Positions 1 to 64,000 of a stretch of 64,000 bases of DNA are shown one piece after another (position 1 is the stretch's first letter; every line of letters starts with the position of its first letter). The DNA is from Brevibacterium sp. CCUG 69071 (lineage in GTDB: Bacteria > Actinomycetota > Actinomycetes > Actinomycetales > Brevibacteriaceae). Where the stretch lies: positions 744,001 to 808,000 of the forward strand of contig NZ_PGFV01000001.1 of NCBI RefSeq assembly GCF_021023135.1. Reading direction: 5' to 3'. The position numbers and the translations under genes are program-made. The notes below the pieces were generated by a model. That model made no database searches, was not told the origin of the DNA, and saw only the letters and a program-made list of their open reading frames with translations.

Positions 1-48
1 GCAGGTGACGGGACTACGGAGCACACGGCCGCTGCTTCGCTGGCGTGA
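1..48 (+). other. possible 3' end of an upstream gene (cut by window edge)
   Basis: Reading from base 1, sixteen codons end in TGA at 46-48 and give an ordinary-looking C-terminus (ending TAAASLA). It is too short to identify and could be chance. Confidence 0.15.
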
Positions 49-108
49 CCGGGAGCCGTCATGCCTCTGAACACACTCACTTCAGAGACGGTTGGAAGCG
101 AGGTGGCT

Positions 109-162
109 CGCGTAGGCCGACATCGCCGAGGCGCGTAGGCCGCATCGCCCTCCTGATGTCGG
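109..162. repeat. direct repeat and inverted repeat upstream of the OLD-type gene
   Basis: CGCGTAGGCCGACATCGCC at 109-127 recurs as CGCGTAGGCCGCATCGCC at 132-149. The 8-bp arm CCGACATC (117-124) is complementary to GATGTCGG (155-162). A TACAAT hexamer follows at 173-178 and could be a -10 element. These sites lie 70-120 bases before the nuclease gene and could be its control region; no factor is known. Confidence 0.3.
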
Positions 163-231
163 ACGTGCTCTGTACAATTTGCCTTAGGCAGGCTCTCCGA
201 GCCGGGATGAACAGATGGCGAGGACGTGATC

Positions 232-2580
232 ATGCGCGTGACACAGGTGTTGGTGCGGTTCTACAAATCGTTCAACTTCGACTACGAGTTGAAGGCAACG
301 CCGGGTGCTAAGCAGGTGCCCTGGCAGCAGACCAAGGACGGATGGATGCCGCACGTGCGCATCTCGCTCGAGCCGGACATCACCGCGGTCGTCGGCGCGA
401 ACGAGTCGGGTAAGACGCATCTTCTCGATGCGATCAAGATCGTACTGACAGGCGAGGGCTTGCTTCAGCGAGACTTTTGCCGGTCATCCACTCTCTTCTC
501 GGTCGAGCACGGCTCACGCCTCTACCCAGAAGTCGGCGCGATACTCGCCCTCGATGAGTCCGAGGCAGAGGTGATCGCGGCACAAGCCATCCCTCTGCTT
601 CAAAGCGGCGACATTCTCCTTCTACGACCGGAACCGGGAGTCATGGCCGTCGTTAATGCCGACGATCAGCGCGTCGTCCTCAGTGACGTCCAGGGTCGAG
701 CGCTTCAAGATCTCCTGCCACATCCGCATGAACTTGACACGAACACGGCTCTCCCTGACTCGGTGTCTATCGGGATGCTCGCGGGCCATGCCAAGTCGCT
801 AAACGGGCGCAAGAAGCGCTCTGCTCTGTTGGAAATTCTCGCCGCAGTGACTTCTGCTGACGAGATCTCGAAGAGTGCGTCAGCGCTGGCGGAGATCGTC
901 ACCGGCCAGGAAGGCGTAGACACGCAGAAGCAGAAGGAGCAACAGCTCGGGATCGACCTGCTGGTCAAGATCGCTCAGATCGAGCAGTCCAGCTTCAAAG
1001 AGCTGCAAGAAGCTATCGCAGAAGAGCGCGAGGGCCTGGTCAACGGTCTCATTCAGGAGATGAACAACTCGATTGCCCGCCACCTCAATGTGTCTCGTTG
1101 GTGGAGCCAAGATCCGGAGTTCCAGCTCCGCGTGTCACCGCGCGAGCACGAACTTGTCTTCACGATCCGTGACCGCACCGGGACCGACTACTCCTTCACG
1201 GAACGCAGCCGCGGCCTGCAGTACTTCCTCAGCTACTACGTCCAGATGCTTGCACATGACCGGCCAAGTTCGCAGCCGGAGGTTCTCCTCATGGACGAAC
1301 CGGACGCGTATCTCTCGGCGTCTGGACAGCAGGACTTGCTCCGAGTGTTCGAGCACCACGCACGGCCCGACGATTCCGACCGCGAAGACCAAGTCGTCTA
1401 CGTCACTCACTCCCCGTTCCTCATCAACCGCAACGCCGGGCACCGAGTGCGAGTGGTAGACAAAGGTTCACGCGATGAGGGCACCCGACACGTAAAGGAC
1501 GCGACCCGTAATCACTACGAGCCGCTACGAACCTCACTAGGGTCGTTTGTCGCCGAGACAGCCTTCATCGGCGGCGATAACCTTTTCGTTGAGGGGATCG
1601 CTGACCAGGTCCTCCTCGCAGGTATGAACATGAGACTTCTCCGCTCGGGAGTTGCACCAAGTCAGTGCCTCGATCTCAATCAGGTCACCATCGTCCCCGG
1701 CGGATCGAACATCCCATACATGCTCTACCTTGCACGCGGTCGTGATCAGGTGAAGCCCGCATGCGCTGTCCTGGTCGATGGGGACGACGCCGGCAACACA
1801 GCTCGGAAGCAGATCAAGAAGGGTGGCGCTCACGGAAAGCCCACCGTCGCCGACGAGTTGGTCGTGCAGGTCGCAGAGTGGGCTGCCGATGCCTCCCCCG
1901 ACGTCACACCGGGAGTGATCGTTCGTGAGCCGGAGGACCTCGTACCTGCCGGCATTGCGGTCATTGCCGCGCGGCGTTATGCCCAGCACTTCTTGGGCCA
2001 TAGCGAGACGACCACAGCGAAACTCATTGAAAGCGACCTGAAGGATCGACTCGAAGCTTGCAAAGGCAACATGTGGGATGCCCTCGACCAAGCCTTCAAC
2101 GCAGTCTTCGCAACCAAGCTCGGCAAGGCAGGGTTCGCGAAAGAGCTCCTCGCATACCTCGCGGAATTGGATATCGACAAGAGCCGTCCGGCCGGAGTTC
2201 TGGCATTAGATAAGAACTTCGGACTGCTCCTAGCACGTCTCACTGAGACGTTGAATCGGGCCAGGGAGATGGAGTCACAGAGCCGGCGCGACCAGAGGCT
2301 TGAACGCGCCATCGATACCTTCGTGAAGGACTACCCCACGGGCTGCACCCGCGATCGAGCTATGAGCATGCTCGGCCGTATCGATGCGGCCGTGGATTCG
2401 ACCACCGCGGGAGATGCCATCCGTGTTGGTACGGCAAGCATTCGCCGCGATTTCAAACTCTCCACTGAACCCCTTAAGAAGGTCGACGAGTACCCTGCCT
2501 TCTTAGAGCGTCTGAGCAACCTGCGTCATTTCGAGCGGCTGAGCAATCAGGGCGTGCTGACATCGCCGACGGATTCGTGA
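232..2580 (+). CDS. OLD-family ATP-dependent nuclease (AAA ATPase plus TOPRIM)
   Basis: The N-terminal half is an SMC/Rad50-like ABC ATPase. It has Walker A GANESGKT (residues 57-64 counted from the GTG at 226) and Walker B LLMDEPDAYL (about 352-361), followed by a switch histidine in YVTHSPF. A TOPRIM domain follows, with its glutamate in FVEGIADQVLL (about 453) and the acidic pair in VDGDDAGN (about 515-522). This is the architecture of OLD and GajA endonucleases, which act in phage defence. I chose the ATG at 232 because GAGG at 220-223 sits 8 bases before it; the GTG at 226 is too close. At over 780 residues it is longer than many relatives and has about 260 residues after the TOPRIM core. 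No UvrD/GajB-type helicase gene is adjacent, so it is not a Gabija pair as seen here. Confidence 0.85.
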   Translation: MRVTQVLVRFYKSFNFDYELKATPGAKQVPWQQTKDGWMPHVRISLEPDITAVVGANESGKTHLLDAIKIVLTGEGLLQRDFCRSSTLFSVEHGSRLYPEVGAILALDESEAEVIAAQAIPLLQSGDILLLRPEPGVMAVVNADDQRVVLSDVQGRALQDLLPHPHELDTNTALPDSVSIGMLAGHAKSLNGRKKRSALLEILAAVTSADEISKSASALAEIVTGQEGVDTQKQKEQQLGIDLLVKIAQIEQSSFKELQEAIAEEREGLVNGLIQEMNNSIARHLNVSRWWSQDPEFQLRVSPREHELVFTIRDRTGTDYSFTERSRGLQYFLSYYVQMLAHDRPSSQPEVLLMDEPDAYLSASGQQDLLRVFEHHARPDDSDREDQVVYVTHSPFLINRNAGHRVRVVDKGSRDEGTRHVKDATRNHYEPLRTSLGSFVAETAFIGGDNLFVEGIADQVLLAGMNMRLLRSGVAPSQCLDLNQVTIVPGGSNIPYMLYLARGRDQVKPACAVLVDGDDAGNTARKQIKKGGAHGKPTVADELVVQVAEWAADASPDVTPGVIVREPEDLVPAGIAVIAARRYAQHFLGHSETTTAKLIESDLKDRLEACKGNMWDALDQAFNAVFATKLGKAGFAKELLAYLAELDIDKSRPAGVLALDKNFGLLLARLTETLNRAREMESQSRRDQRLERAIDTFVKDYPTGCTRDRAMSMLGRIDAAVDSTTAGDAIRVGTASIRRDFKLSTEPLKKVDEYPAFLERLSNLRHFERLSNQGVLTSPTDS

Positions 2581-2830
2581 CGGTTATCGCGCGGTTTCGT
2601 ATTCGCCTCCCTCAGCCCCTCTGCTCCTCCAGTACAAGCAAGCTTCCGTAGCTGCGCGATGCCATCCTTCCAAGCCCACCCCACAGGCAAGCCAGATCAG
2701 ATGTCACCTACCCGTGCAGCAGACCCGAGCCTTCCTCGCGGACGATGGCGTCACCGAGCTGTACGCGGTCCCCGATGCGATGAGGACCCGAGCCGATGCC
2801 TGCCAGATCAGCAGACCACGCTGCGGCGCA
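2581..2830. other. gene-free stretch with possible coding debris
   Basis: These 250 bases separate the convergent OLD-type and RloB genes. A short plus-strand frame near 2714-2815 reads like protein (LADDGVTELYAVPDAMRTR) but has no plausible start signal and ends quickly. It may be the remnant of a lost gene. I see no convincing terminator. Confidence 0.2.
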
Positions 2831-3436
2831 TCAGCTCTCCCCGCGCATGAGGTCAACGAGGATCGGCATCGCCGACGACGGATCCGGGCCGACACGGCCA
2901 GCTTGCATCGCGGGATCCGCCGCTCGGGCGACTCTGCAGGCATCGTCGACGCCGTCGATGGGAAAGCGCAGCGGCAGCCTCTTTCCCGTGGTGAGCTTGA
3001 GCGTCGCCATCCGCTGATCCAACTGTGACGAACTCAACGCCGATCTCTTGTCCTCGGCGTGCCAGCGCAGCCAGGCCTCGAACTTGAGGTTCGAGACCAG
3101 CAGAAGGATCGACTCGTGCTCAGCCAGGCGACTCGCGCGCTCCAGAGTGGTGTGTTCATCGACGTCGACCAGGCACACGCAGACGTCGTAACGCTTCTCC
3201 GTGCCCGCGGCAGCATCACGCAGCTCGATGGACTTTTCCACGACGCGAAGAGGGTCCTCCCCAACACCCACCGACTTGACGATTGCCGTGGCCGACCTGC
3301 TGCGCAGGTACCCATCAAGACGCTCGACGTACTGGGGCTCCGTTCTGATGCCCTCGGTCACCACAAGGATGCGCCGGGCAGGATTGCGCTGCGGCCGTCT
3401 CTGCGCTCGACGTCCCTGCCGGCCTGCCACGCTCAA
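2831..3436 (-). CDS. RloB-domain protein (AbiLii-like)
   Basis: This 201-residue protein matches the RloB family (PF13707) in layout. A basic N-terminus leads into RRILVVTEGIRTEPQYVERL, then VGVGEDPLRVVEKSIEL, an acidic VDVDEH stretch and the SNLKFEAWLRWH motif. It ends in the usual DPSSAMPILVDLM tail. The E-x-x-x-T-E and D-x-D-E positions resemble a TOPRIM-like metal site. Its ATG overlaps the stop of the upstream ATPase gene by four bases (ATGA), so the two are translationally coupled. RloA/RloB pairs were first noted in type I restriction loci, and AbiL of Lactococcus pairs an ATPase with an RloB protein; that makes abortive infection the likely role. No restriction genes are seen nearby. 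Confidence 0.8.
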   Translation of the reverse strand: MSVAGRQGRRAQRRPQRNPARRILVVTEGIRTEPQYVERLDGYLRSRSATAIVKSVGVGEDPLRVVEKSIELRDAAAGTEKRYDVCVCLVDVDEHTTLERASRLAEHESILLLVSNLKFEAWLRWHAEDKRSALSSSQLDQRMATLKLTTGKRLPLRFPIDGVDDACRVARAADPAMQAGRVGPDPSSAMPILVDLMRGES

Positions 3437-4755
3437 GCCTTGCCGGACTGCACGAGTGCGGCCAACGAGCTGGGCGAGAGACGCGGGGTGCCCCCATATC
3501 GGCCCGTCAGGTAGCGCCGGGAGACGTTGGCGTCGGGGTGCCTCGGGAAGTCAGAGAGGCAAGTCAGTTCGGTGACGCCCTCATAGGACTTGTCCGTGAA
3601 CCACACCTGCTCCGGATCGAGCTTCACCTCGCTCAACGGCGACAGGACGTACGACTCGTGGCTGGTGAAGATCAGCTGCGCGTGCTCCGTGTTGACACCC
3701 GGATCCGCGAACGCCCCGAGCAGGACCTCCAGCAAGTGAGGGTGCAGGCTCGCATCGATCTCGTCGACCACGAGGAGCCCACCCTGCCGGAGGGCTTCCA
3801 GAGCAGGCACCGCGGTAGCGAGCCACGCGATGGTGCCGTCGCTCTCGTCCTGGATCGAGAACGCCGGGCAGTCCTCGACCGTGCCGCGGTGGGTGAACAC
3901 CAGGTGGCGGATCACCTGCTCGAGCTGATCAGGATCGAGTTCATCAGCGCTGTCGTCCTCGCCGCCCTCGTCCTCTGCGTCGTTACGCAGGTCACGCTCT
4001 AGGTTGAGGAACGCTCGACGGATGCGCTCGGGGATGTTCGTCTCCTCGATGTCGACCTTCACTACGCCGATGTCGGCGACCTGGAGCAGCGCCTCAAGAT
4101 CGGCGAAGGTGATGGTCTTCTCCGCCAGGGAATCCGCGATGTCCCTCAGCCGTGACTCGCGGTGGGAGTCCTTGACCAGCACTGCGTCGAAGTGCGATAC
4201 GAGATCCCGGGCGATGGCGTGCAACAGCGTGTCCCCAAGCAGCAGCGCACGACTGAGGACCAGCTCACGAGGAGTGACCTCAATCTTTCCACGTAATGCC
4301 GCGTGGAATGTGAGCGTGCCCTCCCCCCGGTCACGCTCGAGCAGGGTGCGCCAGCGCGAGCTGGGCACATCGCGCATCCACTCACGCCTAATCCCCTCCG
4401 CGTCGACCTCGAAGCCGTACAGGTGCCGGCGGCCGTCGTGGACGAAGTCGAGCTCGTATGTGCTCGAGGACGAGCGCGCCGTCCCATCGAGCTGGAAGGG
4501 TGCCCGGTGTACGGACTTGGATGCCTGCCAGCTAGTCGCGGACAGCTGGATTGCTGTGAAGACAAAGCGCAGGGCATCCAGCACCGCCGACTTGCCGGTG
4601 GCGTTGCCGCCGAAGATACCCGCAAGCGAGTAGCTCGCACTCGACCAGTCGGCATCCTTCGGCTGCAGGGTCCGGAGGGAGGGATGCGTGAGGTCGAGCG
4701 TGATCTCATCCCTGATGCTGGCGTGGTTACGCACGGTGAAGCTCAACAGGATCAT
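3433..4755 (-). CDS. AAA family ATPase (AbiLi/RloA-like)
   Basis: This is a 440-residue P-loop ATPase of the SMC/OLD-like AAA_15/AAA_21 group. It opens with MILLSFTVRNHASIRDE, the standard entry of the family. Walker A is GGNATGKS (residues 49-56), Walker B is LLVVDEIDASLHP (about 327-339) and the switch histidine lies in IFTSHESYVL. No TOPRIM domain is present; the partner RloB gene supplies the likely nuclease, overlapping by 4 bases. An earlier ATG at 4785 with a GAAAG sequence before it would add ten residues (MMRSACYGLI). I prefer 4755 because the family starts there, although 4785 has the better ribosome site. Both genes look like one defence operon. Confidence 0.82.
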   Translation of the reverse strand: MILLSFTVRNHASIRDEITLDLTHPSLRTLQPKDADWSSASYSLAGIFGGNATGKSAVLDALRFVFTAIQLSATSWQASKSVHRAPFQLDGTARSSSSTYELDFVHDGRRHLYGFEVDAEGIRREWMRDVPSSRWRTLLERDRGEGTLTFHAALRGKIEVTPRELVLSRALLLGDTLLHAIARDLVSHFDAVLVKDSHRESRLRDIADSLAEKTITFADLEALLQVADIGVVKVDIEETNIPERIRRAFLNLERDLRNDAEDEGGEDDSADELDPDQLEQVIRHLVFTHRGTVEDCPAFSIQDESDGTIAWLATAVPALEALRQGGLLVVDEIDASLHPHLLEVLLGAFADPGVNTEHAQLIFTSHESYVLSPLSEVKLDPEQVWFTDKSYEGVTELTCLSDFPRHPDANVSRRYLTGRYGGTPRLSPSSLAALVQSGKA

Positions 4756-5454
4756 GATAAGACCATAGCATGCCGAACGCATCATCTTTCACGTTTTTCG
4801 AGCGAATCGATACGCTCCGATCAGTTCAGCATGACGAGCGACCGATTCGACGAGGTCGCCGAGATCCGTCGGAAGATCATCATTGAGATTGAGGCGGTTC
4901 GAGTCACGGCGAAGAACCTCACACTGCATGCCACCGTCCACGCCCCCGGCAAAGGGCTGCCGGAGCTCGTCGGGCCGGTTCATGTGCGGCACACATGGTC
5001 GGTGCAGTTGCAGTCGGCTATGTCCAACTCAGGGAGTCGGGGCAGCACTGCAACGAGGGGCGATCAGCGGGTCGGGTACCGCTGACACACACTGCGCTCG
5101 AGCCGTTTATCGCCAACCTGCCGGAGCCGTAGAAGGAGCGCATCTGTGTCGAGGGCGCACGGCGGATCTTCGCCGAACAGCGGGACGGGTCACCGGCATC
5201 CGTCGCGGAGGGACTCGAAGTCGAAGCGGAGGCGAGCGACCAGGCCGTCCCGACTCGGAGGTCGTGCGCGTTCGTCGCCGTTACCGCGTCCTGCTGGGCC
5301 CACTTGAGTCAGGTGAGCTCTGTCGTTTGCCGCGCATATGCGCCTCCGACAAGACGGTTGCCCCGGGAGTCCGGTCTTAGAAGATCCGAATAGTCACCGG
5401 GGCTCACGTCTTTGATCCTAGCAGTGCCTGCGCACCACCCGGAGGTTGGCTGTT
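4756..5454. other. gene-poor region with degenerate coding fragments
   Basis: These 700 bases contain no intact gene I can defend. On the plus strand a frame from ATG 4831 reads well for about 60 codons (MTSDRFDEVAEIRRKIIIEI), after which the sense moves to another frame that ends ALEPFIANLPEP-stop near 5132. A third stretch after it (RICVEGARRIFAEQ) is also protein-like. This pattern suggests one or two frameshifted genes decaying on the plus strand. The product is unknown. Confidence 0.3.
4831..5132 (+). pseudogene. probable decayed gene of unknown function
   Basis: Two protein-like segments in different frames run on from one another, the first to about base 5010 and the second from about 4995 to the stop near 5132. 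A single frameshift would join them into roughly 100 codons. Neither part is recognised. The call rests on codon appearance only. Confidence 0.25.
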
Positions 5455-6612
5455 CTAATCCTGCTCGACCGGGAGGCTGGCGAACGCACGAGCATCGTCG
5501 CGCATCCGTTCGAGCACAGCGAAGTTGCTCAGCACGGTCTCCGGCTCATACGTGACGGTAGGTCTCAGTTGCTGCATCCGAGCAAGCATCTCCTGGTCCG
5601 ACAAGCTCTCCAGCCATGCCGCGATCTGCTCGGTACCCAGGTCATCGTCCATCTTGCTTATGGTCTCGACCATATCGCGGCGCATTGCTGCAGCCCTGAG
5701 GCGGTCGTTGTGGAGCTGCGGGGCAGACATCGTCGACCCTGAAGACAGCGCACTGCGCTCGTCGTCATGGCCGACCGAGATTTCGTACCGAGCAGGCAAG
5801 GCCGGTGCAGGCGGTTCGACCCCCGTGATCAACCGTGGCACTGCTTGACACCGTACCCACGTGGCAAGTTCGTCAAGCTCCTTCATCAGCACCGGCCAGC
5901 GCTCGGTACCGGGCCGGTTAATACCAATGGTCGGGAAGAGCGCGACAGGAGTGTGCTGACCTCTGGGGGTCTCCGCGATCACCTCCCCGACCTGCAACGG
6001 CACCTCCGGGCGACGCTCGACATCTGCCAACGGCGACGGCATACGGTCCTCGCGATGAATCGCTGCGAGGCGGACGGCGGTGACCGCTGGCGATCGGTGT
6101 TTCGAGTGGTTTGTGTGCAGCGCTAGCAGCGCCATCGGGTGATCATGCGAGCCCACCGTCCGATGGAACGGTTGGAGCCCCTCGATGCGCTTGATCAACT
6201 CGCTACCCCGCTGCAGGGACGGCGGCCCGTTCTTCGCACGACCCTTCATCCATGCGTCGAACGCATCGTAAGTCTGCGCCGCCGGCATCTCTACGACTTT
6301 GGCCGCTTTCTCGTCGAGCGTGCCATCGCGGTACTCAACCTCAGCGAACAGGGTGTGCTCGATAGCATTCCGCAGGACTACCAAAGCGTCGGCGACCAAG
6401 AGGACGACCTTGCGCGGTATCGGCGATATGCTCAGCACGATAGTCTGACTGTGGGTGATCATCGGCACTTCTCGCAGCTGGATGATCCCTTTCGGCTGCG
6501 TCTGATAGTCGAAAAGGAGGCTGGCGACTTCCCCGATAATCTCATCAGCGTGTGCGAGCGTCGCCGCCACGGCCAGATGGTGGTCGGGCAACCATGTGTA
6601 GTTCGAACTCAT
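5455..6612 (-). CDS. uncharacterised protein with HEPN-like N-terminal domain
   Basis: I do not recognise this 385-residue protein as a named family. Its first half has features of HEPN folds. A helical segment ADALVVLRNAIEHTLFAEVE carries R81-N82-A-I-E-H86, which fits the RX4-6H HEPN ribonuclease motif with a polar residue right after the arginine. Further on, LHTNHSKHRSP (165-175) resembles the KHR motif of the large group of HEPN-like proteins with a pattern of LRxxLDH followed by DKHR. The second half is conserved in a decayed second copy at 7600-7790 (ALFPTIGINRPGTERW, residues 224-239). The C-terminal 90 residues are helical. No transmembrane segment is seen. Being in a defence island, an RNase toxin-like role is plausible but unproven. 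Confidence 0.6.
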   Translation of the reverse strand: MSSNYTWLPDHHLAVAATLAHADEIIGEVASLLFDYQTQPKGIIQLREVPMITHSQTIVLSISPIPRKVVLLVADALVVLRNAIEHTLFAEVEYRDGTLDEKAAKVVEMPAAQTYDAFDAWMKGRAKNGPPSLQRGSELIKRIEGLQPFHRTVGSHDHPMALLALHTNHSKHRSPAVTAVRLAAIHREDRMPSPLADVERRPEVPLQVGEVIAETPRGQHTPVALFPTIGINRPGTERWPVLMKELDELATWVRCQAVPRLITGVEPPAPALPARYEISVGHDDERSALSSGSTMSAPQLHNDRLRAAAMRRDMVETISKMDDDLGTEQIAAWLESLSDQEMLARMQQLRPTVTYEPETVLSNFAVLERMRDDARAFASLPVEQD

Positions 6613-6645
6613 CCTCGGTCTTTCTGATTAGCGTTGAATTGCGGA

Positions 6646-6768
6646 GTCCATGCTCCGTCGGCCTCCGCGAAGGCCGCGGCGAATTGGGAGCGATAGGCCC
6701 GGTCTCGTGGTGTGGATCCCGAGCTGATCGACGGGCTCCGCATGTTGCTGGCCGCGAACTACTTGTGA
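6646..6768 (+). pseudogene. C-terminal gene remnant with one in-frame stop
   Basis: The plus-strand frame ending at TGA 6766-6768 reads SASAKAAANWER, then a TAG, then ARSRGVDPELIDGLRMLLA. The residue pattern on both sides of the stop looks coding. It is about 40 codons long and has no start. This is probably debris of a lost gene. Confidence 0.25.
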
Positions 6769-6814
6769 TTGCGAGAGTTCAGGCGAAACCATGCCTCGGG
6801 CGGTCTCTGACCGC

Positions 6815-7075
6815 TCAGGACGAAGACTCATCACGGACCGAAAACAGAGCCGCGACTTGCCCACGAGACAGCGGAGCTGACTCAGGCGGCAGCATATGCT
6901 CGACGTAGCGATGCACATCGCTCGGATAGTAGACGGGCCCGCTCTCTCCGTTCGCGTAGGTCTTCATGATCATGTGCTCGCGGAAGTCAGCCATGCGGTC
7001 GCCGAGGATGCCGACGAGCTGCTGCTCGGAGTAGCCGAGCTCGTTGTCGTGTGCGGGGAGTAGTCTGCTGTCCAT
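6815..7075 (-). CDS. small hypothetical protein (86 aa)
   Basis: This gene encodes an acidic 86-residue protein (MDSRLLPAHDNELGYSEQQL...). GYSEQQLVGILGDRMADFREHM looks like an amphipathic helical unit, and GPVYYPSDVHRYVEHML a second one. Small proteins with a similar G-Y-[ST]-E-x-x-[LV] ... L-G-D-R ... D-F pattern occur in actinobacterial phages and islands, but I cannot name a family. The ATG at 7075 starts where the protein-like sequence begins; a reading from 7186 would add 37 residues of low quality. It lies about 200 bases upstream of the 385-aa HEPN-like gene on the same strand and could be its partner or antitoxin; that is speculation. Confidence 0.5.
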   Translation of the reverse strand: MDSRLLPAHDNELGYSEQQLVGILGDRMADFREHMIMKTYANGESGPVYYPSDVHRYVEHMLPPESAPLSRGQVAALFSVRDESSS

Positions 7076-7599
7076 CGTTCTATTTTCCCGCCCGATTAGA
7101 GGCCGTGCATTTCCCGCCCAGCGCCCTGGAGCCCTCTGACCACCGCACTCCACATTCCGGTCGCCCAACCTGCGGCCGAGGCGCACCCTTCTGAAGGCAT
7201 GATCATCGGCGAGGAACCAGAGAGCAATTCGGGTCTTGCCCGCGCAAGGGTGGCTGGCGTCGCATTTTCATCCCAGTCCGAAGCGATCAACTTATTCGCC
7301 TCTCCTTCCATGAGAGGGTCACGCGCCTTCGCAGTCTCGAGTTGCGGAAAATGACGTCACATATGTCGGAATCGAGTGGCAGCAGGCGTGGGTTCCCCGA
7401 GGTCACCATATTGTCGGCCAAGTGTGCGATCCAGCTCGAGTGTTCACCGGGCCCGGTATAACGTGTACCTGAGTAACCTTGCCACCGAGGTCAATCCGCG
7501 CAGAGTCCACACCCAGCCGTTGCACATGTCACTGCGACGCAGCGGTGATGTAGTCGGAGGCAAGAGCATCTCACTCATCGCTGTTCCCGACCGAGAGGT
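7076..7599. other. region without a confident gene
   Basis: A 71-codon minus-strand frame at 7096-7311 (SDWDENATPATLARARPEL) has AAGGAGAGG a few bases before an internal TTG and could be a small gene, but nothing supports it further. The rest, 7312-7599, looks like continuation of decayed coding sequence in shifting frames. Confidence 0.2.
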
Positions 7600-7790
7600 G
7601 ACATAGTGGATAGTGAGATCGGTTCGGGAGCCTCTTTGTCGGCGATGAGCCGTGGTATCGCCTGGGCCAGGAGCAAGTATACGATCGCGTGGACTTCAGT
7701 CATTAGAATCGGCCAACAGTCAGTACCGACTCGATTGGTGCCGATTGTCAGGAAGAGAGCGCCTCGACGCCCATCTTACGATGAGCGCCG
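7600..7790 (-). pseudogene. frameshifted relic of a second copy of the 385-aa HEPN-like gene
   Basis: The reverse strand from about 7762 down to 7611 translates as ALFLTIGTNRVGTDCWPILM, then after a divergent stretch QAIPRLIADKEAPEP. This aligns without gaps to residues 224-272 of the intact protein encoded at 5455-6612 (ALFPTIGINRPGTERWPVLM ... QAVPRLITGVEPPAP), with about half the residues identical. Stops (TAA just upstream, TGA near 7572) and frame changes on either side end the match. The N-terminal HEPN part is absent. The relic lies directly downstream of the HEPN/TOPRIM gene on the same strand. Confidence 0.7.
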
Positions 7791-7835
7791 TACCAGGCGG
7801 CATACGGCAACTGGTGCATAGAACACTCATTCGCA

Positions 7836-9155
7836 TTACGTATAAAACTGTCCAGGAAACGATTCGGGCTCGGCCGCACTTAAAAGACTCCCAACAAGCG
7901 CCCGCATCGCAGACCAAGAATCTCGATCAACCTCATGGTCTGGCGAAGCGCCCGCAAGGAAGGACCTTATGTTTTTCTGTACATAGGCTTTATCTGCCTT
8001 CGAAAGGCTGCCTTGATAAGCTCCGATTGAAGCAACGGGTCCGGACCACTCAACCTTTGCGAACTCACCGTTCTCTTTGCGCAATACGTCAAGTCCAAAT
8101 TGAAATTCGATCGCCACCGCACGGCCATTGATGTCAAGATTCGAGTCGCCGCTGGGCCCAAGAGTCGGATACGACTCCCCATATGGAACGTCTGGAAGCA
8201 GGAAGTACCGATTGTTGCTTGGACGTGGCTTTGCCTCGAGCTCTCTGGCCGCCGCACGCCCCGCTGCATCATTATCAAGGACACCGACGACGCGATTAGT
8301 TATCCCGGCGGCCGCGAAGGCACGCAGTGTGCGAACAACTTGAGCTGCGTTCAGTTCGGCTCCTGCTTCCCTATCGAAGAAGCGAAACATGTGCGATAGT
8401 TGTGGTGCGACAAGGTCGAGTGCAGATTTCAGGAACTCGGCGTCTGTGACTCCCTCGGTGACGACTACAATCGGTCCGCCTGAGCTCACACTAACTGCGA
8501 GCTCATCCACAGCAAGTTGCGTGATGTTGTCTATGCTTTCGAAGTAGCCAGCGAAGTAGAGATCGTGCAAATCAATCCAAACCTCGTCGTTTGATTCTGA
8601 GGACTCGAGCTGAAGCGCTAGAAGTACTCTACGATCGACTCCTGATTCCAAAAACACTTCGATATAGCGTGAGCAATACTTTTCGATGGGATCGTCTAAC
8701 CGTCCTGATTGGCCAGCCTCATACGCCTGCAGTGCCCGATCCAGCACCTCCTCCTTGGGGACGTTACTAACAACTCCACCCAGATCGAGAACGGAGATAG
8801 CGTCTCCCAGCTGATCTTCCTCGATAACCTCGTAGATGCCGCGTGACAGCTCTCGCCGGCACGCTTCCGCGGTGAAGCCCATTAAAGACAAACGCCGGCG
8901 AATAGTCGACACCTTCGCTAGGTAACCAAATGTACGCGAAGGATCAACTTCCTCTAAGAAGATTTCATCTTCCGCCTGCAGCGCTGCATCATCAGCAGTG
9001 TACAGACGTGACGTTTGTCGTTCGCAGACGTCTAACCAATGTTTATCTGCGACTTTCTCGGTCTCCGTGAATAACGTGAGAAGCGCGAGAGGAGTTTCGT
9101 TCCGACCCCATTGAATCTGATTTCCGCCTCGATAAAGCCACCAACGGTCGCTCAC
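7836..9155 (-). CDS. HEPN/TOPRIM-associated domain protein
   Basis: This 439-residue protein starts MSDRWWLYRGGNQIQWGRNE and continues PLALLTLFTETEKV, which resembles the N-terminal domain of HEPN/Toprim conflict proteins (HEPN_Toprim_N type, PF18871). The C-terminal half has a TOPRIM core: VVTEGVTDAEFL with glutamate 234, then GVLDNDAAGR (291-300) with the D-x-D pair, and a later ESYPTLGPSGDSNLDINGRA segment. TOPRIM plus HEPN predicts nucleic-acid cleavage in a defence setting. No ATPase domain is present. A canonical RX4-6H is not obvious, so HEPN activity is uncertain. Codon choice is clearly more AT-rich than all neighbours, which indicates recent acquisition. Confidence 0.7.
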   Translation of the reverse strand: MSDRWWLYRGGNQIQWGRNETPLALLTLFTETEKVADKHWLDVCERQTSRLYTADDAALQAEDEIFLEEVDPSRTFGYLAKVSTIRRRLSLMGFTAEACRRELSRGIYEVIEEDQLGDAISVLDLGGVVSNVPKEEVLDRALQAYEAGQSGRLDDPIEKYCSRYIEVFLESGVDRRVLLALQLESSESNDEVWIDLHDLYFAGYFESIDNITQLAVDELAVSVSSGGPIVVVTEGVTDAEFLKSALDLVAPQLSHMFRFFDREAGAELNAAQVVRTLRAFAAAGITNRVVGVLDNDAAGRAAARELEAKPRPSNNRYFLLPDVPYGESYPTLGPSGDSNLDINGRAVAIEFQFGLDVLRKENGEFAKVEWSGPVASIGAYQGSLSKADKAYVQKNIRSFLAGASPDHEVDRDSWSAMRALVGSLLSAAEPESFPGQFYT

Positions 9156-9316
9156 TGCCGTTCCTCGTTTCTTGATGTTTCTTGCACAGGACGTGCAGGC
9201 GGATCGCTCTTCTTTACCGTGTGCGCTTCAGCAACCTACTCCACTATCTACAGAAGCGTTTTGAACTTCTAGTCTCGTCAACTCTAGTCACCCTGACGAA
9301 TGCCCCCGACGAACGA
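9156..9316. other. island-to-core junction, no gene seen
   Basis: These 161 bases separate the HEPN/TOPRIM gene from the 3' end of the SpoU methyltransferase gene. I see no tRNA, integrase, terminal repeat or clear promoter. Confidence 0.3.
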
Positions 9317-10549
9317 TTACCGAGTCGCATAAAACGCTACAGCCGCCGAGGCCGCGATGTTCAGCGAGTCCACGCCGTGCATCATCGGAATCGTCACCCG
9401 ACGGTCGAGCCGTCGATCAGCCTGGCGCGTCAGCCCTTGACCTTCTGTACCAAACACCAGTGCGAGATGCGGGTGGTCCTCGGCGACCAGTTCGTCCAGG
9501 CTGATCGCGCCCTCGCCCAGCGTCATGCCTGCCACAACGTATCCGTACTCCTTGATCAAATCGATGTCGTCCGGCCACGAATCGATGCGAGTCCACGGCA
9601 CCTGGAAGACGGTCCCCATCGAGACCCGGATCGAACGACGGTATAGCGGATCCGCACAGCTCGGTGTGACCAGCACAGCATCTACGCCGATTGCCGCGGC
9701 CGATCTAAAAGCGGCTCCGAGATTCGTATGATCAACTATGTTCTCGAAGATCGCAATTCGTGAACGTCGCTTCCTGTTCAAGGCTGATTTGGCGACTTCT
9801 AACGGGACGTTCTCGACAGAGTTCGCGCGAGTGCGAAGATGGTCCGTAGCTGGGCTGCCAGTCGTCGGCTCGAGGATATGATCGACCACAGGATCTGCAG
9901 CCTCGGAACGCGAAAATCGACTCGTATTCGAGGACTCAGCGCCTCCGTGTGCAGGTTTGGAACCCCACACGTTCGTGTGGTCGACGACGTCTTCGATGAC
10001 GACGATGCGCCGAGCATCCGCCACAAGCTCCGACACCGCAGGCAACGATGGGCGATGCATGGCCGCAAGAGCCCCGCGGTGGAGGTGGAAGCCGGTGAGC
10101 GATTCCACGGCGGCATCGGTGCCGATGAAGATCGGCACATCGTGTTCGGCGATGAGGTCGGCGAGGTCGAAGAGCCATTTGGGACTGGTCAGGAAGGACC
10201 GCGGCACAAGACCCGCGGCATGGGCGCGCCGGATGATCTTCGAGGATTCGGCGATGAACAGTCCTTCGGCGGGCTCTCGAATGCTGCGCAGTGCGACGTC
10301 CGTCAGCTGCGTGTAGTCGTGCAGCGACCCCAGGTTTCCGTTCGCAGCAGGGCCGTCGGTGACGTCCCCGCGGGGACGCCCACCCACGGCCCCGCCGGTG
10401 CCGCCAGCCCCGCCGGTGCCGCCAGCCCCGCCAGCGGCGGCCAGGGATGATTCGTCGAAGAAGTGCAGCCGCGCCTCGGCGATGCCGAGTTCCGTCGCCC
10501 GCGCCCGGATCTGCTCACGCGTCAGCGGGGCCTTGGCCGGGGTGTTCAC
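9317..10549 (-). CDS. TrmH/SpoU-family RNA 2'-O-methyltransferase, with internal motif duplication
   Basis: SAM-dependent ribose methyltransferase of rRNA or tRNA. Residues 75-170 form the substrate-binding domain (FIAESSKIIRRAHAAGL). The SPOUT catalytic part has motif 1 NLGAAFRSAAAIG (276-288), motif 2 LVFGTEGQGL (364-373) and motif 3 IPMMHGVDSLNIAASAAVAF (387-406). Two features are odd. A Gly/Ala/Thr-rich stretch fills residues 39-57. The SPOUT entry motif occurs twice: RIVVIEDVVDHTNV (181-194) and RIAIFENIVDHTNL (264-277), separated by about 70 residues of unrelated sequence. The part from 9317 to about 9965 has lower GC than the part upstream. The gene borders the defence island and may be a recombination chimera. 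The intact second copy should still be active. Confidence 0.88.
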   Translation of the reverse strand: MNTPAKAPLTREQIRARATELGIAEARLHFFDESSLAAAGGAGGTGGAGGTGGAVGGRPRGDVTDGPAANGNLGSLHDYTQLTDVALRSIREPAEGLFIAESSKIIRRAHAAGLVPRSFLTSPKWLFDLADLIAEHDVPIFIGTDAAVESLTGFHLHRGALAAMHRPSLPAVSELVADARRIVVIEDVVDHTNVWGSKPAHGGAESSNTSRFSRSEAADPVVDHILEPTTGSPATDHLRTRANSVENVPLEVAKSALNRKRRSRIAIFENIVDHTNLGAAFRSAAAIGVDAVLVTPSCADPLYRRSIRVSMGTVFQVPWTRIDSWPDDIDLIKEYGYVVAGMTLGEGAISLDELVAEDHPHLALVFGTEGQGLTRQADRRLDRRVTIPMMHGVDSLNIAASAAVAFYATR

Positions 10550-10562
10550 TGCTCGTCAACTC

Positions 10563-11393
10563 TCACAGCGCCAAGATCCGCCAGATCGCGACGAGGCCGA
10601 GGATGACGATGATCGTGCGCAGCAGCACCGGCGAGAACTTCCGACCGATGCGGGCCCCGAAGTATCCGCCGATGAGCGAACCCACGGCGATGCAGATGAC
10701 GGCGATCCAGCTGATCCGGTCGTGGCCGACGATGATGTAGGTGCTCGCCGAGACGGTGTTGACGACGAGGACGAGCACGTTCTTCAGACCGTTGAGCCGC
10801 TGCAGGTCATCGGGAAGCAGCAGTCCGAGCAGGGCGATGAGGATGATTCCCTGCGCGGCGGCGAAGTACCCGCCGTAGATCGCGGTCAGGAAGACGACGA
10901 GGAGCACAGCGAGGTAGCGTCCGGTCGACAGCGTATCCCCCACCGAGGCGGCCACATGCTCACGTCCAGCCCGTTCGGCTCGACGCAGCGACCGGTTCTT
11001 CAGGTAGCGCGAGAGCGCCGGCTGGCCGACGACCATGATCAGGGCCACGACGAGGAGGACGGGAACGATCGTCTCGAAGGCGTCCTCGGGCAGGTGCAGC
11101 AGCAGATACGCCCCGGTCAGCGACCCGAGCAGCGAGGCAGGCACGAAGCCGAGGATGCGTCGCCACTGCCCGCGCAGCTCCTCCCGGTACCCGAACGAGG
11201 AGGCGATGTTGCCGGGGATGAGGCCGACGGCGTTGCTCATCGTCGACACCACCGGGGGCACACCGAAGGCGACCAGGGCGGGGAAGGTGATGAGCGTGCC
11301 CGAACCGACGACGGCGTTGATGCCGCCTGCGCCGATGCCTGCGAGGACGATCAGCGCGATCTGCCACAGCTCCATGCCGAGGATCGGCTCCAT
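10563..11393 (-). CDS. TauE/SafE family permease
   Basis: This integral membrane protein of 276 residues has about eight predicted transmembrane segments and the family hallmarks GIGAGGINAVVGSGTLITFP near the N-terminus and YGGYFAAAQG in the second half. The family moves sulfite, sulfonates or related anions; the substrate here is unknown. Its ATG overlaps the stop of the upstream ABC ATPase by one base (TAATG), so the two are co-transcribed. An in-frame ATG six codons later (MELWQI) is an alternative start. Confidence 0.85.
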   Translation of the reverse strand: MEPILGMELWQIALIVLAGIGAGGINAVVGSGTLITFPALVAFGVPPVVSTMSNAVGLIPGNIASSFGYREELRGQWRRILGFVPASLLGSLTGAYLLLHLPEDAFETIVPVLLVVALIMVVGQPALSRYLKNRSLRRAERAGREHVAASVGDTLSTGRYLAVLLVVFLTAIYGGYFAAAQGIILIALLGLLLPDDLQRLNGLKNVLVLVVNTVSASTYIIVGHDRISWIAVICIAVGSLIGGYFGARIGRKFSPVLLRTIIVILGLVAIWRILAL

Positions 11394-12181
11394 TACGAGA
11401 GCTGGGAGCGAGCGTGGAACCGCTGACCGTCGCGAGTGAGCTTGACGTCGATGCCGAAGGTCGCCGCGAGATTGTCAGCCGTCAGAGTCTCATCGATGGG
11501 TCCGGCGGCGAGGTCGGTGCCTTCGGCGAGCAGCAGCACATGGGTGATCCCCGCAGGGATCTCCTCGACGTGGTGGGTGACCATGATCGTGGCCGGCGCC
11601 CACTTCGAGGACAGGATCTCCGTCATCGCGGACAGCAGCTCTTCACGGCCGCCGAGGTCGAGTCCCGAGGCCGGCTCGTCGAGGAGCAGCAGCTCCGGGT
11701 CGGTCATCAGCGCACGGGCGATCTGGACGCGCTTGCGCTCTCCCTCGGACAGGGTGCCGAAGGTGCGGTCGGCCAGATGCGTGATGTTGAACGCGCCGAG
11801 GAGGTCCTTGGCACGGTCGATGTCGGTGGTCTCATACTGCTCGACCCACCGGCCGGTCACGCCGTAGGCGGCGGTGAGCACGGTGTCGAGCACGGCTTCG
11901 GACAGGGGGATCCGGTTGGCCAGGGCGGTCGAGGCGTAGCCGATGCGCGGCCGCAGTTCGAACACGTCGACGCGTCCGAGGCGTTCTTCGAGGATGCCAA
12001 CCTTGCCGGTCGTGGGGTGCATTCGTCCCGCTGCGAGTTCGAGCAGAGTCGTCTTCCCGGCGCCGTTGGGTCCGAGGACGGCCCAATGCTCGCCTTCGGA
12101 AACGGTCAGGGAGAAATCGCGGAGGAGGAAATTCTCCCCCCGGCGGACGGAAACGGAATCCACAGTCAGGACATCACTCAT
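11393..12181 (-). CDS. ABC transporter ATP-binding protein
   Basis: This is a single ABC ATPase domain of 262 residues, with Walker A GPNGAGKT (37-44), signature LSEGE (144-148) and Walker B LLLLDEP (164-170), followed by the H-loop in MVTHHVEEIP. The sequence HHVEEIPAGITHVLLL resembles the ModF/YlmA-type stand-alone ATPases. No permease of its own is adjacent; the downstream TauE-type permease is not an ABC partner. Substrate unknown. It lies head to head with the gene at 12226, only 44 bases apart. Confidence 0.8.
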   Translation of the reverse strand: MSDVLTVDSVSVRRGENFLLRDFSLTVSEGEHWAVLGPNGAGKTTLLELAAGRMHPTTGKVGILEERLGRVDVFELRPRIGYASTALANRIPLSEAVLDTVLTAAYGVTGRWVEQYETTDIDRAKDLLGAFNITHLADRTFGTLSEGERKRVQIARALMTDPELLLLDEPASGLDLGGREELLSAMTEILSSKWAPATIMVTHHVEEIPAGITHVLLLAEGTDLAAGPIDETLTADNLAATFGIDVKLTRDGQRFHARSQLS

Positions 12182-12211
12182 ATCTTCAGACTCTATCGCA
12201 GGCGCGGCGTC

Positions 12212-12217
12212 TATTCT
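12212..12217 (+). promoter_or_regulatory. -10 element, probable leaderless promoter
   Basis: TATTCT at 12212-12217 lies eight bases before the ATG at 12226, and no ribosome site is present. This spacing would place the transcript start at or next to the start codon, as is common in actinobacteria. Confidence 0.45.
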
Positions 12218-12225
12218 GGTTCGAC

Positions 12226-12960
12226 ATGGACCTCACTACCGACTCACTGCTGCTGGCCCTGGCACTCAACCACCGTCTGAGCTCGACGCTTGCTCCCGAC
12301 GAGGTCAGTGCCGCCTTTCTCGACGATGATCGTGACGTTCCTCTCATCGTCTCCGATGCCGTGCTCGGGACCACCCCGCCGACGGGGCTGCTCCTGTTCG
12401 CCGCCGAGGCGGCCGCGGCCGGGATCACGCATGCTCGCTTGGCGCTGCACCACCCGTCCCTGCCGCACACCACCCCGCCGGTGGACAAGGCCGACCGCAC
12501 CAAGGTGGGACGGCATCCCGCCCCGATCGTCCTGCACCGGGGCACGCAGCAGCTCGGCATCGTCCTCATCGGCGCCGAGGCGAACGTCGAGGTCCTCGCC
12601 TGCCGGGAGACGGTCTTCCGCCCGGTCACGGTCGAAACCCCCGCCGAGGCGCTGCGACGTCTGCGTCTGCTCGTGATGGAGGGGCTCTCGCTCATCGAAT
12701 CCATCGATGTTCCGGCCGAATGGCGTGAGGGTCCGTGGCGGGACTGGCAGGAGGAGCTCTCTACCTCGCATCCGATCTCCCGACTGATCCCGCGGGCAGC
12801 GGATTCCCGGGCGATCTATGCCGCCCTCGACATCCACCACCGCATGGCTTCGGTGCTCGCCCCGGCGACGGTCGAGCCGCCGGAGTTCGGCGGTCTGCTC
12901 TCCCGCCTGCACCCCGCGGCTGCCGACTACATCATGGCGGTGGCTACGATGAAGGGGTGA
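12226..12960 (+). CDS. conserved hypothetical protein
   Basis: This 244-residue soluble protein is unrecognised. It starts MDLTTDSLLLALALNHRLSS and contains GLLLFAAEAAAAGITHARLAL and VLHRGTQQLGIVLIGAEANV, both of alpha/beta appearance. The last third is proline- and alanine-rich. Its stop overlaps the start of serB (GTGA), so it is translated together with phosphoserine phosphatase. Codon use matches the core genome. It may have a housekeeping function in this lineage, but nothing specific can be said. Confidence 0.7.
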   Translation: MDLTTDSLLLALALNHRLSSTLAPDEVSAAFLDDDRDVPLIVSDAVLGTTPPTGLLLFAAEAAAAGITHARLALHHPSLPHTTPPVDKADRTKVGRHPAPIVLHRGTQQLGIVLIGAEANVEVLACRETVFRPVTVETPAEALRRLRLLVMEGLSLIESIDVPAEWREGPWRDWQEELSTSHPISRLIPRAADSRAIYAALDIHHRMASVLAPATVEPPEFGGLLSRLHPAAADYIMAVATMKG

Positions 12961-13625
12961 ATGACTCAACACTCCCCGTGCAGCTGCTCGTCATGGACGT
13001 CGATTCCACGTTCATCAATGAGGAGGTCATCGACCTCATCGCCGTCCATGCCGACGTCGGCGAGCAGGTCGCCGACATCACCGAGAGAGCGATGGCCGGT
13101 GAACTCGACTTCGCCGCCTCCCTGGCCGAACGGGTGGCCCTCCTCGACGGCCTGCCGGTGTCCGTGCTCGACGAGGTCCGGGCGCAGATCTCCCTCACCG
13201 AGGGAGCGCGAGAGCTGGTGGCCGCCGTGCAGGAGGCCGGAGGCGTCGTCGCACTGGTCTCGGGCGGTTTCACCCCAATCATCGCACCTGTGGCCGCTGA
13301 GCTGGGCATCGAGGAGGTGCACGCGAACGGTCTCGAGATCGTCGACGACCATCTGACCGGGCGCACCAGCGGTCGGGTCATCGATCCGAGCGCGAAGGCC
13401 GAGATCTTCACCGATCTGGCCCGCCGGTACGAATGCGAACCTGCCCGCACCGTCGCGATCGGCGACGGGGCCAATGACATCGGCATGATCGAGGCCGCGG
13501 GTCTCGGAGTGGCCTTCTGCGCCAAGCCGGCGCTGGCCCAGGTCGCCGATGCCGCGGTGACGACACGGGACCTGCGTGAGGTCCTCACCCTCATCGCAGC
13601 GCGCACGGGCGCCGCGGACATCTGA
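12957..13625 (+). CDS. serB: phosphoserine phosphatase
   Basis: This HAD-superfamily enzyme catalyses the last step of serine synthesis, hydrolysing phosphoserine. Motif I is DVDST (residues 14-18, with both catalytic aspartates), motif II SGG (102-104), the lysine of motif III about 147, and motif IV GDGAND (169-174). At 222 residues it lacks the N-terminal ACT domains of mycobacterial SerB2 and is the short form. I chose the GTG at 12957, which overlaps the preceding stop by four bases; longer readings run into the upstream gene in another frame. It converges on the SixA-like gene. Confidence 0.9.
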   Translation: MNDSTLPVQLLVMDVDSTFINEEVIDLIAVHADVGEQVADITERAMAGELDFAASLAERVALLDGLPVSVLDEVRAQISLTEGARELVAAVQEAGGVVALVSGGFTPIIAPVAAELGIEEVHANGLEIVDDHLTGRTSGRVIDPSAKAEIFTDLARRYECEPARTVAIGDGANDIGMIEAAGLGVAFCAKPALAQVADAAVTTRDLREVLTLIAARTGAADI

Positions 13626-13650
13626 GGCTGAGCCCGACCCGGCCCGGCCC

Positions 13651-14175
13651 TCAGACTCCGCGGAACACGCGGATTTCGGGGGCCGGGTAGTCCCCGGGTT
13701 CGACGTTCCAGCTTTCGAGGTCGAAGACCGCGATCGAGGAGGGACGGAACTCCTCGGGAACTCCGGTGGCCGGGCTCAGGTGGCCGACCACCTCGGCGAC
13801 GGTGGGCTGATGGCCCACGATGTAGGCGCAGTCGGATTCCGCCGGGATCGAATTGATCGCATCCAACCAGTCCTCGACGCCGCCCTGGTAGAGGGAGGCG
13901 TCCTGCCGCAGCTCAAGTCCGCCGACGCTGTCGGCGTCGGCGTCGGCGTCACTGTCATCTCCGGTCACCCGGTTGACGGCCTCGACGACGGCCTGCCCGG
14001 TCTGCACCGTGCGCCTGGCCGCCGAGGCGATGGCCACATCGGGTGACCATCGCTCGGCGATCTCTGCCCCCGCTTCGATCGCCTGCGCCAGACCCGTGGG
14101 GTTGAGCGAGCGTTCGAAGTCGGTCGGACCTTCGGCCTCGGCCTTGGCATGGCGGGCGAGAATAAGCACAGGCAT
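13651..14175 (-). CDS. SixA-like histidine phosphatase
   Basis: This is a branch-2-type histidine phosphatase of 174 residues. The catalytic RHA motif is at residues 8-10, the second arginine in AARRTVQT (about 54) and the second histidine in YIVGHQPTV (H122). SixA dephosphorylates phosphohistidine on signalling proteins in E. coli; actinobacterial homologues are mostly uncharacterised. A run of (Asp-Ala) repeats (DSDADADAD, residues 75-83) comes from a GTCGGC-type repeat at about 13930-13955 and probably forms a surface loop of variable length. Confidence 0.8.
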   Translation of the reverse strand: MPVLILARHAKAEAEGPTDFERSLNPTGLAQAIEAGAEIAERWSPDVAIASAARRTVQTGQAVVEAVNRVTGDDSDADADADSVGGLELRQDASLYQGGVEDWLDAINSIPAESDCAYIVGHQPTVAEVVGHLSPATGVPEEFRPSSIAVFDLESWNVEPGDYPAPEIRVFRGV

Positions 14176-14223
14176 CGTCGGGCTCCGTTTCGGGCTGCTG
14201 CGGGTTGTGTCTCGGGCGCTGAG

Positions 14224-14982
14224 TCAGGCGCCGGTGGAGTGGAAGCCGCCGTCGACGTGGACCATCTCGCCGGTGGTCGCGGGGAACCAGTCGGAGAGCA
14301 GCGCCACGATGGCCTTGCCGGCAGGGGTGGTGTCCTTCTGGTCCCAGCCCAGCGGTGCCCGATCGCCCCACATGTCCTCGAGGGTCCCGAAGCCGGGGAT
14401 GGAGGTCGCCGCGGTCGTCTTCAGCGGTCCGGCCGAGACGAGGTTGACGCGCACACCGTCTTCGCCGACGTACTTCGCGAGGTAGCGGGCGGTGGATTCG
14501 AAGGCGGCCTTGGCCACACCCATCCAGTCGTAGACGGGCCAGGAGATGGTGGCGTCGAAGGTCAGTCCGACGACGCCGGCGCCCTTGTTGAGCGCGGGCT
14601 TGGCGGCCACGGTGATGGCCTTGAGCGAGTAGGCCGAGACGTGGATGGCCGCGGACACCGATTCCCACGGGGTGTCGAGGAACACGCCGCCGAGTGCGTC
14701 CTTCGGGGCGAAGGCGATCGCGTGGACGATGCCGTCGATGTTGCCTTCGAGGCGCTCGGGCAGGGCCGCGAGATCCTCTTCGTTGGTGGCATCGAGTTCG
14801 ATGACCTTCGGGGTCTGGGGCAGGCGTTCGGCGATGACCTGTGTGATCTTCATCTGGCGGCCGAAGCTGGAGAGGATGACTTCGGCACCCTGCTCCTGAG
14901 CGATGCGGGCCGCGGCGAAGGCGATCGAGGCCTCGGTGAGCACGCCGGTGACGAGGATGCGCTTTCCGTCAAGAATTCCCAT
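14224..14982 (-). CDS. fabI: enoyl-[acyl-carrier-protein] reductase, InhA/FabI type
   Basis: NADH-dependent reductase for the last step of each fatty acid elongation cycle. It starts MGILDGKRILVTGVLTEASIA with the atypical SDR nucleotide site of FabI/InhA. The catalytic tyrosine and lysine are in YDWMGVAK (Y151, K158), and DWFPATTGEMVHVDGG closes the fold. The sequence is close to InhA throughout. At the position of InhA Ser94 (within VHSIGFMP) it has alanine 88 (VHAIAFAP). A fabG gene lies 93 bases upstream on the same strand, like the mabA-inhA operon of mycobacteria. Confidence 0.92.
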   Translation of the reverse strand: MGILDGKRILVTGVLTEASIAFAAARIAQEQGAEVILSSFGRQMKITQVIAERLPQTPKVIELDATNEEDLAALPERLEGNIDGIVHAIAFAPKDALGGVFLDTPWESVSAAIHVSAYSLKAITVAAKPALNKGAGVVGLTFDATISWPVYDWMGVAKAAFESTARYLAKYVGEDGVRVNLVSAGPLKTTAATSIPGFGTLEDMWGDRAPLGWDQKDTTPAGKAIVALLSDWFPATTGEMVHVDGGFHSTGA

Positions 14983-15075
14983 GGTGGTCCTTTCAGACTG
15001 TGTGTGGTCGAACTGAATCGTGTCGAACCTGTCGGGTTCGACGTCTCCGCTGTGAAGTCTAGGCGCTGAGGGGAC

Positions 15076-15786
15076 TCAGTGTCCCATTCCCAGTCCGCCG
15101 TCGACGGGAATGACCGCGCCGGAGATGTAGGCGGCCTCGTCCGAGGACACCCAGCGCACGACCTTCGCGACCTCGCTCGCCTCGGCGAAGCGCTTCGCGG
15201 GGATGGTCGCGAGGTATTCCTTCTGCTGCTTCTCGTCGAGCTCATCGGTCATGTCGGTGCGGATGAATCCGGGGGCGACGACATTGGCGGTGATGCCGCG
15301 TGAGCCGAGCTCACGGGTGATCGACCGTGCGAAGCCGACGAGACCGGCCTTCGAGGAGGAGTAGTTCGCCTGTCCCGGGACTCCGTAGAGGCCGGAGACC
15401 GAGGAGATGAGCACGATGCGGCCCTGCTTGGCCCGAATCATGTTCGTGATCCCGCGCTTGACCGTGCGGAAGGCACCGGTGAGGTTCGTGTCGACGACGG
15501 CTCCGAAGTCCTCGTCGCTCATGCGCATGAGCAGGTTGTCGCGGGTGATCCCGGCGTTGGCGACGACGACCTCGACGGGTCCGAGCTTCTCCTCGATCTC
15601 CTGGTAGGCACGGTCGAGGGACTCGGTGTCGGTGACGTCGGCGGCGACGGCCAAGGCGCCTTCGGGCGCGTCACCGTTGCGGGAGGTGACGGCGACCTTG
15701 TCGCCCTGGGCAAGGAATTCCTCGGCGATGGTGCGCCCGATTCCGCGGTTGCCTCCGGTCACGAGGACGATGCGTGGTTCTGACAA
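15076..15786 (-). CDS. fabG: 3-oxoacyl-[acyl-carrier-protein] reductase
   Basis: NADPH-dependent SDR enzyme of type II fatty acid synthesis that reduces beta-ketoacyl-ACP. The cofactor motif is TGGNRGIG (10-17), NAG is at 77-79 and the catalytic set is S129, Y142 and K146 (YSSSK). The length of 236 residues is typical. The start codon is TTG, preceded by AGGAGAGA five bases away; no ATG fits. It forms an operon with the InhA-type reductase downstream. Confidence 0.9.
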   Translation of the reverse strand: MSEPRIVLVTGGNRGIGRTIAEEFLAQGDKVAVTSRNGDAPEGALAVAADVTDTESLDRAYQEIEEKLGPVEVVVANAGITRDNLLMRMSDEDFGAVVDTNLTGAFRTVKRGITNMIRAKQGRIVLISSVSGLYGVPGQANYSSSKAGLVGFARSITRELGSRGITANVVAPGFIRTDMTDELDEKQQKEYLATIPAKRFAEASEVAKVVRWVSSDEAAYISGAVIPVDGGLGMGH

Positions 15787-15933
15787 GAATCTCTCCTGTT
15801 GGTGGACAATGATGATTGGTCGATGCTGTGGACCAATGCTGCCGTGACTAACCTATCGTGAACCGCCCCGCGTCGATACGACTCACACAAACGAAGAGTA
15901 TGATTTTGTAGCAGTAATCGATCGAAGAAGGTT

Positions 15934-16377
15934 ATGGCCAAGCACCCGCAGCAGATCACCACGGCAGACACCGCCCTTGACGACGACATGAAGTCGCGGA
16001 TCATCAAGTACTCGATCACCATGGGCATCAGGACACTCTGCTTCGTGGGGGCGTACTTCGCATTCGTCGCCGATCTCCATGTGCTCATGTGGATCCTTGT
16101 CGCCGGTGCCGTGCTGCTGCCCTATCCGGCTGTGATCTTCGCCAACGCGGGTCGTGAACGCAGCAGCAACGACTCGACCGCGCTCATCGACTCCGCTCCG
16201 CTGGCCGAGCTGCCGCCGTCCACCGGCGAGACCATCTCCTCGGACACCGTCAGCGGGGACACCGTCAGTGGGGAGACCGTCAGCGGGGACATCGTGCCCG
16301 GCGATCTCGCCGAAGATGACGATGAGTCCCCAGCTGCGAATCCCAGCCGTCCTCGGACCAGGGGTGAGGATTCGTGA
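15934..16377 (+). CDS. DUF3099 membrane protein
   Basis: This actinobacterial protein has two transmembrane helices (residues about 37-55 and 58-76) after the typical MKSRIIKYSITMGIRTLCFV segment. The role is unknown. The cytoplasmic tail of about 70 residues is acidic, probably disordered, and contains four 5-residue repeats of the form DTVSG encoded by 15-bp tandem units (16243-16302). GAAGAAGG lies just before the ATG. A TATGAT hexamer at 15899-15904 is a candidate -10 element. Its stop overlaps the next gene (GTGA). Confidence 0.75.
   Translation: MAKHPQQITTADTALDDDMKSRIIKYSITMGIRTLCFVGAYFAFVADLHVLMWILVAGAVLLPYPAVIFANAGRERSSNDSTALIDSAPLAELPPSTGETISSDTVSGDTVSGETVSGDIVPGDLAEDDDESPAANPSRPRTRGEDS
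16243..16302 (+). repeat. 15-bp tandem repeats, four units, inside the DUF3099 gene
   Basis: The units are GACACCGTCAGCGGG, GACACCGTCAGTGGG, GAGACCGTCAGCGGG and the diverged GACATCGTGCCCGGC. They encode DTVSG-like repeats. In-frame length change by slippage would be tolerated. Confidence 0.85.
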
Positions 16378-16586
16378 CGGAGCGACTCCAGTGCTCGGCC
16401 AAGGCGTGCCGAGCCGATGCCACCCGCGCCGTGCTGTGGAACAATCCCGGCCTGCACACCCCCGAGAGGCGCAAGGTCTGGCTGGCATGTGAGGAACACC
16501 TCGAATACCTGCGGCACTTCCTCGACCTGCGCGGCTTCTTCATCGCCGACGTCGACATCGACGCCATCCCCGAAGGAGCAGGCTGA
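16374..16586 (+). CDS. small conserved hypothetical protein (70 aa)
   Basis: Three cysteines (LQCSAKACR near the start, LACEEH at about 39) and histidines suggest a small metal-binding fold. Relatives next to DUF3099 genes in Micrococcales are sometimes mis-titled acetone carboxylase; there is no support for such an activity in 70 residues. The GTG start overlaps the DUF3099 stop and the TGA overlaps the SURF1 ATG (TGATG), so the three genes are one translationally coupled operon. Confidence 0.65.
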   Translation: MTERLQCSAKACRADATRAVLWNNPGLHTPERRKVWLACEEHLEYLRHFLDLRGFFIADVDIDAIPEGAG

Positions 16587-17488
16587 TGTCTCGCTATTCC
16601 TTCCTCTTCACCGCCCGGTGGCTCAAGTACATCGCGATGACGATCATCGTCGTCATCGCCTGTGTGTGCCTGGCCCTGTGGCAGAAGGATCGCCGTGAGC
16701 AGCGTGAGAACGAGATCGCGACGATCAATGCGAACTATTCGGCCGAACCCGTCGACATCGACCAGATCCTTCCCTCCGCCTCGGCGTCGCTCGACGATTC
16801 CGATGAGTGGAAGCAGGTCTCCCTCGAGGGCGAGTTCCGCAGCGAGGACACGGTGCTGGCCCGCAATCGCACCGTCAACGATCAGACCGGCTTCTATGTC
16901 GTCGTCCCCTTCGCACTCGACTCCGGGCAGACGATCGCCGTGGTCAGGGGCTGGATCGCCGATGCCGACCAGGTGCCTGCCACCCCCACCGGACACCAGA
17001 GCATCGTGGCTCACCTGCGCCCGGCGCAGGACGGAGCCGACGACGACAACCCGGAGGGCATGATCAAGGCCATCGACCCCGCCCGGATTCCCGGGATGGA
17101 TGACGCCTACGCCCACGTCTACGGCGAGGTCGCCGACACCACCAACGGGCTGCCCGACGCCGAGGGCCTCACTCCCCTGCCGATGCCCGACCTCAACCCC
17201 GGCAACCACCTGTCCTATATGCTCCAGTGGTTCGCCTTCGGCATCATGATCATCATCGCCGTGTCGATCTCGGCCAGGCGGGAGCGCAAGGCCGCCGCCG
17301 AGGTGGCCGAACAGTCCACCGGTGAGCCCGATTACGTCGTCGTCGACAAGGCGGCGCTGGCCGCCGGTGCCAAGATCAGCCAGCCGGGCAGCCGCTACGG
17401 CCGCAACCGCTTCACCGCCCCCGGTGTCCACGGGCGCGCCGAGGCGGAAGAGGACGAACTCCTCGAAGAGCGGTTCCGCTCGAACTGA
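16586..17488 (+). CDS. SURF1 family cytochrome oxidase assembly protein
   Basis: SURF1 proteins help insert heme a into cytochrome c oxidase. The 300-residue protein has the expected layout: an N-terminal membrane helix (residues about 14-31, ending LWQKDRR), an extracytoplasmic domain with the conserved VSLEGEF, VLARNRTVND and VVPFALDSGQTIAVVRGWI segments, and a second helix (LQWFAFGIMIIIAVSISARR, about 212-231). The cytoplasmic tail of 65 residues is unusually long. Other heme a genes (ctaA, ctaB) are at 28390 and 29759. Confidence 0.85.
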   Translation: MSRYSFLFTARWLKYIAMTIIVVIACVCLALWQKDRREQRENEIATINANYSAEPVDIDQILPSASASLDDSDEWKQVSLEGEFRSEDTVLARNRTVNDQTGFYVVVPFALDSGQTIAVVRGWIADADQVPATPTGHQSIVAHLRPAQDGADDDNPEGMIKAIDPARIPGMDDAYAHVYGEVADTTNGLPDAEGLTPLPMPDLNPGNHLSYMLQWFAFGIMIIIAVSISARRERKAAAEVAEQSTGEPDYVVVDKAALAAGAKISQPGSRYGRNRFTAPGVHGRAEAEEDELLEERFRSN

Positions 17489-17500
17489 GCCGGGCCCGAA

Positions 17501-19095
<1,595 letters not shown>

Positions 19096-19099
<4 letters not shown>

Positions 19100-19758
19100 T
19101 CGTTCTCCAAACTGCGGCCGATGATCTCGGCCAGGAATTCTTGGGGGTGGATGCCGCGGGCCTTCGCCCGGGCGACGAGTTGGTCCGCCTGAGAGGTGGG
19201 CACCCGACAGGACACGACGGTGGTGACTTCGCCCTCCGGCGCCGAGGCGGGTGTCGTGTCCTCGCCAGTGGTCGGAGCCGAGGCGGGCATCCCCGCGAGG
19301 ACGAATCCGGGACCTTCGGGCACGCTTGTGCCCTTCTGATAGGCCGTGGCCGCCGCCCTCGCGCGGTCATCGGCGGCCTCGTTCATCGCGTGGTTGCTGT
19401 GACCCTTGACCCACTCGAATTCGACCTCGCGGCCTGTCAGTGCGGTGTCGAGGAGTTCGAGGAGGTCCCGATTGAGGACTTCCTTCCCGTCGGCCTTCTT
19501 CCAGCCCTTGCGTTTCCACCCGGGCATCCATTTGGTCAGGGCGTTGATCACGTATTGGGAGTCGCAGAAGACCTTGAGCTCCTCATCGGCATCGGCGGTG
19601 GCCTCGAGCAGGTCGAGCACGGCCATCAGTTCGCCGCGATTGTTCGTCGCGTTCTTCCAGCCGCCCGCACGCCAGCAGTCGTCGTCGATGTACCAGGCCC
19701 ACCCGGCGGGTCCGGGGTTGCCGAGCGCAGACCCGTCTGCGGCAGCGATGATCGTCAA
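19096..19758 (-). CDS. ribonuclease H with C-terminal extension
   Basis: Type 1 RNase H fold that degrades RNA in RNA-DNA hybrids. The catalytic acidic residues are visible in AAADGSALGNPG, NNRGELMAVLDLLEA, VFCDSQYVI and NEAADDRAR. After about residue 130 comes a Pro/Thr-rich linker, then a 45-residue tail (VVSCRVPTSQADQLVARAKA ... EFLAEIIGRSL) that looks like a ribbon-helix-helix DNA-binding unit. I chose the TTG at 19758 because AAGGAG lies five bases before it and the protein then starts at the family's usual position. A longer ATG start at 19815 adds an unlikely leader. Confidence 0.8.
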
Positions 19759-20010
19759 TGGTTCTCCTTGGAAAGTCGGCTTCCATTCTTTCACGTCACC
19801 GGCCAGGACAGGCATTCAGGGGCGGTGATCTGCGTGACCAGTCCGGCGTGCCGACGGAACTCGCCGTGGTGCCGACGAGACTCGCCGAGGCGGGGCGTCG
19901 GAATCGACGCGCCCGCCTCGGCGAGGTGGTGGGCATCCCCGCGGGGACGTCTGGTCCCGCGATTCGGGACTCGTGATTCAGTTGGATTCGAGTCTCAGCT
20001 GGTGCTGGAA
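19759..20010. other. repeat-rich intergenic region downstream of the suf operon
   Basis: The stretch holds a 21-bp near-repeat (TGCCGACGGAACTCGCCGTGG at about 19849 and its variant beginning TGCCGACGAGACTCGCC right after it), a long hairpin (listed separately), a smaller one (GTCCCG at 19954-19959 with CGGGAC at 19965-19970), and the palindrome-bearing string ATCCCCGCGGGGACG. A similar string occurs inside the SpoU gene near 10365. No gene is seen. Confidence 0.5.
19881..19925 (-). terminator. large hairpin, probable suf operon terminator
   Basis: CTCGCCGAGGCGGGGCGTCG pairs with CGACGCGCCCGCCTCGGCGAG across a four-base loop, with one bulge, giving about 20 pairs. It lies 86 bases past the last suf gene on the minus strand. 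There is no U-tract, so it may act with Rho or as an RNA end protector. Confidence 0.6.
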
Positions 20011-20346
20011 TCAGATGTTGAACCCCAGGGCCCGCATTTGTTCGCGGCCGTCCTCGGTGATCTTCTCCGGGCCCCATGGCGGCATCCACACCCAGTTGAT
20101 GCGGTAGGCCGGCACGATGCCGTCGAGGCACTGGGCCGTCTGATCTTCGATGACGTCGGTCAGCGGGCAGGCCGCCGAGGTCAGGGTCATCTCGACGACA
20201 GCGGTGCCGTCGTCTTCGACCGAGAGTCCGTAGACGAGGCCGAGGTCGACGATGTTGACGCCGAGTTCGGGGTCGACGACGTCCATCATCGCCTCGCGAA
20301 CCTCGTCGACGCTCGCGTTCTGCGGTGCGTCAATGACTTCAGGCAT
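20011..20346 (-). CDS. sufT: SufT-like iron-sulfur assembly factor (DUF59/MIP18)
   Basis: This short protein of 111 residues has the DUF59 fold: VDPELGVNIVDLGLVYGLSV, then the conserved TLTSAACPLTD with the reactive cysteine, and WVWMPPWGPEKIT. It helps Fe-S cluster maturation or transfer and is the usual last gene of actinobacterial suf operons. The ATG at 20346 has AGGAGA in front and overlaps the end of sufU by eight bases. Longer readings to 20502 would overlap sufU in another frame. Confidence 0.88.
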   Translation of the reverse strand: MPEVIDAPQNASVDEVREAMMDVVDPELGVNIVDLGLVYGLSVEDDGTAVVEMTLTSAACPLTDVIEDQTAQCLDGIVPAYRINWVWMPPWGPEKITEDGREQMRALGFNI

Positions 20347-20818
20347 GTCGTTTCTCCTCACGCGCTGTTTGTGCTTGGTTGAGTGCGTCCTTGAAGGCCA
20401 CCCAGGACAGGAGTGCGCACTTGATCCTGGCTGGGAACTTCGAGACTCCCGTGAACGCCGCGGCGTCTCCGAGAACCTCTTCGTCGGCCTCCATTGTCCC
20501 ACGCGAGTGCATGAGTTCGTGGAACTGTCCCTCGATCTTCAGCATCCCCTCGATCGTGGAATCGTCGGCGAGTTCGGAGAGCACCGAGGCCGAGGCCATC
20601 GAGATCGAACAGCCGTCGCCGGACCAGCGCACGGCGATCCGCCCGTCCTCGAGCAGCTCGGTTTCGAGCTCGATCTCGTCCCCGCAGGTCGGGTTGACCT
20701 GATGGGAGTACCCGTGCGGACCGGCGGCGTTCTCGCCCAGCAGGGCGGAGTTGCCGATCCGGGACCGCGAATGGTCGAGGATGACCTGTTGGTAGAGCTG
20801 CTGCATCTGGGTGCTCAT
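20339..20818 (-). CDS. sufU: iron-sulfur cluster scaffold / sulfur acceptor SufU
   Basis: SufU takes sulfur from SufS and is zinc-bound in Gram-positive bacteria. All three ligand cysteines are present: NPTCGD (C45, with D47), GDGCSIS (C70) and RIKCALLSW (C134). It has 159 residues and the 18-residue insert between the second and third cysteine regions typical of SufU rather than IscU. Start and stop overlap its neighbours by 4 (sufS) and 8 (sufT) bases. Confidence 0.9.
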   Translation of the reverse strand: MSTQMQQLYQQVILDHSRSRIGNSALLGENAAGPHGYSHQVNPTCGDEIELETELLEDGRIAVRWSGDGCSISMASASVLSELADDSTIEGMLKIEGQFHELMHSRGTMEADEEVLGDAAAFTGVSKFPARIKCALLSWVAFKDALNQAQTAREEKRHA

Positions 20819-22076
20819 GAGGCCTGCTCCCCCACCCCGAAGAACGGCCGCACCTCGGCGAGGGCGGCGAGGAACCGCTGGCAGTCCTCGACGTTGTTGT
20901 ACAGGTAGGTGCTCGCCCGCGTCGAGGCAGTGACCCCGAAACGACGGTGCAGCGGCTGAGCGCAGTGGTGGCCGACCCGCACAGCCACGCCCTGCGAGTC
21001 GAGGTACTGTCCGACATCGTGGGCGTGGACGCCCTCGACATCGAAGGCCACGGTCCCGATCCGCTGCTCGGCAGAACCGAGGACGCGGATGCCCGGGATC
21101 TCGGCGATGCCGTCCAGCAGCACCTCGGCGAGTTCGCGTTCGTGGGCGTAGACGTTCTCCAGGCCCACCTCGACGAGGTAGCCCACGGCCGTGGCGAAGG
21201 CCGCGACCTCAGCCACGGGTTGGGTGCCGGCCTCGAAACGCTGGGGTGCGGGCATGAACTCGGTGTTCTCCATGGTCACGGTCGTGATCATCGATCCCCC
21301 GGTGAGCACCGGCGGCAGCGCGTCGAGCAGCTCAGGCTTGCCCCAGAGCACACCGAGCCCGGTGGGCCCGAGTGCCTTGTGCGCGGAGAACGCCGCGAAG
21401 TCGACGTCGAGGTCGACGAAGTCCACGGGCATATGCGGCACGGACTGGCAGGCGTCGAGCACCACAGCCGAGCCGACGGCGCGGGCCCGGGCGACGAGCG
21501 TGTCGACGGGGTTGACGGTGCCGAGGACATTGGACACGTGGGTGAAGGCGAGCACCTTCGTCGTCTCGTCGACGATCGAGTCGAGTTCGCTCAGGTCGAG
21601 TTCGCCGGCCTCGGTCACCGGCAGCCAGCGCAGGCTCGCCCCGGTCGAGGCGGCCAGCTGCTGCCAGGGGACGAGATTGGCGTGATGCTCCATCTCGGTG
21701 ACGACGATCGAGTCGCCTTCTCCGATGGCGAAGCGCTTCGCCGCCTCACCCCCGAAGCCATGGCTGGCCCTGTCGATGCCGAGAGCGACGATGTTGAGCG
21801 CCTCGGTGGCGTTCTTCGTCCAGCACACCTGTTCGGGTGCTCCTCCGACGAGTCCGGCGACGGCCGCGCGGCCGCCCTCGAAGGCATCCGTGGCCCGCAC
21901 CGCCAGCGTGTGGGCACCGCGGTGGACGGCGGCATTGCGCTGGGCGTAGTACTCGGTGAAGGTATCGATCACACACTGCGGCTTCTGGGAGGTCGCACCG
22001 GAGTCGAGATAGGACAGCGGCGACTCCCCGACCCTCTCATCGAGGATCGGGAAATCGCCTCGCAGCCGTGCGAACA

Positions 22077-22077
<1 letters not shown>
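20815..22077 (-). CDS. sufS: cysteine desulfurase SufS
   Basis: PLP enzyme of the class II (SufS/CsdA) desulfurases that takes sulfur from cysteine for cluster assembly. The PLP lysine is in FSAHKALGPTG (K234), a stacking histidine in MEHHANLVPW (131) and the catalytic cysteine in VGHHCAQPL (C372). Length 420 is normal. It shares one base with sufC and four with sufU. Confidence 0.92.
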
Positions 22078-22835
<758 letters not shown>

Positions 22836-22856
22836 GACAATCCTTTGTTGTTCGTT

Positions 22857-23180
22857 TCAGTTCAGGGTCGTGGTCGGGTCGAGCAGGATGCGGCCGGCGA
22901 TCTCCTTGCAGTCGTAGACCGCGACGGGTTCGAATGCCGGTGGGCTCAGCGGCTGACCGCTGGTGAGGTCGAACTGCGAGCCGTGCAGCCAGCATTCGAT
23001 GGCGCAGCCTTCCACCTCGCCCTCGGCCAGGGAGACCTCGCCGTGGGTGCACAGGTCGTCGATCGCATGGATCCGACCGTCGGAGTCACGGGCGATGCAG
23101 ATCTCGTGGTTGTCCACTTCGATGCGCATCGTGCCTCCGGGGGCCACCTCGTCGGCGGCCGCCACGTCGATCATGGTCAC
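22857..23180 (-). CDS. Rieske-type ferredoxin of the suf operon
   Basis: This 107-residue protein has a Rieske [2Fe-2S] site: C44-T-H46 in DDLCTHGEVS and C63-x-x-H66 in IECWLHGSQF. It resembles the ferredoxin component of non-heme dioxygenases, but its place between sufD and sufC suggests electron supply or cluster transfer in Fe-S assembly. I chose the GTG at 23180, which overlaps the sufD stop (GTGA) with GGAG six bases before; the ATG at 23174 is an alternative. Confidence 0.85.
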   Translation of the reverse strand: MTMIDVAAADEVAPGGTMRIEVDNHEICIARDSDGRIHAIDDLCTHGEVSLAEGEVEGCAIECWLHGSQFDLTSGQPLSPPAFEPVAVYDCKEIAGRILLDPTTTLN

Positions 23181-24352
23181 AGAACGCTCCGTGAGAGCTC
23201 GTCCTCGATTCGTTCGTTGAGGACCTCTTCGATCTCGGGGACCTGGATCTTCTGGATGACCTCGTTGAAGAATCCGCGGACCACGAGCTGACGGGCGACA
23301 TCCTCGGGGATGCCGCGGCTCATCAGGTAGAACAGGTGCTCCTCGTCGAAGCGACCGGTCGAGGAAGCGTGCCCGGCACCGGCGATGTCGCCGGTCTCGA
23401 TCTCGAGGTTCGGCACCGAGTCCGCCCGTGCCCCATCGGTGAGGATGAGGTTGCGGTTGAGCTCGTAGGTGTCGATGTCGAGGGCCTCGGGGCGGATGAG
23501 GACATCGCCGATCCACACGCTGCGTGCGTCCTTACCCTGCAGGGCGCCCTTGTAGTGGACGTTCGACTTCGCCTTCGGCGTGTTGTGGTCGATGTAGGTG
23601 CGGTGCTCGAAGTGCTGTCCGGCATCGGCGAAGTACAGGCCGAGCAGTTCGGCCTCTCCCCCGGCAGCGGAATAGCGCACGTTCGTGTTCAGGCGCACGA
23701 TGTCACCGCCGAGGCTGATGACGATGTGCTTGAGCTTCGCATCCTTGCCCACGATCGCATCGTGCTGGCCGAGGTGCTGCGATTCGTCGTCCCAGAGCTG
23801 CAGCGACACGAAGGTCACATCCGCGCCGTCGCCGATGACCAGCGACACGAGCTCGGAGTACCGGGCCGGTCCCTCGTGCTCGACGACGATGGTGGCCTTG
23901 GCGTTCGCACCGACGGAGACGACCACATGGCCGTGGGTGATCTCATCGCCGGTGCCGTCGGCGTGGATGATCGCCGCCTGCTCGAGTTCGGTGTTCGCGG
24001 GCACCGAGTAGTGGGTCACGGTCTTCGCACGGTTCGCGGCGACGGCGGCCGCGCGGTCCTCGGGCTCGAGGATGCCCAGCTCCTGCGCGGCATCAAGCGA
24101 GATCTCCTCGACGGAGATGCCCTCGGGCAGTTCGTTCGTCACCTGCAGGTCCGCCTCGGTGCCGGCATCGGTGAAGAACTCACTGAGCTTGCGCACCGGG
24201 GAGAATCGCCATTCCTCCTCGCGTCCGGTCGGGACGGGGAAGTCGGCGGTGGCGAAGCTGCGTGTGCGTGCGTCCCGCTTGGAATCGGGAACCTGGACGC
24301 CGGCGCCATGAGAGTGCTCATCGACGCCCAGCGGATTGGTGGTATCAGTCAC
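23177..24352 (-). CDS. sufD: Fe-S cluster assembly protein SufD
   Basis: Scaffold subunit paired with SufB in the SufBC2D complex. The beta-helix core is visible from about residue 120, and the C-terminus has the conserved [20 protein letters not shown] and VVRGFFNEVI. Its first 50 residues are variable, with RSFATADFPVPTGREEEWRF typical of SufD. 391 residues. A 34-base gap separates it from sufB. Confidence 0.92.
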   Translation of the reverse strand: MTDTTNPLGVDEHSHGAGVQVPDSKRDARTRSFATADFPVPTGREEEWRFSPVRKLSEFFTDAGTEADLQVTNELPEGISVEEISLDAAQELGILEPEDRAAAVAANRAKTVTHYSVPANTELEQAAIIHADGTGDEITHGHVVVSVGANAKATIVVEHEGPARYSELVSLVIGDGADVTFVSLQLWDDESQHLGQHDAIVGKDAKLKHIVISLGGDIVRLNTNVRYSAAGGEAELLGLYFADAGQHFEHRTYIDHNTPKAKSNVHYKGALQGKDARSVWIGDVLIRPEALDIDTYELNRNLILTDGARADSVPNLEIETGDIAGAGHASSTGRFDEEHLFYLMSRGIPEDVARQLVVRGFFNEVIQKIQVPEIEEVLNERIEDELSRSVL

Positions 24353-24386
24353 TGAATAAACTCCTTGGTGTGGAAGGCGGTGGGGA

Positions 24387-25817
24387 TCAGCCCACTGCCC
24401 CTTCCATCTGCAGTTCGATGAGGCGGTTGAGCTCGAGTGCGTATTCCATGGGCAGCTCGCGAGCGATCGGCTCGACGAATCCGCGCACGATCATCGCCAT
24501 CGCCTCGGTTTCCTCCATACCGCGGCTCATCAGGTAGAAGAGCTGGTCCTCGCTCACCTTCGACACCGTGGCCTCGTGGCCGAGGGTCACATCGTCCTCG
24601 CGGATGTCGATGTAGGGGTAGGTGTCGGAGCGGGAGACGTTGTCGACGAGCAGGGCGTCGCAGAGGACGTTGTTCGACGAACCCTCGGCACCGGGGTGGA
24701 CGTGGACGAGGCCGCGGTAGCCTGCGCGTCCGCCGCCGCGGGCCACAGACTTCGAGACGATCGAGGAGTGCGTGTGCGGAGCGGCGTGGACCATCTTCGC
24801 ACCGGTGTCCTGGTGCTGTCCCTCGCCGGCGAAGGCCACGGACAGGGTCTCTCCTCGGGCGTGTTCGCCGGTCATCCAGATGGCCGGGTACTTCATGGTC
24901 ACCTTGGAGCCGATGTTGCCGTCGACCCATTCCATGGAGGCGCCCTCTTCGGCGATCGCGCGCTTGGTCACGAGGTTGTAGACGTTGTTCGACCAGTTCT
25001 GGATCGTCGTGTAGCGGACCTTCGCATCCTTCTTCGCGATGATCTCGACGACGGCCGAGTGCAGGGAGTCCGTCTTGTAGATCGGAGCCGTGCAGCCCTC
25101 GACGTAGTGGACCGAGGAGCCTTCGTCGGCGATGATCAGGGTGCGTTCGAACTGGCCCATGTTCTCGGTGTTGATGCGGAAGTAGGCCTGCAGCGGAATC
25201 TCGACGTGGACGCCCTTGGGGACGTAGACGAAGGAGCCGCCGGACCACACGGCCGTGTTCAGAGCGGAGAACTTGTTGTCCCCGGCCGGAATGATCGAGC
25301 CGAAGTACTCCTCGAAGATCTCCGGGTGCTCGCGCAGGCCGGTGTCGGTGTCCATGAAGATGACACCCTGGCGCTCGAGCTCCTCGTTGATCTGGTGGTA
25401 GACGACCTCGGACTCGTACTGAGCCGCGACGCCGGCGACGAGGCGCTGCTTCTCCGCCTCGGGGATGCCGAGCCGGTCGTAGGTGTTGCGGATGTCCTCG
25501 GGCAGATCCTCCCATGAGGTGGCCTGACCTTCGGTGGAGCGCACGAAGTACTTGATGTCGGCGAAGTCGATGCCGGTGAGGTCCGCACCCCAGTTGGGCA
25601 TGGGCTTCTTGTCGAAGAGCTTCAGGGCTTTCAGTCGACGGTTGAGCATCCACTCGGGTTCGTCCTTGAGCTTCGAGATGTTGCGCACCACGTCCTCGCT
25701 GAGGCCGCGCACCGCGGTCGCACCGGCGTCGGTATCGTCGTGCCAACCGTATGCGTACTGCCCGAGGTCTTTGAGCTCGGGGTTGGCATCGATGATCCGA
25801 TTTCCTGTGTCAGTCAT
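24387..25817 (-). CDS. sufB: Fe-S cluster assembly protein SufB
   Basis: Main scaffold subunit on which the cluster is built. Recognisable segments are [52 protein letters not shown] with its conserved cysteine, and [20 protein letters not shown]. The C-terminal [20 protein letters not shown] matches the SufB/SufD family. 476 residues, full length, without an intein, unlike mycobacterial SufB. It overlaps sufR by four bases. Confidence 0.95.
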
Positions 25818-26533
25818 CGTGAACCTCCTTGAGGTCGATCATTGCTGTGAATGAGTGGTCTGGTGAGTTCCGAGGTGGGAATGTGGGTGGTGCAGACATG
25901 GTCCCCGTGCGCCAGCGACGAGAGCCTGCGCACATCCACGCCGAGGTAGTCCGAGAACATCTCGAGCTCCGCTTCGCAGATCTCCGGGAATTCCGAGGCC
26001 ACCGCCTGGATCGGGCAGTGTCCCTGGCACAGCTGCATCGCTTCGAGGGGGGTTCCTGCCGCAACCGGGGTCGCCGAGGCGGCATATCCTTCCCTGGTCA
26101 GCGCGGCCGCCAGGGCTCGGGAACGGGACGCCACGGTGGTGCCGCCCCTCCTGTCGAGTTCTCCGCCGAGGCGGTCGCGGAGCTTGGCCACGAAATCCTC
26201 GGTGTATTCCTCGACGGCTTCCCCGCCATCGCGATCTTTCATGAATTTGAGGATGTTGACGGCCAGCTCATCGTAGGAATGGCTGACGGAGCCGTGCCCA
26301 CGCGAAGTGACCACATAGTGCCTGGCCGGACGTCCCCGCCCCGACTGCTTCCCGGCGAATTCGCGCACCTCGATGAGGTCCTCGTTCTCGAGGGCATCGA
26401 GGTGGCGGCGGATCGCCGCCGGAGTCAGTTCGAGGGTTTTGGCCAGTGACGAAGCGGTGATGGGGCCTTCGTCGAGCACGGAGCTGAAGACCTTCTGCCG
26501 GGTTCGGCGATCTTCCGTGTCGTTTGCAGCCAT
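25814..26533 (-). CDS. sufR: SufR-type iron-sulfur transcriptional regulator
   Basis: First gene of the suf operon. Residues 10-80 form a winged helix ([20 protein letters not shown]). The C-terminal part has cysteines C169, C173, C186 and C214 (LCQGHC, EICEAE, DHVCTTH), the set that binds an Fe-S cluster in SufR of cyanobacteria and mycobacteria. When loaded it should repress suf. AAGGAGGTGG lies before the ATG. A perfect CAAC-N6-GTTG palindrome sits 22-35 bases upstream. Confidence 0.9.
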
Positions 26534-26554
26534 TTTCCACCTCCTTGACTAACA

Positions 26555-26568
26555 CAACAATATTGTTG
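26555..26568. promoter_or_regulatory. SufR operator (CAAC-N6-GTTG)
   Basis: CAACAATATTGTTG is a perfect 14-bp palindrome between sufR and the divergent ABC gene. CAAC-N6-GTTG is the published SufR recognition pattern in cyanobacteria. It overlaps AT-rich hexamers that could be the sufR -10 element, which fits autorepression. Confidence 0.75.
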
Positions 26569-26624
26569 CGTAATTTGTTTCGTAAAACTAGGTGAGCCTA
26601 ACCGCACAAGGATTCGACCGACCG

Positions 26625-26630
26625 TAGAAT
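26625..26630 (+). promoter_or_regulatory. -10 element, probable leaderless promoter of the ABC operon
   Basis: TAGAAT ends six bases before the GTG start at 26637, and there is no ribosome site. Transcription would begin at or next to the G of the start codon. Confidence 0.55.
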
Positions 26631-26636
26631 GGTCGG

Positions 26637-27581
26637 GTGTCAGAATCGGCTCTCACCATTCGCGGTCTCCATTACTCGTACGGCGCCCACCACGTCGTCG
26701 ACGGAATCGACCTCGACGCCGCGCCGGGATCCATCCTCGGCGTGCTCGGTCCCAATGGTGCGGGCAAGTCGACGACGATCTCCCTGGCTGTCGGCACGCG
26801 TGCCCCCGATGCCGGTCGGGTCGAGATCTTCGGCCATGACCCCCACCGCGAACACGAGACGACCTCGCAGCTGGCCGGGGTGATGCTCCAGGACGGCGGA
26901 CTGCCGATGAGCGCGAAGCCGCTCCAGGTCCTCCGTCATCTCGCGTCCCTCTACTCGGATCCGGTCCCCGTGGACGAGCTTGCCGAACCCTTGGGTCTCC
27001 ATGAGTTCTCCACGCGCACGATCCGTCGCCTCTCCGGCGGACAGAAGCAGCGGGTGGCTCTGGCCGCGGCCCTCATCGGCCGTCCCCGGTTGGTCTTCCT
27101 CGACGAACCCTGCGCCGGACTCGACCCGCAGGCCAGAGAGGTCGTCCACGACTTCATCCGGGATCTCGCCGCCGGCGGGGTGACCGTGGTGCTGACCACC
27201 CACGACCTCGCCGAGGCGGAGGAGCTCGCCGACGAGGTCGTCGTCATCGATCGCGGGCGGATCATCGCCCAGGGCGCTCCGGAGGAGCTGCGCAACGCCT
27301 CCCCCGCAGGTCGACGCCTCGAGATCCGCGTGGCCGAGGGCCTGGCGACTGCGCCGCAGACCGACCAGGACCGTGCGCGACTGCTCTCTGCCATGGACGC
27401 CGTCGCCCCCACCTCGGCGACCGGATCGAGTCTCATCGTCGACGGGGAGCTCGACAGCCACCAGATCGCCCGCCTCTGCACCCTCGTCGCCGAGGCGGGG
27501 CTGACGATCACGGACATAGACATGCATTCCCAGTCCCTGGCAGATGTGTTCTTCGAGCTCACGGGCAGGCCGCTGCGATGA
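26637..27581 (+). CDS. ABC exporter ATP-binding protein
   Basis: An ABC-2 type ATPase (DrrA/CcmA-like) of 314 residues, with Walker A GPNGAGKSTT, signature LSGGQKQRVALAAALIG and Walker B LVFLDEPCAGLD. The last 100 residues form the extra domain common in this family. In mycobacteria the orthologous pair (Rv1458c-Rv1457c) also lies divergent from sufR and next to ctaA. The function is unknown; the conserved link with ctaA suggests a role in heme or oxidase assembly. The GTG start appears leaderless. Confidence 0.85.
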   Translation: MSESALTIRGLHYSYGAHHVVDGIDLDAAPGSILGVLGPNGAGKSTTISLAVGTRAPDAGRVEIFGHDPHREHETTSQLAGVMLQDGGLPMSAKPLQVLRHLASLYSDPVPVDELAEPLGLHEFSTRTIRRLSGGQKQRVALAAALIGRPRLVFLDEPCAGLDPQAREVVHDFIRDLAAGGVTVVLTTHDLAEAEELADEVVVIDRGRIIAQGAPEELRNASPAGRRLEIRVAEGLATAPQTDQDRARLLSAMDAVAPTSATGSSLIVDGELDSHQIARLCTLVAEAGLTITDIDMHSQSLADVFFELTGRPLR

Positions 27582-28381
27582 CTGAGAAGCCTGCTATGAC
27601 CGGGACACCCGCGACGACTCAGTCACCGGCGGTGACGAACTCCCCCGCGCTGCGGACCAAGCGGATCTCCGCCCAGGTGCGATTCGAGACGGTCTCCGTC
27701 CTCCGCAACGGCGAGCAGCTGCTGCTCTCCCTCATCCTGCCTCTGGGCATGCTCGTCTTCCTCGCGAAGACCCCGCTGCTCGATGCCCTCGGGGCCATCC
27801 CACACGGTGGGGACCCGCTGATCGTGGCGCTGCCGGGAGCGCTGAGCCTGTGCCTGGCCTCGACCGCGTTCACCGGCCAGGCAATCGCGACCGCCTTCGA
27901 CCGTCGCTACGGCGTGCTCAGACAGCTGGCGACGACGCCGCTGGGCACGAGCGGTCTGATTCTCGGCAAGCTGGGCGCGGTCATCGCCGTCATCATCATC
28001 CAATTCGCCCTCGCCTTCGCTATCGCCGCCGTGCTCGGCTTCACCGGGCCCGTCGACGTGCTCGCACTCGTCTGCGCCACGCTCCTGGGCACCGCCGCGC
28101 TGCTCTCCCTGGGTCTGCTCATGGCCGGCACCGTCCGCGCGGAGGCGACCCTGGCGGGAGCCAATCTCATCTGGGTGCTCATGGCCGGGGCGGGCGGCCT
28201 TGTCATCGCCCATCCAGGCGAATGGGGCACACTGGTCGGATACCTTCCGTCCGGCGCCCTGGGCGAGGCGATGCGCGCGGCTCTCGACGGGGCGGGCTTC
28301 GACGTCAAGGCAATGATCGTGCTCCTCTTATGGGGGCTGCTGGGAACGCTTGCCGCACGCAGGTGGTTCCGATTCGAATGA
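27578..28381 (+). CDS. ABC-2 type permease
   Basis: Membrane partner of the ATPase just upstream, overlapping it by four bases (ATGA). About six transmembrane helices follow a 30-residue Thr/Ala/Pro-rich cytoplasmic start. The protein ends WGLLGTLAARRWFRFE, as usual for this group. The substrate is unknown. Confidence 0.82.
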   Translation: MTEKPAMTGTPATTQSPAVTNSPALRTKRISAQVRFETVSVLRNGEQLLLSLILPLGMLVFLAKTPLLDALGAIPHGGDPLIVALPGALSLCLASTAFTGQAIATAFDRRYGVLRQLATTPLGTSGLILGKLGAVIAVIIIQFALAFAIAAVLGFTGPVDVLALVCATLLGTAALLSLGLLMAGTVRAEATLAGANLIWVLMAGAGGLVIAHPGEWGTLVGYLPSGALGEAMRAALDGAGFDVKAMIVLLLWGLLGTLAARRWFRFE

Positions 28382-28389
28382 GGAGAGAA

Positions 28390-29292
28390 GTGGTCACAAC
28401 CAGGATTCGCATCGCCGCATGGGCCATGCTCATCGCGCAGGGCGGAATCATCTTCACCGGCGGCATCGTCCGCCTCACCGGGTCCGGCCTCGGCTGCTCG
28501 GACTGGCCCAAATGCACCCCGGACTCGCTCGTGGCCACCCGCGAGATGGGCATCCACGGGGCCATCGAGTTCGGCAACCGCCTGCTCGCAGTGGCCTTGG
28601 CGATGCTCGGCGTGCTCATCCTCATCATGCTCTGGCGCGCCCGGAAGCGGCGCCCCGACCTGTTCTGGCTCAACCTCGGTCTGCTGGCGATCGTGCCCGT
28701 CCAGGCCGTGGTCGGCGGAATCACCGTCTGGACGAAGCTCAATCCCTGGGTCGTCGCCGGCCACTTCGTGCCCTCGGCCATCGCCGTCGGGGTCGCCGCC
28801 TACTTCGTCAGGCGCACCTATGACACCGGAGTCAGGCTCAAGACCAAGGCCCCGGCACCGCTGCCGGTGCTCGGCTGGATCATCCTCGCCCTGACCGCTG
28901 TCATCGTCCTCTTCGGAGTCCTCACCACCGGTGCCGGACCGCACTCGGGGTCGACGATCTCGACGCGCAACGGCTTGGACAACGTGTGGATCACCCGCGC
29001 CCATGCCTTCCCCGTCTGGCTGCTCGTCATCGTCACCGTCATCGGCCTGGTGCTCGCGTTCCGGCGCGGGCAGACCACCATGGTCCGCACCCTAACCGTG
29101 CTCCTCATCGTCGAACTCGCCCAAGGGCTCATCGGCTACGTCCAGTATTTCAACGGCGTTCCCGTCCCCCTGGTGGCCTTACACATGATCGGTCTCTCGG
29201 CTACCATTGCGGCAAGCGTTGCCGTCCTGGACAGCGCATATCCGAGGAGCACTCATCCCGACGCCGATAGTTCCGTGCCTGTGGTTTCCTGA
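28390..29292 (+). CDS. ctaA: heme A synthase (COX15/CtaA)
   Basis: Eight-helix membrane enzyme that oxidises heme o to heme a for cytochrome aa3 oxidase. FTGGIVRLTGSGLGCSDWP with its cysteine is the family signature; conserved histidines lie in IHGAIEFGNRL, VAGHFVPSA, RAHAFPVWL and LVALHMIGL. I chose the GTG at 28390, with AGGAG four bases before; the ATG at 28378 that overlaps the permease stop is an alternative adding four residues. The 3' end overlaps the VOC gene. Confidence 0.9.
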   Translation: MVTTRIRIAAWAMLIAQGGIIFTGGIVRLTGSGLGCSDWPKCTPDSLVATREMGIHGAIEFGNRLLAVALAMLGVLILIMLWRARKRRPDLFWLNLGLLAIVPVQAVVGGITVWTKLNPWVVAGHFVPSAIAVGVAAYFVRRTYDTGVRLKTKAPAPLPVLGWIILALTAVIVLFGVLTTGAGPHSGSTISTRNGLDNVWITRAHAFPVWLLVIVTVIGLVLAFRRGQTTMVRTLTVLLIVELAQGLIGYVQYFNGVPVPLVALHMIGLSATIAASVAVLDSAYPRSTHPDADSSVPVVS

Positions 29293-29719
29293 TCACGCCG
29301 AGGAGGCGATGGAGTTCTACTGCTCCGTCTTCCCGAACTCGCACATCGTCTCCATCGAACGCTACCCGGACGAGTCCCTCGATCCGCACTATGCGGGCAT
29401 GAGCGGGAAGGTCATCACGGGCGTCTTCTTCCTCGACGGAAATCGCTTCATCTGCCTCGACGGCGGTCCGGCCTTCACCTTCAACGAGGCGATCTCGATG
29501 ACCGTGGAATGCGCCGGGCAGGCCGAGATCGATCACTACTGGTCAGCACTGTCCGCGGTGCCCGAATCCGAGCAGTGCGGCTGGCTCAAGGACAGATACG
29601 GGGTGAGCTGGCAGATCGTGCCGGACAACCTCGGCGAACTGATGACCGGGGACGCTCAGGTCAAGGCGTTGATGGGAATGAAGAAGATCGTCATCGATGA
29701 CCTCGTCAATGCGCGCTGA
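29207..29719 (+). CDS. VOC/PhnB-like (3-dmu-9_3-mt) domain protein
   Basis: Small protein of the glyoxalase/PhnB superfamily: PCLWFPDHAEEAMEFYCSVF, then GVFFLDGNRFICLDGGPAF and the typical CGWLKDRYGVSWQIVP. The function of this subfamily is unknown. The start is unclear. The TTG at 29207 has no ribosome site and lies deep in ctaA. The protein family begins at IPTPIVPCLWF, whose first codon is ATC at 29255, and GAGGAG sits exactly five bases before that ATC. A rare ATC start is possible. Confidence 0.75.
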   Translation: MRQALPSWTAHIRGALIPTPIVPCLWFPDHAEEAMEFYCSVFPNSHIVSIERYPDESLDPHYAGMSGKVITGVFFLDGNRFICLDGGPAFTFNEAISMTVECAGQAEIDHYWSALSAVPESEQCGWLKDRYGVSWQIVPDNLGELMTGDAQVKALMGMKKIVIDDLVNAR

Positions 29720-29721
29720 GG

Positions 29722-29742
29722 CTCAGCGACAGCAGCGCTGAG
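29722..29742. terminator. hairpin between convergent VOC and ctaB genes
   Basis: CTCAGCG (29722-29728) pairs with CGCTGAG (29736-29742). More copies of GCGCTGAGGCTCA flank it, so alternative pairings exist. No U-tract. Confidence 0.4.
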
Positions 29743-29758
29743 ACTCAGGCGCTGAGGC

Positions 29759-30745
29759 TCACCAGATGCCGGGGATGAGCGTGTCGACGAAGGGGTCGAT
29801 CGCGACGGCGAGGAAGAGCAGCGAGAGATAGGTGATCGATCCGTGGAAGACCTTCATCGCCCGCAGCGAAGTGCCGTTGAGGCCCTTCTTCGCGCGTGAG
29901 ACCAGGGCGTAGCACGACCACAGGAACCAGGCGCCGGCGAGCACCGCGACGACGGTGTAGACGGGTCCCATCGGTGCGACCGGGATGAGCGCGAGCGAAC
30001 AGGCCACCATCGCCCAGGTGTAGAGGATCATCTGTCGGCCCACCGATGTCGGCGGGACCTTCGAAGGCAGCATAGGAACGTCGGCGGCGTCGTAGTCGGC
30101 TTTGTACTTGATCGCCAGGGGCCAGTAGTGCGGCGGGGTCCAGAAGAAGATGACGAGGAACAGGATGAGCGGTTCCCAGGACAGGCTCCCGGTCACGGCC
30201 GACCAGCCGATGAGGACGGGCATACATCCCGCGGCGCCGCCCCACACGATGTTCTGCGTGGTGCGTCGTTTGAGGATGAGCGTGTAGAAGACGGCGTAGA
30301 GGAGGATCGCGCAGGCGGTCAGGCCCGCCGCGACCCAGTTGGTGAATCCGCCGAGCCAGAAGATCGACCCGAGCCCGAGTGCGCAGGCGAAGATCAGTGC
30401 CGCACGGGGAGAGATCTCACCTGTGACGAGGGGACGGTCCTTCGTCCGATCCATCTTCGCATCGATGTCACGGTCGACATAGCAGTTGAACACCGAGGCG
30501 GACGCAGCCGCAGCGGCTCCGCCGATGAGGGTGTTGAGGACCAGCCAGAGGTTCGGCATGCCCTGCGCGGCGAGGAACATCACCGGGGCGGTGGTGACGA
30601 GCAGGAGCTCGATCACCCGGGGCTTCGTCAGCGCGATGTAGGCGCCGATCTTCGACCGTGTACGTGGGGAGTGGCTCTGTTCGTCGATGGTCCTCTGCAG
30701 AGGCCGTTCGCTCTGCGTGTCCGGGTTCTGACGAAGTTCACTCAC
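29759..30745 (-). CDS. ctaB: protoheme IX farnesyltransferase (heme O synthase)
   Basis: UbiA-type membrane prenyltransferase that adds the farnesyl tail to heme b. The aspartate motif is NCYVDRDIDAKMDRTKDRPL, with the second one in KADYDAADVPMLP. It starts ALTKPRVIELLLVTTAPVMF after a 30-residue cytoplasmic leader and has about nine helices. I chose the GTG at 30745; longer readings run into a low-quality stretch. ctaA and SURF1 in the same window serve the same oxidase. Confidence 0.9.
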   Translation of the reverse strand: MSELRQNPDTQSERPLQRTIDEQSHSPRTRSKIGAYIALTKPRVIELLLVTTAPVMFLAAQGMPNLWLVLNTLIGGAAAAASASVFNCYVDRDIDAKMDRTKDRPLVTGEISPRAALIFACALGLGSIFWLGGFTNWVAAGLTACAILLYAVFYTLILKRRTTQNIVWGGAAGCMPVLIGWSAVTGSLSWEPLILFLVIFFWTPPHYWPLAIKYKADYDAADVPMLPSKVPPTSVGRQMILYTWAMVACSLALIPVAPMGPVYTVVAVLAGAWFLWSCYALVSRAKKGLNGTSLRAMKVFHGSITYLSLLFLAVAIDPFVDTLIPGIW

Positions 30746-30821
30746 GGGTCCGATTCTACCCTCTGTCGAATTTTTTGCCAGTCGGCCCGACCTGTGTTGC
30801 CCACTCGGTCGCGACGGCCTC

Positions 30822-31394
30822 TCAGTCACGCTGATCTCGTCCGCTCTGCTCGCGGCCGCGCTGGCGGACGATGTTGACGATGAAGGCGATGGTCGCCGCG
30901 ATCGGTGCCAGCAGGACGGCCTGGACGACCACGGTGGAGACGAGGCCCAGCGCCGCCGTCGACGACTCGGAGGCGAGGACGGACAGATCCACACCGAGTC
31001 CGAGAACTCCGGCGACGAGGCTGTAGATGAGGGTCGTGAACCAGGCGAGGCCGCCGCGGCGAGCGGTGAGCATGACGATGAGGGAGGCGACGAAGGGAAG
31101 GACCAGCACCGCGGTGAAGGCGAGCCACCCCAGCAGTGCGGCCACGTCGACGGGGGCGCGCAGCGGCTGCCCCAGCGCCGAGGCGACGGCGATGGTGACG
31201 ATGGCGAACAGAACGGGGACGATGGGACCCGCAGCCAGCAGCCGGCGGCGTTCCCGGGATTCGGGAACCGAGGAAGCGGTGGCGATGCGGTGCGTCGGGC
31301 GGGAATCTGCCGCAGTCCGCGGCGCCAGCGTTGATCGGGATGGGGACAGAGACGATCGAGGTGAGGACAGAGACGTCCGGGTCGAATTCGTCAT
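30822..31394 (-). CDS. hypothetical membrane protein, four helices
   Basis: 190 residues with a Ser/Arg/Thr-rich N-terminal 55 residues and four hydrophobic segments (PIVPVLFAIVTIAVASALG, LLGWLAFTAVLVLPFVASLI, FTTLIYSLVAGVLGLGVDL and ALGLVSTVVVQAVLLAPIAA). No family recognised. The ATG at 31394 has GAGGGAG eight bases before it; a start at 31640 would overlap the tkt promoter and add poor sequence. It lies between ctaB (same strand) and divergent tkt. Confidence 0.6.
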   Translation of the reverse strand: MTNSTRTSLSSPRSSLSPSRSTLAPRTAADSRPTHRIATASSVPESRERRRLLAAGPIVPVLFAIVTIAVASALGQPLRAPVDVAALLGWLAFTAVLVLPFVASLIVMLTARRGGLAWFTTLIYSLVAGVLGLGVDLSVLASESSTAALGLVSTVVVQAVLLAPIAATIAFIVNIVRQRGREQSGRDQRD

Positions 31395-31458
31395 CGGCTG
31401 TGCTCCCTCGCCCACCGTGTTCCCTTCTGCTCGTCGACTGCGTGCAACCGCAGGGTCC

Positions 31459-31478
31459 GATCTGGTCTGATCTGGTCT
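31459..31478. repeat. direct repeat GATCTGGTCT, two units
   Basis: GATCTGGTCT occurs twice in tandem between the divergent membrane-protein gene and tkt. It could be a regulator site for tkt; nothing else supports it. Confidence 0.35.
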
Positions 31479-31593
31479 GCCGCGACCACACTCTACCCCG
31501 AGGTCCGCCCGATGTCTCGGAGAGCGCGAGGGCGACCCGGCGCGGTAGAGTTTGAGTGCACGCTCGCAGCCGAACGAAGGATCGCTCGAAGAC

Positions 31594-33675
31594 ATGAACT
31601 CCCTGTCCTGGACAGAACTCGACAATCGCGCCGTCGACATCGCCCGCCTCCTCGCCGCAGACGCGGTCCAGAAGGCAGGGAACGGGCACCCCGGAACCGC
31701 GATGAGTCTGGCGCCGATCGCCCACTATCTCTACCAGCACGGGCTCACCCATGACCCCTCCGATCCCAGCTGGGTCGGTCGCGACCGCTTCGTCCTCTCC
31801 TGCGGCCACAGTTCCCTGACTCAGTACGTTCAGCTCTACCTCGCCGGCTTCGGACTCGAACTCGACGATCTTGAGGCCCTGCGCACCTGGGGCTCCCTGA
31901 CCCCGGGCCACCCCGAGGTCGGCCACACCGCCGGCGTCGAGATCACCACCGGTCCGCTGGGCTCGGGCCTCGCCTCGGCGGTGGGCATGGCCATGGCCTC
32001 CCGTCGCGAACGCGGTCTCTTCGACCCCGCAGCCGCCCCCGGGGCCTCCCCGTTCGACCACTCGATCATCGTGCTCGCCTCCGACGGCGACCTCGAGGAG
32101 GGTGTGTCCGGCGAGGCCTCGTCCCTGGCCGGCACCCAGGAGCTGTCCAATCTGCTCGTGATCTGGGATGACAACAAGATCTCCATCGAAGACGACACCG
32201 CGATCGCCTTCGGTGAGGACACTGCGGCCCGCTACGCCGCCTACGGCTGGCACGTCCAGCACGTCGACTTCACCGCCGGAGGAGAGTACAAAGAGGACAT
32301 CGAGGCCTTCCACGCCGCGGTCGAGGCCGCCCGCAAGGATTCCCGCCCCTCCTTCATCCGACTCTCGACGATCATCGCCTGGCCGGCTCCGAACGCCCAG
32401 AACACCGGCGGCTCGCATGGTTCGGCCCTCGGCGACGAGGAGATCCGGGCGACCAAGGAGGTCCTCGGCTTCGATCCCGAGGAGACCTTCGCCGTCGCCC
32501 CCGAGGTCCTCGAACACACCCGAGCCGTGCGTGAGCGCGGCCGCGCCGCGCACCTCGAATGGGACAAGGCCTTCGCCGCGTGGCGTGAGGCCAACCCGGA
32601 CAACGCGGCCCTGTTCGACCGCCTCTCGAAGGGTCAGCTGCCGGAGAACCTCGACTCCGCCTTCCCCGTCTTCGAGGCCAGCGAGAAGGGCATCGCCACT
32701 CGCGCCGCCTCGGGGCAGGTCCTCAACGCCATCGCCGAGACGATGCCGGAGCTCTGGGGCGGCTCGGCCGACCTCGCAGGCTCGAACAACACCCTGATCA
32801 AGGGCGAGCCCAGCTTCCTGCCGGCACACCGGTCGACCGGGGCCTTCTCCGGCAACGAATACGGACGCAACATCCACTTCGGCGTGCGTGAGTTCTCGGC
32901 CGGACTCATCGGCAACGGCATCGCCCTCCACGGCGGCACCCGCCCCTACACGGGCACCTTCCTCGTCTTCAGCGACTACCAGCGCCCGGCCGTCCGCCTG
33001 GCGGCTCTGCAGGAGGTGCCGAACATCTTCGTGTGGACGCATGACTCGATCGGTCTCGGCGAGGACGGCCCGACCCACCAGCCCATCGAGCATCTTTCGG
33101 CGCTGCGCGCGATCCCCGGCCTCGATGTGGTCCGTCCCGCCGATGCCAATGAGACCGCCGTGGCCTGGCGCAAGATCCTCCAGCGCGGCGACGGCCCCAG
33201 CGGCCTCGTCCTCACCCGTCAGGCGGTGCCGGTCCTCGACCGGGAGAAGTACGCTCCCGCCGCCGAGGCCGAACGCGGCGGCTATGTGCTCACCGACACC
33301 GGTGACGAACCCGAGGTCGCCATCCTCGCCAGCGGCTCCGAGGTCGCCATCGCCCTGGCCGCCGCCGAGGAGCTCCACGCCTCCGGGACCGCCGCCCGGG
33401 TCATCTCCATGCCATGCCAGGAATGGTTCGACGCCCAGGACGAGGACTACCGTCGCACCGTGCTCCCCCGATCCCTCAAGGCCCGGGTGAGCATCGAGGC
33501 GGCCTCCGCCATGAGCTGGCACAAATACCTCGGCGATGCGGGCCGGGCCGTGTCCATCGAGCACTTCGGCGCCTCCGCCGACTACGCGACCCTGTACGAG
33601 AAGTTCGGCATCACCTCGGCGGCCGTCGTCACCGCCGCCGAGGATTCGATCGCCGCGGCGAAGGAGAACGCATGA
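31594..33675 (+). CDS. tkt: transketolase
   Basis: Thiamine-diphosphate enzyme of the non-oxidative pentose phosphate pathway. N-terminal KAGNGHPGTAMSLAPIAHYL carries the conserved GHPG; the ThDP/metal motif is SDGDLEEGVSGEA and the pyrimidine-binding part FSDYQRPAVRLAAL and HDSIGLGEDGPTHQPIEHL. About 693 residues from the ATG at 31594, full length. An upstream TTG at 31552 would add 14 residues. A TAGAGT hexamer at 31545-31550 may be its -10. It overlaps tal by four bases. Confidence 0.93.
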   Translation: MNSLSWTELDNRAVDIARLLAADAVQKAGNGHPGTAMSLAPIAHYLYQHGLTHDPSDPSWVGRDRFVLSCGHSSLTQYVQLYLAGFGLELDDLEALRTWGSLTPGHPEVGHTAGVEITTGPLGSGLASAVGMAMASRRERGLFDPAAAPGASPFDHSIIVLASDGDLEEGVSGEASSLAGTQELSNLLVIWDDNKISIEDDTAIAFGEDTAARYAAYGWHVQHVDFTAGGEYKEDIEAFHAAVEAARKDSRPSFIRLSTIIAWPAPNAQNTGGSHGSALGDEEIRATKEVLGFDPEETFAVAPEVLEHTRAVRERGRAAHLEWDKAFAAWREANPDNAALFDRLSKGQLPENLDSAFPVFEASEKGIATRAASGQVLNAIAETMPELWGGSADLAGSNNTLIKGEPSFLPAHRSTGAFSGNEYGRNIHFGVREFSAGLIGNGIALHGGTRPYTGTFLVFSDYQRPAVRLAALQEVPNIFVWTHDSIGLGEDGPTHQPIEHLSALRAIPGLDVVRPADANETAVAWRKILQRGDGPSGLVLTRQAVPVLDREKYAPAAEAERGGYVLTDTGDEPEVAILASGSEVAIALAAAEELHASGTAARVISMPCQEWFDAQDEDYRRTVLPRSLKARVSIEAASAMSWHKYLGDAGRAVSIEHFGASADYATLYEKFGITSAAVVTAAEDSIAAAKENA

Positions 33676-34775
33676 GCACCAATCTGGAACGGCTGAGTTC
33701 GCACGGGGTCTCGATCTGGCTCGATGACCTCTCCCGCACCCGCCTGAAGTCCGGGGACCTCGCCCGGCTCATCGCGGAATCGCAGGTCACCGGGGTGACG
33801 ACGAACCCGACGATCTTCGCCAATGCGATCGCCGGAGCCGACAGCTACGATGCTGCGGTCGCCGAACTCGCCGGACAGGGCGTCGAGGTCGATGAGGCCA
33901 TCGAGTTCCTGACCACCACGGACGTGGCGGAGGCCGCTCGGCTCTTCCGCCCGATCTTCGATGCCACCGACGGCGACGACGGACGCGTGTCCATCGAGGT
34001 CGCTCCCCCGCTGGCCCATGATGCCGAGGGCACCGTGGCCTCGGCCAAGGCGCTGTGGGAGCGCGTCGGCGAACCGAACACGATGATCAAGATCCCGGCC
34101 ACCGAGGCGGGCCTGCGAGCCATCTCGGAGACCATCGGCGCCGGTATCAGCGTCAACGTCACCCTCGTGTTCTCGCTGACTCGCTACCGTCACGTCGTCG
34201 AGGCGTTCCTGCAGGGGCTGGAGAAGGCCCGCGCCGCCGGACACGATCTGTCGACGATCCGGTCCGTGGCCTCGGTGTTCGTCTCCCGCGTCGACTCCGA
34301 GATCGATGCCCGACTCGACGCACTCGACGATCCCGCTGCCGCCGGGCTCAAGGGCCGGGCCGGCATCGCGAACTGTGTGCTCGCCCACGAGATCCATTCG
34401 CAGCTCTTCACCTCGGAGCGCTTCCGGGTCCTCGAACTCGCCGGCGCCCGGCCGCAGCGGCTGCTGTGGGCCTCGACCGGTGTGAAGAACCCCGACTACG
34501 CGGACACCATGTACGTGTCCGGTCTCGTCGCCGAGAACACGGTCAACACGATGCCCGAGCCGACGCTCGAGGCCTTCGCCGACCACGGTGAGGTCACCGG
34601 AGAGATCACGGCCTCCGACTACCGCGCCGCGGACGAGGTCTTCGACTCCCTGGCCCGACTCGGCATCGACTACGCGGAGGTGATGACCGTGCTCGAACAG
34701 CAGGGTCTGGAGAAGTTCGATGTCAGCTGGACCGAGCTCCAGGGCACGATCCGCACGGCGCTGGGTCGAGCATGA
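33672..34775 (+). CDS. tal: transaldolase
   Basis: Transfers dihydroxyacetone units between sugar phosphates. GVTTNPTIFANAI opens the barrel and the Schiff-base lysine is in TMIKIPATEAGL. SVNVTLVFSLTRY and LLWASTGVKNPDY are family motifs. 367 residues, the usual actinobacterial size. ATG at 33672 with AAGGAGA just before, overlapping tkt; its stop overlaps pgi by four bases. Confidence 0.93.
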   Translation: MSTNLERLSSHGVSIWLDDLSRTRLKSGDLARLIAESQVTGVTTNPTIFANAIAGADSYDAAVAELAGQGVEVDEAIEFLTTTDVAEAARLFRPIFDATDGDDGRVSIEVAPPLAHDAEGTVASAKALWERVGEPNTMIKIPATEAGLRAISETIGAGISVNVTLVFSLTRYRHVVEAFLQGLEKARAAGHDLSTIRSVASVFVSRVDSEIDARLDALDDPAAAGLKGRAGIANCVLAHEIHSQLFTSERFRVLELAGARPQRLLWASTGVKNPDYADTMYVSGLVAENTVNTMPEPTLEAFADHGEVTGEITASDYRAADEVFDSLARLGIDYAEVMTVLEQQGLEKFDVSWTELQGTIRTALGRA

Positions 34776-36397
34776 GACTCCAGCTCAGAGTTCCCGTCGA
34801 CGAGGAGTTCGACGCCGAGCTCACTCGGCTGATCTCGGCGCGTGTGGCCGGCCGGATCACGGACAAGGACGCCGGGGTGTTCGACGATGCCGAGGGTGTC
34901 GCCTCCCGGTTAGGGTGGGTGGACCTGCCCGCCCATGCGGCCGAGCTGTGTGATGAGATCGAGTCCCTGCGACAGCGTCTGAGCGAGCAGGGTCTGCGGT
35001 CGATCAGCCTGACCGGAATGGGCGGCTCCTCCTTGGCGCCCGAGGTGATGGCCGGTACCGCCGGTGTCCGCCTCGAGGTCGTGGATTCGACCGACCCGAA
35101 CCAGGTCGCCGAGGCGATCGGCACCGACCTGTCCCACACCGTTCTCGTCGTCGCCTCGAAATCGGGGACCACTGTCGAGACCGATGCGATCAGACGGGCC
35201 TTCTCCTCGGCGTTCGAGGCTCTCGGCATCGATCCGGGGTCACGGATGATCGCGATCACGGACCCGGGCACCGAGCTCGATGCGCTCGCGAACGAACAGG
35301 GCTTCCTCGCCACCTTCCGCGCCGATCCGACTGTAGGCGGTCGCTTCAGTGCGCTCTCGCCCTTCGGCCTGGTCCCGGCCGGACTCGCCGGTGTCGATGT
35401 GCGTGGCATCGTCGCAGCGGCGGCCTCAGCCGTTGCCGAGTTCGCCGCGGACTCCGCGGACAACCCGGTCCTGCGCTTCGGCACCTGGCTGGGCATCGGA
35501 CATGCGCGGGCGACCGAGAAGCTCGTACTCGCTGAGACCTCACCGGCACTGACTGGGCTCTCCCCCTGGGTCGAGCAGCTCGTCGCCGAGTCTCTCGGCA
35601 AGGACGGGCAAGGTATCCTGCCGGTCGTCGTCGACGGAACCGGCGATGTCGGCTTCTCCGATGCCCGGGCCGATGCTCTGCTAAGTGTGCTCGGTACCGC
35701 AGACGAGGGCCTCGGTGCCCCCTCCGGATTCGAGGCCGTCGTCGATGGCAGCCTCGGCGAGCTGTTCATGTTCTGGGAGTACGCCACGGCGATCGCCGGC
35801 TACAGCATCGGGGTCAACCCGTTCGATCAGCCGGACGTCGAGTCCGCGAAGGCCAATGCCAAGCAGGTGCTGGCACGACCGGCCGACGGAGACGAACAGC
35901 CTCCGGCGTTCCGGGAGGGCCAGGTGCAGGTCTTCGGCTCCGGTGAGGGTGTTCAGACCCTGAAGGAGGCTCTCGAAGAGCTCTTCGCCACGGTCGACGA
36001 ATACGGTTATGTCGGGATCCAGGCCTATCTCGACAGGATCGCCGATGCGGCGGCGGAGGGGCTGCGCGCCCTGGTGTCCACGCATGCCGGCGTGCAGACC
36101 ACCTTCGGCTTCGGACCGAGGTACCTGCATTCGACGGGCCAATACCACAAGGGCGGCCACCCGAACGGGGTGTTCCTCCAGATCACGGCCGAACCCCGGA
36201 CGGATCTGCTGGTGCCGGGCCGCTCCTACGGGTTCACGGAGCTCCAGCGGGCACAGGCGGCCGGGGATGCCGCCGCACTGGCCGAGAGGAATCGCCCGGT
36301 GCTCCGCCTCCACCTGCTCGATCGGACCCTCGGCCTCCAGCAGGTGCGCGAAGCCCTCGGCACGATCTCGCCCCAGCACCACTTCGGCGTGGACTGA
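34772..36397 (+). CDS. pgi: glucose-6-phosphate isomerase
   Basis: Interconverts glucose 6-phosphate and fructose 6-phosphate. Two SIS domains are present: LTGMGGSSLAPEVMAGT and VVASKSGTTVETDAIRRAF bind phosphate, and the catalytic glutamate lies near WEYATAIAGYSIGVNPFDQ. The late histidine is in HSTGQYHKGGHPNGVFLQI. At 541 residues it belongs to the longer Pgi type found after tal in actinobacteria. Its last codons merge into the 17-bp repeat array that follows. Confidence 0.9.
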   Translation: MRLQLRVPVDEEFDAELTRLISARVAGRITDKDAGVFDDAEGVASRLGWVDLPAHAAELCDEIESLRQRLSEQGLRSISLTGMGGSSLAPEVMAGTAGVRLEVVDSTDPNQVAEAIGTDLSHTVLVVASKSGTTVETDAIRRAFSSAFEALGIDPGSRMIAITDPGTELDALANEQGFLATFRADPTVGGRFSALSPFGLVPAGLAGVDVRGIVAAAASAVAEFAADSADNPVLRFGTWLGIGHARATEKLVLAETSPALTGLSPWVEQLVAESLGKDGQGILPVVVDGTGDVGFSDARADALLSVLGTADEGLGAPSGFEAVVDGSLGELFMFWEYATAIAGYSIGVNPFDQPDVESAKANAKQVLARPADGDEQPPAFREGQVQVFGSGEGVQTLKEALEELFATVDEYGYVGIQAYLDRIADAAAEGLRALVSTHAGVQTTFGFGPRYLHSTGQYHKGGHPNGVFLQITAEPRTDLLVPGRSYGFTELQRAQAAGDAAALAERNRPVLRLHLLDRTLGLQQVREALGTISPQHHFGVD

Positions 36398-36499
36398 GGA
36401 CTGCTCGGGGCTCAGGACTGCTCGGGGCTGAGGACTGCTGTGGACTGAGGGCTGCTCGGGGCTGAGGACTGCTGTGGACTGAGCGCTGCTCGGACCTGA
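36398..36499 (+). repeat. 17-bp tandem repeat array, six units
   Basis: Six consecutive 17-base units of the form GGACTGCTCGGGGCTGA or GGACTGCTGTGGACTGA follow the pgi stop directly. The last nine bases of pgi (GTGGACTGA) are the end of such a unit, so the array seems to have grown out of the gene's 3' end. Each unit carries TGA or TCA. No function is evident. Confidence 0.9.
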
Positions 36500-36520
36500 A
36501 AACAGCTCAGGAGACGCGCG

Positions 36521-36560
36521 GCAGGAAGGGCCCCGACCATTCGGTCGAGGCCCTTCCTGC
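36521..36560. terminator. strong bidirectional hairpin between pgi and secG
   Basis: GCAGGAAGGGCC (36521-36532) pairs perfectly with GGCCCTTCCTGC (36549-36560), with an inner GACC/GGTC pair. It lies between convergent operons and should stop transcription from both sides. Confidence 0.8.
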
Positions 36561-36582
36561 TGCGCGGGTGCTCGGGGTGTGA

Positions 36583-36828
36583 TCAGCCGTTGAAGCGGGT
36601 GATGAGTCCGAGCAGGATGATGCTGGCCGCCCACACGATCGCCATCAGCGTGGTGAAGCGGTTGAGGTTGCGCTCGGCCACGCCGGACGAGCCGAGCGAC
36701 GATGACATTCCGCCGCCGAACATGTCCGACATGCCTCCGCCCTTGCCCTTGTGCATGAGGATCAGCAGGGTGAGGAAGATGCTCGTGAGCACGAGCAGCG
36801 CAATGAGTATGATGTTGAGGATTTCCAC
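36583..36828 (-). CDS. secG: preprotein translocase subunit SecG
   Basis: Small membrane subunit of the Sec translocon. Two helices (IILIALLVLTSIFLTLLILM and FTTLMAIVWAASIILLGLI) flank the conserved HKGKGGGMSDMFGGG loop. 81 residues, full length. Commonly follows tpiA in actinobacteria, as here. Confidence 0.93.
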   Translation of the reverse strand: MEILNIILIALLVLTSIFLTLLILMHKGKGGGMSDMFGGGMSSSLGSSGVAERNLNRFTTLMAIVWAASIILLGLITRFNG

Positions 36829-36872
36829 GTCGGTAACAGCCTCTGTATTCGTCAGGTGATTTGCAGTTCAGT

Positions 36873-37658
36873 CTACTTGGCGACCGCGGCCTTGCACAAA
36901 GCGGCGAAGTCGGGGCCGTTGAGGCTGGCTCCGCCGACGAGCGCTCCGTCGACATCGGCCGAGGCCACGATCTCTGCGACGTTGTCGGTCTTGACCGAGC
37001 CGCCGTAGATGATGCGGGTGGCTTCTGCCAGTCCGGGTCCGTACTTCTCGCCCAGGTGGGCGCGGATCGCTGAGGCCATCTCCGCGGCATCGGCGGCGGT
37101 CGCCGTCTCCCCGGTCCCGATCGCCCACACGGGTTCATAGGCGATGACGAGGCCGTCGAGGGCCTCGGCTCCGAGTCCGGCCAGGGACTCCTCGAGCTGA
37201 CGCAGCGTGAAGTCGACATGGGTCTTCTCCTGCCGCTGGTCGAGCGACTCGCCCACGCAGAGGATCGGGGTGAGATCAGCGGACACCGCCGCCTTGATCT
37301 TCGCGGCCACGATCTCATCGGTTTCGTGGTTGTTCGCGCGTCGTTCGCTGTGGCCGATGACGACATAGCTGCAGCCGAGCCGGGACAGGAACGAGGCGGC
37401 GATCTCTCCGGTGTGTGCTCCAGGTTCATGCTGGGAGACGTCCTGGGCACCGTAGCCCAACCACAGCTTGTCGCCCTGGATGAGGGTCTGGACGGAGCGG
37501 ATGTCGGTGAACGGCGGAATCACGACGACTTCGCAGCGACTCTCGTCGAGCTTGGCGTCTTCTAAGGCCCAGGCGAGTTTCTGGACGCTGGAGATGGCCT
37601 CGAGATGATCGTGGTTCATCTTCCAGTTTCCGGCCAGGAGCAGGGTGCGGTCGCTCAT
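36873..37658 (-). CDS. tpiA: triosephosphate isomerase
   Basis: Glycolytic enzyme. [14 protein letters not shown] has the catalytic lysine, VVIGHSERR the catalytic histidine, and [13 protein letters not shown] the catalytic glutamate. [11 protein letters not shown] binds phosphate. 261 residues, typical. Follows pgk by 14 bases. Confidence 0.95.
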
Positions 37659-37672
37659 TGTGCTCTTCTTCC

Positions 37673-38887
37673 TTATGCGAGTGCGTCGAGTCCGGGCAGG
37701 GTCTTGCCTTCGAGGTATTCGAGGCTGGCTCCTCCGCCCGTGGAGATGTGTCCGAATTCCTCATCGGAGAAGCCGAGGCTGCGCACGGCCGCCGCGGAAT
37801 CGCCGCCGCCGACAACGGTGAGGCGCTCCCCCTCGGCCGCGGAGGCGGTCAGCGCCTGCGCCACGGACTTGGTTCCGGCGGCGAAGGCCGCGAATTCGAA
37901 GACGCCCATCGGACCGTTCCAGAACACGGTGGCCGAGTTCTCGATGATCTGCGCGTAGGCGGTGGCGGTCTCGGGTCCGATGTCGAGGCCGAGTCCGCTG
38001 TCTGCCGCCGGCGTCGATTCGAGTGCGTCGATCGGGCGGATCCAGTTCTCGGCATCTGCGGCGAAGGAGGCAGCCATGACGATGTCGGTGGGCAGCACGA
38101 TCCGCGCTCCCCCAGCCTGCGAGCGTTCGAGGTAGCTCTTGACGTCGGCGATCCGGTCGGTCTCGACGAGGCTCGAGCCGATGCTGTGACCCAGTGCTGC
38201 GAGGAAGGTGAAGACCATGCCGCCGCCGATGAGCAGATTGTCCGCCCGATCGATGAGGTTATCGATGACGCCGAGCTTGTCCGAGACCTTCGAGCCGCCG
38301 AGGACGACGGTGAAGGGGGCCTGCGGGTCGTTGAGCAGGCGGTCGCTAACTTCGACCTCGGCCCGCACGAGCGAACCGGCGTAGTGGGGCAGCAGTTCGG
38401 CGATGTCGAAGACCGAGGCCTGCTTGCGATGGACGACGCCGAATCCGTCGGAGACGAAGTCGTCGGCGAGTGCGGCGAGCTCGGCGGCGAAGGCCTGCCG
38501 CTGGGCGTCGTCCTTCGCGGTCTCTCCGGGGTTGAAGCGGAGATTCTCGAGCAGCACCACCTGTCCCTCGCTCAGACCGGCAGCCTTCGCCTTCGCGTCC
38601 TCACCGACGGTGTCGGAGGCGAAGGCGACCTCGCGGCCGATCGCCGTGGCGAGTTCCGGGGCGATCGGGGCCAGGGAGTACTGCGGGTCGGGTTCGCCCT
38701 TGGGACGGCCGAGGTGGGACATGACGATGACCTTGGCCCTCGCCTCGGCGAGGTTCTTGATCGTGCCCGCCGAGGCGAGGATCCGGCCGCGGTCGGTGAT
38801 CGTCGTCCCGTCCATCGGAACGTTGAGATCGCTGCGGACGAGCACCGTGTGCCCGGCGAAGATCCCCGGATCGTCGTAAGTCCTCAT
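37673..38887 (-). CDS. pgk: phosphoglycerate kinase
   Basis: Glycolytic kinase making ATP from 1,3-bisphosphoglycerate. N-terminal [13 protein letters not shown] and [11 protein letters not shown] bind the acid substrate; [17 protein letters not shown] and the C-terminal [15 protein letters not shown] bind nucleotide. 404 residues. The ATG at 38887 overlaps the gap stop (ATGA). An apparent longer frame to 39433 is antisense-like sequence within gap and was not used. Confidence 0.95.
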
Positions 38888-39885
38888 GAGGTCCTTTCCC
38901 TGAGAATGTAGCTGAGCATGTCCTTGAGACGGTTCGTGTAGCCCCACTCGTTGTCGTACCAGGCCACGATCTTGATCTGGTTGCCCAGGGCCATCGTCAG
39001 CTTGGAGTCGACGATCGCCGAGGCGGTGGTGCCGACGATGTCGGTGGAGACGAGTTCGTCGGTCGAATAGTCGAGATAGGGCGAGTCCGCGGCGGCGGCC
39101 TCGAGGATCTCGTTGATCTCCTCGGCGCTGGTCTCGCGTCCCGGGGTGAAGGTGAAGTCGATGATCGAACCGGCCGGCACGGGAACACGCACGGCGAGGC
39201 CGTCGAGCTTGCCGGCCAGGTGCGGGATGACCTTGCCAACGGTGCGGGCGGCACCCGTGGTGGTGGGCACGATGTTGATCGCGGCCGCCCGGGCCCGGCG
39301 CAGGTCGCGGTGGGGGCCGTCGACGAGCATCTGGTCCCCGGTGTAGGCGTGGACGGTGTTGAGCAGACCGGATTCGACGCCGATCGCGTCGTCGACGGCC
39401 TTGACCACGGTGGCCATGCAGTTCGTCGTGCACGAGGCGTTGGAGACCACGGTGTGCTGGGCAGGATCGAAGTCGGATTCGTTCACGCCCATCACGAACG
39501 TGGCGTCGACGTCCTTGCCGGGGGCGGAGAGGACCACGGTCTGCACGGACCCGCCGAGGTGGGCCTCGGCCTGGTCACGGCGAGTGAATCGGCCCGTGGA
39601 TTCGACGACGAGTTCGACGTTCTGGGAACTCCAGTCGATGCTGCCCGGATCGGCCTGGCTGAACACGGCGATGGTCCGGCCGTCGACGGTCAAGGAGTCC
39701 TTACCGGCGCTGACCTCGTGGTCGAAGCGCGGCCACACGGAATCGTGGGTCAGCAGGTGGGCGAGGGTCTCGGTATCGGTGAGATCGTTGATCGCAACGA
39801 CCTCGAGATCGGAGGAGGGTTCGAGGGTCAGACGGAACAGGGCGCGGCCGATACGGCCGAAGCCGTTGATAGCGATTCGTCTCAT
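38884..39885 (-). CDS. gap: glyceraldehyde-3-phosphate dehydrogenase
   Basis: NAD-dependent glycolytic enzyme. INGFGRIGRALFRL forms the nucleotide fold, SNASCTTNC has the active cysteine and HAYTGDQMLVDGPHRDLRRAR follows. The C-terminal WYDNEWGYTNRLKDM is diagnostic. 333 residues. First gene of gap-pgk-tpiA-secG, nine bases after whiA. Confidence 0.95.
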   Translation of the reverse strand: MRRIAINGFGRIGRALFRLTLEPSSDLEVVAINDLTDTETLAHLLTHDSVWPRFDHEVSAGKDSLTVDGRTIAVFSQADPGSIDWSSQNVELVVESTGRFTRRDQAEAHLGGSVQTVVLSAPGKDVDATFVMGVNESDFDPAQHTVVSNASCTTNCMATVVKAVDDAIGVESGLLNTVHAYTGDQMLVDGPHRDLRRARAAAINIVPTTTGAARTVGKVIPHLAGKLDGLAVRVPVPAGSIIDFTFTPGRETSAEEINEILEAAAADSPYLDYSTDELVSTDIVGTTASAIVDSKLTMALGNQIKIVAWYDNEWGYTNRLKDMLSYILRERTS

Positions 39886-39894
39886 GCCTCGATC

Positions 39895-40878
39895 TTAGCG
39901 ATCTTCGAGCATTTCCGGAGTCAGGCTGGCTTCGGTTCCCGGAATTCCCAGTTCCTCGGCATGTTTGTCAGCCGTGGACAGGAGGCGGCGGATGCGGCCG
40001 GCCACCGCGTCCTTGGTCATCGGCGGATCCGCCAGCTGCCCGAGCTCCTCGAGGGAGGCCTGTTTGTGGGTGACGCGCAGCTGACCGGCGTAGCGCAGAT
40101 GTTCGGGGACTTCGTCTCCGAGGATCTCCAGGGCGCGTTCGACTCTTGCGCCTGCGGCCACTGCCGCACGGGCCGAGCGGCGCAGGTTCGCGTCATCGAA
40201 GTTCGCCAGGCGGTTGGCCGTGGCCCGCACCTCACGGCGCATGCGCCGCTCCTCCCAGACGAGCACGGCGCTGTGTGAGCCCATCCGCGTCAGCAGGGCG
40301 GCGATGTCGTCTCCGTCGCGGATGACGACGCGGTCGACCCCGCGGACCTCCCGGGCCTTGGCGCTCAGGCCCAGACGACGGGCGGCTCCGACGAGAGCCA
40401 GCGCGGCCTCCGGTCCCGGGCAGGTGACTTCGAGGGCGGATGATCGTCCCGGTTCGGTCAGTGAGCCGTGGGCGAGGAACGCGCCTCGCCAGGCGGCCTC
40501 GGCGTCGGCGACGGAGCCGTTGACGATGGCCGAGGGCAGTCCGCGGACGGGGCGTCCGCGGTTGTCGACGAGACCCGTCTGGCGGGCCAGCGCTCCCCCG
40601 TCTCGGGTCACGCGCAGCAGGTAGCGGTTCGAGCGGCGGATGCCGGCGGCGTTGATGACGACGATGTCGGCGAACTGGCCGTAGAGGTCCTTGATCTCGC
40701 TGCGCAGACGCTTCGCCGCCTGCGCGGTGTCGAGCTCGGCCTCGAGCACGATCGAACCGTTGACGAGATGGAGAGCCGAAGAGAAGCGGAAGATGGCCGA
40801 GACTTCGGCCTTGCGCGCCGAGGTGCGGGTGATCGTGACCCGGGCCAGCTCATCCTTGACCTGAGCGGTCAGTGCCAT
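39895..40878 (-). CDS. whiA: DNA-binding protein WhiA
   Basis: Conserved regulator with a LAGLIDADG-like N-terminal part ([20 protein letters not shown]) and a C-terminal helix-turn-helix ([29 protein letters not shown], about residues 270-300). Controls sporulation genes in Streptomyces and cell division in others. The ATG at 40878 has a perfect AGGAGG in front. 327 residues. Confidence 0.93.
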
Positions 40879-40904
40879 TGTTCGTCCTCCTGCGCCTGAA
40901 TTTC

Positions 40905-41900
40905 CTACCACTGCTCGTCCACACCGATCCCGGCGTCGATCAACATGTCACGGTAACACGCCGCGAGCTTGAGGCTGTCATGCTGACCCACCCGCCTCGA
41001 GCGCAGCGGACGCACCCAGAGTTTGGCGTTGAACATGTCGCGGGCGCGCTGTTCGAGGTCAGGTTCGACGGCGGTCGCGGCCTCGTCCACCAGCACATAA
41101 TGCAGCTCGAGCGCGGGGGCGTGCCGGTGAAGGGACATGAGGTGCTCGCCGAGGCTGAGGTCCCGGGTCTCGCCATCGGTGGAGCTGAGGTTCAACGTGA
41201 GAGATTTCACCGCACCGGACCTGCCGATCGCCTCGGCGAGGGAGGGCACGAGCAGATGCGGCATCACCGAGGTGTACCAGGAGCCCGGCCCGAGGTTGAG
41301 CACATCGGCTTCCTGCACGGCTTCGATGGTCTCGTACCTGGCCGGAGGGACCGCGGGGTCGAGGCGGACGTTCTCTACGTGGCCGCGGGTGGACGCGAGG
41401 ACGGACTGGCCGCGGACGACCTGGAAGGATCCGGGGAACTTCACATCGGCCTCGATCGTCAGCGGCACCGAGGACATCGGCAGGACGCGTCCGTGGGCGC
41501 GCAGCAGCTTGGCCATCCAGTCGAGTCCGGCGACGTGATCGCCGTGGATCTGCCAGAGGGCGGCGATGAGGAGGTTGCCCACTGCGTGACCGCTGAGCTC
41601 CCCTTCGGAGTCGAAGCGGTGCTGGATCACATCACGCCAGGTCTTGCCCCAGTTGCCGTCATCGCAGAGCGCGGCGAGAGCCATCCGCAGATCACCCGGC
41701 GGCAGCCCGCCGAGTTCGTCGCGGAGACGACCGGAGGACCCGCCGTCGTCGGCGACGGTGACGACGGCGGTCAGCGATTCGGTGAGCAGGCGGAAGGCCC
41801 GCAGAGCCGCGTAGAGTCCGTGTCCGCCGCCGAAGGAGACGATCTTGGGGCCTTTGTTCTGCACCGCGGGGGTGATCTGCGGGAGGTCTTCGGTCTCCAT
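40905..41900 (-). CDS. yvcK: YvcK/CofD-like protein
   Basis: UDP-N-acetylglucosamine-binding protein of the CofD-like fold, tied to carbon metabolism and cell shape. [18 protein letters not shown] and [25 protein letters not shown] are the family's conserved sites; [18 protein letters not shown] follows. 331 residues. It sits between rapZ and whiA, the normal order. Confidence 0.92.
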
Positions 41901-41901
41901 C

Positions 41902-42798
41902 TCATTCTCTCCCCAGATCGCGGTGGCGCACGGAGACCGGGATGCCGGTCTGTGCGGCCAGGCTCTTGGCCACGCGTTCGCTGATCGCCACCGAACGGTG
42001 CTTGCCGCCGGTGCAGCCGATGCCGATCATGGCGTAGCCGCGACCTTCGTGGAGATAGCCGCGAGAGACGGTCTCGAGCGTCGCGGTGTAGCGTTCGATG
42101 AATTCCTCGGCGCCGTTCTGTTCGAGCACATAGTCGGCGACATCGGAGTCGAGTCCGTTGTGCCCGCGCAGGTGCGGAATCCAGTACGGGTTGGGCAGGA
42201 AGCGGACATCGGCGACGTGGTCGGCGTCCTTGGGCAGGCCGTATTTGAATCCGAAGCTCATCACGGTCAGCCGCAGCGGCGGGGCGTCGTCGGCGCTGAA
42301 TCGCTTGCGGACCTCGCTCGAGAGCTGGTGCACGTTGAGCGTGGAGGTGTCGATGATGATGTCGGCGCGATGTTTGAGCGATTCGAGGCTCGAGCGTTCG
42401 GCTTCGATGCCGTCGAGCAGCGTGCCCTCGCCCTGCAGAGGGTGGGGTCTGCGGGTGGATTCGAAGCGGCGCACGAGCACCTCGTCGGAGGCTTCGAGGT
42501 AGAGGATCGACAGGGACAGCCCCTGATCGATGAAGTCGCCGATCGTGTTCTCGAGCTCTTCGTATTTGGCGCGCCCCTTCGAATCGGTGACGATCGCGAT
42601 CTTCGGCAGGGCACCGTCGGCGCGGGCGACGAGTTCGACCAGCGGTCGCATCATCTGCGGGGGCAGATTGTCGACGACGTACCAGTCCATGTCCTCGAGC
42701 ACATTGGCGACAGTGGTCCGACCGGCCCCGGACATTCCGGTGACGAGCACGACCTCGATGGGATGGTCGGCACCGTTCGATTCGGTCTGCGTACTCAC
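41902..42798 (-). CDS. rapZ: RapZ-type RNase adapter / nucleotide-binding protein
   Basis: P-loop protein of the YvcJ/RapZ family. The Walker A is GMSGAGRTT, with arginine in the place of lysine as in actinobacterial members. Other motifs are WYVVDNLPPQMM, FGFKYGLP and the C-terminal IGCTGGKHRSVAISERV. 298 residues. In E. coli RapZ controls glmS RNA; the actinobacterial target is unsettled. Confidence 0.92.
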   Translation of the reverse strand: MSTQTESNGADHPIEVVLVTGMSGAGRTTVANVLEDMDWYVVDNLPPQMMRPLVELVARADGALPKIAIVTDSKGRAKYEELENTIGDFIDQGLSLSILYLEASDEVLVRRFESTRRPHPLQGEGTLLDGIEAERSSLESLKHRADIIIDTSTLNVHQLSSEVRKRFSADDAPPLRLTVMSFGFKYGLPKDADHVADVRFLPNPYWIPHLRGHNGLDSDVADYVLEQNGAEEFIERYTATLETVSRGYLHEGRGYAMIGIGCTGGKHRSVAISERVAKSLAAQTGIPVSVRHRDLGRE

Positions 42799-42937
42799 TC
42801 GTCCTCCTGGGGGTGCGCGTCGACATGCTGGCGGCAGGCGGGTGCGAAACCCGCTCGGACACTACTCTAGAGCAGAAATCGGACGCTCAGTCTGCGGGGG
42901 AGTCTCAGTCTTCGCACCGCCCGGACTCTCCGGTGGC

Positions 42938-44797
42938 TCAGTCGGCGAGGGCGTCCGCGATCTTCTCCGCCAGGGCCGGTCCGATGCCCTTGACCTCGCA
43001 GATCTCGTCGATACTCGCCGCCCGGACCTTCTTGACCGAACCGAAGTGTCGCAGCAGCGCGGTGCGCTTGGACTCGCCCAGCCCCGAGATGTCGTCGAGG
43101 ACGGAGGAGGTCATCGCCTTCGCCCGCTTCGAGCGGTGGTAGCTGATGGCGAAGCGGTGGGCTTCGTCACGCAGCCGCTGCATGAGGAAGAGGCCCTCGG
43201 AGTTGCGCGGCAGGATGACGGGGAACGGATCCTCGGGAACCCACACCTCCTCGAGGCGTTTGGCCAGTCCGACCACGGAGATGTCGGGGATGCCGAGATC
43301 GCCCAGCGCCCGCATGGCCGCGGCGACCTGCGGTCCGGCACCGTCGACGACGAGGAGGCTGGGCCGGTAGCCGAAGCGGTCGTCGGGTTCCTCGGAGCTC
43401 ATCTGCTCGAGGTAGCGGCTGAACCGTCGGGAGACCACGTCGTACATGGAGGCGGTGTCATCGGCGGCGGCCTCGCCGTGGATGGCGAAGTGCCGGTAGT
43501 CGCGCTTCTTGGCCATGCCGTCCTCGAACACGACGAGCGAGGCCACGACATTGGATCCCTGGGTGTGGGAGATATCGATGCATTCGATGCGCAGCGGCGC
43601 CTCGGGCAGATCGAGGTGCTCCTGGATCTCCTTGAGCGCCTGGCTGCGGGTCGTGAGGTCGGAGGAGCGTTTGAGCTTGTGCTGGATCAGCGCCTCCTTC
43701 GCGTTCTTGCTCACGGTTTCGAGGGCCGCCTTCTTCTCACCCCGCTCCGGCACTCGGACGGTGACCTTGGCCCCGCGCTGTTCGCTCAGCCAGGCTTCGA
43801 GGGAGTCGAGGTCGGCCGGGAGGGTGTCGACGAGGATCTCCTTCGGGATCGCATCGGCGTCGAGCCCGGAGTAGGCCTGCCGCAGATAGTCGGTGGTCAG
43901 CTCCTCCGGCGTGTGGTTATCGGAGCGTTCGATGATCCAGCCGCGCTGACCGCGGATCCGACCCTGGCGGACGTGGAAGACCTGCACCGAGGCCTCGAGC
44001 TCTTCGGTCACCAGGGCGAAGACATCGCAGTCGGCGCTGACGGAGAGCACCACCGCGGACTTGTCGAGAACCTTCTGGAGTGCGGTGATCTCGTCGCGCA
44101 GCCGGGCCGCCCGTTCGTAGTCGAGCTCGGCCGCCGCAGCGGACATCTCCTTCTGCCGGTAGCTGATGAAGCGTCCCGTGTTGCCGGACATGAAGTCGGA
44201 GATGCTGCGGGCGAGATCCCGGTGCTCCTCCTTGCCGATCTGACCGACGCAGGGGGCGGCGCACTTGTCGATGTAGCCGAGCAGGCAGGGTCGGCCGCTG
44301 CGTTCGGCCCGCCGGTAGACTCCGGCGGTGCAGGTGCGCATCGGGAAGGCGCGCAGCAGCAGGTCGAGGGTGTCCTTGATCGCCCACACCTGTGCGAAGG
44401 GCCCGAAGTACTTGATCCCCTTGCGACGCTTCCCCCGGGTGATGAAGGCCCGCGGGACCTCGTCGCCCATGGTGATCGCCAGGTACGGGTACGACTTGTC
44501 GTCGCGGAACATGACGTTGAACCGCGGATTGAATTCGTTGATCCACGTCCACTCGAGCTGGAGCGCCTCCACCTCGGTGTCGACGACGGTCCATTCCACC
44601 GAGGCGGCCGTATGCACCATCGTCGACGTGCGCGGGTGCAGCTGCGCCGGGTTCGCGAAGTAGGAGTTGAGCCGGTTGCGGAGGTTCTTCGCCTTCCCGA
44701 CGTAGATCACCCGTCGATCGGGGTCCCGGAACTTGTAGACCCCGGCCGAGGTCGGGATCGAGCCCGTCGCCGGACGATAGCTGGCTGGATCAGGCAT
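42938..44797 (-). CDS. uvrC: excinuclease ABC subunit C
   Basis: Makes the two cuts in nucleotide excision repair. The N-terminal GIY-YIG nuclease is at GVYKFRDPDRRVIYVGKAKN, a UVR motif follows near residue 205, then the RNase H-like domain (IECIDISHTQGSNVVASLVV) and a helix-hairpin-helix pair at the end (DDISGLGESKRTALLRHFG). 619 residues, complete. uvrA lies 17 bases upstream. Confidence 0.95.
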   Translation of the reverse strand: MPDPASYRPATGSIPTSAGVYKFRDPDRRVIYVGKAKNLRNRLNSYFANPAQLHPRTSTMVHTAASVEWTVVDTEVEALQLEWTWINEFNPRFNVMFRDDKSYPYLAITMGDEVPRAFITRGKRRKGIKYFGPFAQVWAIKDTLDLLLRAFPMRTCTAGVYRRAERSGRPCLLGYIDKCAAPCVGQIGKEEHRDLARSISDFMSGNTGRFISYRQKEMSAAAAELDYERAARLRDEITALQKVLDKSAVVLSVSADCDVFALVTEELEASVQVFHVRQGRIRGQRGWIIERSDNHTPEELTTDYLRQAYSGLDADAIPKEILVDTLPADLDSLEAWLSEQRGAKVTVRVPERGEKKAALETVSKNAKEALIQHKLKRSSDLTTRSQALKEIQEHLDLPEAPLRIECIDISHTQGSNVVASLVVFEDGMAKKRDYRHFAIHGEAAADDTASMYDVVSRRFSRYLEQMSSEEPDDRFGYRPSLLVVDGAGPQVAAAMRALGDLGIPDISVVGLAKRLEEVWVPEDPFPVILPRNSEGLFLMQRLRDEAHRFAISYHRSKRAKAMTSSVLDDISGLGESKRTALLRHFGSVKKVRAASIDEICEVKGIGPALAEKIADALAD

Positions 44798-44814
44798 CGC
44801 ACGTCGTTTCTCGT

Positions 44815-47688
<2,874 letters not shown>

Positions 47689-47759
47689 CTGACCACTGTA
47701 TTACTCGGCACTGACATTGCATCATTTTCGGCCCGGTCCCACTCGTTGCGGGAGGGGGC

Positions 47760-50252
47760 TCAGATCTCTCCGACGGCCAGGATCCGCAGCACGATGTCTC
47801 CGGTCTCATCACTGGCGTCCACGTCCACCTCGGCGTCGATGGCCCAGTCTCGGTTGCCCTCGGGGTCCGCCAAGGTCTGTCTGACGCTCCATGTCCGTGA
47901 ACCCGTTTCGATGCTGATGTATTCCCGACCGCGGGCCGAGGCGTCGGTGAGCAGATCACCGTATTCCTCGTAGAAGTCCTCGATCGCGTCCTCCCAGGCC
48001 CGGGCGTCGAAGCCGGACTCGGCGTCGAGGCGGCCGAGCTCGGCGTAGTCGGCACGTTCGGCCAGGAGCACCCGGTGGAACAGCGCATTGCGCACCTCGG
48101 CGGTGAAGACCTTCGTGTTCTCGGAGAACTTCCTCTCCAGGGCGGGCAGGTCCTCGAAGGCGGACTCGCTCGGGTCGAGTCCCTGCAGCGTCCGCCATTC
48201 GTCGAGCAGGGAGGAGTCGGTGCGGGCGATGGTCTCCCCCAGCCATTCGATGATGTTCGCCAGCTCTTCGCTGCGGCGGTCGGCGGGCACATTGTGCGTC
48301 AGCGCTCGGAAGACGTCGGTGAGGTAGCGCAGCAGGCTGCCCTCGGCGCGGGCCAGAGAGTAGTAGCCGACGAACTGGGTGAAGCCCATGGCCTGCTCGA
48401 TCATGTCGCGGACCACGGACTTGGGTTCGAAGGCACCGCCGCGCAGCCACGGGTGGGCCTCGACGAAGTGCTCGAACGCCGGTTCGAGGATCTCCGCGAG
48501 GGGTTTGGGGCCTTCGATCTCGTCGAGCACGGCCATCCGCTCGGTGTACTCGACGCCTTCGGCCTTGAGCTCGGCCACGGTGTCGCCTTTGATCCGGTCG
48601 AGTTGGCCCTTGAGGACCTGGTGCGGCACCGAGGTGGTGGCTTCGACGATCGAGACCACGTCGAGGGCGTAGCTCTCGGACTCCGGATCGAGGAGTTCGA
48701 GGGCGGCGAGGACGAACGGGGCCAGCGGCTGGTTGAGGGCGAACTGCGGGCCGAGGTCGGTGGTAGGGATGAGTTCGTCGTCCCGGACCTCGATGAGGCC
48801 TGCCTCGATGAGGGAGCGACCGATGCTCAGCGCGGTGAGTTTGAGGTCGAGGCGGCGGTCCCGGCTTTCGTGGGTCTTGTCGATGAAGGCGCTGATCGTC
48901 GCCACATCGGAGCCGGGCCGGGCGACGAGGTTGAGGATCGTCGAGTGGTCGATCTTCATCCGCGGGCGCAGGGATTCGGCCTGGGATTCGATCAGCTTGG
49001 TGAAGGTCTCCTCCGACCAGCCGACGAATCCGGCGGGAGCGGCCTTCTTCTTGACCTTCTTCTTTTTCTTCTTGTCGTCGTTGGCCGCCTTCGCCTCGGC
49101 GCGGAGGTTCTCGACGACGTGTTCGGGGGCCTGCGCGACGACGTAGCCGCGGGTGTCGAAGCCGGCCCTGCCGGCGCGTCCGGCCAGCTGCTGGAATTCG
49201 CGGACGCTGAGTCTGCGCATCTTGCGTCCGTCGAACTTCGTCAGGCCCGTCAGCAGCACCGTCCGGATCGGCACGTTGATGCCGACTCCGAGGGTGTCGG
49301 TGCCGGAGATGACGAGCAGCAGTCCGCGCAGGGCGAGCTGTTCGATCAGCCGCCGGTATTTCGGTAGCATTCCGGCGTGGTGGACGCCGACGCCGTGGAG
49401 GAGGAGTTTGCGCAGGCTCTGGCCGAAGCCTTTGGCGAAGGTGAACCCCTTGAGCGCCTCGGCGATGGAGGCCTTCTGCTCCTTCGTGGCGAGGTCGACG
49501 GAAAGCAGGTTCGTGGCGAGGTCGATGGCGCCGTTCTGCGAATAGGAGACGACGTAGACCGGGGCTTTGTCGTTGCGGACCAGGCCGCGCAGGGTGTCCG
49601 AGAGCGTTTCGGTCGAGTATTCGTAGTCGAGCGGGACCGGTCGGGTCGCCGAGTTGACCACCGAGCTGTCGCGGCCGGTCGTCGTCTCCATGGTCCGACA
49701 GATCTCCGCGGTGTCACCGAGGGTCGCGGACATGAGCACGAACTGCGCCTGCGGCATCTCGAGCAGCGGCACCTGCCAGGCCCAGCCGCGGGAGGGGTCG
49801 GCGACGTAGTGGAATTCGTCCATCACCACCATCCCGGCGTCGAGCGTGCCGCCCTCCCGCAGGGACTGGTTGGCCAGGATCTCCGCGGTGGCGCAGATCA
49901 CGGGGGCATCGCCGTTGACCGTGGAGTCGCCGGTGATCATCCCGACGTTCTCGGCGCCGAATGCCTCGATGAGGGAGAAGAACTTCTCGCTGACTAGGGC
50001 CTTGAGCGGGGCCGTGTAGTAGGCCCGGATGCCGCGCGTGAACGAGAGGTAGAGCGCAAACAGGGCGACGAGGGACTTCCCCGATCCGGTGGGGGTGGCG
50101 ACGATCGTGTTGTCGCCGGCGAGGATGTCGAGGAACGCCTCGTCCTGAGCCGGGTAGGGTTCGACGCCGATCGCGGCGCAGTATTCGCCGAAGGCCTCGT
50201 AGACGGTGTCCTCATCAGCGTATTCCGCTGGTATCTCCTGCAGCACAGCCAC
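47760..50252 (-). CDS. DEAD/DEAH box helicase (DUF3516)
   Basis: Superfamily II helicase of the Ski2/Mtr4-like actinobacterial group. Motif I is ATPTGSGKS, motif II VVMDEFHYV, motif III MSATLGD, and motif VI QLAGRAGRAG. The DUF3516 C-terminal half follows a run of lysines (DDKKKKKKVKKKAAP, about residue 395). It probably unwinds RNA. 830 residues. Lies 71 bases upstream of uvrA on the same strand but no functional tie is implied. Confidence 0.88.
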   Translation of the reverse strand: MAVLQEIPAEYADEDTVYEAFGEYCAAIGVEPYPAQDEAFLDILAGDNTIVATPTGSGKSLVALFALYLSFTRGIRAYYTAPLKALVSEKFFSLIEAFGAENVGMITGDSTVNGDAPVICATAEILANQSLREGGTLDAGMVVMDEFHYVADPSRGWAWQVPLLEMPQAQFVLMSATLGDTAEICRTMETTTGRDSSVVNSATRPVPLDYEYSTETLSDTLRGLVRNDKAPVYVVSYSQNGAIDLATNLLSVDLATKEQKASIAEALKGFTFAKGFGQSLRKLLLHGVGVHHAGMLPKYRRLIEQLALRGLLLVISGTDTLGVGINVPIRTVLLTGLTKFDGRKMRRLSVREFQQLAGRAGRAGFDTRGYVVAQAPEHVVENLRAEAKAANDDKKKKKKVKKKAAPAGFVGWSEETFTKLIESQAESLRPRMKIDHSTILNLVARPGSDVATISAFIDKTHESRDRRLDLKLTALSIGRSLIEAGLIEVRDDELIPTTDLGPQFALNQPLAPFVLAALELLDPESESYALDVVSIVEATTSVPHQVLKGQLDRIKGDTVAELKAEGVEYTERMAVLDEIEGPKPLAEILEPAFEHFVEAHPWLRGGAFEPKSVVRDMIEQAMGFTQFVGYYSLARAEGSLLRYLTDVFRALTHNVPADRRSEELANIIEWLGETIARTDSSLLDEWRTLQGLDPSESAFEDLPALERKFSENTKVFTAEVRNALFHRVLLAERADYAELGRLDAESGFDARAWEDAIEDFYEEYGDLLTDASARGREYISIETGSRTWSVRQTLADPEGNRDWAIDAEVDVDASDETGDIVLRILAVGEI

Positions 50253-50320
50253 CTCGTCGCACTCACCTTCCGTTTAGACTGATCCCTTGACAATCCTAAT
50301 TGCGAACCCGGAGGACACAG

Positions 50321-50611
50321 ATGTCAGTTTTCGCCGTCACCTATCTCTACGGACCCGATACGCAGACGCGTATGGACAACCGTCTCGCTCACCGCGCCTG
50401 GCAGTCGAAACTCGTCGAGCGCGGCGTCATCCTCTCCTCGGGTCCTCTCGATGACGAACCGCAGCCGGGCGGACTGCTCATCCTCACCGCCGCCGATCGC
50501 GCGGAGGTCGAGAGCCACCTCGCCGAGGACCCCTACGCTTCGATCGGCGTCATCGAGGAGGTCTCGATCCGCGGATGGACTCCGGTGTTCGGGCCCTTCG
50601 CCGAGGCCTGA
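50321..50611 (+). CDS. YciI family protein
   Basis: 96-residue protein with the YciI fold: VTYLYGPDTQTRMDNRLAHR with the conserved histidine, VILSSGPLDDEPQPGGLLIL and the DPYASIGVIEEVSIRGWTPV tail. The family has a putative active-site His-Asp pair; function unknown. GGAGGACAC precedes the ATG. It is divergent from the helicase. Confidence 0.85.
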   Translation: MSVFAVTYLYGPDTQTRMDNRLAHRAWQSKLVERGVILSSGPLDDEPQPGGLLILTAADRAEVESHLAEDPYASIGVIEEVSIRGWTPVFGPFAEA

Positions 50612-50661
50612 ACTTCGGTCAAGGGCCCGAATTCGTCGTCGGACCCGTGACCGATGCGAAC

Positions 50662-50704
50662 GATGCGCGGGAGCCGCTCCTTCTCGGTGCGGCTTCCGCG
50701 CATC
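50662..50704. terminator. bidirectional hairpin between the YciI and terC genes
   Basis: GATGCGCGGGAGCCGC pairs with GCGGCTTCCGCGCATC across an 11-base loop, with one mismatch. It lies between convergent genes. Confidence 0.7.
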
Positions 50705-50748
50705 TGCGTCTCCGGTGGAGAGCTGTGTCTGCGGCAGAGAGCTGTCGC

Positions 50749-51813
50749 TCAGTCCTCTGCGGTCTTCTGATCGTCGGGTCCGAGCTCGCGGAATGAGATG
50801 CCGTCCTTCTTCATCTTCATCAGCGAGGCGATCGTCGCCACGGCCATGGCGAGGACGATGAAGCTCAACGACAGCCAGGTCGGCACCTCCGGGATCGAGT
50901 GGCCCCAGGACAGGAACTCCCAGTTCGACTCATGGAGAGCGTGGATGAAGAGCTTGATGCCGATGAAGGCGAGGATCGCAGCGATTCCGTAGTGCAGGTA
51001 GACGAGCTTGTCGACGAGCCCGCCGAGCAGGAAGTACAGCTGACGCAGACCCATCAGCGCGAACACGTTCGCGGTGAACACGAGGAACGCGCTCTGAGTT
51101 ACGCCGAAGATCGCCGGGATCGAGTCGAGCGCGAACATCACATCGGTGGAGCCGATGGCGATGAACACGATGAACATCGGGGTCCAGTACTTCTTGCCGT
51201 CGTCGAGGGTGACCCGGAGCTTGTTGCCGTGGTATTCGTCGACGACGTTGATGCGTTTGCGGAGGAAGCGGATCAGACCGTTCTCCCCGTCTCCGTCGTC
51301 CTCCTCGCTGAAGGCCTGTCGATAGGCGACGATGAGGAGGAAGATGCCGAAGATGAAGAAGACCTCGACGAAGGCGCTGATGATCGCCGCCCCGGCGAGG
51401 ATGAAGATACCGCGGAAGATGATGGCGATGATGATGCCCACCATCAGCACTTCCTGCTGGTACTTCCGCGGGACGGAGAAGCTGCCCATGATGATGATGA
51501 ACACGAACAGGTTGTCGATGCTCAGGGAGTATTCGAGCAGCCAACCGGTGAGGAACTCGCTGCCGTGCTGGGCGTCGCCGATGGCGAACAGCGAAGCGCC
51601 GAAGATGAGGGCGAGGGCGACGTAGAAGCCGACCCAGATGCCGGCCTCGCGCATCGACGGCACGTGGGGCCGCTTGATGACGAGGAGGAGATCGACGAGG
51701 AGGATCGCCACGACGGCGATGCTCGAGCCGATCATGAACCACATGGGAATGGGTGATTCGCTCGCCGCAGCGGAGCTGCCGCCGGCGGCGAGGGTGGAGG
51801 ACAGAATATCCAT
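50749..51813 (-). CDS. TerC family membrane protein
   Basis: Nine-helix protein of the TerC/Alx family, members of which export manganese or act with tellurite resistance. Conserved acidic motifs are YSLSIDNLFVFIIIMGSFS and STDVMFALDSIPAIFGVTQ. The EYHGNKLRVTLDDGKKYWTP loop is typical. 354 residues. A probable manganese riboswitch lies upstream, which supports a manganese role. Confidence 0.9.
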   Translation of the reverse strand: MDILSSTLAAGGSSAAASESPIPMWFMIGSSIAVVAILLVDLLLVIKRPHVPSMREAGIWVGFYVALALIFGASLFAIGDAQHGSEFLTGWLLEYSLSIDNLFVFIIIMGSFSVPRKYQQEVLMVGIIIAIIFRGIFILAGAAIISAFVEVFFIFGIFLLIVAYRQAFSEEDDGDGENGLIRFLRKRINVVDEYHGNKLRVTLDDGKKYWTPMFIVFIAIGSTDVMFALDSIPAIFGVTQSAFLVFTANVFALMGLRQLYFLLGGLVDKLVYLHYGIAAILAFIGIKLFIHALHESNWEFLSWGHSIPEVPTWLSLSFIVLAMAVATIASLMKMKKDGISFRELGPDDQKTAED

Positions 51814-51845
51814 GATGCCTTTCGTGATGACGGAGTTGTACCCGT

Positions 51846-51960
51846 GCCGAAAGTCTCTCCCACGCTAAGACCACTGTGACAGCGGCGGCGTGCGCTCCGC
51901 GCCCGGATCCTCAAGCGGATCGTGGTGACGAGCACGGATGGACGGGATACTCCCTTTCGT
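51846..51960 (-). ncRNA. probable yybP-ykoY (manganese) riboswitch
   Basis: On the minus strand the leader runs CGAAAGGGAGTATCCC, then GTGCTCGTCACCACG, and ends GGGAGAGACTTTCG. CGAAAG at the 5' side pairs with CTTTCG at the 3' side to form P1. The GGGAGUAUCCC element and the GAGACUUU at the end resemble the conserved loops of this class, and terC is one of its known target genes. TATACT about 20 bases further upstream could be the -10. Confidence 0.6.
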
Positions 51961-52013
51961 CAGCCACCCCAGTATAGTCATGATGCCGACGGCACCCTCA
52001 CAGGACGGTGTTC

Positions 52014-54146
52014 TCAGGCGTGCCCGGCTTCCTTCATCTGCCGCAGCTCCTTCTTGAGGTCGGAGAGTTCGTCGCGGAGCCGGGCGGCCAGCTCGAACTG
52101 CAGTTCGGCGGCGGCCGCATGCATCTGCGAGGTCAGCGATTCGATCAGCTCGGTGAGGTCGGCAGCCGGCGGCCGCAGTGAACCCGCCTTGCCGCCTGCC
52201 TCTCGCTGTTCATCGCTGAGGGTGGAGTTGTAGCCGCGCTTGCCCTTGCCGTAGTCGAATTCGGTGAGCAGCTCCCGGGTGTCCTCGTCCTCACGTTGGA
52301 GGCGTTCGGTGATGTCGGCGATCTTCTTCACCAGCGGCGCCGGGTCGATGCCGTGTTCGGTGTTGTAGGCGACCTGGATCTCGCGCCTGCGGTCGGTCTC
52401 GTCGATCGCGGTGCGCATCGAATCGGTGATGGTGTCCGCATACATGTGGACCTGTCCGTGCAGATTTCGGGCTGCACGACCGATGGTCTGGATCAGCGAG
52501 GTCGAAGACCGCAGGAAGCCCTCCTTGTCGGCGTCGAGAATCGCCACCAGCGAGACCTCCGGCAGGTCGAGACCCTCGCGCAGCAGGTTGATGCCGACGA
52601 GGACGTCGAACTCGCCGCCGCGCAGCTCCGTGAGCAGCTCCACTCGGCGCAGCGTGTCGACATCCGAATGCAGGTACTGCACGCGCACATCGTGTTCGAG
52701 CAGATAGTCCGTAAGGTCTTCGGCCATCTTCTTCGTCAGCGTGGTCACGAGCACGCGTTCGTTCGCATCGACCCGGCTGCGGATCTCGTCGAGCAGGTCG
52801 TCGATCTGGCCCTTCGTCGGTTTGACGACGATCTCCGGGTCGACCAGACCCGTGGGTCGGATGATCTGCTGCACGTAGCCGTTGGCGTTGCTCAGCTCGA
52901 AATTGCCGGGCGTCGCCGAGAGGTAGACGGCCTGCCCGATCCGCTCCCGGAACTCGTCGAACTTCAGAGGACGGTTGTCCATCGCGCTCGGCAGCCGGAA
53001 TCCGTGTTCGACGAGGGTGCGTTTGCGTGACATATCGCCTTCGTACATGCCGCCGATCTGCGGCACCGTGACGTGGGATTCGTCGACGACGAGGAGGAAA
53101 TCCTCCGGGAAGTAGTCGAGCAGGCAGTTCGGGGCCGATCCCGGTTCACGACCGTCGATGTGCCGCGAATAGTTCTCGATGCCGGAGGTGAAGCCCATCG
53201 ACTCCATCATCTCGAGGTCGTAGGTGGTGCGCATCTTCAGTCGCTGCGCTTCGAGGAGTTTGTTCTGCGCTTCGAACTCGCTCAGTCTCTTCTGCAGCTC
53301 CTCCTCGATCTCGCTGACGGCCCTGGCCATCCGGTTCTCGCCGGCGACGTAGTGGCTGGCCGGGAACACGTGGATCGTCTCCTCTTCCCGGACGATCTCC
53401 CCGGTCAGCGGGTGCAGGGTCTGCAGGGATTCGATCTCGTCGCCGAAGAACTCGATCCGCAGCGCCAGCTCCTCGTACTGCGGGATGATCTCCACGGTGT
53501 CCCCGCGCACTCGGAAGGTGCCGCGGGTGAAGGCCATGTCGTTGCGGGCGTACTGCATGGTCACGAACTGTTTGAGCAGTTCGTCCCGGTCACACTGGTC
53601 ACCGCGGTGGAGGGTGACCATCCGGTCGACGTATTCCTCGGGGGTGCCGAGACCGTAGATGCAGGACACGGTGGACACGACGACCACGTCCCGCCGGGTC
53701 AGCAGCGCGTTCGTCGCCGAGTGGCGGAGTCGTTCGACCTCGTCGTTGATCGAGGAGTCCTTCTCGATGAAGGTGTCCGTCTGCGGGACGTAGGCCTCGG
53801 GCTGGTAGTAGTCGTAGTAGGAGACGAAGTACTCGACGGCGTTGTTGGGCAGCAGCTGCCGGAACTCGTTGGCCAGCTGCGCGGCCAGCGTCTTGTTCGG
53901 TGCCATGATCAGCGTGGGCCGCTGCACCTGTTCGATCAGCCACGCCGTGGTCGCCGATTTTCCGGTGCCCGTGGCACCGAGGAGCACGATGTCGCGTTCC
54001 CCGGCTTCCAAGCGTTCGGAGATCTCGGAGATCGCCGTGGGCTGATCTCCCGACGGCGAGTATTCGGAGACGACCTCGAACGGGGCGACCGTGCGGGTGA
54101 CGTCGGGTCGGTGACCGATGGCGGGCAGGGGGCGTGCTGAGCTCAT
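52014..54146 (-). CDS. uvrB: excinuclease ABC subunit B
   Basis: Helicase-like damage-verification subunit. Walker A is [14 protein letters not shown]; the beta-hairpin region [20 protein letters not shown], motif [19 protein letters not shown] and [16 protein letters not shown] are intact. The C-terminal UVR domain ([20 protein letters not shown]) binds UvrC. 710 residues. It is far from uvrA/uvrC here (4 to 9 kb) and separately transcribed. Confidence 0.95.
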
Positions 54147-54182
54147 GGCTCAACACTAACCCCCGCCCCTGACATAGAGAAC

Positions 54183-54219
54183 GGCCGGGACGAGTTCCCC
54201 TTGTGGGCTCGTCCCGGCC
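54183..54219. terminator. hairpin downstream of livF
   Basis: GGCCGGGACGAG (54183-54194) pairs perfectly with CTCGTCCCGGCC (54208-54219). It follows the livF stop by 28 bases on the minus strand and precedes uvrB. Confidence 0.75.
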
Positions 54220-54247
54220 GGTCCCCTCCGCCGGGGCGGTCGTGGCC

Positions 54248-54955
54248 TCAGCCGCCGAGGTAGACGTCCCGAATCGTGCTGTCCTCAAGCAGCTCGCGGC
54301 CGGTTCCCGTCTTCGTCAGCCTTCCGGCCTCGAGGACGCAGGCGCGGTCGGCGATCGCCAGTGCCTGATTCGCATTCTGCTCGACCAGCAGGACCGTGGT
54401 CCCCTGGGCGTTGATCTCCCGGATGATCGCGAAGATCTGGCGGATGAATTGAGGTGCCAGACCCATCGACGGTTCGTCGAGGAGGAGCACCTCGGGATTG
54501 GCCATGAGCGCTCGACCGATCGCGAGCATCTGCTGCTCGCCGCCGGACATCGTCCCGCCCATCTGCTTCTCCCGCTCCTTCAGCCGTGGGAACAGTTCGA
54601 ACACCCGGTCGTATTCGGACTCGGGGTTCTTGCCCTGCAGGGCGTAGGTGCCCATGTCGAGGTTCTCACGCACGGTCATGCCGGGGAAGATGCCGCGGCC
54701 TTCGGGGACGAGCGAGATGCCCTTGCGGACTCGCTGGTGTCCCTTGAGCCGGGTGACGTCCTCGCCCTTGAACGTGATCGACCCGGTGCGGGCGGCGAGC
54801 AGGCCGGATACGGCGCGCATCGTCGTCGTCTTCCCTGCCCCGTTGGCGCCGATGAGAACGACGATCTCACTGGCATCGACGTCGACGGAGATCTCCTCGA
54901 CGGCCTTGATGCGTCCGTAGCGGACCTCAAGATCCTTGATCTCAAGCAGTGCCAT
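54248..54955 (-). CDS. livF: branched-chain amino acid ABC transporter ATPase LivF
   Basis: One of the two ATPases of a LIV-type importer. Walker A GANGAGKTTTMRA, signature MSGGEQQMLAIGRALM, Walker B VLLLDEPSMGLAP. VPEGRGIFPGMTVRENLDMG is typical of LivF. 235 residues from the ATG at 54955; its start lies inside the 3' end of livG (14-base overlap). Confidence 0.9.
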   Translation of the reverse strand: MALLEIKDLEVRYGRIKAVEEISVDVDASEIVVLIGANGAGKTTTMRAVSGLLAARTGSITFKGEDVTRLKGHQRVRKGISLVPEGRGIFPGMTVRENLDMGTYALQGKNPESEYDRVFELFPRLKEREKQMGGTMSGGEQQMLAIGRALMANPEVLLLDEPSMGLAPQFIRQIFAIIREINAQGTTVLLVEQNANQALAIADRACVLEAGRLTKTGTGRELLEDSTIRDVYLGG

Positions 54956-55781
54956 CGGGTTCCTCCTGTCCGAGGTAGGCGGCGATGACCGCCGGGTCCT
55001 CACGGATCGCCGCCGGTACGGCGTCGGCGATCTTCTTGCCGAATTCGAGGACCACGATCCGATCTGTGACCCCCATGACGAGCTTCATATCGTGTTCGAT
55101 GATGAGCACCGTGTAGCCTTCGTCCCTGACCGTGCGGATGAGCTCCATCAGCTCCTCCTTCTCCACCGGGTTGAACCCGGCGGCCGGCTCGTCGAGGCAC
55201 AGCAGCTTCGGATCGGTGGCCAGGGCGCGGGCGATCTCGAGTCTGCGCTGATAGCCGTAGGGCAGGTCCTTCGACTTGTCGAAGGCGCGGTCGGCGATGC
55301 CCACGAATTCGAGCAGCTCCATTCCGCGAGTGATGATCTGCTTCTCCTCACGATAGTGGCGAGGCGTCCTGAACATCGCCGAGATCATGCCCGACTTGTG
55401 TCGGGCGTCGAGCCCGACGGCGACGTTCTCCAGAGCCGTCATCTCACCGAAGAGACGGATGTTCTGGAAGGTTCTGGCCAGCCCGAGGCGGGTGATCCGA
55501 TGCTTCTTCAGACCCAGCAGGGAGTTTCCCTCGAGGGTCACGCTGCCCTGCGACGGGCGGTAGACGCCAGTCATGGCGTTGAAGCAGGTGGTCTTCCCCG
55601 CCCCGTTCGGTCCGATGAGACCGAGGATCTCCCCGCGTCGGATGTCGAAGGACACCGAGTCCAGCGCGGTCAGACCGCCGAAGACGACGCTGAGGTCCTT
55701 GACCTTGACCAGGGTGTCGCCCTCGGCGACGGCGATCTCCCTCTCGGGAGCCACCTCGGTGAGGTTCGCTTCTGCGTTCAT
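54942..55781 (-). CDS. livG: branched-chain amino acid ABC transporter ATPase LivG
   Basis: Partner ATPase. Walker [37 protein letters not shown] and [19 protein letters not shown] are LivG hallmarks. 279 residues with a 25-residue N-terminal extension. Overlaps livM by four bases. Confidence 0.9.
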
Positions 55782-56965
55782 GCTGCGCCTCCTCGGCGTG
55801 GTGCGGTCTTCGGCGGGGTTCCCTCGTCGTCTCCCGGGGGTCCTTCCTTCTTGACCTTCCGCCGGATCCGGGCGGTGTAGGTCAGCAGCTTAGGCTTCTT
55901 GCCGAAGAGGCCCTGCGAACGGAAGATCATCAGCAGCACTAGGACGATGCCGAAGATGAGGAACTTCCACCCGCCCAGCGCCGTGAAGCGCAGCGGCACA
56001 TAGGCGACGATGGCTCCGCCGATGACGACGCCGAGCTTGTTGCCCTGCCCGCCGAGGATGACGGCGGCGAGGAACAGGATCGAGGTCGGCACATCGAATT
56101 TCTGGTTGTTGACGAATCCGACCTGCCCGGCCAGCAGCGCACCCGAGAGCCCGCCCAGGGCGGCTCCGGTGCCGAAGGCCGCGAGCTTGAACCGGAACGT
56201 CGGCACACCCATGATCTCGGCGGCGTCCTCGTCCTCGCGGATGGCGAACCAGGCGCGGCCGACGCGGGAGCGTTCGAGATTGCCCAACAGGATCATCACG
56301 ATGACGATGAAGGTGACGGTGAACCAGTACCAGGGCAGACCGTTCGAGGCGGAGAAGATCGGCGCCCCGTCGATCTCGCCCGGGGGCCGACCGACGTTCT
56401 GGAATCCGGTGTTGCCCTTGAGGACGGGAACGATCGTCGCCAGCAGGCGGATGATCTCGCCGAATCCGAGAGTGACGATCGCCAGGTAGTCCCCGCGCAG
56501 GCGCAGCGTGGGGATTCCGAGTGCGATGCCGAAGACCACGGTGACGATCATCGCCAACGGCAGGGTCCACAGGTACGGGATGTGCACAAGCGGCGAATCC
56601 GGCGAGGTCCACAGTGAGGCCGTGTAGGCGCCGACGGCGAAGAAGCCGATGTAGCCGAGGTCGAGCAGACCCGCCTGACCGACGACGACGTTGAGACCGA
56701 GCGCGACCAGGCCGTAGAGGGCCATGTTGAAGCACGAGATCGCGAAGTCGTTCGACGGTTCGGTGGTGATCAGGGGCGGGTTGATCACCGGCAGCAGATA
56801 GGCGAGGACGACGACGATGAGCAGGATCAGCCACTGCTGCCAGCGGGAGCGATCGTTCCACCAGGACTTCATCCGCAGGTACCAGTTGGGCCGCTGGTGG
56901 CCCAGCTTGCCGTAGGCTTCTGCCTGTTTGGCGCCGACGGAGCTCAAAGGACTGTGAGCTGACAT
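55778..56965 (-). CDS. livM: branched-chain amino acid ABC transporter permease LivM
   Basis: Second permease of the importer, about ten helices. [36 protein letters not shown] and [15 protein letters not shown] (the ATPase-contact loop) are family motifs. 395 residues, with a basic cytoplasmic tail. ATG at 56965, overlapping the livH stop (TGATG). Confidence 0.9.
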
Positions 56966-57942
56966 CAGACTCTCGCCTCCCCGAGGTTGCTTCCGAGTAT
57001 TCCGTTGGGTCGGATCATCAGCACGAGGATGAGGACGATGAAGATGACGACGTCCGTCCACTGCGAATCGCCGAGGATGGTCGCCCCGTAGTTGCCGATG
57101 AGTCCGACCAGCAGCCCTCCCAGGAGGGCGCCTCTGACATTGCCGATACCGCCGAGCACTGCGGCGGTGAAGGCTTTGATGCCGAGGATGAAGCCGCCCA
57201 TGTAGAAGACTCCCGAGGGCACCCGCATGACGTAGAAGAGCGCGGCGGCGCCGGCGAGGAATCCGCCGATCGCGAAGGTGGCCACGATGATCCGCTCCTT
57301 GTTCACACCCATCAGGGTGGCGGTGTCCGGGTCCTGGGCGACCGCGCGGATGCCGCGGCCGAGCTTCGTCCGCTGCACGATCTGGTCGACGCAGACCATC
57401 ATCACCACTGCGGCGATGAAGATCGTCAGCTGCTGGGAGTCGATGATCGATCCGAAGACCTCGAAGATCGGCTTCGGTCGGAACATCGTCACCGCGGGTT
57501 CGGCGGTGGCTCCGCGCCATTCGTAGAAGATGTACTGGAGCACGAAGGACATGCCGATCGCGGAGATGAGGAAGGCCAGGCGCGAGGCGCCGCGGTTACG
57601 CAGCGGTTTGTAGGCGATCCTCTCGACGAGAACCGCCGTCCCTCCGGAGACCACCATCGCGATGATCCCCGCGAGCACAAGATCGAGGATGAGCATCCCG
57701 ATCGGCAGCGTCGGTGCCGAGGGACCGAAGCCCAGGGCGCTGAGGAAGAAGACCACGGCGAAGGCTCCGGCGATGAAGACTTCCGAGTGGGCGAAGTTGA
57801 TGAGGTTGAGCACACCGTAGACGAGGGTGTACCCGAGTGCGACGAGAGCGTAGATCGCTCCCAGAGTGAGTCCGTCGAAGGTCGTGGCCCAGAAGCTGTC
57901 GATGAGGGCCCCGAAATCGAACGAAATCCAATCACTGGACAT
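56965..57942 (-). CDS. livH: branched-chain amino acid ABC transporter permease LivH
   Basis: First permease. LGAIYALVALGYTLVYGVLN and FAHSEVFIAGAF start the fold and GRGIRAVAQDPDTATLMGVN is the ATPase-contact loop. 325 residues. It is preceded by a long hairpin that separates it from livK. Confidence 0.9.
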   Translation of the reverse strand: MSSDWISFDFGALIDSFWATTFDGLTLGAIYALVALGYTLVYGVLNLINFAHSEVFIAGAFAVVFFLSALGFGPSAPTLPIGMLILDLVLAGIIAMVVSGGTAVLVERIAYKPLRNRGASRLAFLISAIGMSFVLQYIFYEWRGATAEPAVTMFRPKPIFEVFGSIIDSQQLTIFIAAVVMMVCVDQIVQRTKLGRGIRAVAQDPDTATLMGVNKERIIVATFAIGGFLAGAAALFYVMRVPSGVFYMGGFILGIKAFTAAVLGGIGNVRGALLGGLLVGLIGNYGATILGDSQWTDVVIFIVLILVLMIRPNGILGSNLGEARV

Positions 57943-57965
57943 GGGTTCTCTTTCTGAACTGAACG

Positions 57966-58002
57966 TCTCGAAGCCCTCCGGTGACCCCGGAGGGCTTCGA
58001 GA
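57966..58002 (-). terminator. 16-bp perfect hairpin between livK and livH
   Basis: TCTCGAAGCCCTCCGG pairs with CCGGAGGGCTTCGAGA across a five-base loop (TGACC). It lies 21 bases past the livK stop and 23 before the livH start. There is no U-tract. It probably protects livK mRNA or causes partial termination, giving more binding protein than permease. Confidence 0.7.
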
Positions 58003-58023
58003 TGTGACTGTGGAGGCGCGTGG

Positions 58024-59259
58024 CTACTCGATGAGTCCGACGGAGACGATGCCGTCGCCCTCGGTCTTGTAGCCGTACACGGCCTTGTCCTCGAGTTCTC
58101 CCGTGTCGTCCCACTTGTAGGTCTTGCCGTAGCCGACTCCGTTGTAGTCACGGACATACTCGGTCATCTTCTTCCGGTCGGTGATGCCCTTGTCGATGCC
58201 CGAGAGGAAGATCGTCATGGTGTCGTAGCCTTCGACCGAGTAGGTTCCGGGTGCGTCACCGCCCGAGACCTTCTCGAAGGCCTCGGCGAACTCCGGAATG
58301 AGATCGCCCGGCACGCAGGTGCAGGTGTAGTAGGCGTTGTTGGCCGCGTCTCCGGCCTGCTTGACGAAGGCGGTGTCCTTGACCCCGTCGGGTCCGATGA
58401 AGTAGCCGTCGAAGCCCTTATTGACCAGCTGGTTGTCCAGCGGTGCGCCTTCGGCGAAGTAGCCGGAGTAGATGACCGTGTCGGCCTTCGAATCCATGAT
58501 CTTCTGGATCGTGGGCGCGAAGTCCTTCTGGCCGGTGGTCACCGCGTCCTCGCATTCGAGCTTGTCGCCCATCTTCTCCTTGACGACCTTCGCCAGACCC
58601 ATGCCGTAGTCGGAGTCGTCCTCGATGAGGCAGGTCTTCTCGGCTTCGAGCTTCTCGACGAGCTTGACCAATGCCGGGCCCTGGACCGTGTCGTTGCCCA
58701 GGCCCCGGAAGAAGGTCTTCCAGCCGTTCGTCGAGAGATCGGGGTTCGTGGCCGCCGGGGAGATGTGGACGAGGCCGGCGTCTTCGAAGATGCCGCCGGT
58801 GGCCTTCGACTCACCGGAGAACGGAAGTCCGACCACACCGATGATGTTGTCTTCCTTCGTCGCCTGCGCCGAGGGGCCGGTCGCCTTGGCGGGATCGCCT
58901 TCGGTGTCGATCTTCTTGAATGTCACCTGGCAGTCGGGGTTCGCCGCGTTGTGCTCATCGATTGCGGTCTGTGAGCCGTTGTAGATGTTGATGCCCAGCT
59001 GCGCGTTGGGGCCGGTCATCGCGCCGACATAGGCGATGGTCGTCTTCGAGTCGCATTTGGCCTTGCCGTCGCCGGCGGCCTTGACGACATCCTCGGGGAC
59101 GTCCAGCTTCTCCTGGACAGGGAGTTCGACGCGGTCGGAAGAGCCTTCCTCGCCTCCCCCGCCGGCGGATCCCTGGTTGGCGCAGCCGCTCATGGCCAGA
59201 AGCGCGGCGACGGAGAGTGCCGCGACGGTGAGCCCGCTGGTTCGTTTCATCTGATTCAC
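58024..59259 (-). CDS. livK: branched-chain amino acid ABC transporter substrate-binding lipoprotein
   Basis: Periplasmic-type binding protein, membrane-anchored: signal peptide ending in the lipobox LAMSGC at residues 21-26, followed by a Gly/Ser-rich linker. TTIAYVGAMTGPNAQLGINI and VVGLPFSGESKATGGIFEDA are typical of the Leu/Ile/Val family. 411 residues from the GTG at 59259, with AGG seven bases before. True substrate cannot be told from sequence. Confidence 0.88.
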   Translation of the reverse strand: MNQMKRTSGLTVAALSVAALLAMSGCANQGSAGGGGEEGSSDRVELPVQEKLDVPEDVVKAAGDGKAKCDSKTTIAYVGAMTGPNAQLGINIYNGSQTAIDEHNAANPDCQVTFKKIDTEGDPAKATGPSAQATKEDNIIGVVGLPFSGESKATGGIFEDAGLVHISPAATNPDLSTNGWKTFFRGLGNDTVQGPALVKLVEKLEAEKTCLIEDDSDYGMGLAKVVKEKMGDKLECEDAVTTGQKDFAPTIQKIMDSKADTVIYSGYFAEGAPLDNQLVNKGFDGYFIGPDGVKDTAFVKQAGDAANNAYYTCTCVPGDLIPEFAEAFEKVSGGDAPGTYSVEGYDTMTIFLSGIDKGITDRKKMTEYVRDYNGVGYGKTYKWDDTGELEDKAVYGYKTEGDGIVSVGLIE

Positions 59260-59321
59260 TTGTACCTTCTACTCCGAGGTCGCGGCGCCATCGCCGGCCT
59301 CTCTCATTCGTACAAGATGAA

Positions 59322-59327
59322 ATAGTA
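59322..59327 (-). promoter_or_regulatory. -10 element of the liv operon
   Basis: TACTAT on the minus strand, about 63 bases upstream of the livK GTG. No clear -35 hexamer accompanies it, which fits a promoter that needs the adjacent operator. Confidence 0.4.
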
Positions 59328-59336
59328 TGCCTCGGA

Positions 59337-59352
59337 TGTGAGGTGGCTCACT
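59337..59352. promoter_or_regulatory. CRP/GlxR-type operator upstream of livK
   Basis: TGTGAGGTGGCTCACT matches TGTGA-N6-TCACA with one mismatch. This is the recognition pattern of the CRP/GlxR family. It sits next to the candidate -10 element and overlaps the -35 position. Confidence 0.5.
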
Positions 59353-59443
59353 TCAACACATCACAAGTTCATAACATCTGTGATGGTAGCCACTTTTCAG
59401 CACAAGAGTTATTGCATTTTTGGTACCCTTTCGCCGTTCCAGC

Positions 59444-60604
59444 TCAGGCGAAGCTCTCGGGGACGAGACGACGCCTCATCTGCAGGAAGTACGGCTCCTT
59501 CGCCACCGCATAGTCGGCGGTTCCGGCGTCTGCGGCGTGAGTCCGGGCAAGATCGTCCTTGAGGCGGGCGTAGCGGCACCGTTCGCTTTCGTCGTCGCGC
59601 AGCAGATCCCGCAGCGCCCGGGCGAACCGGGCACCGGAGGAGTCCTCGGTCCGAACGTGGAGGTTCACTGCCCGCCCCGGATCCGCGTTGGCATGGAAGT
59701 ACTTGCCCTCCAGCCGGTCTTCGCCGAGGTCGTCCTCCAGCGGGCTGCCCGGGTACCCGAGCCGTGCCAGCACGGGGGCGAGAGTCTCCGCAGTCGCCAG
59801 GTCGGGGACGAGCAGCTGGAGGTCGATGACGTTCTTGGCCGGCAGGTTCGGGACTGCGGTCGAGCCGATGTGCTCGACCATGTAGGCATCCTCGGTGCCC
59901 TGGCGCAGCTTGGCGATGATGCGGTCGGCTTCGGCCGGCCAGTCGCCCTGACCCGGGTCGATGAGTTCCACGCTGCCGCGGGGTGCGCGGCGCTCTGCCC
60001 GGAGGTTGTCTGCGAAGGGACGGATCCGATTCTCCAGGAGGTCTGCGACCGACTCCCGCGTGTCTTCGATCGTGCCCGAGTTGTCGATGAGCACATCGCA
60101 GGCGGCCCGCCGTTCGTCATCGGTGGCCTGCCGGGAGATCCGCGACTCGGCATCGGCCCGATCCATGCCTCTGGTCTCGACGAGCCTGTCCAGACGGACC
60201 CGTGCGGGCACATCGACGAGGAGGTTGAGGTGGTAGGAGGGCGTCATCCGGTTCTCGACGAGCAGGGGAACATCGTGGACGACCACCTCGGCGTCGGCGT
60301 GCCGGGCGAAGTGCTCGGCGGTGCGCTCACGGATCGCGGGGTGCATGAGTCCATTGAGACGGTTCGTGTGCTCGGCGTCGACGAAGGCGGCGGTCGCGAG
60401 GCCGGCACGGTCGAGACCTCCGTCCGCGGCGAGGACGCCGGGTCCGAAGGCCTCGGCGAGTTCGGCGAGCAGGGGTTCGCCCGGTGCGACGACCTCGCGG
60501 GCGATCCGATCGGCGTCGATGAGCACGGCGCCGTTGTCGACGAGCATCTTCGACACGGTCGATTTGCCCGCGCCGATCCCTCCGGTCAGTCCGATTCGCA
60601 GCAT
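59444..60604 (-). CDS. coaE: dephospho-CoA kinase with C-terminal GrpB domain
   Basis: Last step of coenzyme A synthesis. Walker A is GLTGGIGAGKST at the start; VVHDVPLLVE and RLDRLVETRGMDRADAESRI follow. From about residue 205 comes a GrpB/UPF0157 domain (VEHIGSTAVPNLPAKNVIDL), a nucleotidyltransferase-like fold of unknown function. This fusion is standard in many actinobacteria (for example M. tuberculosis). 386 residues. Confidence 0.92.
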   Translation of the reverse strand: MLRIGLTGGIGAGKSTVSKMLVDNGAVLIDADRIAREVVAPGEPLLAELAEAFGPGVLAADGGLDRAGLATAAFVDAEHTNRLNGLMHPAIRERTAEHFARHADAEVVVHDVPLLVENRMTPSYHLNLLVDVPARVRLDRLVETRGMDRADAESRISRQATDDERRAACDVLIDNSGTIEDTRESVADLLENRIRPFADNLRAERRAPRGSVELIDPGQGDWPAEADRIIAKLRQGTEDAYMVEHIGSTAVPNLPAKNVIDLQLLVPDLATAETLAPVLARLGYPGSPLEDDLGEDRLEGKYFHANADPGRAVNLHVRTEDSSGARFARALRDLLRDDESERCRYARLKDDLARTHAADAGTADYAVAKEPYFLQMRRRLVPESFA

Positions 60605-60613
60605 GGTGGAAGT

Positions 60614-62392
60614 CTATCGGTCGGCGAGGCGGTAGACCCGAACCTCCTCGTCGGCGAAGTCGGGCGTACCGAGGGCGACGTCGAGGAAGTCGGCGTACGC
60701 ACCCTGACCGCCCGGCAGCAGCGGAGCGTCCTCGGCGAGGACGACGAAGTCCACGCCTTCGGCTGCCAGCTCGTCGACGGCGGCGCTCACCGCGGCGCCG
60801 GTGGGATCGGGCAGCGGAGTCCCGGAGAACACGTTGTCGTGGAGCAGCCGGTCGAGCGCGTCCTCGGGTGCGGCATAGGTCACTGCTGAGTCCGGGCTCG
60901 ATCCGATGAAGTAGCCGCCGGTCTCCCGATAGGAGAAGTCAGCAACGGACTGCCAGACCATGGCCTCGTCGGCATGGGGTTCGGCCCAGGCCAGCGGCCG
61001 GGGGAAGGTTTTGACGACGGAGCCCGCGGGGATCACCTCGGGCAGAGACTGGGTGTAGAACTCAGGCACGGTGACCTCACGTGAGCTCTGCACTCCGGGG
61101 ATAACACAGAGTGCGGAGACGAGGAGGAGAGTGAGCAGCCCCTGTCCGGTGCGTCGGCGGCGGTGGGCGAGGGCCCATTCGAGGCCGATGCCGAGGATCG
61201 CGAACAGGGCGATCGTCGAGTGGAGGACGAGGCGCATCGGCAGGATGTTGTTGAGCACCGGGATGGCTTCGACGAGGGCGAAGGGTCCGGTCGGCAGCAG
61301 CTCTCGTCCGTTGAGGAGGACGGGCGAGCCCAGGGACAGCGCGAAGACGAGGATCCCCGTCGCCGAGGCGATGGCCAGCGTCGTGGCATACCTACTGTTC
61401 CGGCCCAGGCAGAAAAGGATGATCACGGCCGCGAGCAGGGCGGGGACGCCGACATAGGCGCCGAGCTCGGCGCCGTCGATGTCCATGATCCGCGGCAGCG
61501 GGGACTCTCCGTTCCCGAGCAAGGTCGGGACGGCGGGAATGATCGGATCGAGCAGGTCGGTGTTCCACACGCCGTGAGGTCGGATCGCTCCGCTCGGGGC
61601 GTTCGGCCCGGTCATCGTCACCAGCAGCGGCAATGCGAACAGGAGAGCCAGCGCCGAGGCGACCGTTCCTCCCAGCAGCAGCCGCAGCCACCCGGCAGCT
61701 GAGGTCAGCGACCGACCGAGTAAGGCGATGGCGAGGAACAGGCAGAGGACGGCGATGAAGGTGCCGGCAAGCACCTCGGTGGAGACGTAGAACTGAAATC
61801 CGAGGAGCGCGCCTAGTCCGAGGCTGACCGACCAGAACCGACGATCGCGGATACCGTTTCCGGAGAGGAGTTCGAGGATCGCGACCGCCACGAGCGGGGG
61901 CGCGATGGCGAAGGCGAGATTGGGGTGGCCGGAGAGCTGGGCGATGACGTAGCTGGAGAACCCGACGCCGCCGGCGGCGATGAAGGCGGGCAGACGGGAC
62001 AGGAACCGGGTGAACAGGACCGCGGTGGCGAGGCTGACGAGCACCGGGATGGAGATGATCAGCAGGTTGTAGCTGACGATCGGCCCGGCCAGCAGGGTGA
62101 TCGGGGCCAGCAGGATCGCGATGCCGGCCAGGGAGGTGTTCCAGGCGCCGTTGACTCCCCCGCCGAGGGCGTTCATCGCCTCGGTGCGGAGGAGGCCGTC
62201 CTCGGCGCCGGTGAGCACGTGCGCGGCATGCCCGAGCCACCAGATGAAGAGGGAGGAATCGTCGTTCTCGGCGACGACGCGCCCGCCGGGGTCGGCGGCG
62301 ACCTCACCGAAGACGGTGATGCTCAGCAGGATCAGCAGAAGTGCGTACCACAGCCAGGGGCGCAGGCGTGAGCGCAGCGTGAGGGCATACAC
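60614..62392 (-). CDS. large multi-spanning membrane protein, GT-C-like
   Basis: About 592 residues with ten or more transmembrane helices followed by a 120-residue extracytoplasmic domain. After the first helix comes VAADPGGRVVAENDDSSLFI, an acidic loop like those of GT-C glycosyltransferases and YfhO-type proteins, but no family is certain. The only usable start is GTG 62392, right at the foot of the rpsA terminator hairpin, so the message may be leaderless or made by read-through. It ends nine bases before coaE's ATG region (coaE starts at 60604 on the same strand, reading away). Confidence 0.65.
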   Translation of the reverse strand: MYALTLRSRLRPWLWYALLLILLSITVFGEVAADPGGRVVAENDDSSLFIWWLGHAAHVLTGAEDGLLRTEAMNALGGGVNGAWNTSLAGIAILLAPITLLAGPIVSYNLLIISIPVLVSLATAVLFTRFLSRLPAFIAAGGVGFSSYVIAQLSGHPNLAFAIAPPLVAVAILELLSGNGIRDRRFWSVSLGLGALLGFQFYVSTEVLAGTFIAVLCLFLAIALLGRSLTSAAGWLRLLLGGTVASALALLFALPLLVTMTGPNAPSGAIRPHGVWNTDLLDPIIPAVPTLLGNGESPLPRIMDIDGAELGAYVGVPALLAAVIILFCLGRNSRYATTLAIASATGILVFALSLGSPVLLNGRELLPTGPFALVEAIPVLNNILPMRLVLHSTIALFAILGIGLEWALAHRRRRTGQGLLTLLLVSALCVIPGVQSSREVTVPEFYTQSLPEVIPAGSVVKTFPRPLAWAEPHADEAMVWQSVADFSYRETGGYFIGSSPDSAVTYAAPEDALDRLLHDNVFSGTPLPDPTGAAVSAAVDELAAEGVDFVVLAEDAPLLPGGQGAYADFLDVALGTPDFADEEVRVYRLADR

Positions 62393-62394
62393 AA

Positions 62395-62424
62395 AGGGCT
62401 CCCGGCCAATCGACCGGGAGCCCT
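62395..62424 (-). terminator. rpsA terminator hairpin
   Basis: AGGGCTCCCGG (62395-62405) pairs perfectly with CCGGGAGCCCT (62414-62424) across eight bases, 15 bases past the rpsA stop. On the minus strand it is followed by TTTG. Confidence 0.8.
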
Positions 62425-62438
62425 CGTGAGTGCTGTTA

Positions 62439-63929
62439 TCAGCTGCCTGCAAGCTTCTCACGCAGTGCTGCGAGAGCTTCGTCGCTGGCCAGGGTACCTT
62501 CGTCGGCCGCCTCTTCCGAGGAGAACGATCCGGTGGCCGGAGCGGCGTCGGCAGAGGCGCCTGCACCGGCATCGGCGGAGCCGGCTTCGGCATCCGCGGC
62601 GATGGCCTTGGCGACCTGCTTCTTGTGCTCTTCCCAGCGGGTCTGGGCGGCGGCGTACTGCTGCTCCCAGGTCTCGCGCTGAGCCTCGTAGCCCTCGACC
62701 CATTCGTTGGTCTCGGGGTCGAAGCCCTCGGGGTACTTGTAGTTGCCGTCCTCGTCGTACTCCTGCGGCATGCCGTAGAGAGCGGGGTCGAGGAACTCTT
62801 CGGCCTCGGGATCGACGCCCTCGTTGGCCTGCTTCAGCGACAGCGAGATGCGGCGACGTTCGAGGTCGATGTCGATGACCTTGACGTAGATGGTCTCATC
62901 GACGGAGACGACCTGCTCCGGCAGATCCACGTGGCGAACCGCGAGTTCGGAGATGTGGACGAGGCCTTCGATGCCGTCTTCAACGCGCACGAACGCACCG
63001 AAGGGAACCAGTTTGGTGACCTTGCCGGGAACGATCTGTCCGATGACGTGGGTGCGAGCGAAGTGCTGCCACGGATCTTCCTGGGTCGCCTTGAGCGACA
63101 GGGAGACGCGTTCGCGGTCCATGTCGACGTCGAGCACCTCGACGGTGACCTCGTCACCGACGGTGACGACCTCACCCGGGTGATCGATGTGCTTCCAGGA
63201 CAGCTCGGAGACGTGCACGAGTCCGTCGACACCACCGAGGTCGACGAAGGCACCGAAGTTGACGATGGAGGACACGACGCCGGGACGGACCTGGCCCTTC
63301 TGCAGGGTCTGCAGGAAGTCGTGGCGGACGGCGGACTGGGTCTGCTCGAGCCAGGCGCGACGCGACAGAACAACATTGTTGCGGTTCTTGTCGAGTTCGA
63401 TGATCTTCGCCTCGACCTGCTGGCCGATGTAGGGAGCGAGGTCCCGGACACGGCGCATCTCGACGAGGGAGGCGGGCAGGAAGCCGCGCAGTCCGATGTC
63501 GACGATCAGGCCGCCCTTGACGACCTCGATGACGGTGCCGGTGACGACTCCGTCGTCTTCCTTGATCTTCTCGATGTCGCCCCAGGCGCGCTCGTACTGA
63601 GCGCGCTTCTTCGACAGCATGAGACGGCCTTCTTTGTCTTCCTTCTGAAGAACGAGGGCTTCGATCTCATCGCCGACCTCGACGACCTCGCCGGGATCGA
63701 CATCGTGCTTGATAGAGAGTTCACGCGAAAGGACGACGCCTTCCGTCTTGTATCCGATGTCGACGAGGACTTCGTCGCGGTCGACCTTGACGACGGTGCC
63801 TTCGACGATGTCGCCATCGTTGAAGTACTTGATCGTCTCATCGACGGCGGCGAGGAAATCCTCAGCGGTTCCGATGTCGTTGACAGCGACCTGCTTCGGC
63901 TGCACCGATTCCGGCGTAGTGGTGGTCAT
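62439..63929 (-). CDS. rpsA: 30S ribosomal protein S1
   Basis: Ribosome-bound mRNA-binding protein. Four S1 domains are visible, starting near residues 38 (GDIVEGTVVKVDRDEVLVDI), 124 (DGVVTGTVIEVVKGGLIVDI), 209 (KGQVRPGVVSSIVNFGAFVD) and 294 (IGQIVPGKVTKLVPFGAFVR). The C-terminal 130 residues are acidic and Ala-rich, as in other actinobacterial S1. 496 residues, ATG at 63929. GGAG lies 11 bases upstream. Confidence 0.95.
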   Translation of the reverse strand: MTTTTPESVQPKQVAVNDIGTAEDFLAAVDETIKYFNDGDIVEGTVVKVDRDEVLVDIGYKTEGVVLSRELSIKHDVDPGEVVEVGDEIEALVLQKEDKEGRLMLSKKRAQYERAWGDIEKIKEDDGVVTGTVIEVVKGGLIVDIGLRGFLPASLVEMRRVRDLAPYIGQQVEAKIIELDKNRNNVVLSRRAWLEQTQSAVRHDFLQTLQKGQVRPGVVSSIVNFGAFVDLGGVDGLVHVSELSWKHIDHPGEVVTVGDEVTVEVLDVDMDRERVSLSLKATQEDPWQHFARTHVIGQIVPGKVTKLVPFGAFVRVEDGIEGLVHISELAVRHVDLPEQVVSVDETIYVKVIDIDLERRRISLSLKQANEGVDPEAEEFLDPALYGMPQEYDEDGNYKYPEGFDPETNEWVEGYEAQRETWEQQYAAAQTRWEEHKKQVAKAIAADAEAGSADAGAGASADAAPATGSFSSEEAADEGTLASDEALAALREKLAGS

Positions 63930-64000
63930 ATAGGTTGGGACTCCGATGGAATTATGGTCCAGATCCGATACTCTGGGTCGATGTCGTCAAACACTGACGA
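63930..64000 (-). other. upstream region of rpsA
   Basis: Seventy-one bases of leader. TTGACG and CATAAT hexamers are present on the minus strand but at wrong spacing. Nothing further can be assigned before the window ends. Confidence 0.3.

Follow-up and report, generated by a model that had tools for sequence, protein, structure and literature searches.

The stretch at 7341-7760 of the window, the 64,000-nucleotide piece of DNA analysed here, is a pseudogene. It preserves C-terminal sequence of a divergent second member of the family to which a nearby intact 385-aa gene belongs, and was probably left behind when the cargo of a small genomic island was replaced. We refer to this stretch as the relic. 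The island lies in a SpoU-family methylase gene, and its features are collected in Table 1.

Table 1 Features of the island and its target gene, in window coordinates
Feature	Position	Strand	Evidence
Island, part inside the window (whole about window -799 to 9968, C11:743201-753968, about 10.8 kb)	1..9968	.	Junctions compared with relatives' uninterrupted genes
3' tail of resolvase-like gene (frame C11:743402-744070, L023 7402-8070)	1..70	+	PF00239 6.9e-12
OLD-like AAA ATPase (name inferred)	226..2580	+	PF13175 and PF13304 above cut-off
AbiLii/RloB-like protein, adjoins the AbiLi/RloA-like ATPase	2831..3436	-	PF13707 1.9e-21; AbiLii 2.2e-15
AbiLi/RloA-like AAA ATPase	3433..4785	-	PADLOC AbiLi 3.5e-74; PF13304 2.2e-33
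Intact 385-aa gene, of the relic's family	5455..6612	-	No Pfam, NCBIfam, PADLOC or PHROGs match
86-aa ORF, not part of the relic	6815..7075	-	83% identical to ORF upstream of M. excoecariae 385-aa gene
Relic, pseudogene of the 385-aa family, residues 224-363	7341..7760	-	tblastn, profile search, frameshift-tolerant alignment with controls, conserved-column loss
439-aa protein, HEPN/Toprim N-terminal domain and TOPRIM-like part	7836..9155	-	Pfam PF18871 25.6 bits, cut-off 25
SpoU-family methylase gene, 410 aa, island target; codons 1-194 resident, downstream part island-borne	9317..10549	-	PF00588 2.9e-32; halves compared with relatives

Extent and decay of the relic

An earlier note on this DNA had placed a decayed second copy of the 385-aa gene at 7600-7790, its frame ended by stops and shifts. 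A tblastn search of the window with the 385-aa protein aligned 7620-7760, on the minus strand, to residues 224-270 (24 of 47 identical) and, in a second frame, 7487-7642 to residues 268-314, with two stops. The two blocks have a joint E value of 2.3e-11, and the next best place in the window has an E value of 0.011. The first block contains both peptides quoted in the earlier note. With a profile built from 17 members of the family, the relic block came up again among six-frame pieces of the window (E 5.9e-9), and only two places in the whole genome match the family at E 0.001, the intact gene and the relic.

A frameshift-tolerant alignment against a profile of 11 close family members joins the two tblastn pieces and adds a third, extending the match on the minus strand to the full span in Table 1 with a score of 169.5. 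Controls reached at most 37.8 for 40 random window segments and 45.5 for 40 first-order Markov shuffles. The decayed second copy is confirmed. It is longer than first described, and 7761-7790 is without a family match. The broken frame is borne out by three frameshifts, at approximate positions 7620, 7600 and 7439, and two in-frame stops. No match to residues 1-223 of the family was found for the relic; the N-terminal 223 codons are absent, and 75 nt separate the end of the match from the TOPRIM gene's stop codon. The relic has lost 10 of 25 conserved columns, compared with 0 to 6 of 25-28 in 21 other family members. Its similarity to the family is above chance over a defined part, and the open frame and retained conserved residues of a functional member were not found.

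The comparison proposed earlier, TBLASTN of the 385-aa protein against 7076-7835, is covered by the search of the whole window, which recovers the relic; 6815-7075 is a separate ORF and does not belong to the decayed copy. Two other assignments of the region were rejected. As the source of a short protein the relic offers an open stretch of 66 codons, and the family match leaves that frame. The relic was also separated from the region of the 86-aa ORF, since this ORF matches its counterpart in Microbacterium excoecariae (locus L003) by itself. Of 149 relatives' genomes searched for the relic region, only its own gave a match, so no intact source or intermediate was found there.

An island in a SpoU-family gene

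The SpoU-family gene at the edge of the island is doubled in its middle. Its first 194 codons share about 79-84% DNA identity over some 355 nt with same-genus relatives at 14 of 15 loci; the fifteenth, L072, has 72% over 584 nt. A displaced SpoU 3' half lies upstream of the window at C11:742800-743201. We compared both 3' halves with the loci of 19 relatives, L070-L088, which were the best among 38 other genomes searched. Of the 19, 15 match the displaced half at 79.6-85.1% over 398-405 nt. The same 15 match the half now in place at 69-70% over about 410 nt (two loci) or 74-78% over 168-191 nt (13 loci). The four exceptions, L070, L073, L080 and L088, match the displaced half less well, without the 80-85% identity. 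For L070, L073 and L080 the half now in place scores higher than the displaced half (71-77%), and the island-borne 3' half may therefore have come from that side of the genus.

The flanks of the element are adjacent, with an overlap of 3-6 nt, in all four relatives examined base by base. The matches of the two halves together with these adjacent flanks give good support to the reading that an element of ~10.8 kb entered the SpoU gene near codon 194, supplied a 3' half that restored the gene and moved the old half to the far end of the element. The target is uninterrupted in relatives, and the restored target and the displaced fragment stand at the two ends of the island. G+C is 0.54-0.58 over 7001-10000, 0.67 next to it and 0.61-0.65 over 1-7000. 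The restored gene is a chimera and contains an extra stretch of about 70 codons between its resident 5' and island-borne 3' halves.

The cargo is mostly of defence type. The AbiLi and AbiLii genes are adjacent, as in the AbiL (RloA/RloB-like) system, of which the pair is predicted to be an ordinary member. The OLD-like ATPase matches the PADLOC AriA, mad3, GajA and Old models at 6e-16 to 2e-12, and matches the TOPRIM model PF20469 weakly, at 14.6 bits, under the cut-off.

A second island in Microbacterium excoecariae

M. excoecariae carries an island at the homologous site with the same anatomy, a split SpoU gene and a displaced half. All 12 sampled loci of the genus coded g31, presumably Microbacterium, match this displaced half at 70-77%, 11 of them over 390-421 nt and the other over 159 nt. 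At 10 of these loci the displaced half is closer than the in-place half, and L102 and L103 show the reverse. The window's genus would differ from that of M. excoecariae, since the resident SpoU half is 68% identical to L003 and 79-84% identical within its own genus.

Comparison of the two islands reveals three common regions. The block 5461-7128, with the 385-aa gene and the 86-aa ORF, is 79% identical and has no second 385-aa copy in L003; the resolvase-like region, taken together with the displaced half, is 76% identical over 1168 nt; and the new SpoU 3' half is 73% identical. The relic, the TOPRIM gene, the AbiL pair and the OLD-like gene were not found in L003, where the other cargo includes a FRG-domain gene (PADLOC PDC-S15) and a PIN-like gene (below the Pfam cut-off), among others. 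Full-length matches had made G798 and G778 candidates for further islands; both were rejected, as their genes are uninterrupted and the 20 kb examined hold no 385-aa gene.

The 86-aa ORF and its M. excoecariae counterpart are 83% identical in amino acids and 87% in DNA. Their 35 differences are distributed 10/8/17 over the codon positions, which is only weakly coding-like, and both a small gene and a conserved DNA element would fit. Among 199 relatives it was matched in two, its own genome and, weakly, G183.

The resolvase-like protein

Serine recombinases usually depend on a nucleophile serine and a DR motif as catalytic residues. The resolvase-like gene lies mostly outside the window, and its copy here is frameshifted near the C-terminus, in two pieces and two frames. 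In an alignment, both the serine and the DR motif are missing from the proteins of this island and of L003 and present in those of L004, L028 and L061. The proteins of the two islands are about 80% identical over 153 residues despite the missing catalytic motif. A search for a recognisable site-specific integrase of the island identified none, the resolvase-like protein being the sole find.

Of 26 loci that carry the 385-aa family, 6 have a resolvase-like gene nearby (profile, E 1e-4); five of the six went into that profile and L063 alone is new, so we claim no enrichment. The match in L062 is a 107-aa piece. In L028 (9290-11161) the 385-family gene is preceded, at a distance of about 100 nt and in the same orientation, by a resolvase-family gene, in an operon-like arrangement.

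The 385-aa family

The 385-aa protein belongs to an unnamed actinobacterial family. None of the four collections named in Table 1 holds a family that matches it, and the best comparison with solved structures (E 0.54) is not meaningful. The spread of the family is sporadic, each count including the genome studied here: 6 of 199 relatives (two weak), 9 of 394 genomes of the class (three weak), 15 of 396 genomes of the order by profile search (five partial or weak) and 10 of 72,556 plasmid records. It was found in none of 50,697 phage records, and none of 24 pattern matches in viral contigs was confirmed.

For the analysis of neighbourhoods we used 26 loci: the present one, five from genome contigs, 14 from genome searches and six of the ten plasmid records. 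Left out of the 26-locus and 15-genome counts were G066, G104, G261, G439, G075, G664, G716 and G082, as partial or weak, of which some reach E 1e-16 over part of the 385-aa protein, and also the plasmid matches H5, H7, H9 and H10. At least 3 of the 25 other loci (L022, L006 and L027) have a broken or truncated copy. In L006, from Rhodococcus sp. 1168, the broken copy is flanked by ORFs at 60-830 and 2261-3271, which encode RNxxxH-like motifs (RNEIYH and RNVVEH) and matched no Pfam family.

Six residues, R81, E85, N168, K171, H172 and R173, are invariant in 17 aligned members. Position 86 is H in 14, N in two and Y in one; residue 82, which follows R81, is N in five, T in one and A or G in 11. 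The HEPN definition, in the excerpts of PMC3710099, is an Rx4-6H motif with typically a polar residue after the R. R81-E85-H86 would recall this motif, though the residue after the R is A or G in 11 of the 17. The AlphaFold model of the 385-aa protein (mean pLDDT 47.4, five sequences) is too weak to judge a HEPN fold.

Some neighbours of the family are of defence type: type I restriction in L061, AbiJ NTD3 in L026 with a homologue in L020, an AbiO/Nhi-like helicase in L021, PDC-S32 in L063 and PDC-S15 in L003. The neighbours scanned were picked by hand without a control, so these cases are a lead and not a rate. The remaining scanned neighbours gave no defence match above cut-off; several of them matched nothing, and others are a DXP synthase, an amine oxidase and an integrase. 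Because of this company and the R81-E85-H86 motif, the likeliest guess for the protein, a tentative one, would be that it acts against phages, perhaps by cutting RNA as a HEPN-like effector. A part in mobility is less likely.

Origin of the relic

Over about 138 columns the relic is 34.8% identical to its intact neighbour, 39.9% to the Rhodococcus plasmid member L029, 38.4% to a further member from another genus and 37.7% to the M. excoecariae gene. Between the M. excoecariae gene and the intact neighbour the identity is 81%. Since the relic is no closer to its neighbour than to members from other genera, a recent tandem duplication is excluded.

An old tandem duplication, in which a duplicate of the intact gene lost selection and then drifted, is possible but less likely, and we consider it improbable. 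It would fit two copies on the same strand about 0.7 kb apart and an AU test that does not reject their sister relation (p 0.142). In the family tree the relic has a branch 1.67 long and a placement that is not fixed, and a fast-decaying duplicate could have such a branch. However, the identity to the intact gene is below the values for all three comparisons with other genera. Further, 16 diagnostic columns, for groups defined from the family tree, lean away from it, with seven matching the Rhodococcus-plasmid group, four the intact gene's group and five neither. The block shared with L003 also holds the intact gene and the 86-aa ORF but no second copy, and stops short of the relic. The earlier suggestion that the island grew by tandem capture is therefore retained in part: both copies lie in an acquired island, as capture would have it, but 35% identity against 40% does not fit a recent tandem copy.

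We favour instead the reading of the relic as a remnant of replaced cargo. The gene would have belonged to an earlier cargo set of the island. The N-terminal part may have been lost when the TOPRIM gene was placed there or through an associated deletion, and drift would have erased the frame while the present 385-aa gene arrived as a separate acquisition. The cut in the relic at 7760 is seen; the event behind it is not. Points against this reading are also the unfixed placement of the relic in the tree, its region being matched in no genome but its own, the search that recognised no integrase, and the four of 19 and two of 12 loci that depart from the pattern of the SpoU halves.

A more speculative proposal, to which we give little credence, is that the 385-aa protein, the 86-aa ORF and the resolvase-like protein without catalytic residues might be the shared backbone of a class of SpoU-entering islands that use an unrecognised recombination route. 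The relic might then be backbone of an earlier element at the same site.

The TOPRIM neighbour

The 439-aa protein encoded next to the relic retains the TOPRIM Glu and DxD residues (E234, D294 and D296, invariant in all five aligned sequences), with Pfam Toprim models below cut-off and no HEPN domain matched. In the excerpts of PMC3710099 the name HEPN/Toprim-NTD1 spans fusions to HEPN, TOPRIM or Mrr-like domains, and therefore the neighbour need not be a HEPN protein. It resembles the members that join this N-terminal domain to a TOPRIM-like one, a combination listed there, and differs from the HEPN fusions under the same name in having no matched HEPN domain.

The 385-aa family had been suggested to travel with HEPN/TOPRIM genes. 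If the two genes formed a recurrent functional two-gene system, broken here, they should be adjacent, as they are in this window only. A TOPRIM-family profile found a match in 1 of the 26 loci (8 to 20 kb each) and in 1 of the 15 whole genomes, in each case our own. Pfam PF18871, a model that barely matches the neighbour itself, gives the same result over the 15 genomes. In the reverse direction, the TOPRIM protein occurs in 3 of 199 relatives, its own genome, G031 and G072, and the latter two have no 385-aa match; none of five distinct TOPRIM-family loci (G031, G072 and three of 47 plasmid records) holds the 385-aa family. The recurrence looked for in other genomes was thus not seen, and a functional pairing is very improbable. 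The wider idea of modules with conflict genes keeps the island with its AbiL-like and OLD-like genes and loses the HEPN/TOPRIM pairing.

Chance resemblance or sequencing error has least to commend it and is negligible, for although the single-frame alignment covers only 47 codons, the alignment score far exceeds the best of 80 controls, and sequencing error would not produce three frameshifts and two stops together with the loss of the N-terminal part and changes at conserved residues.

Discussion

We met no published account of this island in the literature, which is not proof that none exists. Its anatomy is like that of islands that split a target gene and rebuild it from their own end, as in the Islander (PMC4383910) and dusA island (PMC4482086) papers; Islander takes a regenerated target and a displaced fragment as marks of island endpoints (PMC4383910). 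Unlike those islands, the present one targets a SpoU-family gene in place of a tRNA gene or dusA, has no integrase that was recognised as active and carries cargo mostly of defence type.

A SpoU-like target has a parallel in pIF05 of Mycobacterium abscessus, a prophage-derived plasmid with predicted integration in a SpoU-like methyltransferase gene according to the excerpt of PMC10654092. Common to both is a SpoU-like gene as attachment site, predicted for pIF05, in an actinobacterium. The excerpt places pIF05 at the sixth codon and describes a phage-derived system, whereas the present island sits near codon 194 and the 3' half of its target has been replaced.

The relic itself is ordinary and changes little. 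The result speaks against pairing the 385-aa family with TOPRIM genes, and supports the idea of island growth by capture, without the tandem element. The resolvase-like protein shared by both islands looks inactive. The setting of the relic offers a clear example of exchanged cargo in a small island that restores its target, and M. excoecariae has a related island at the homologous site.
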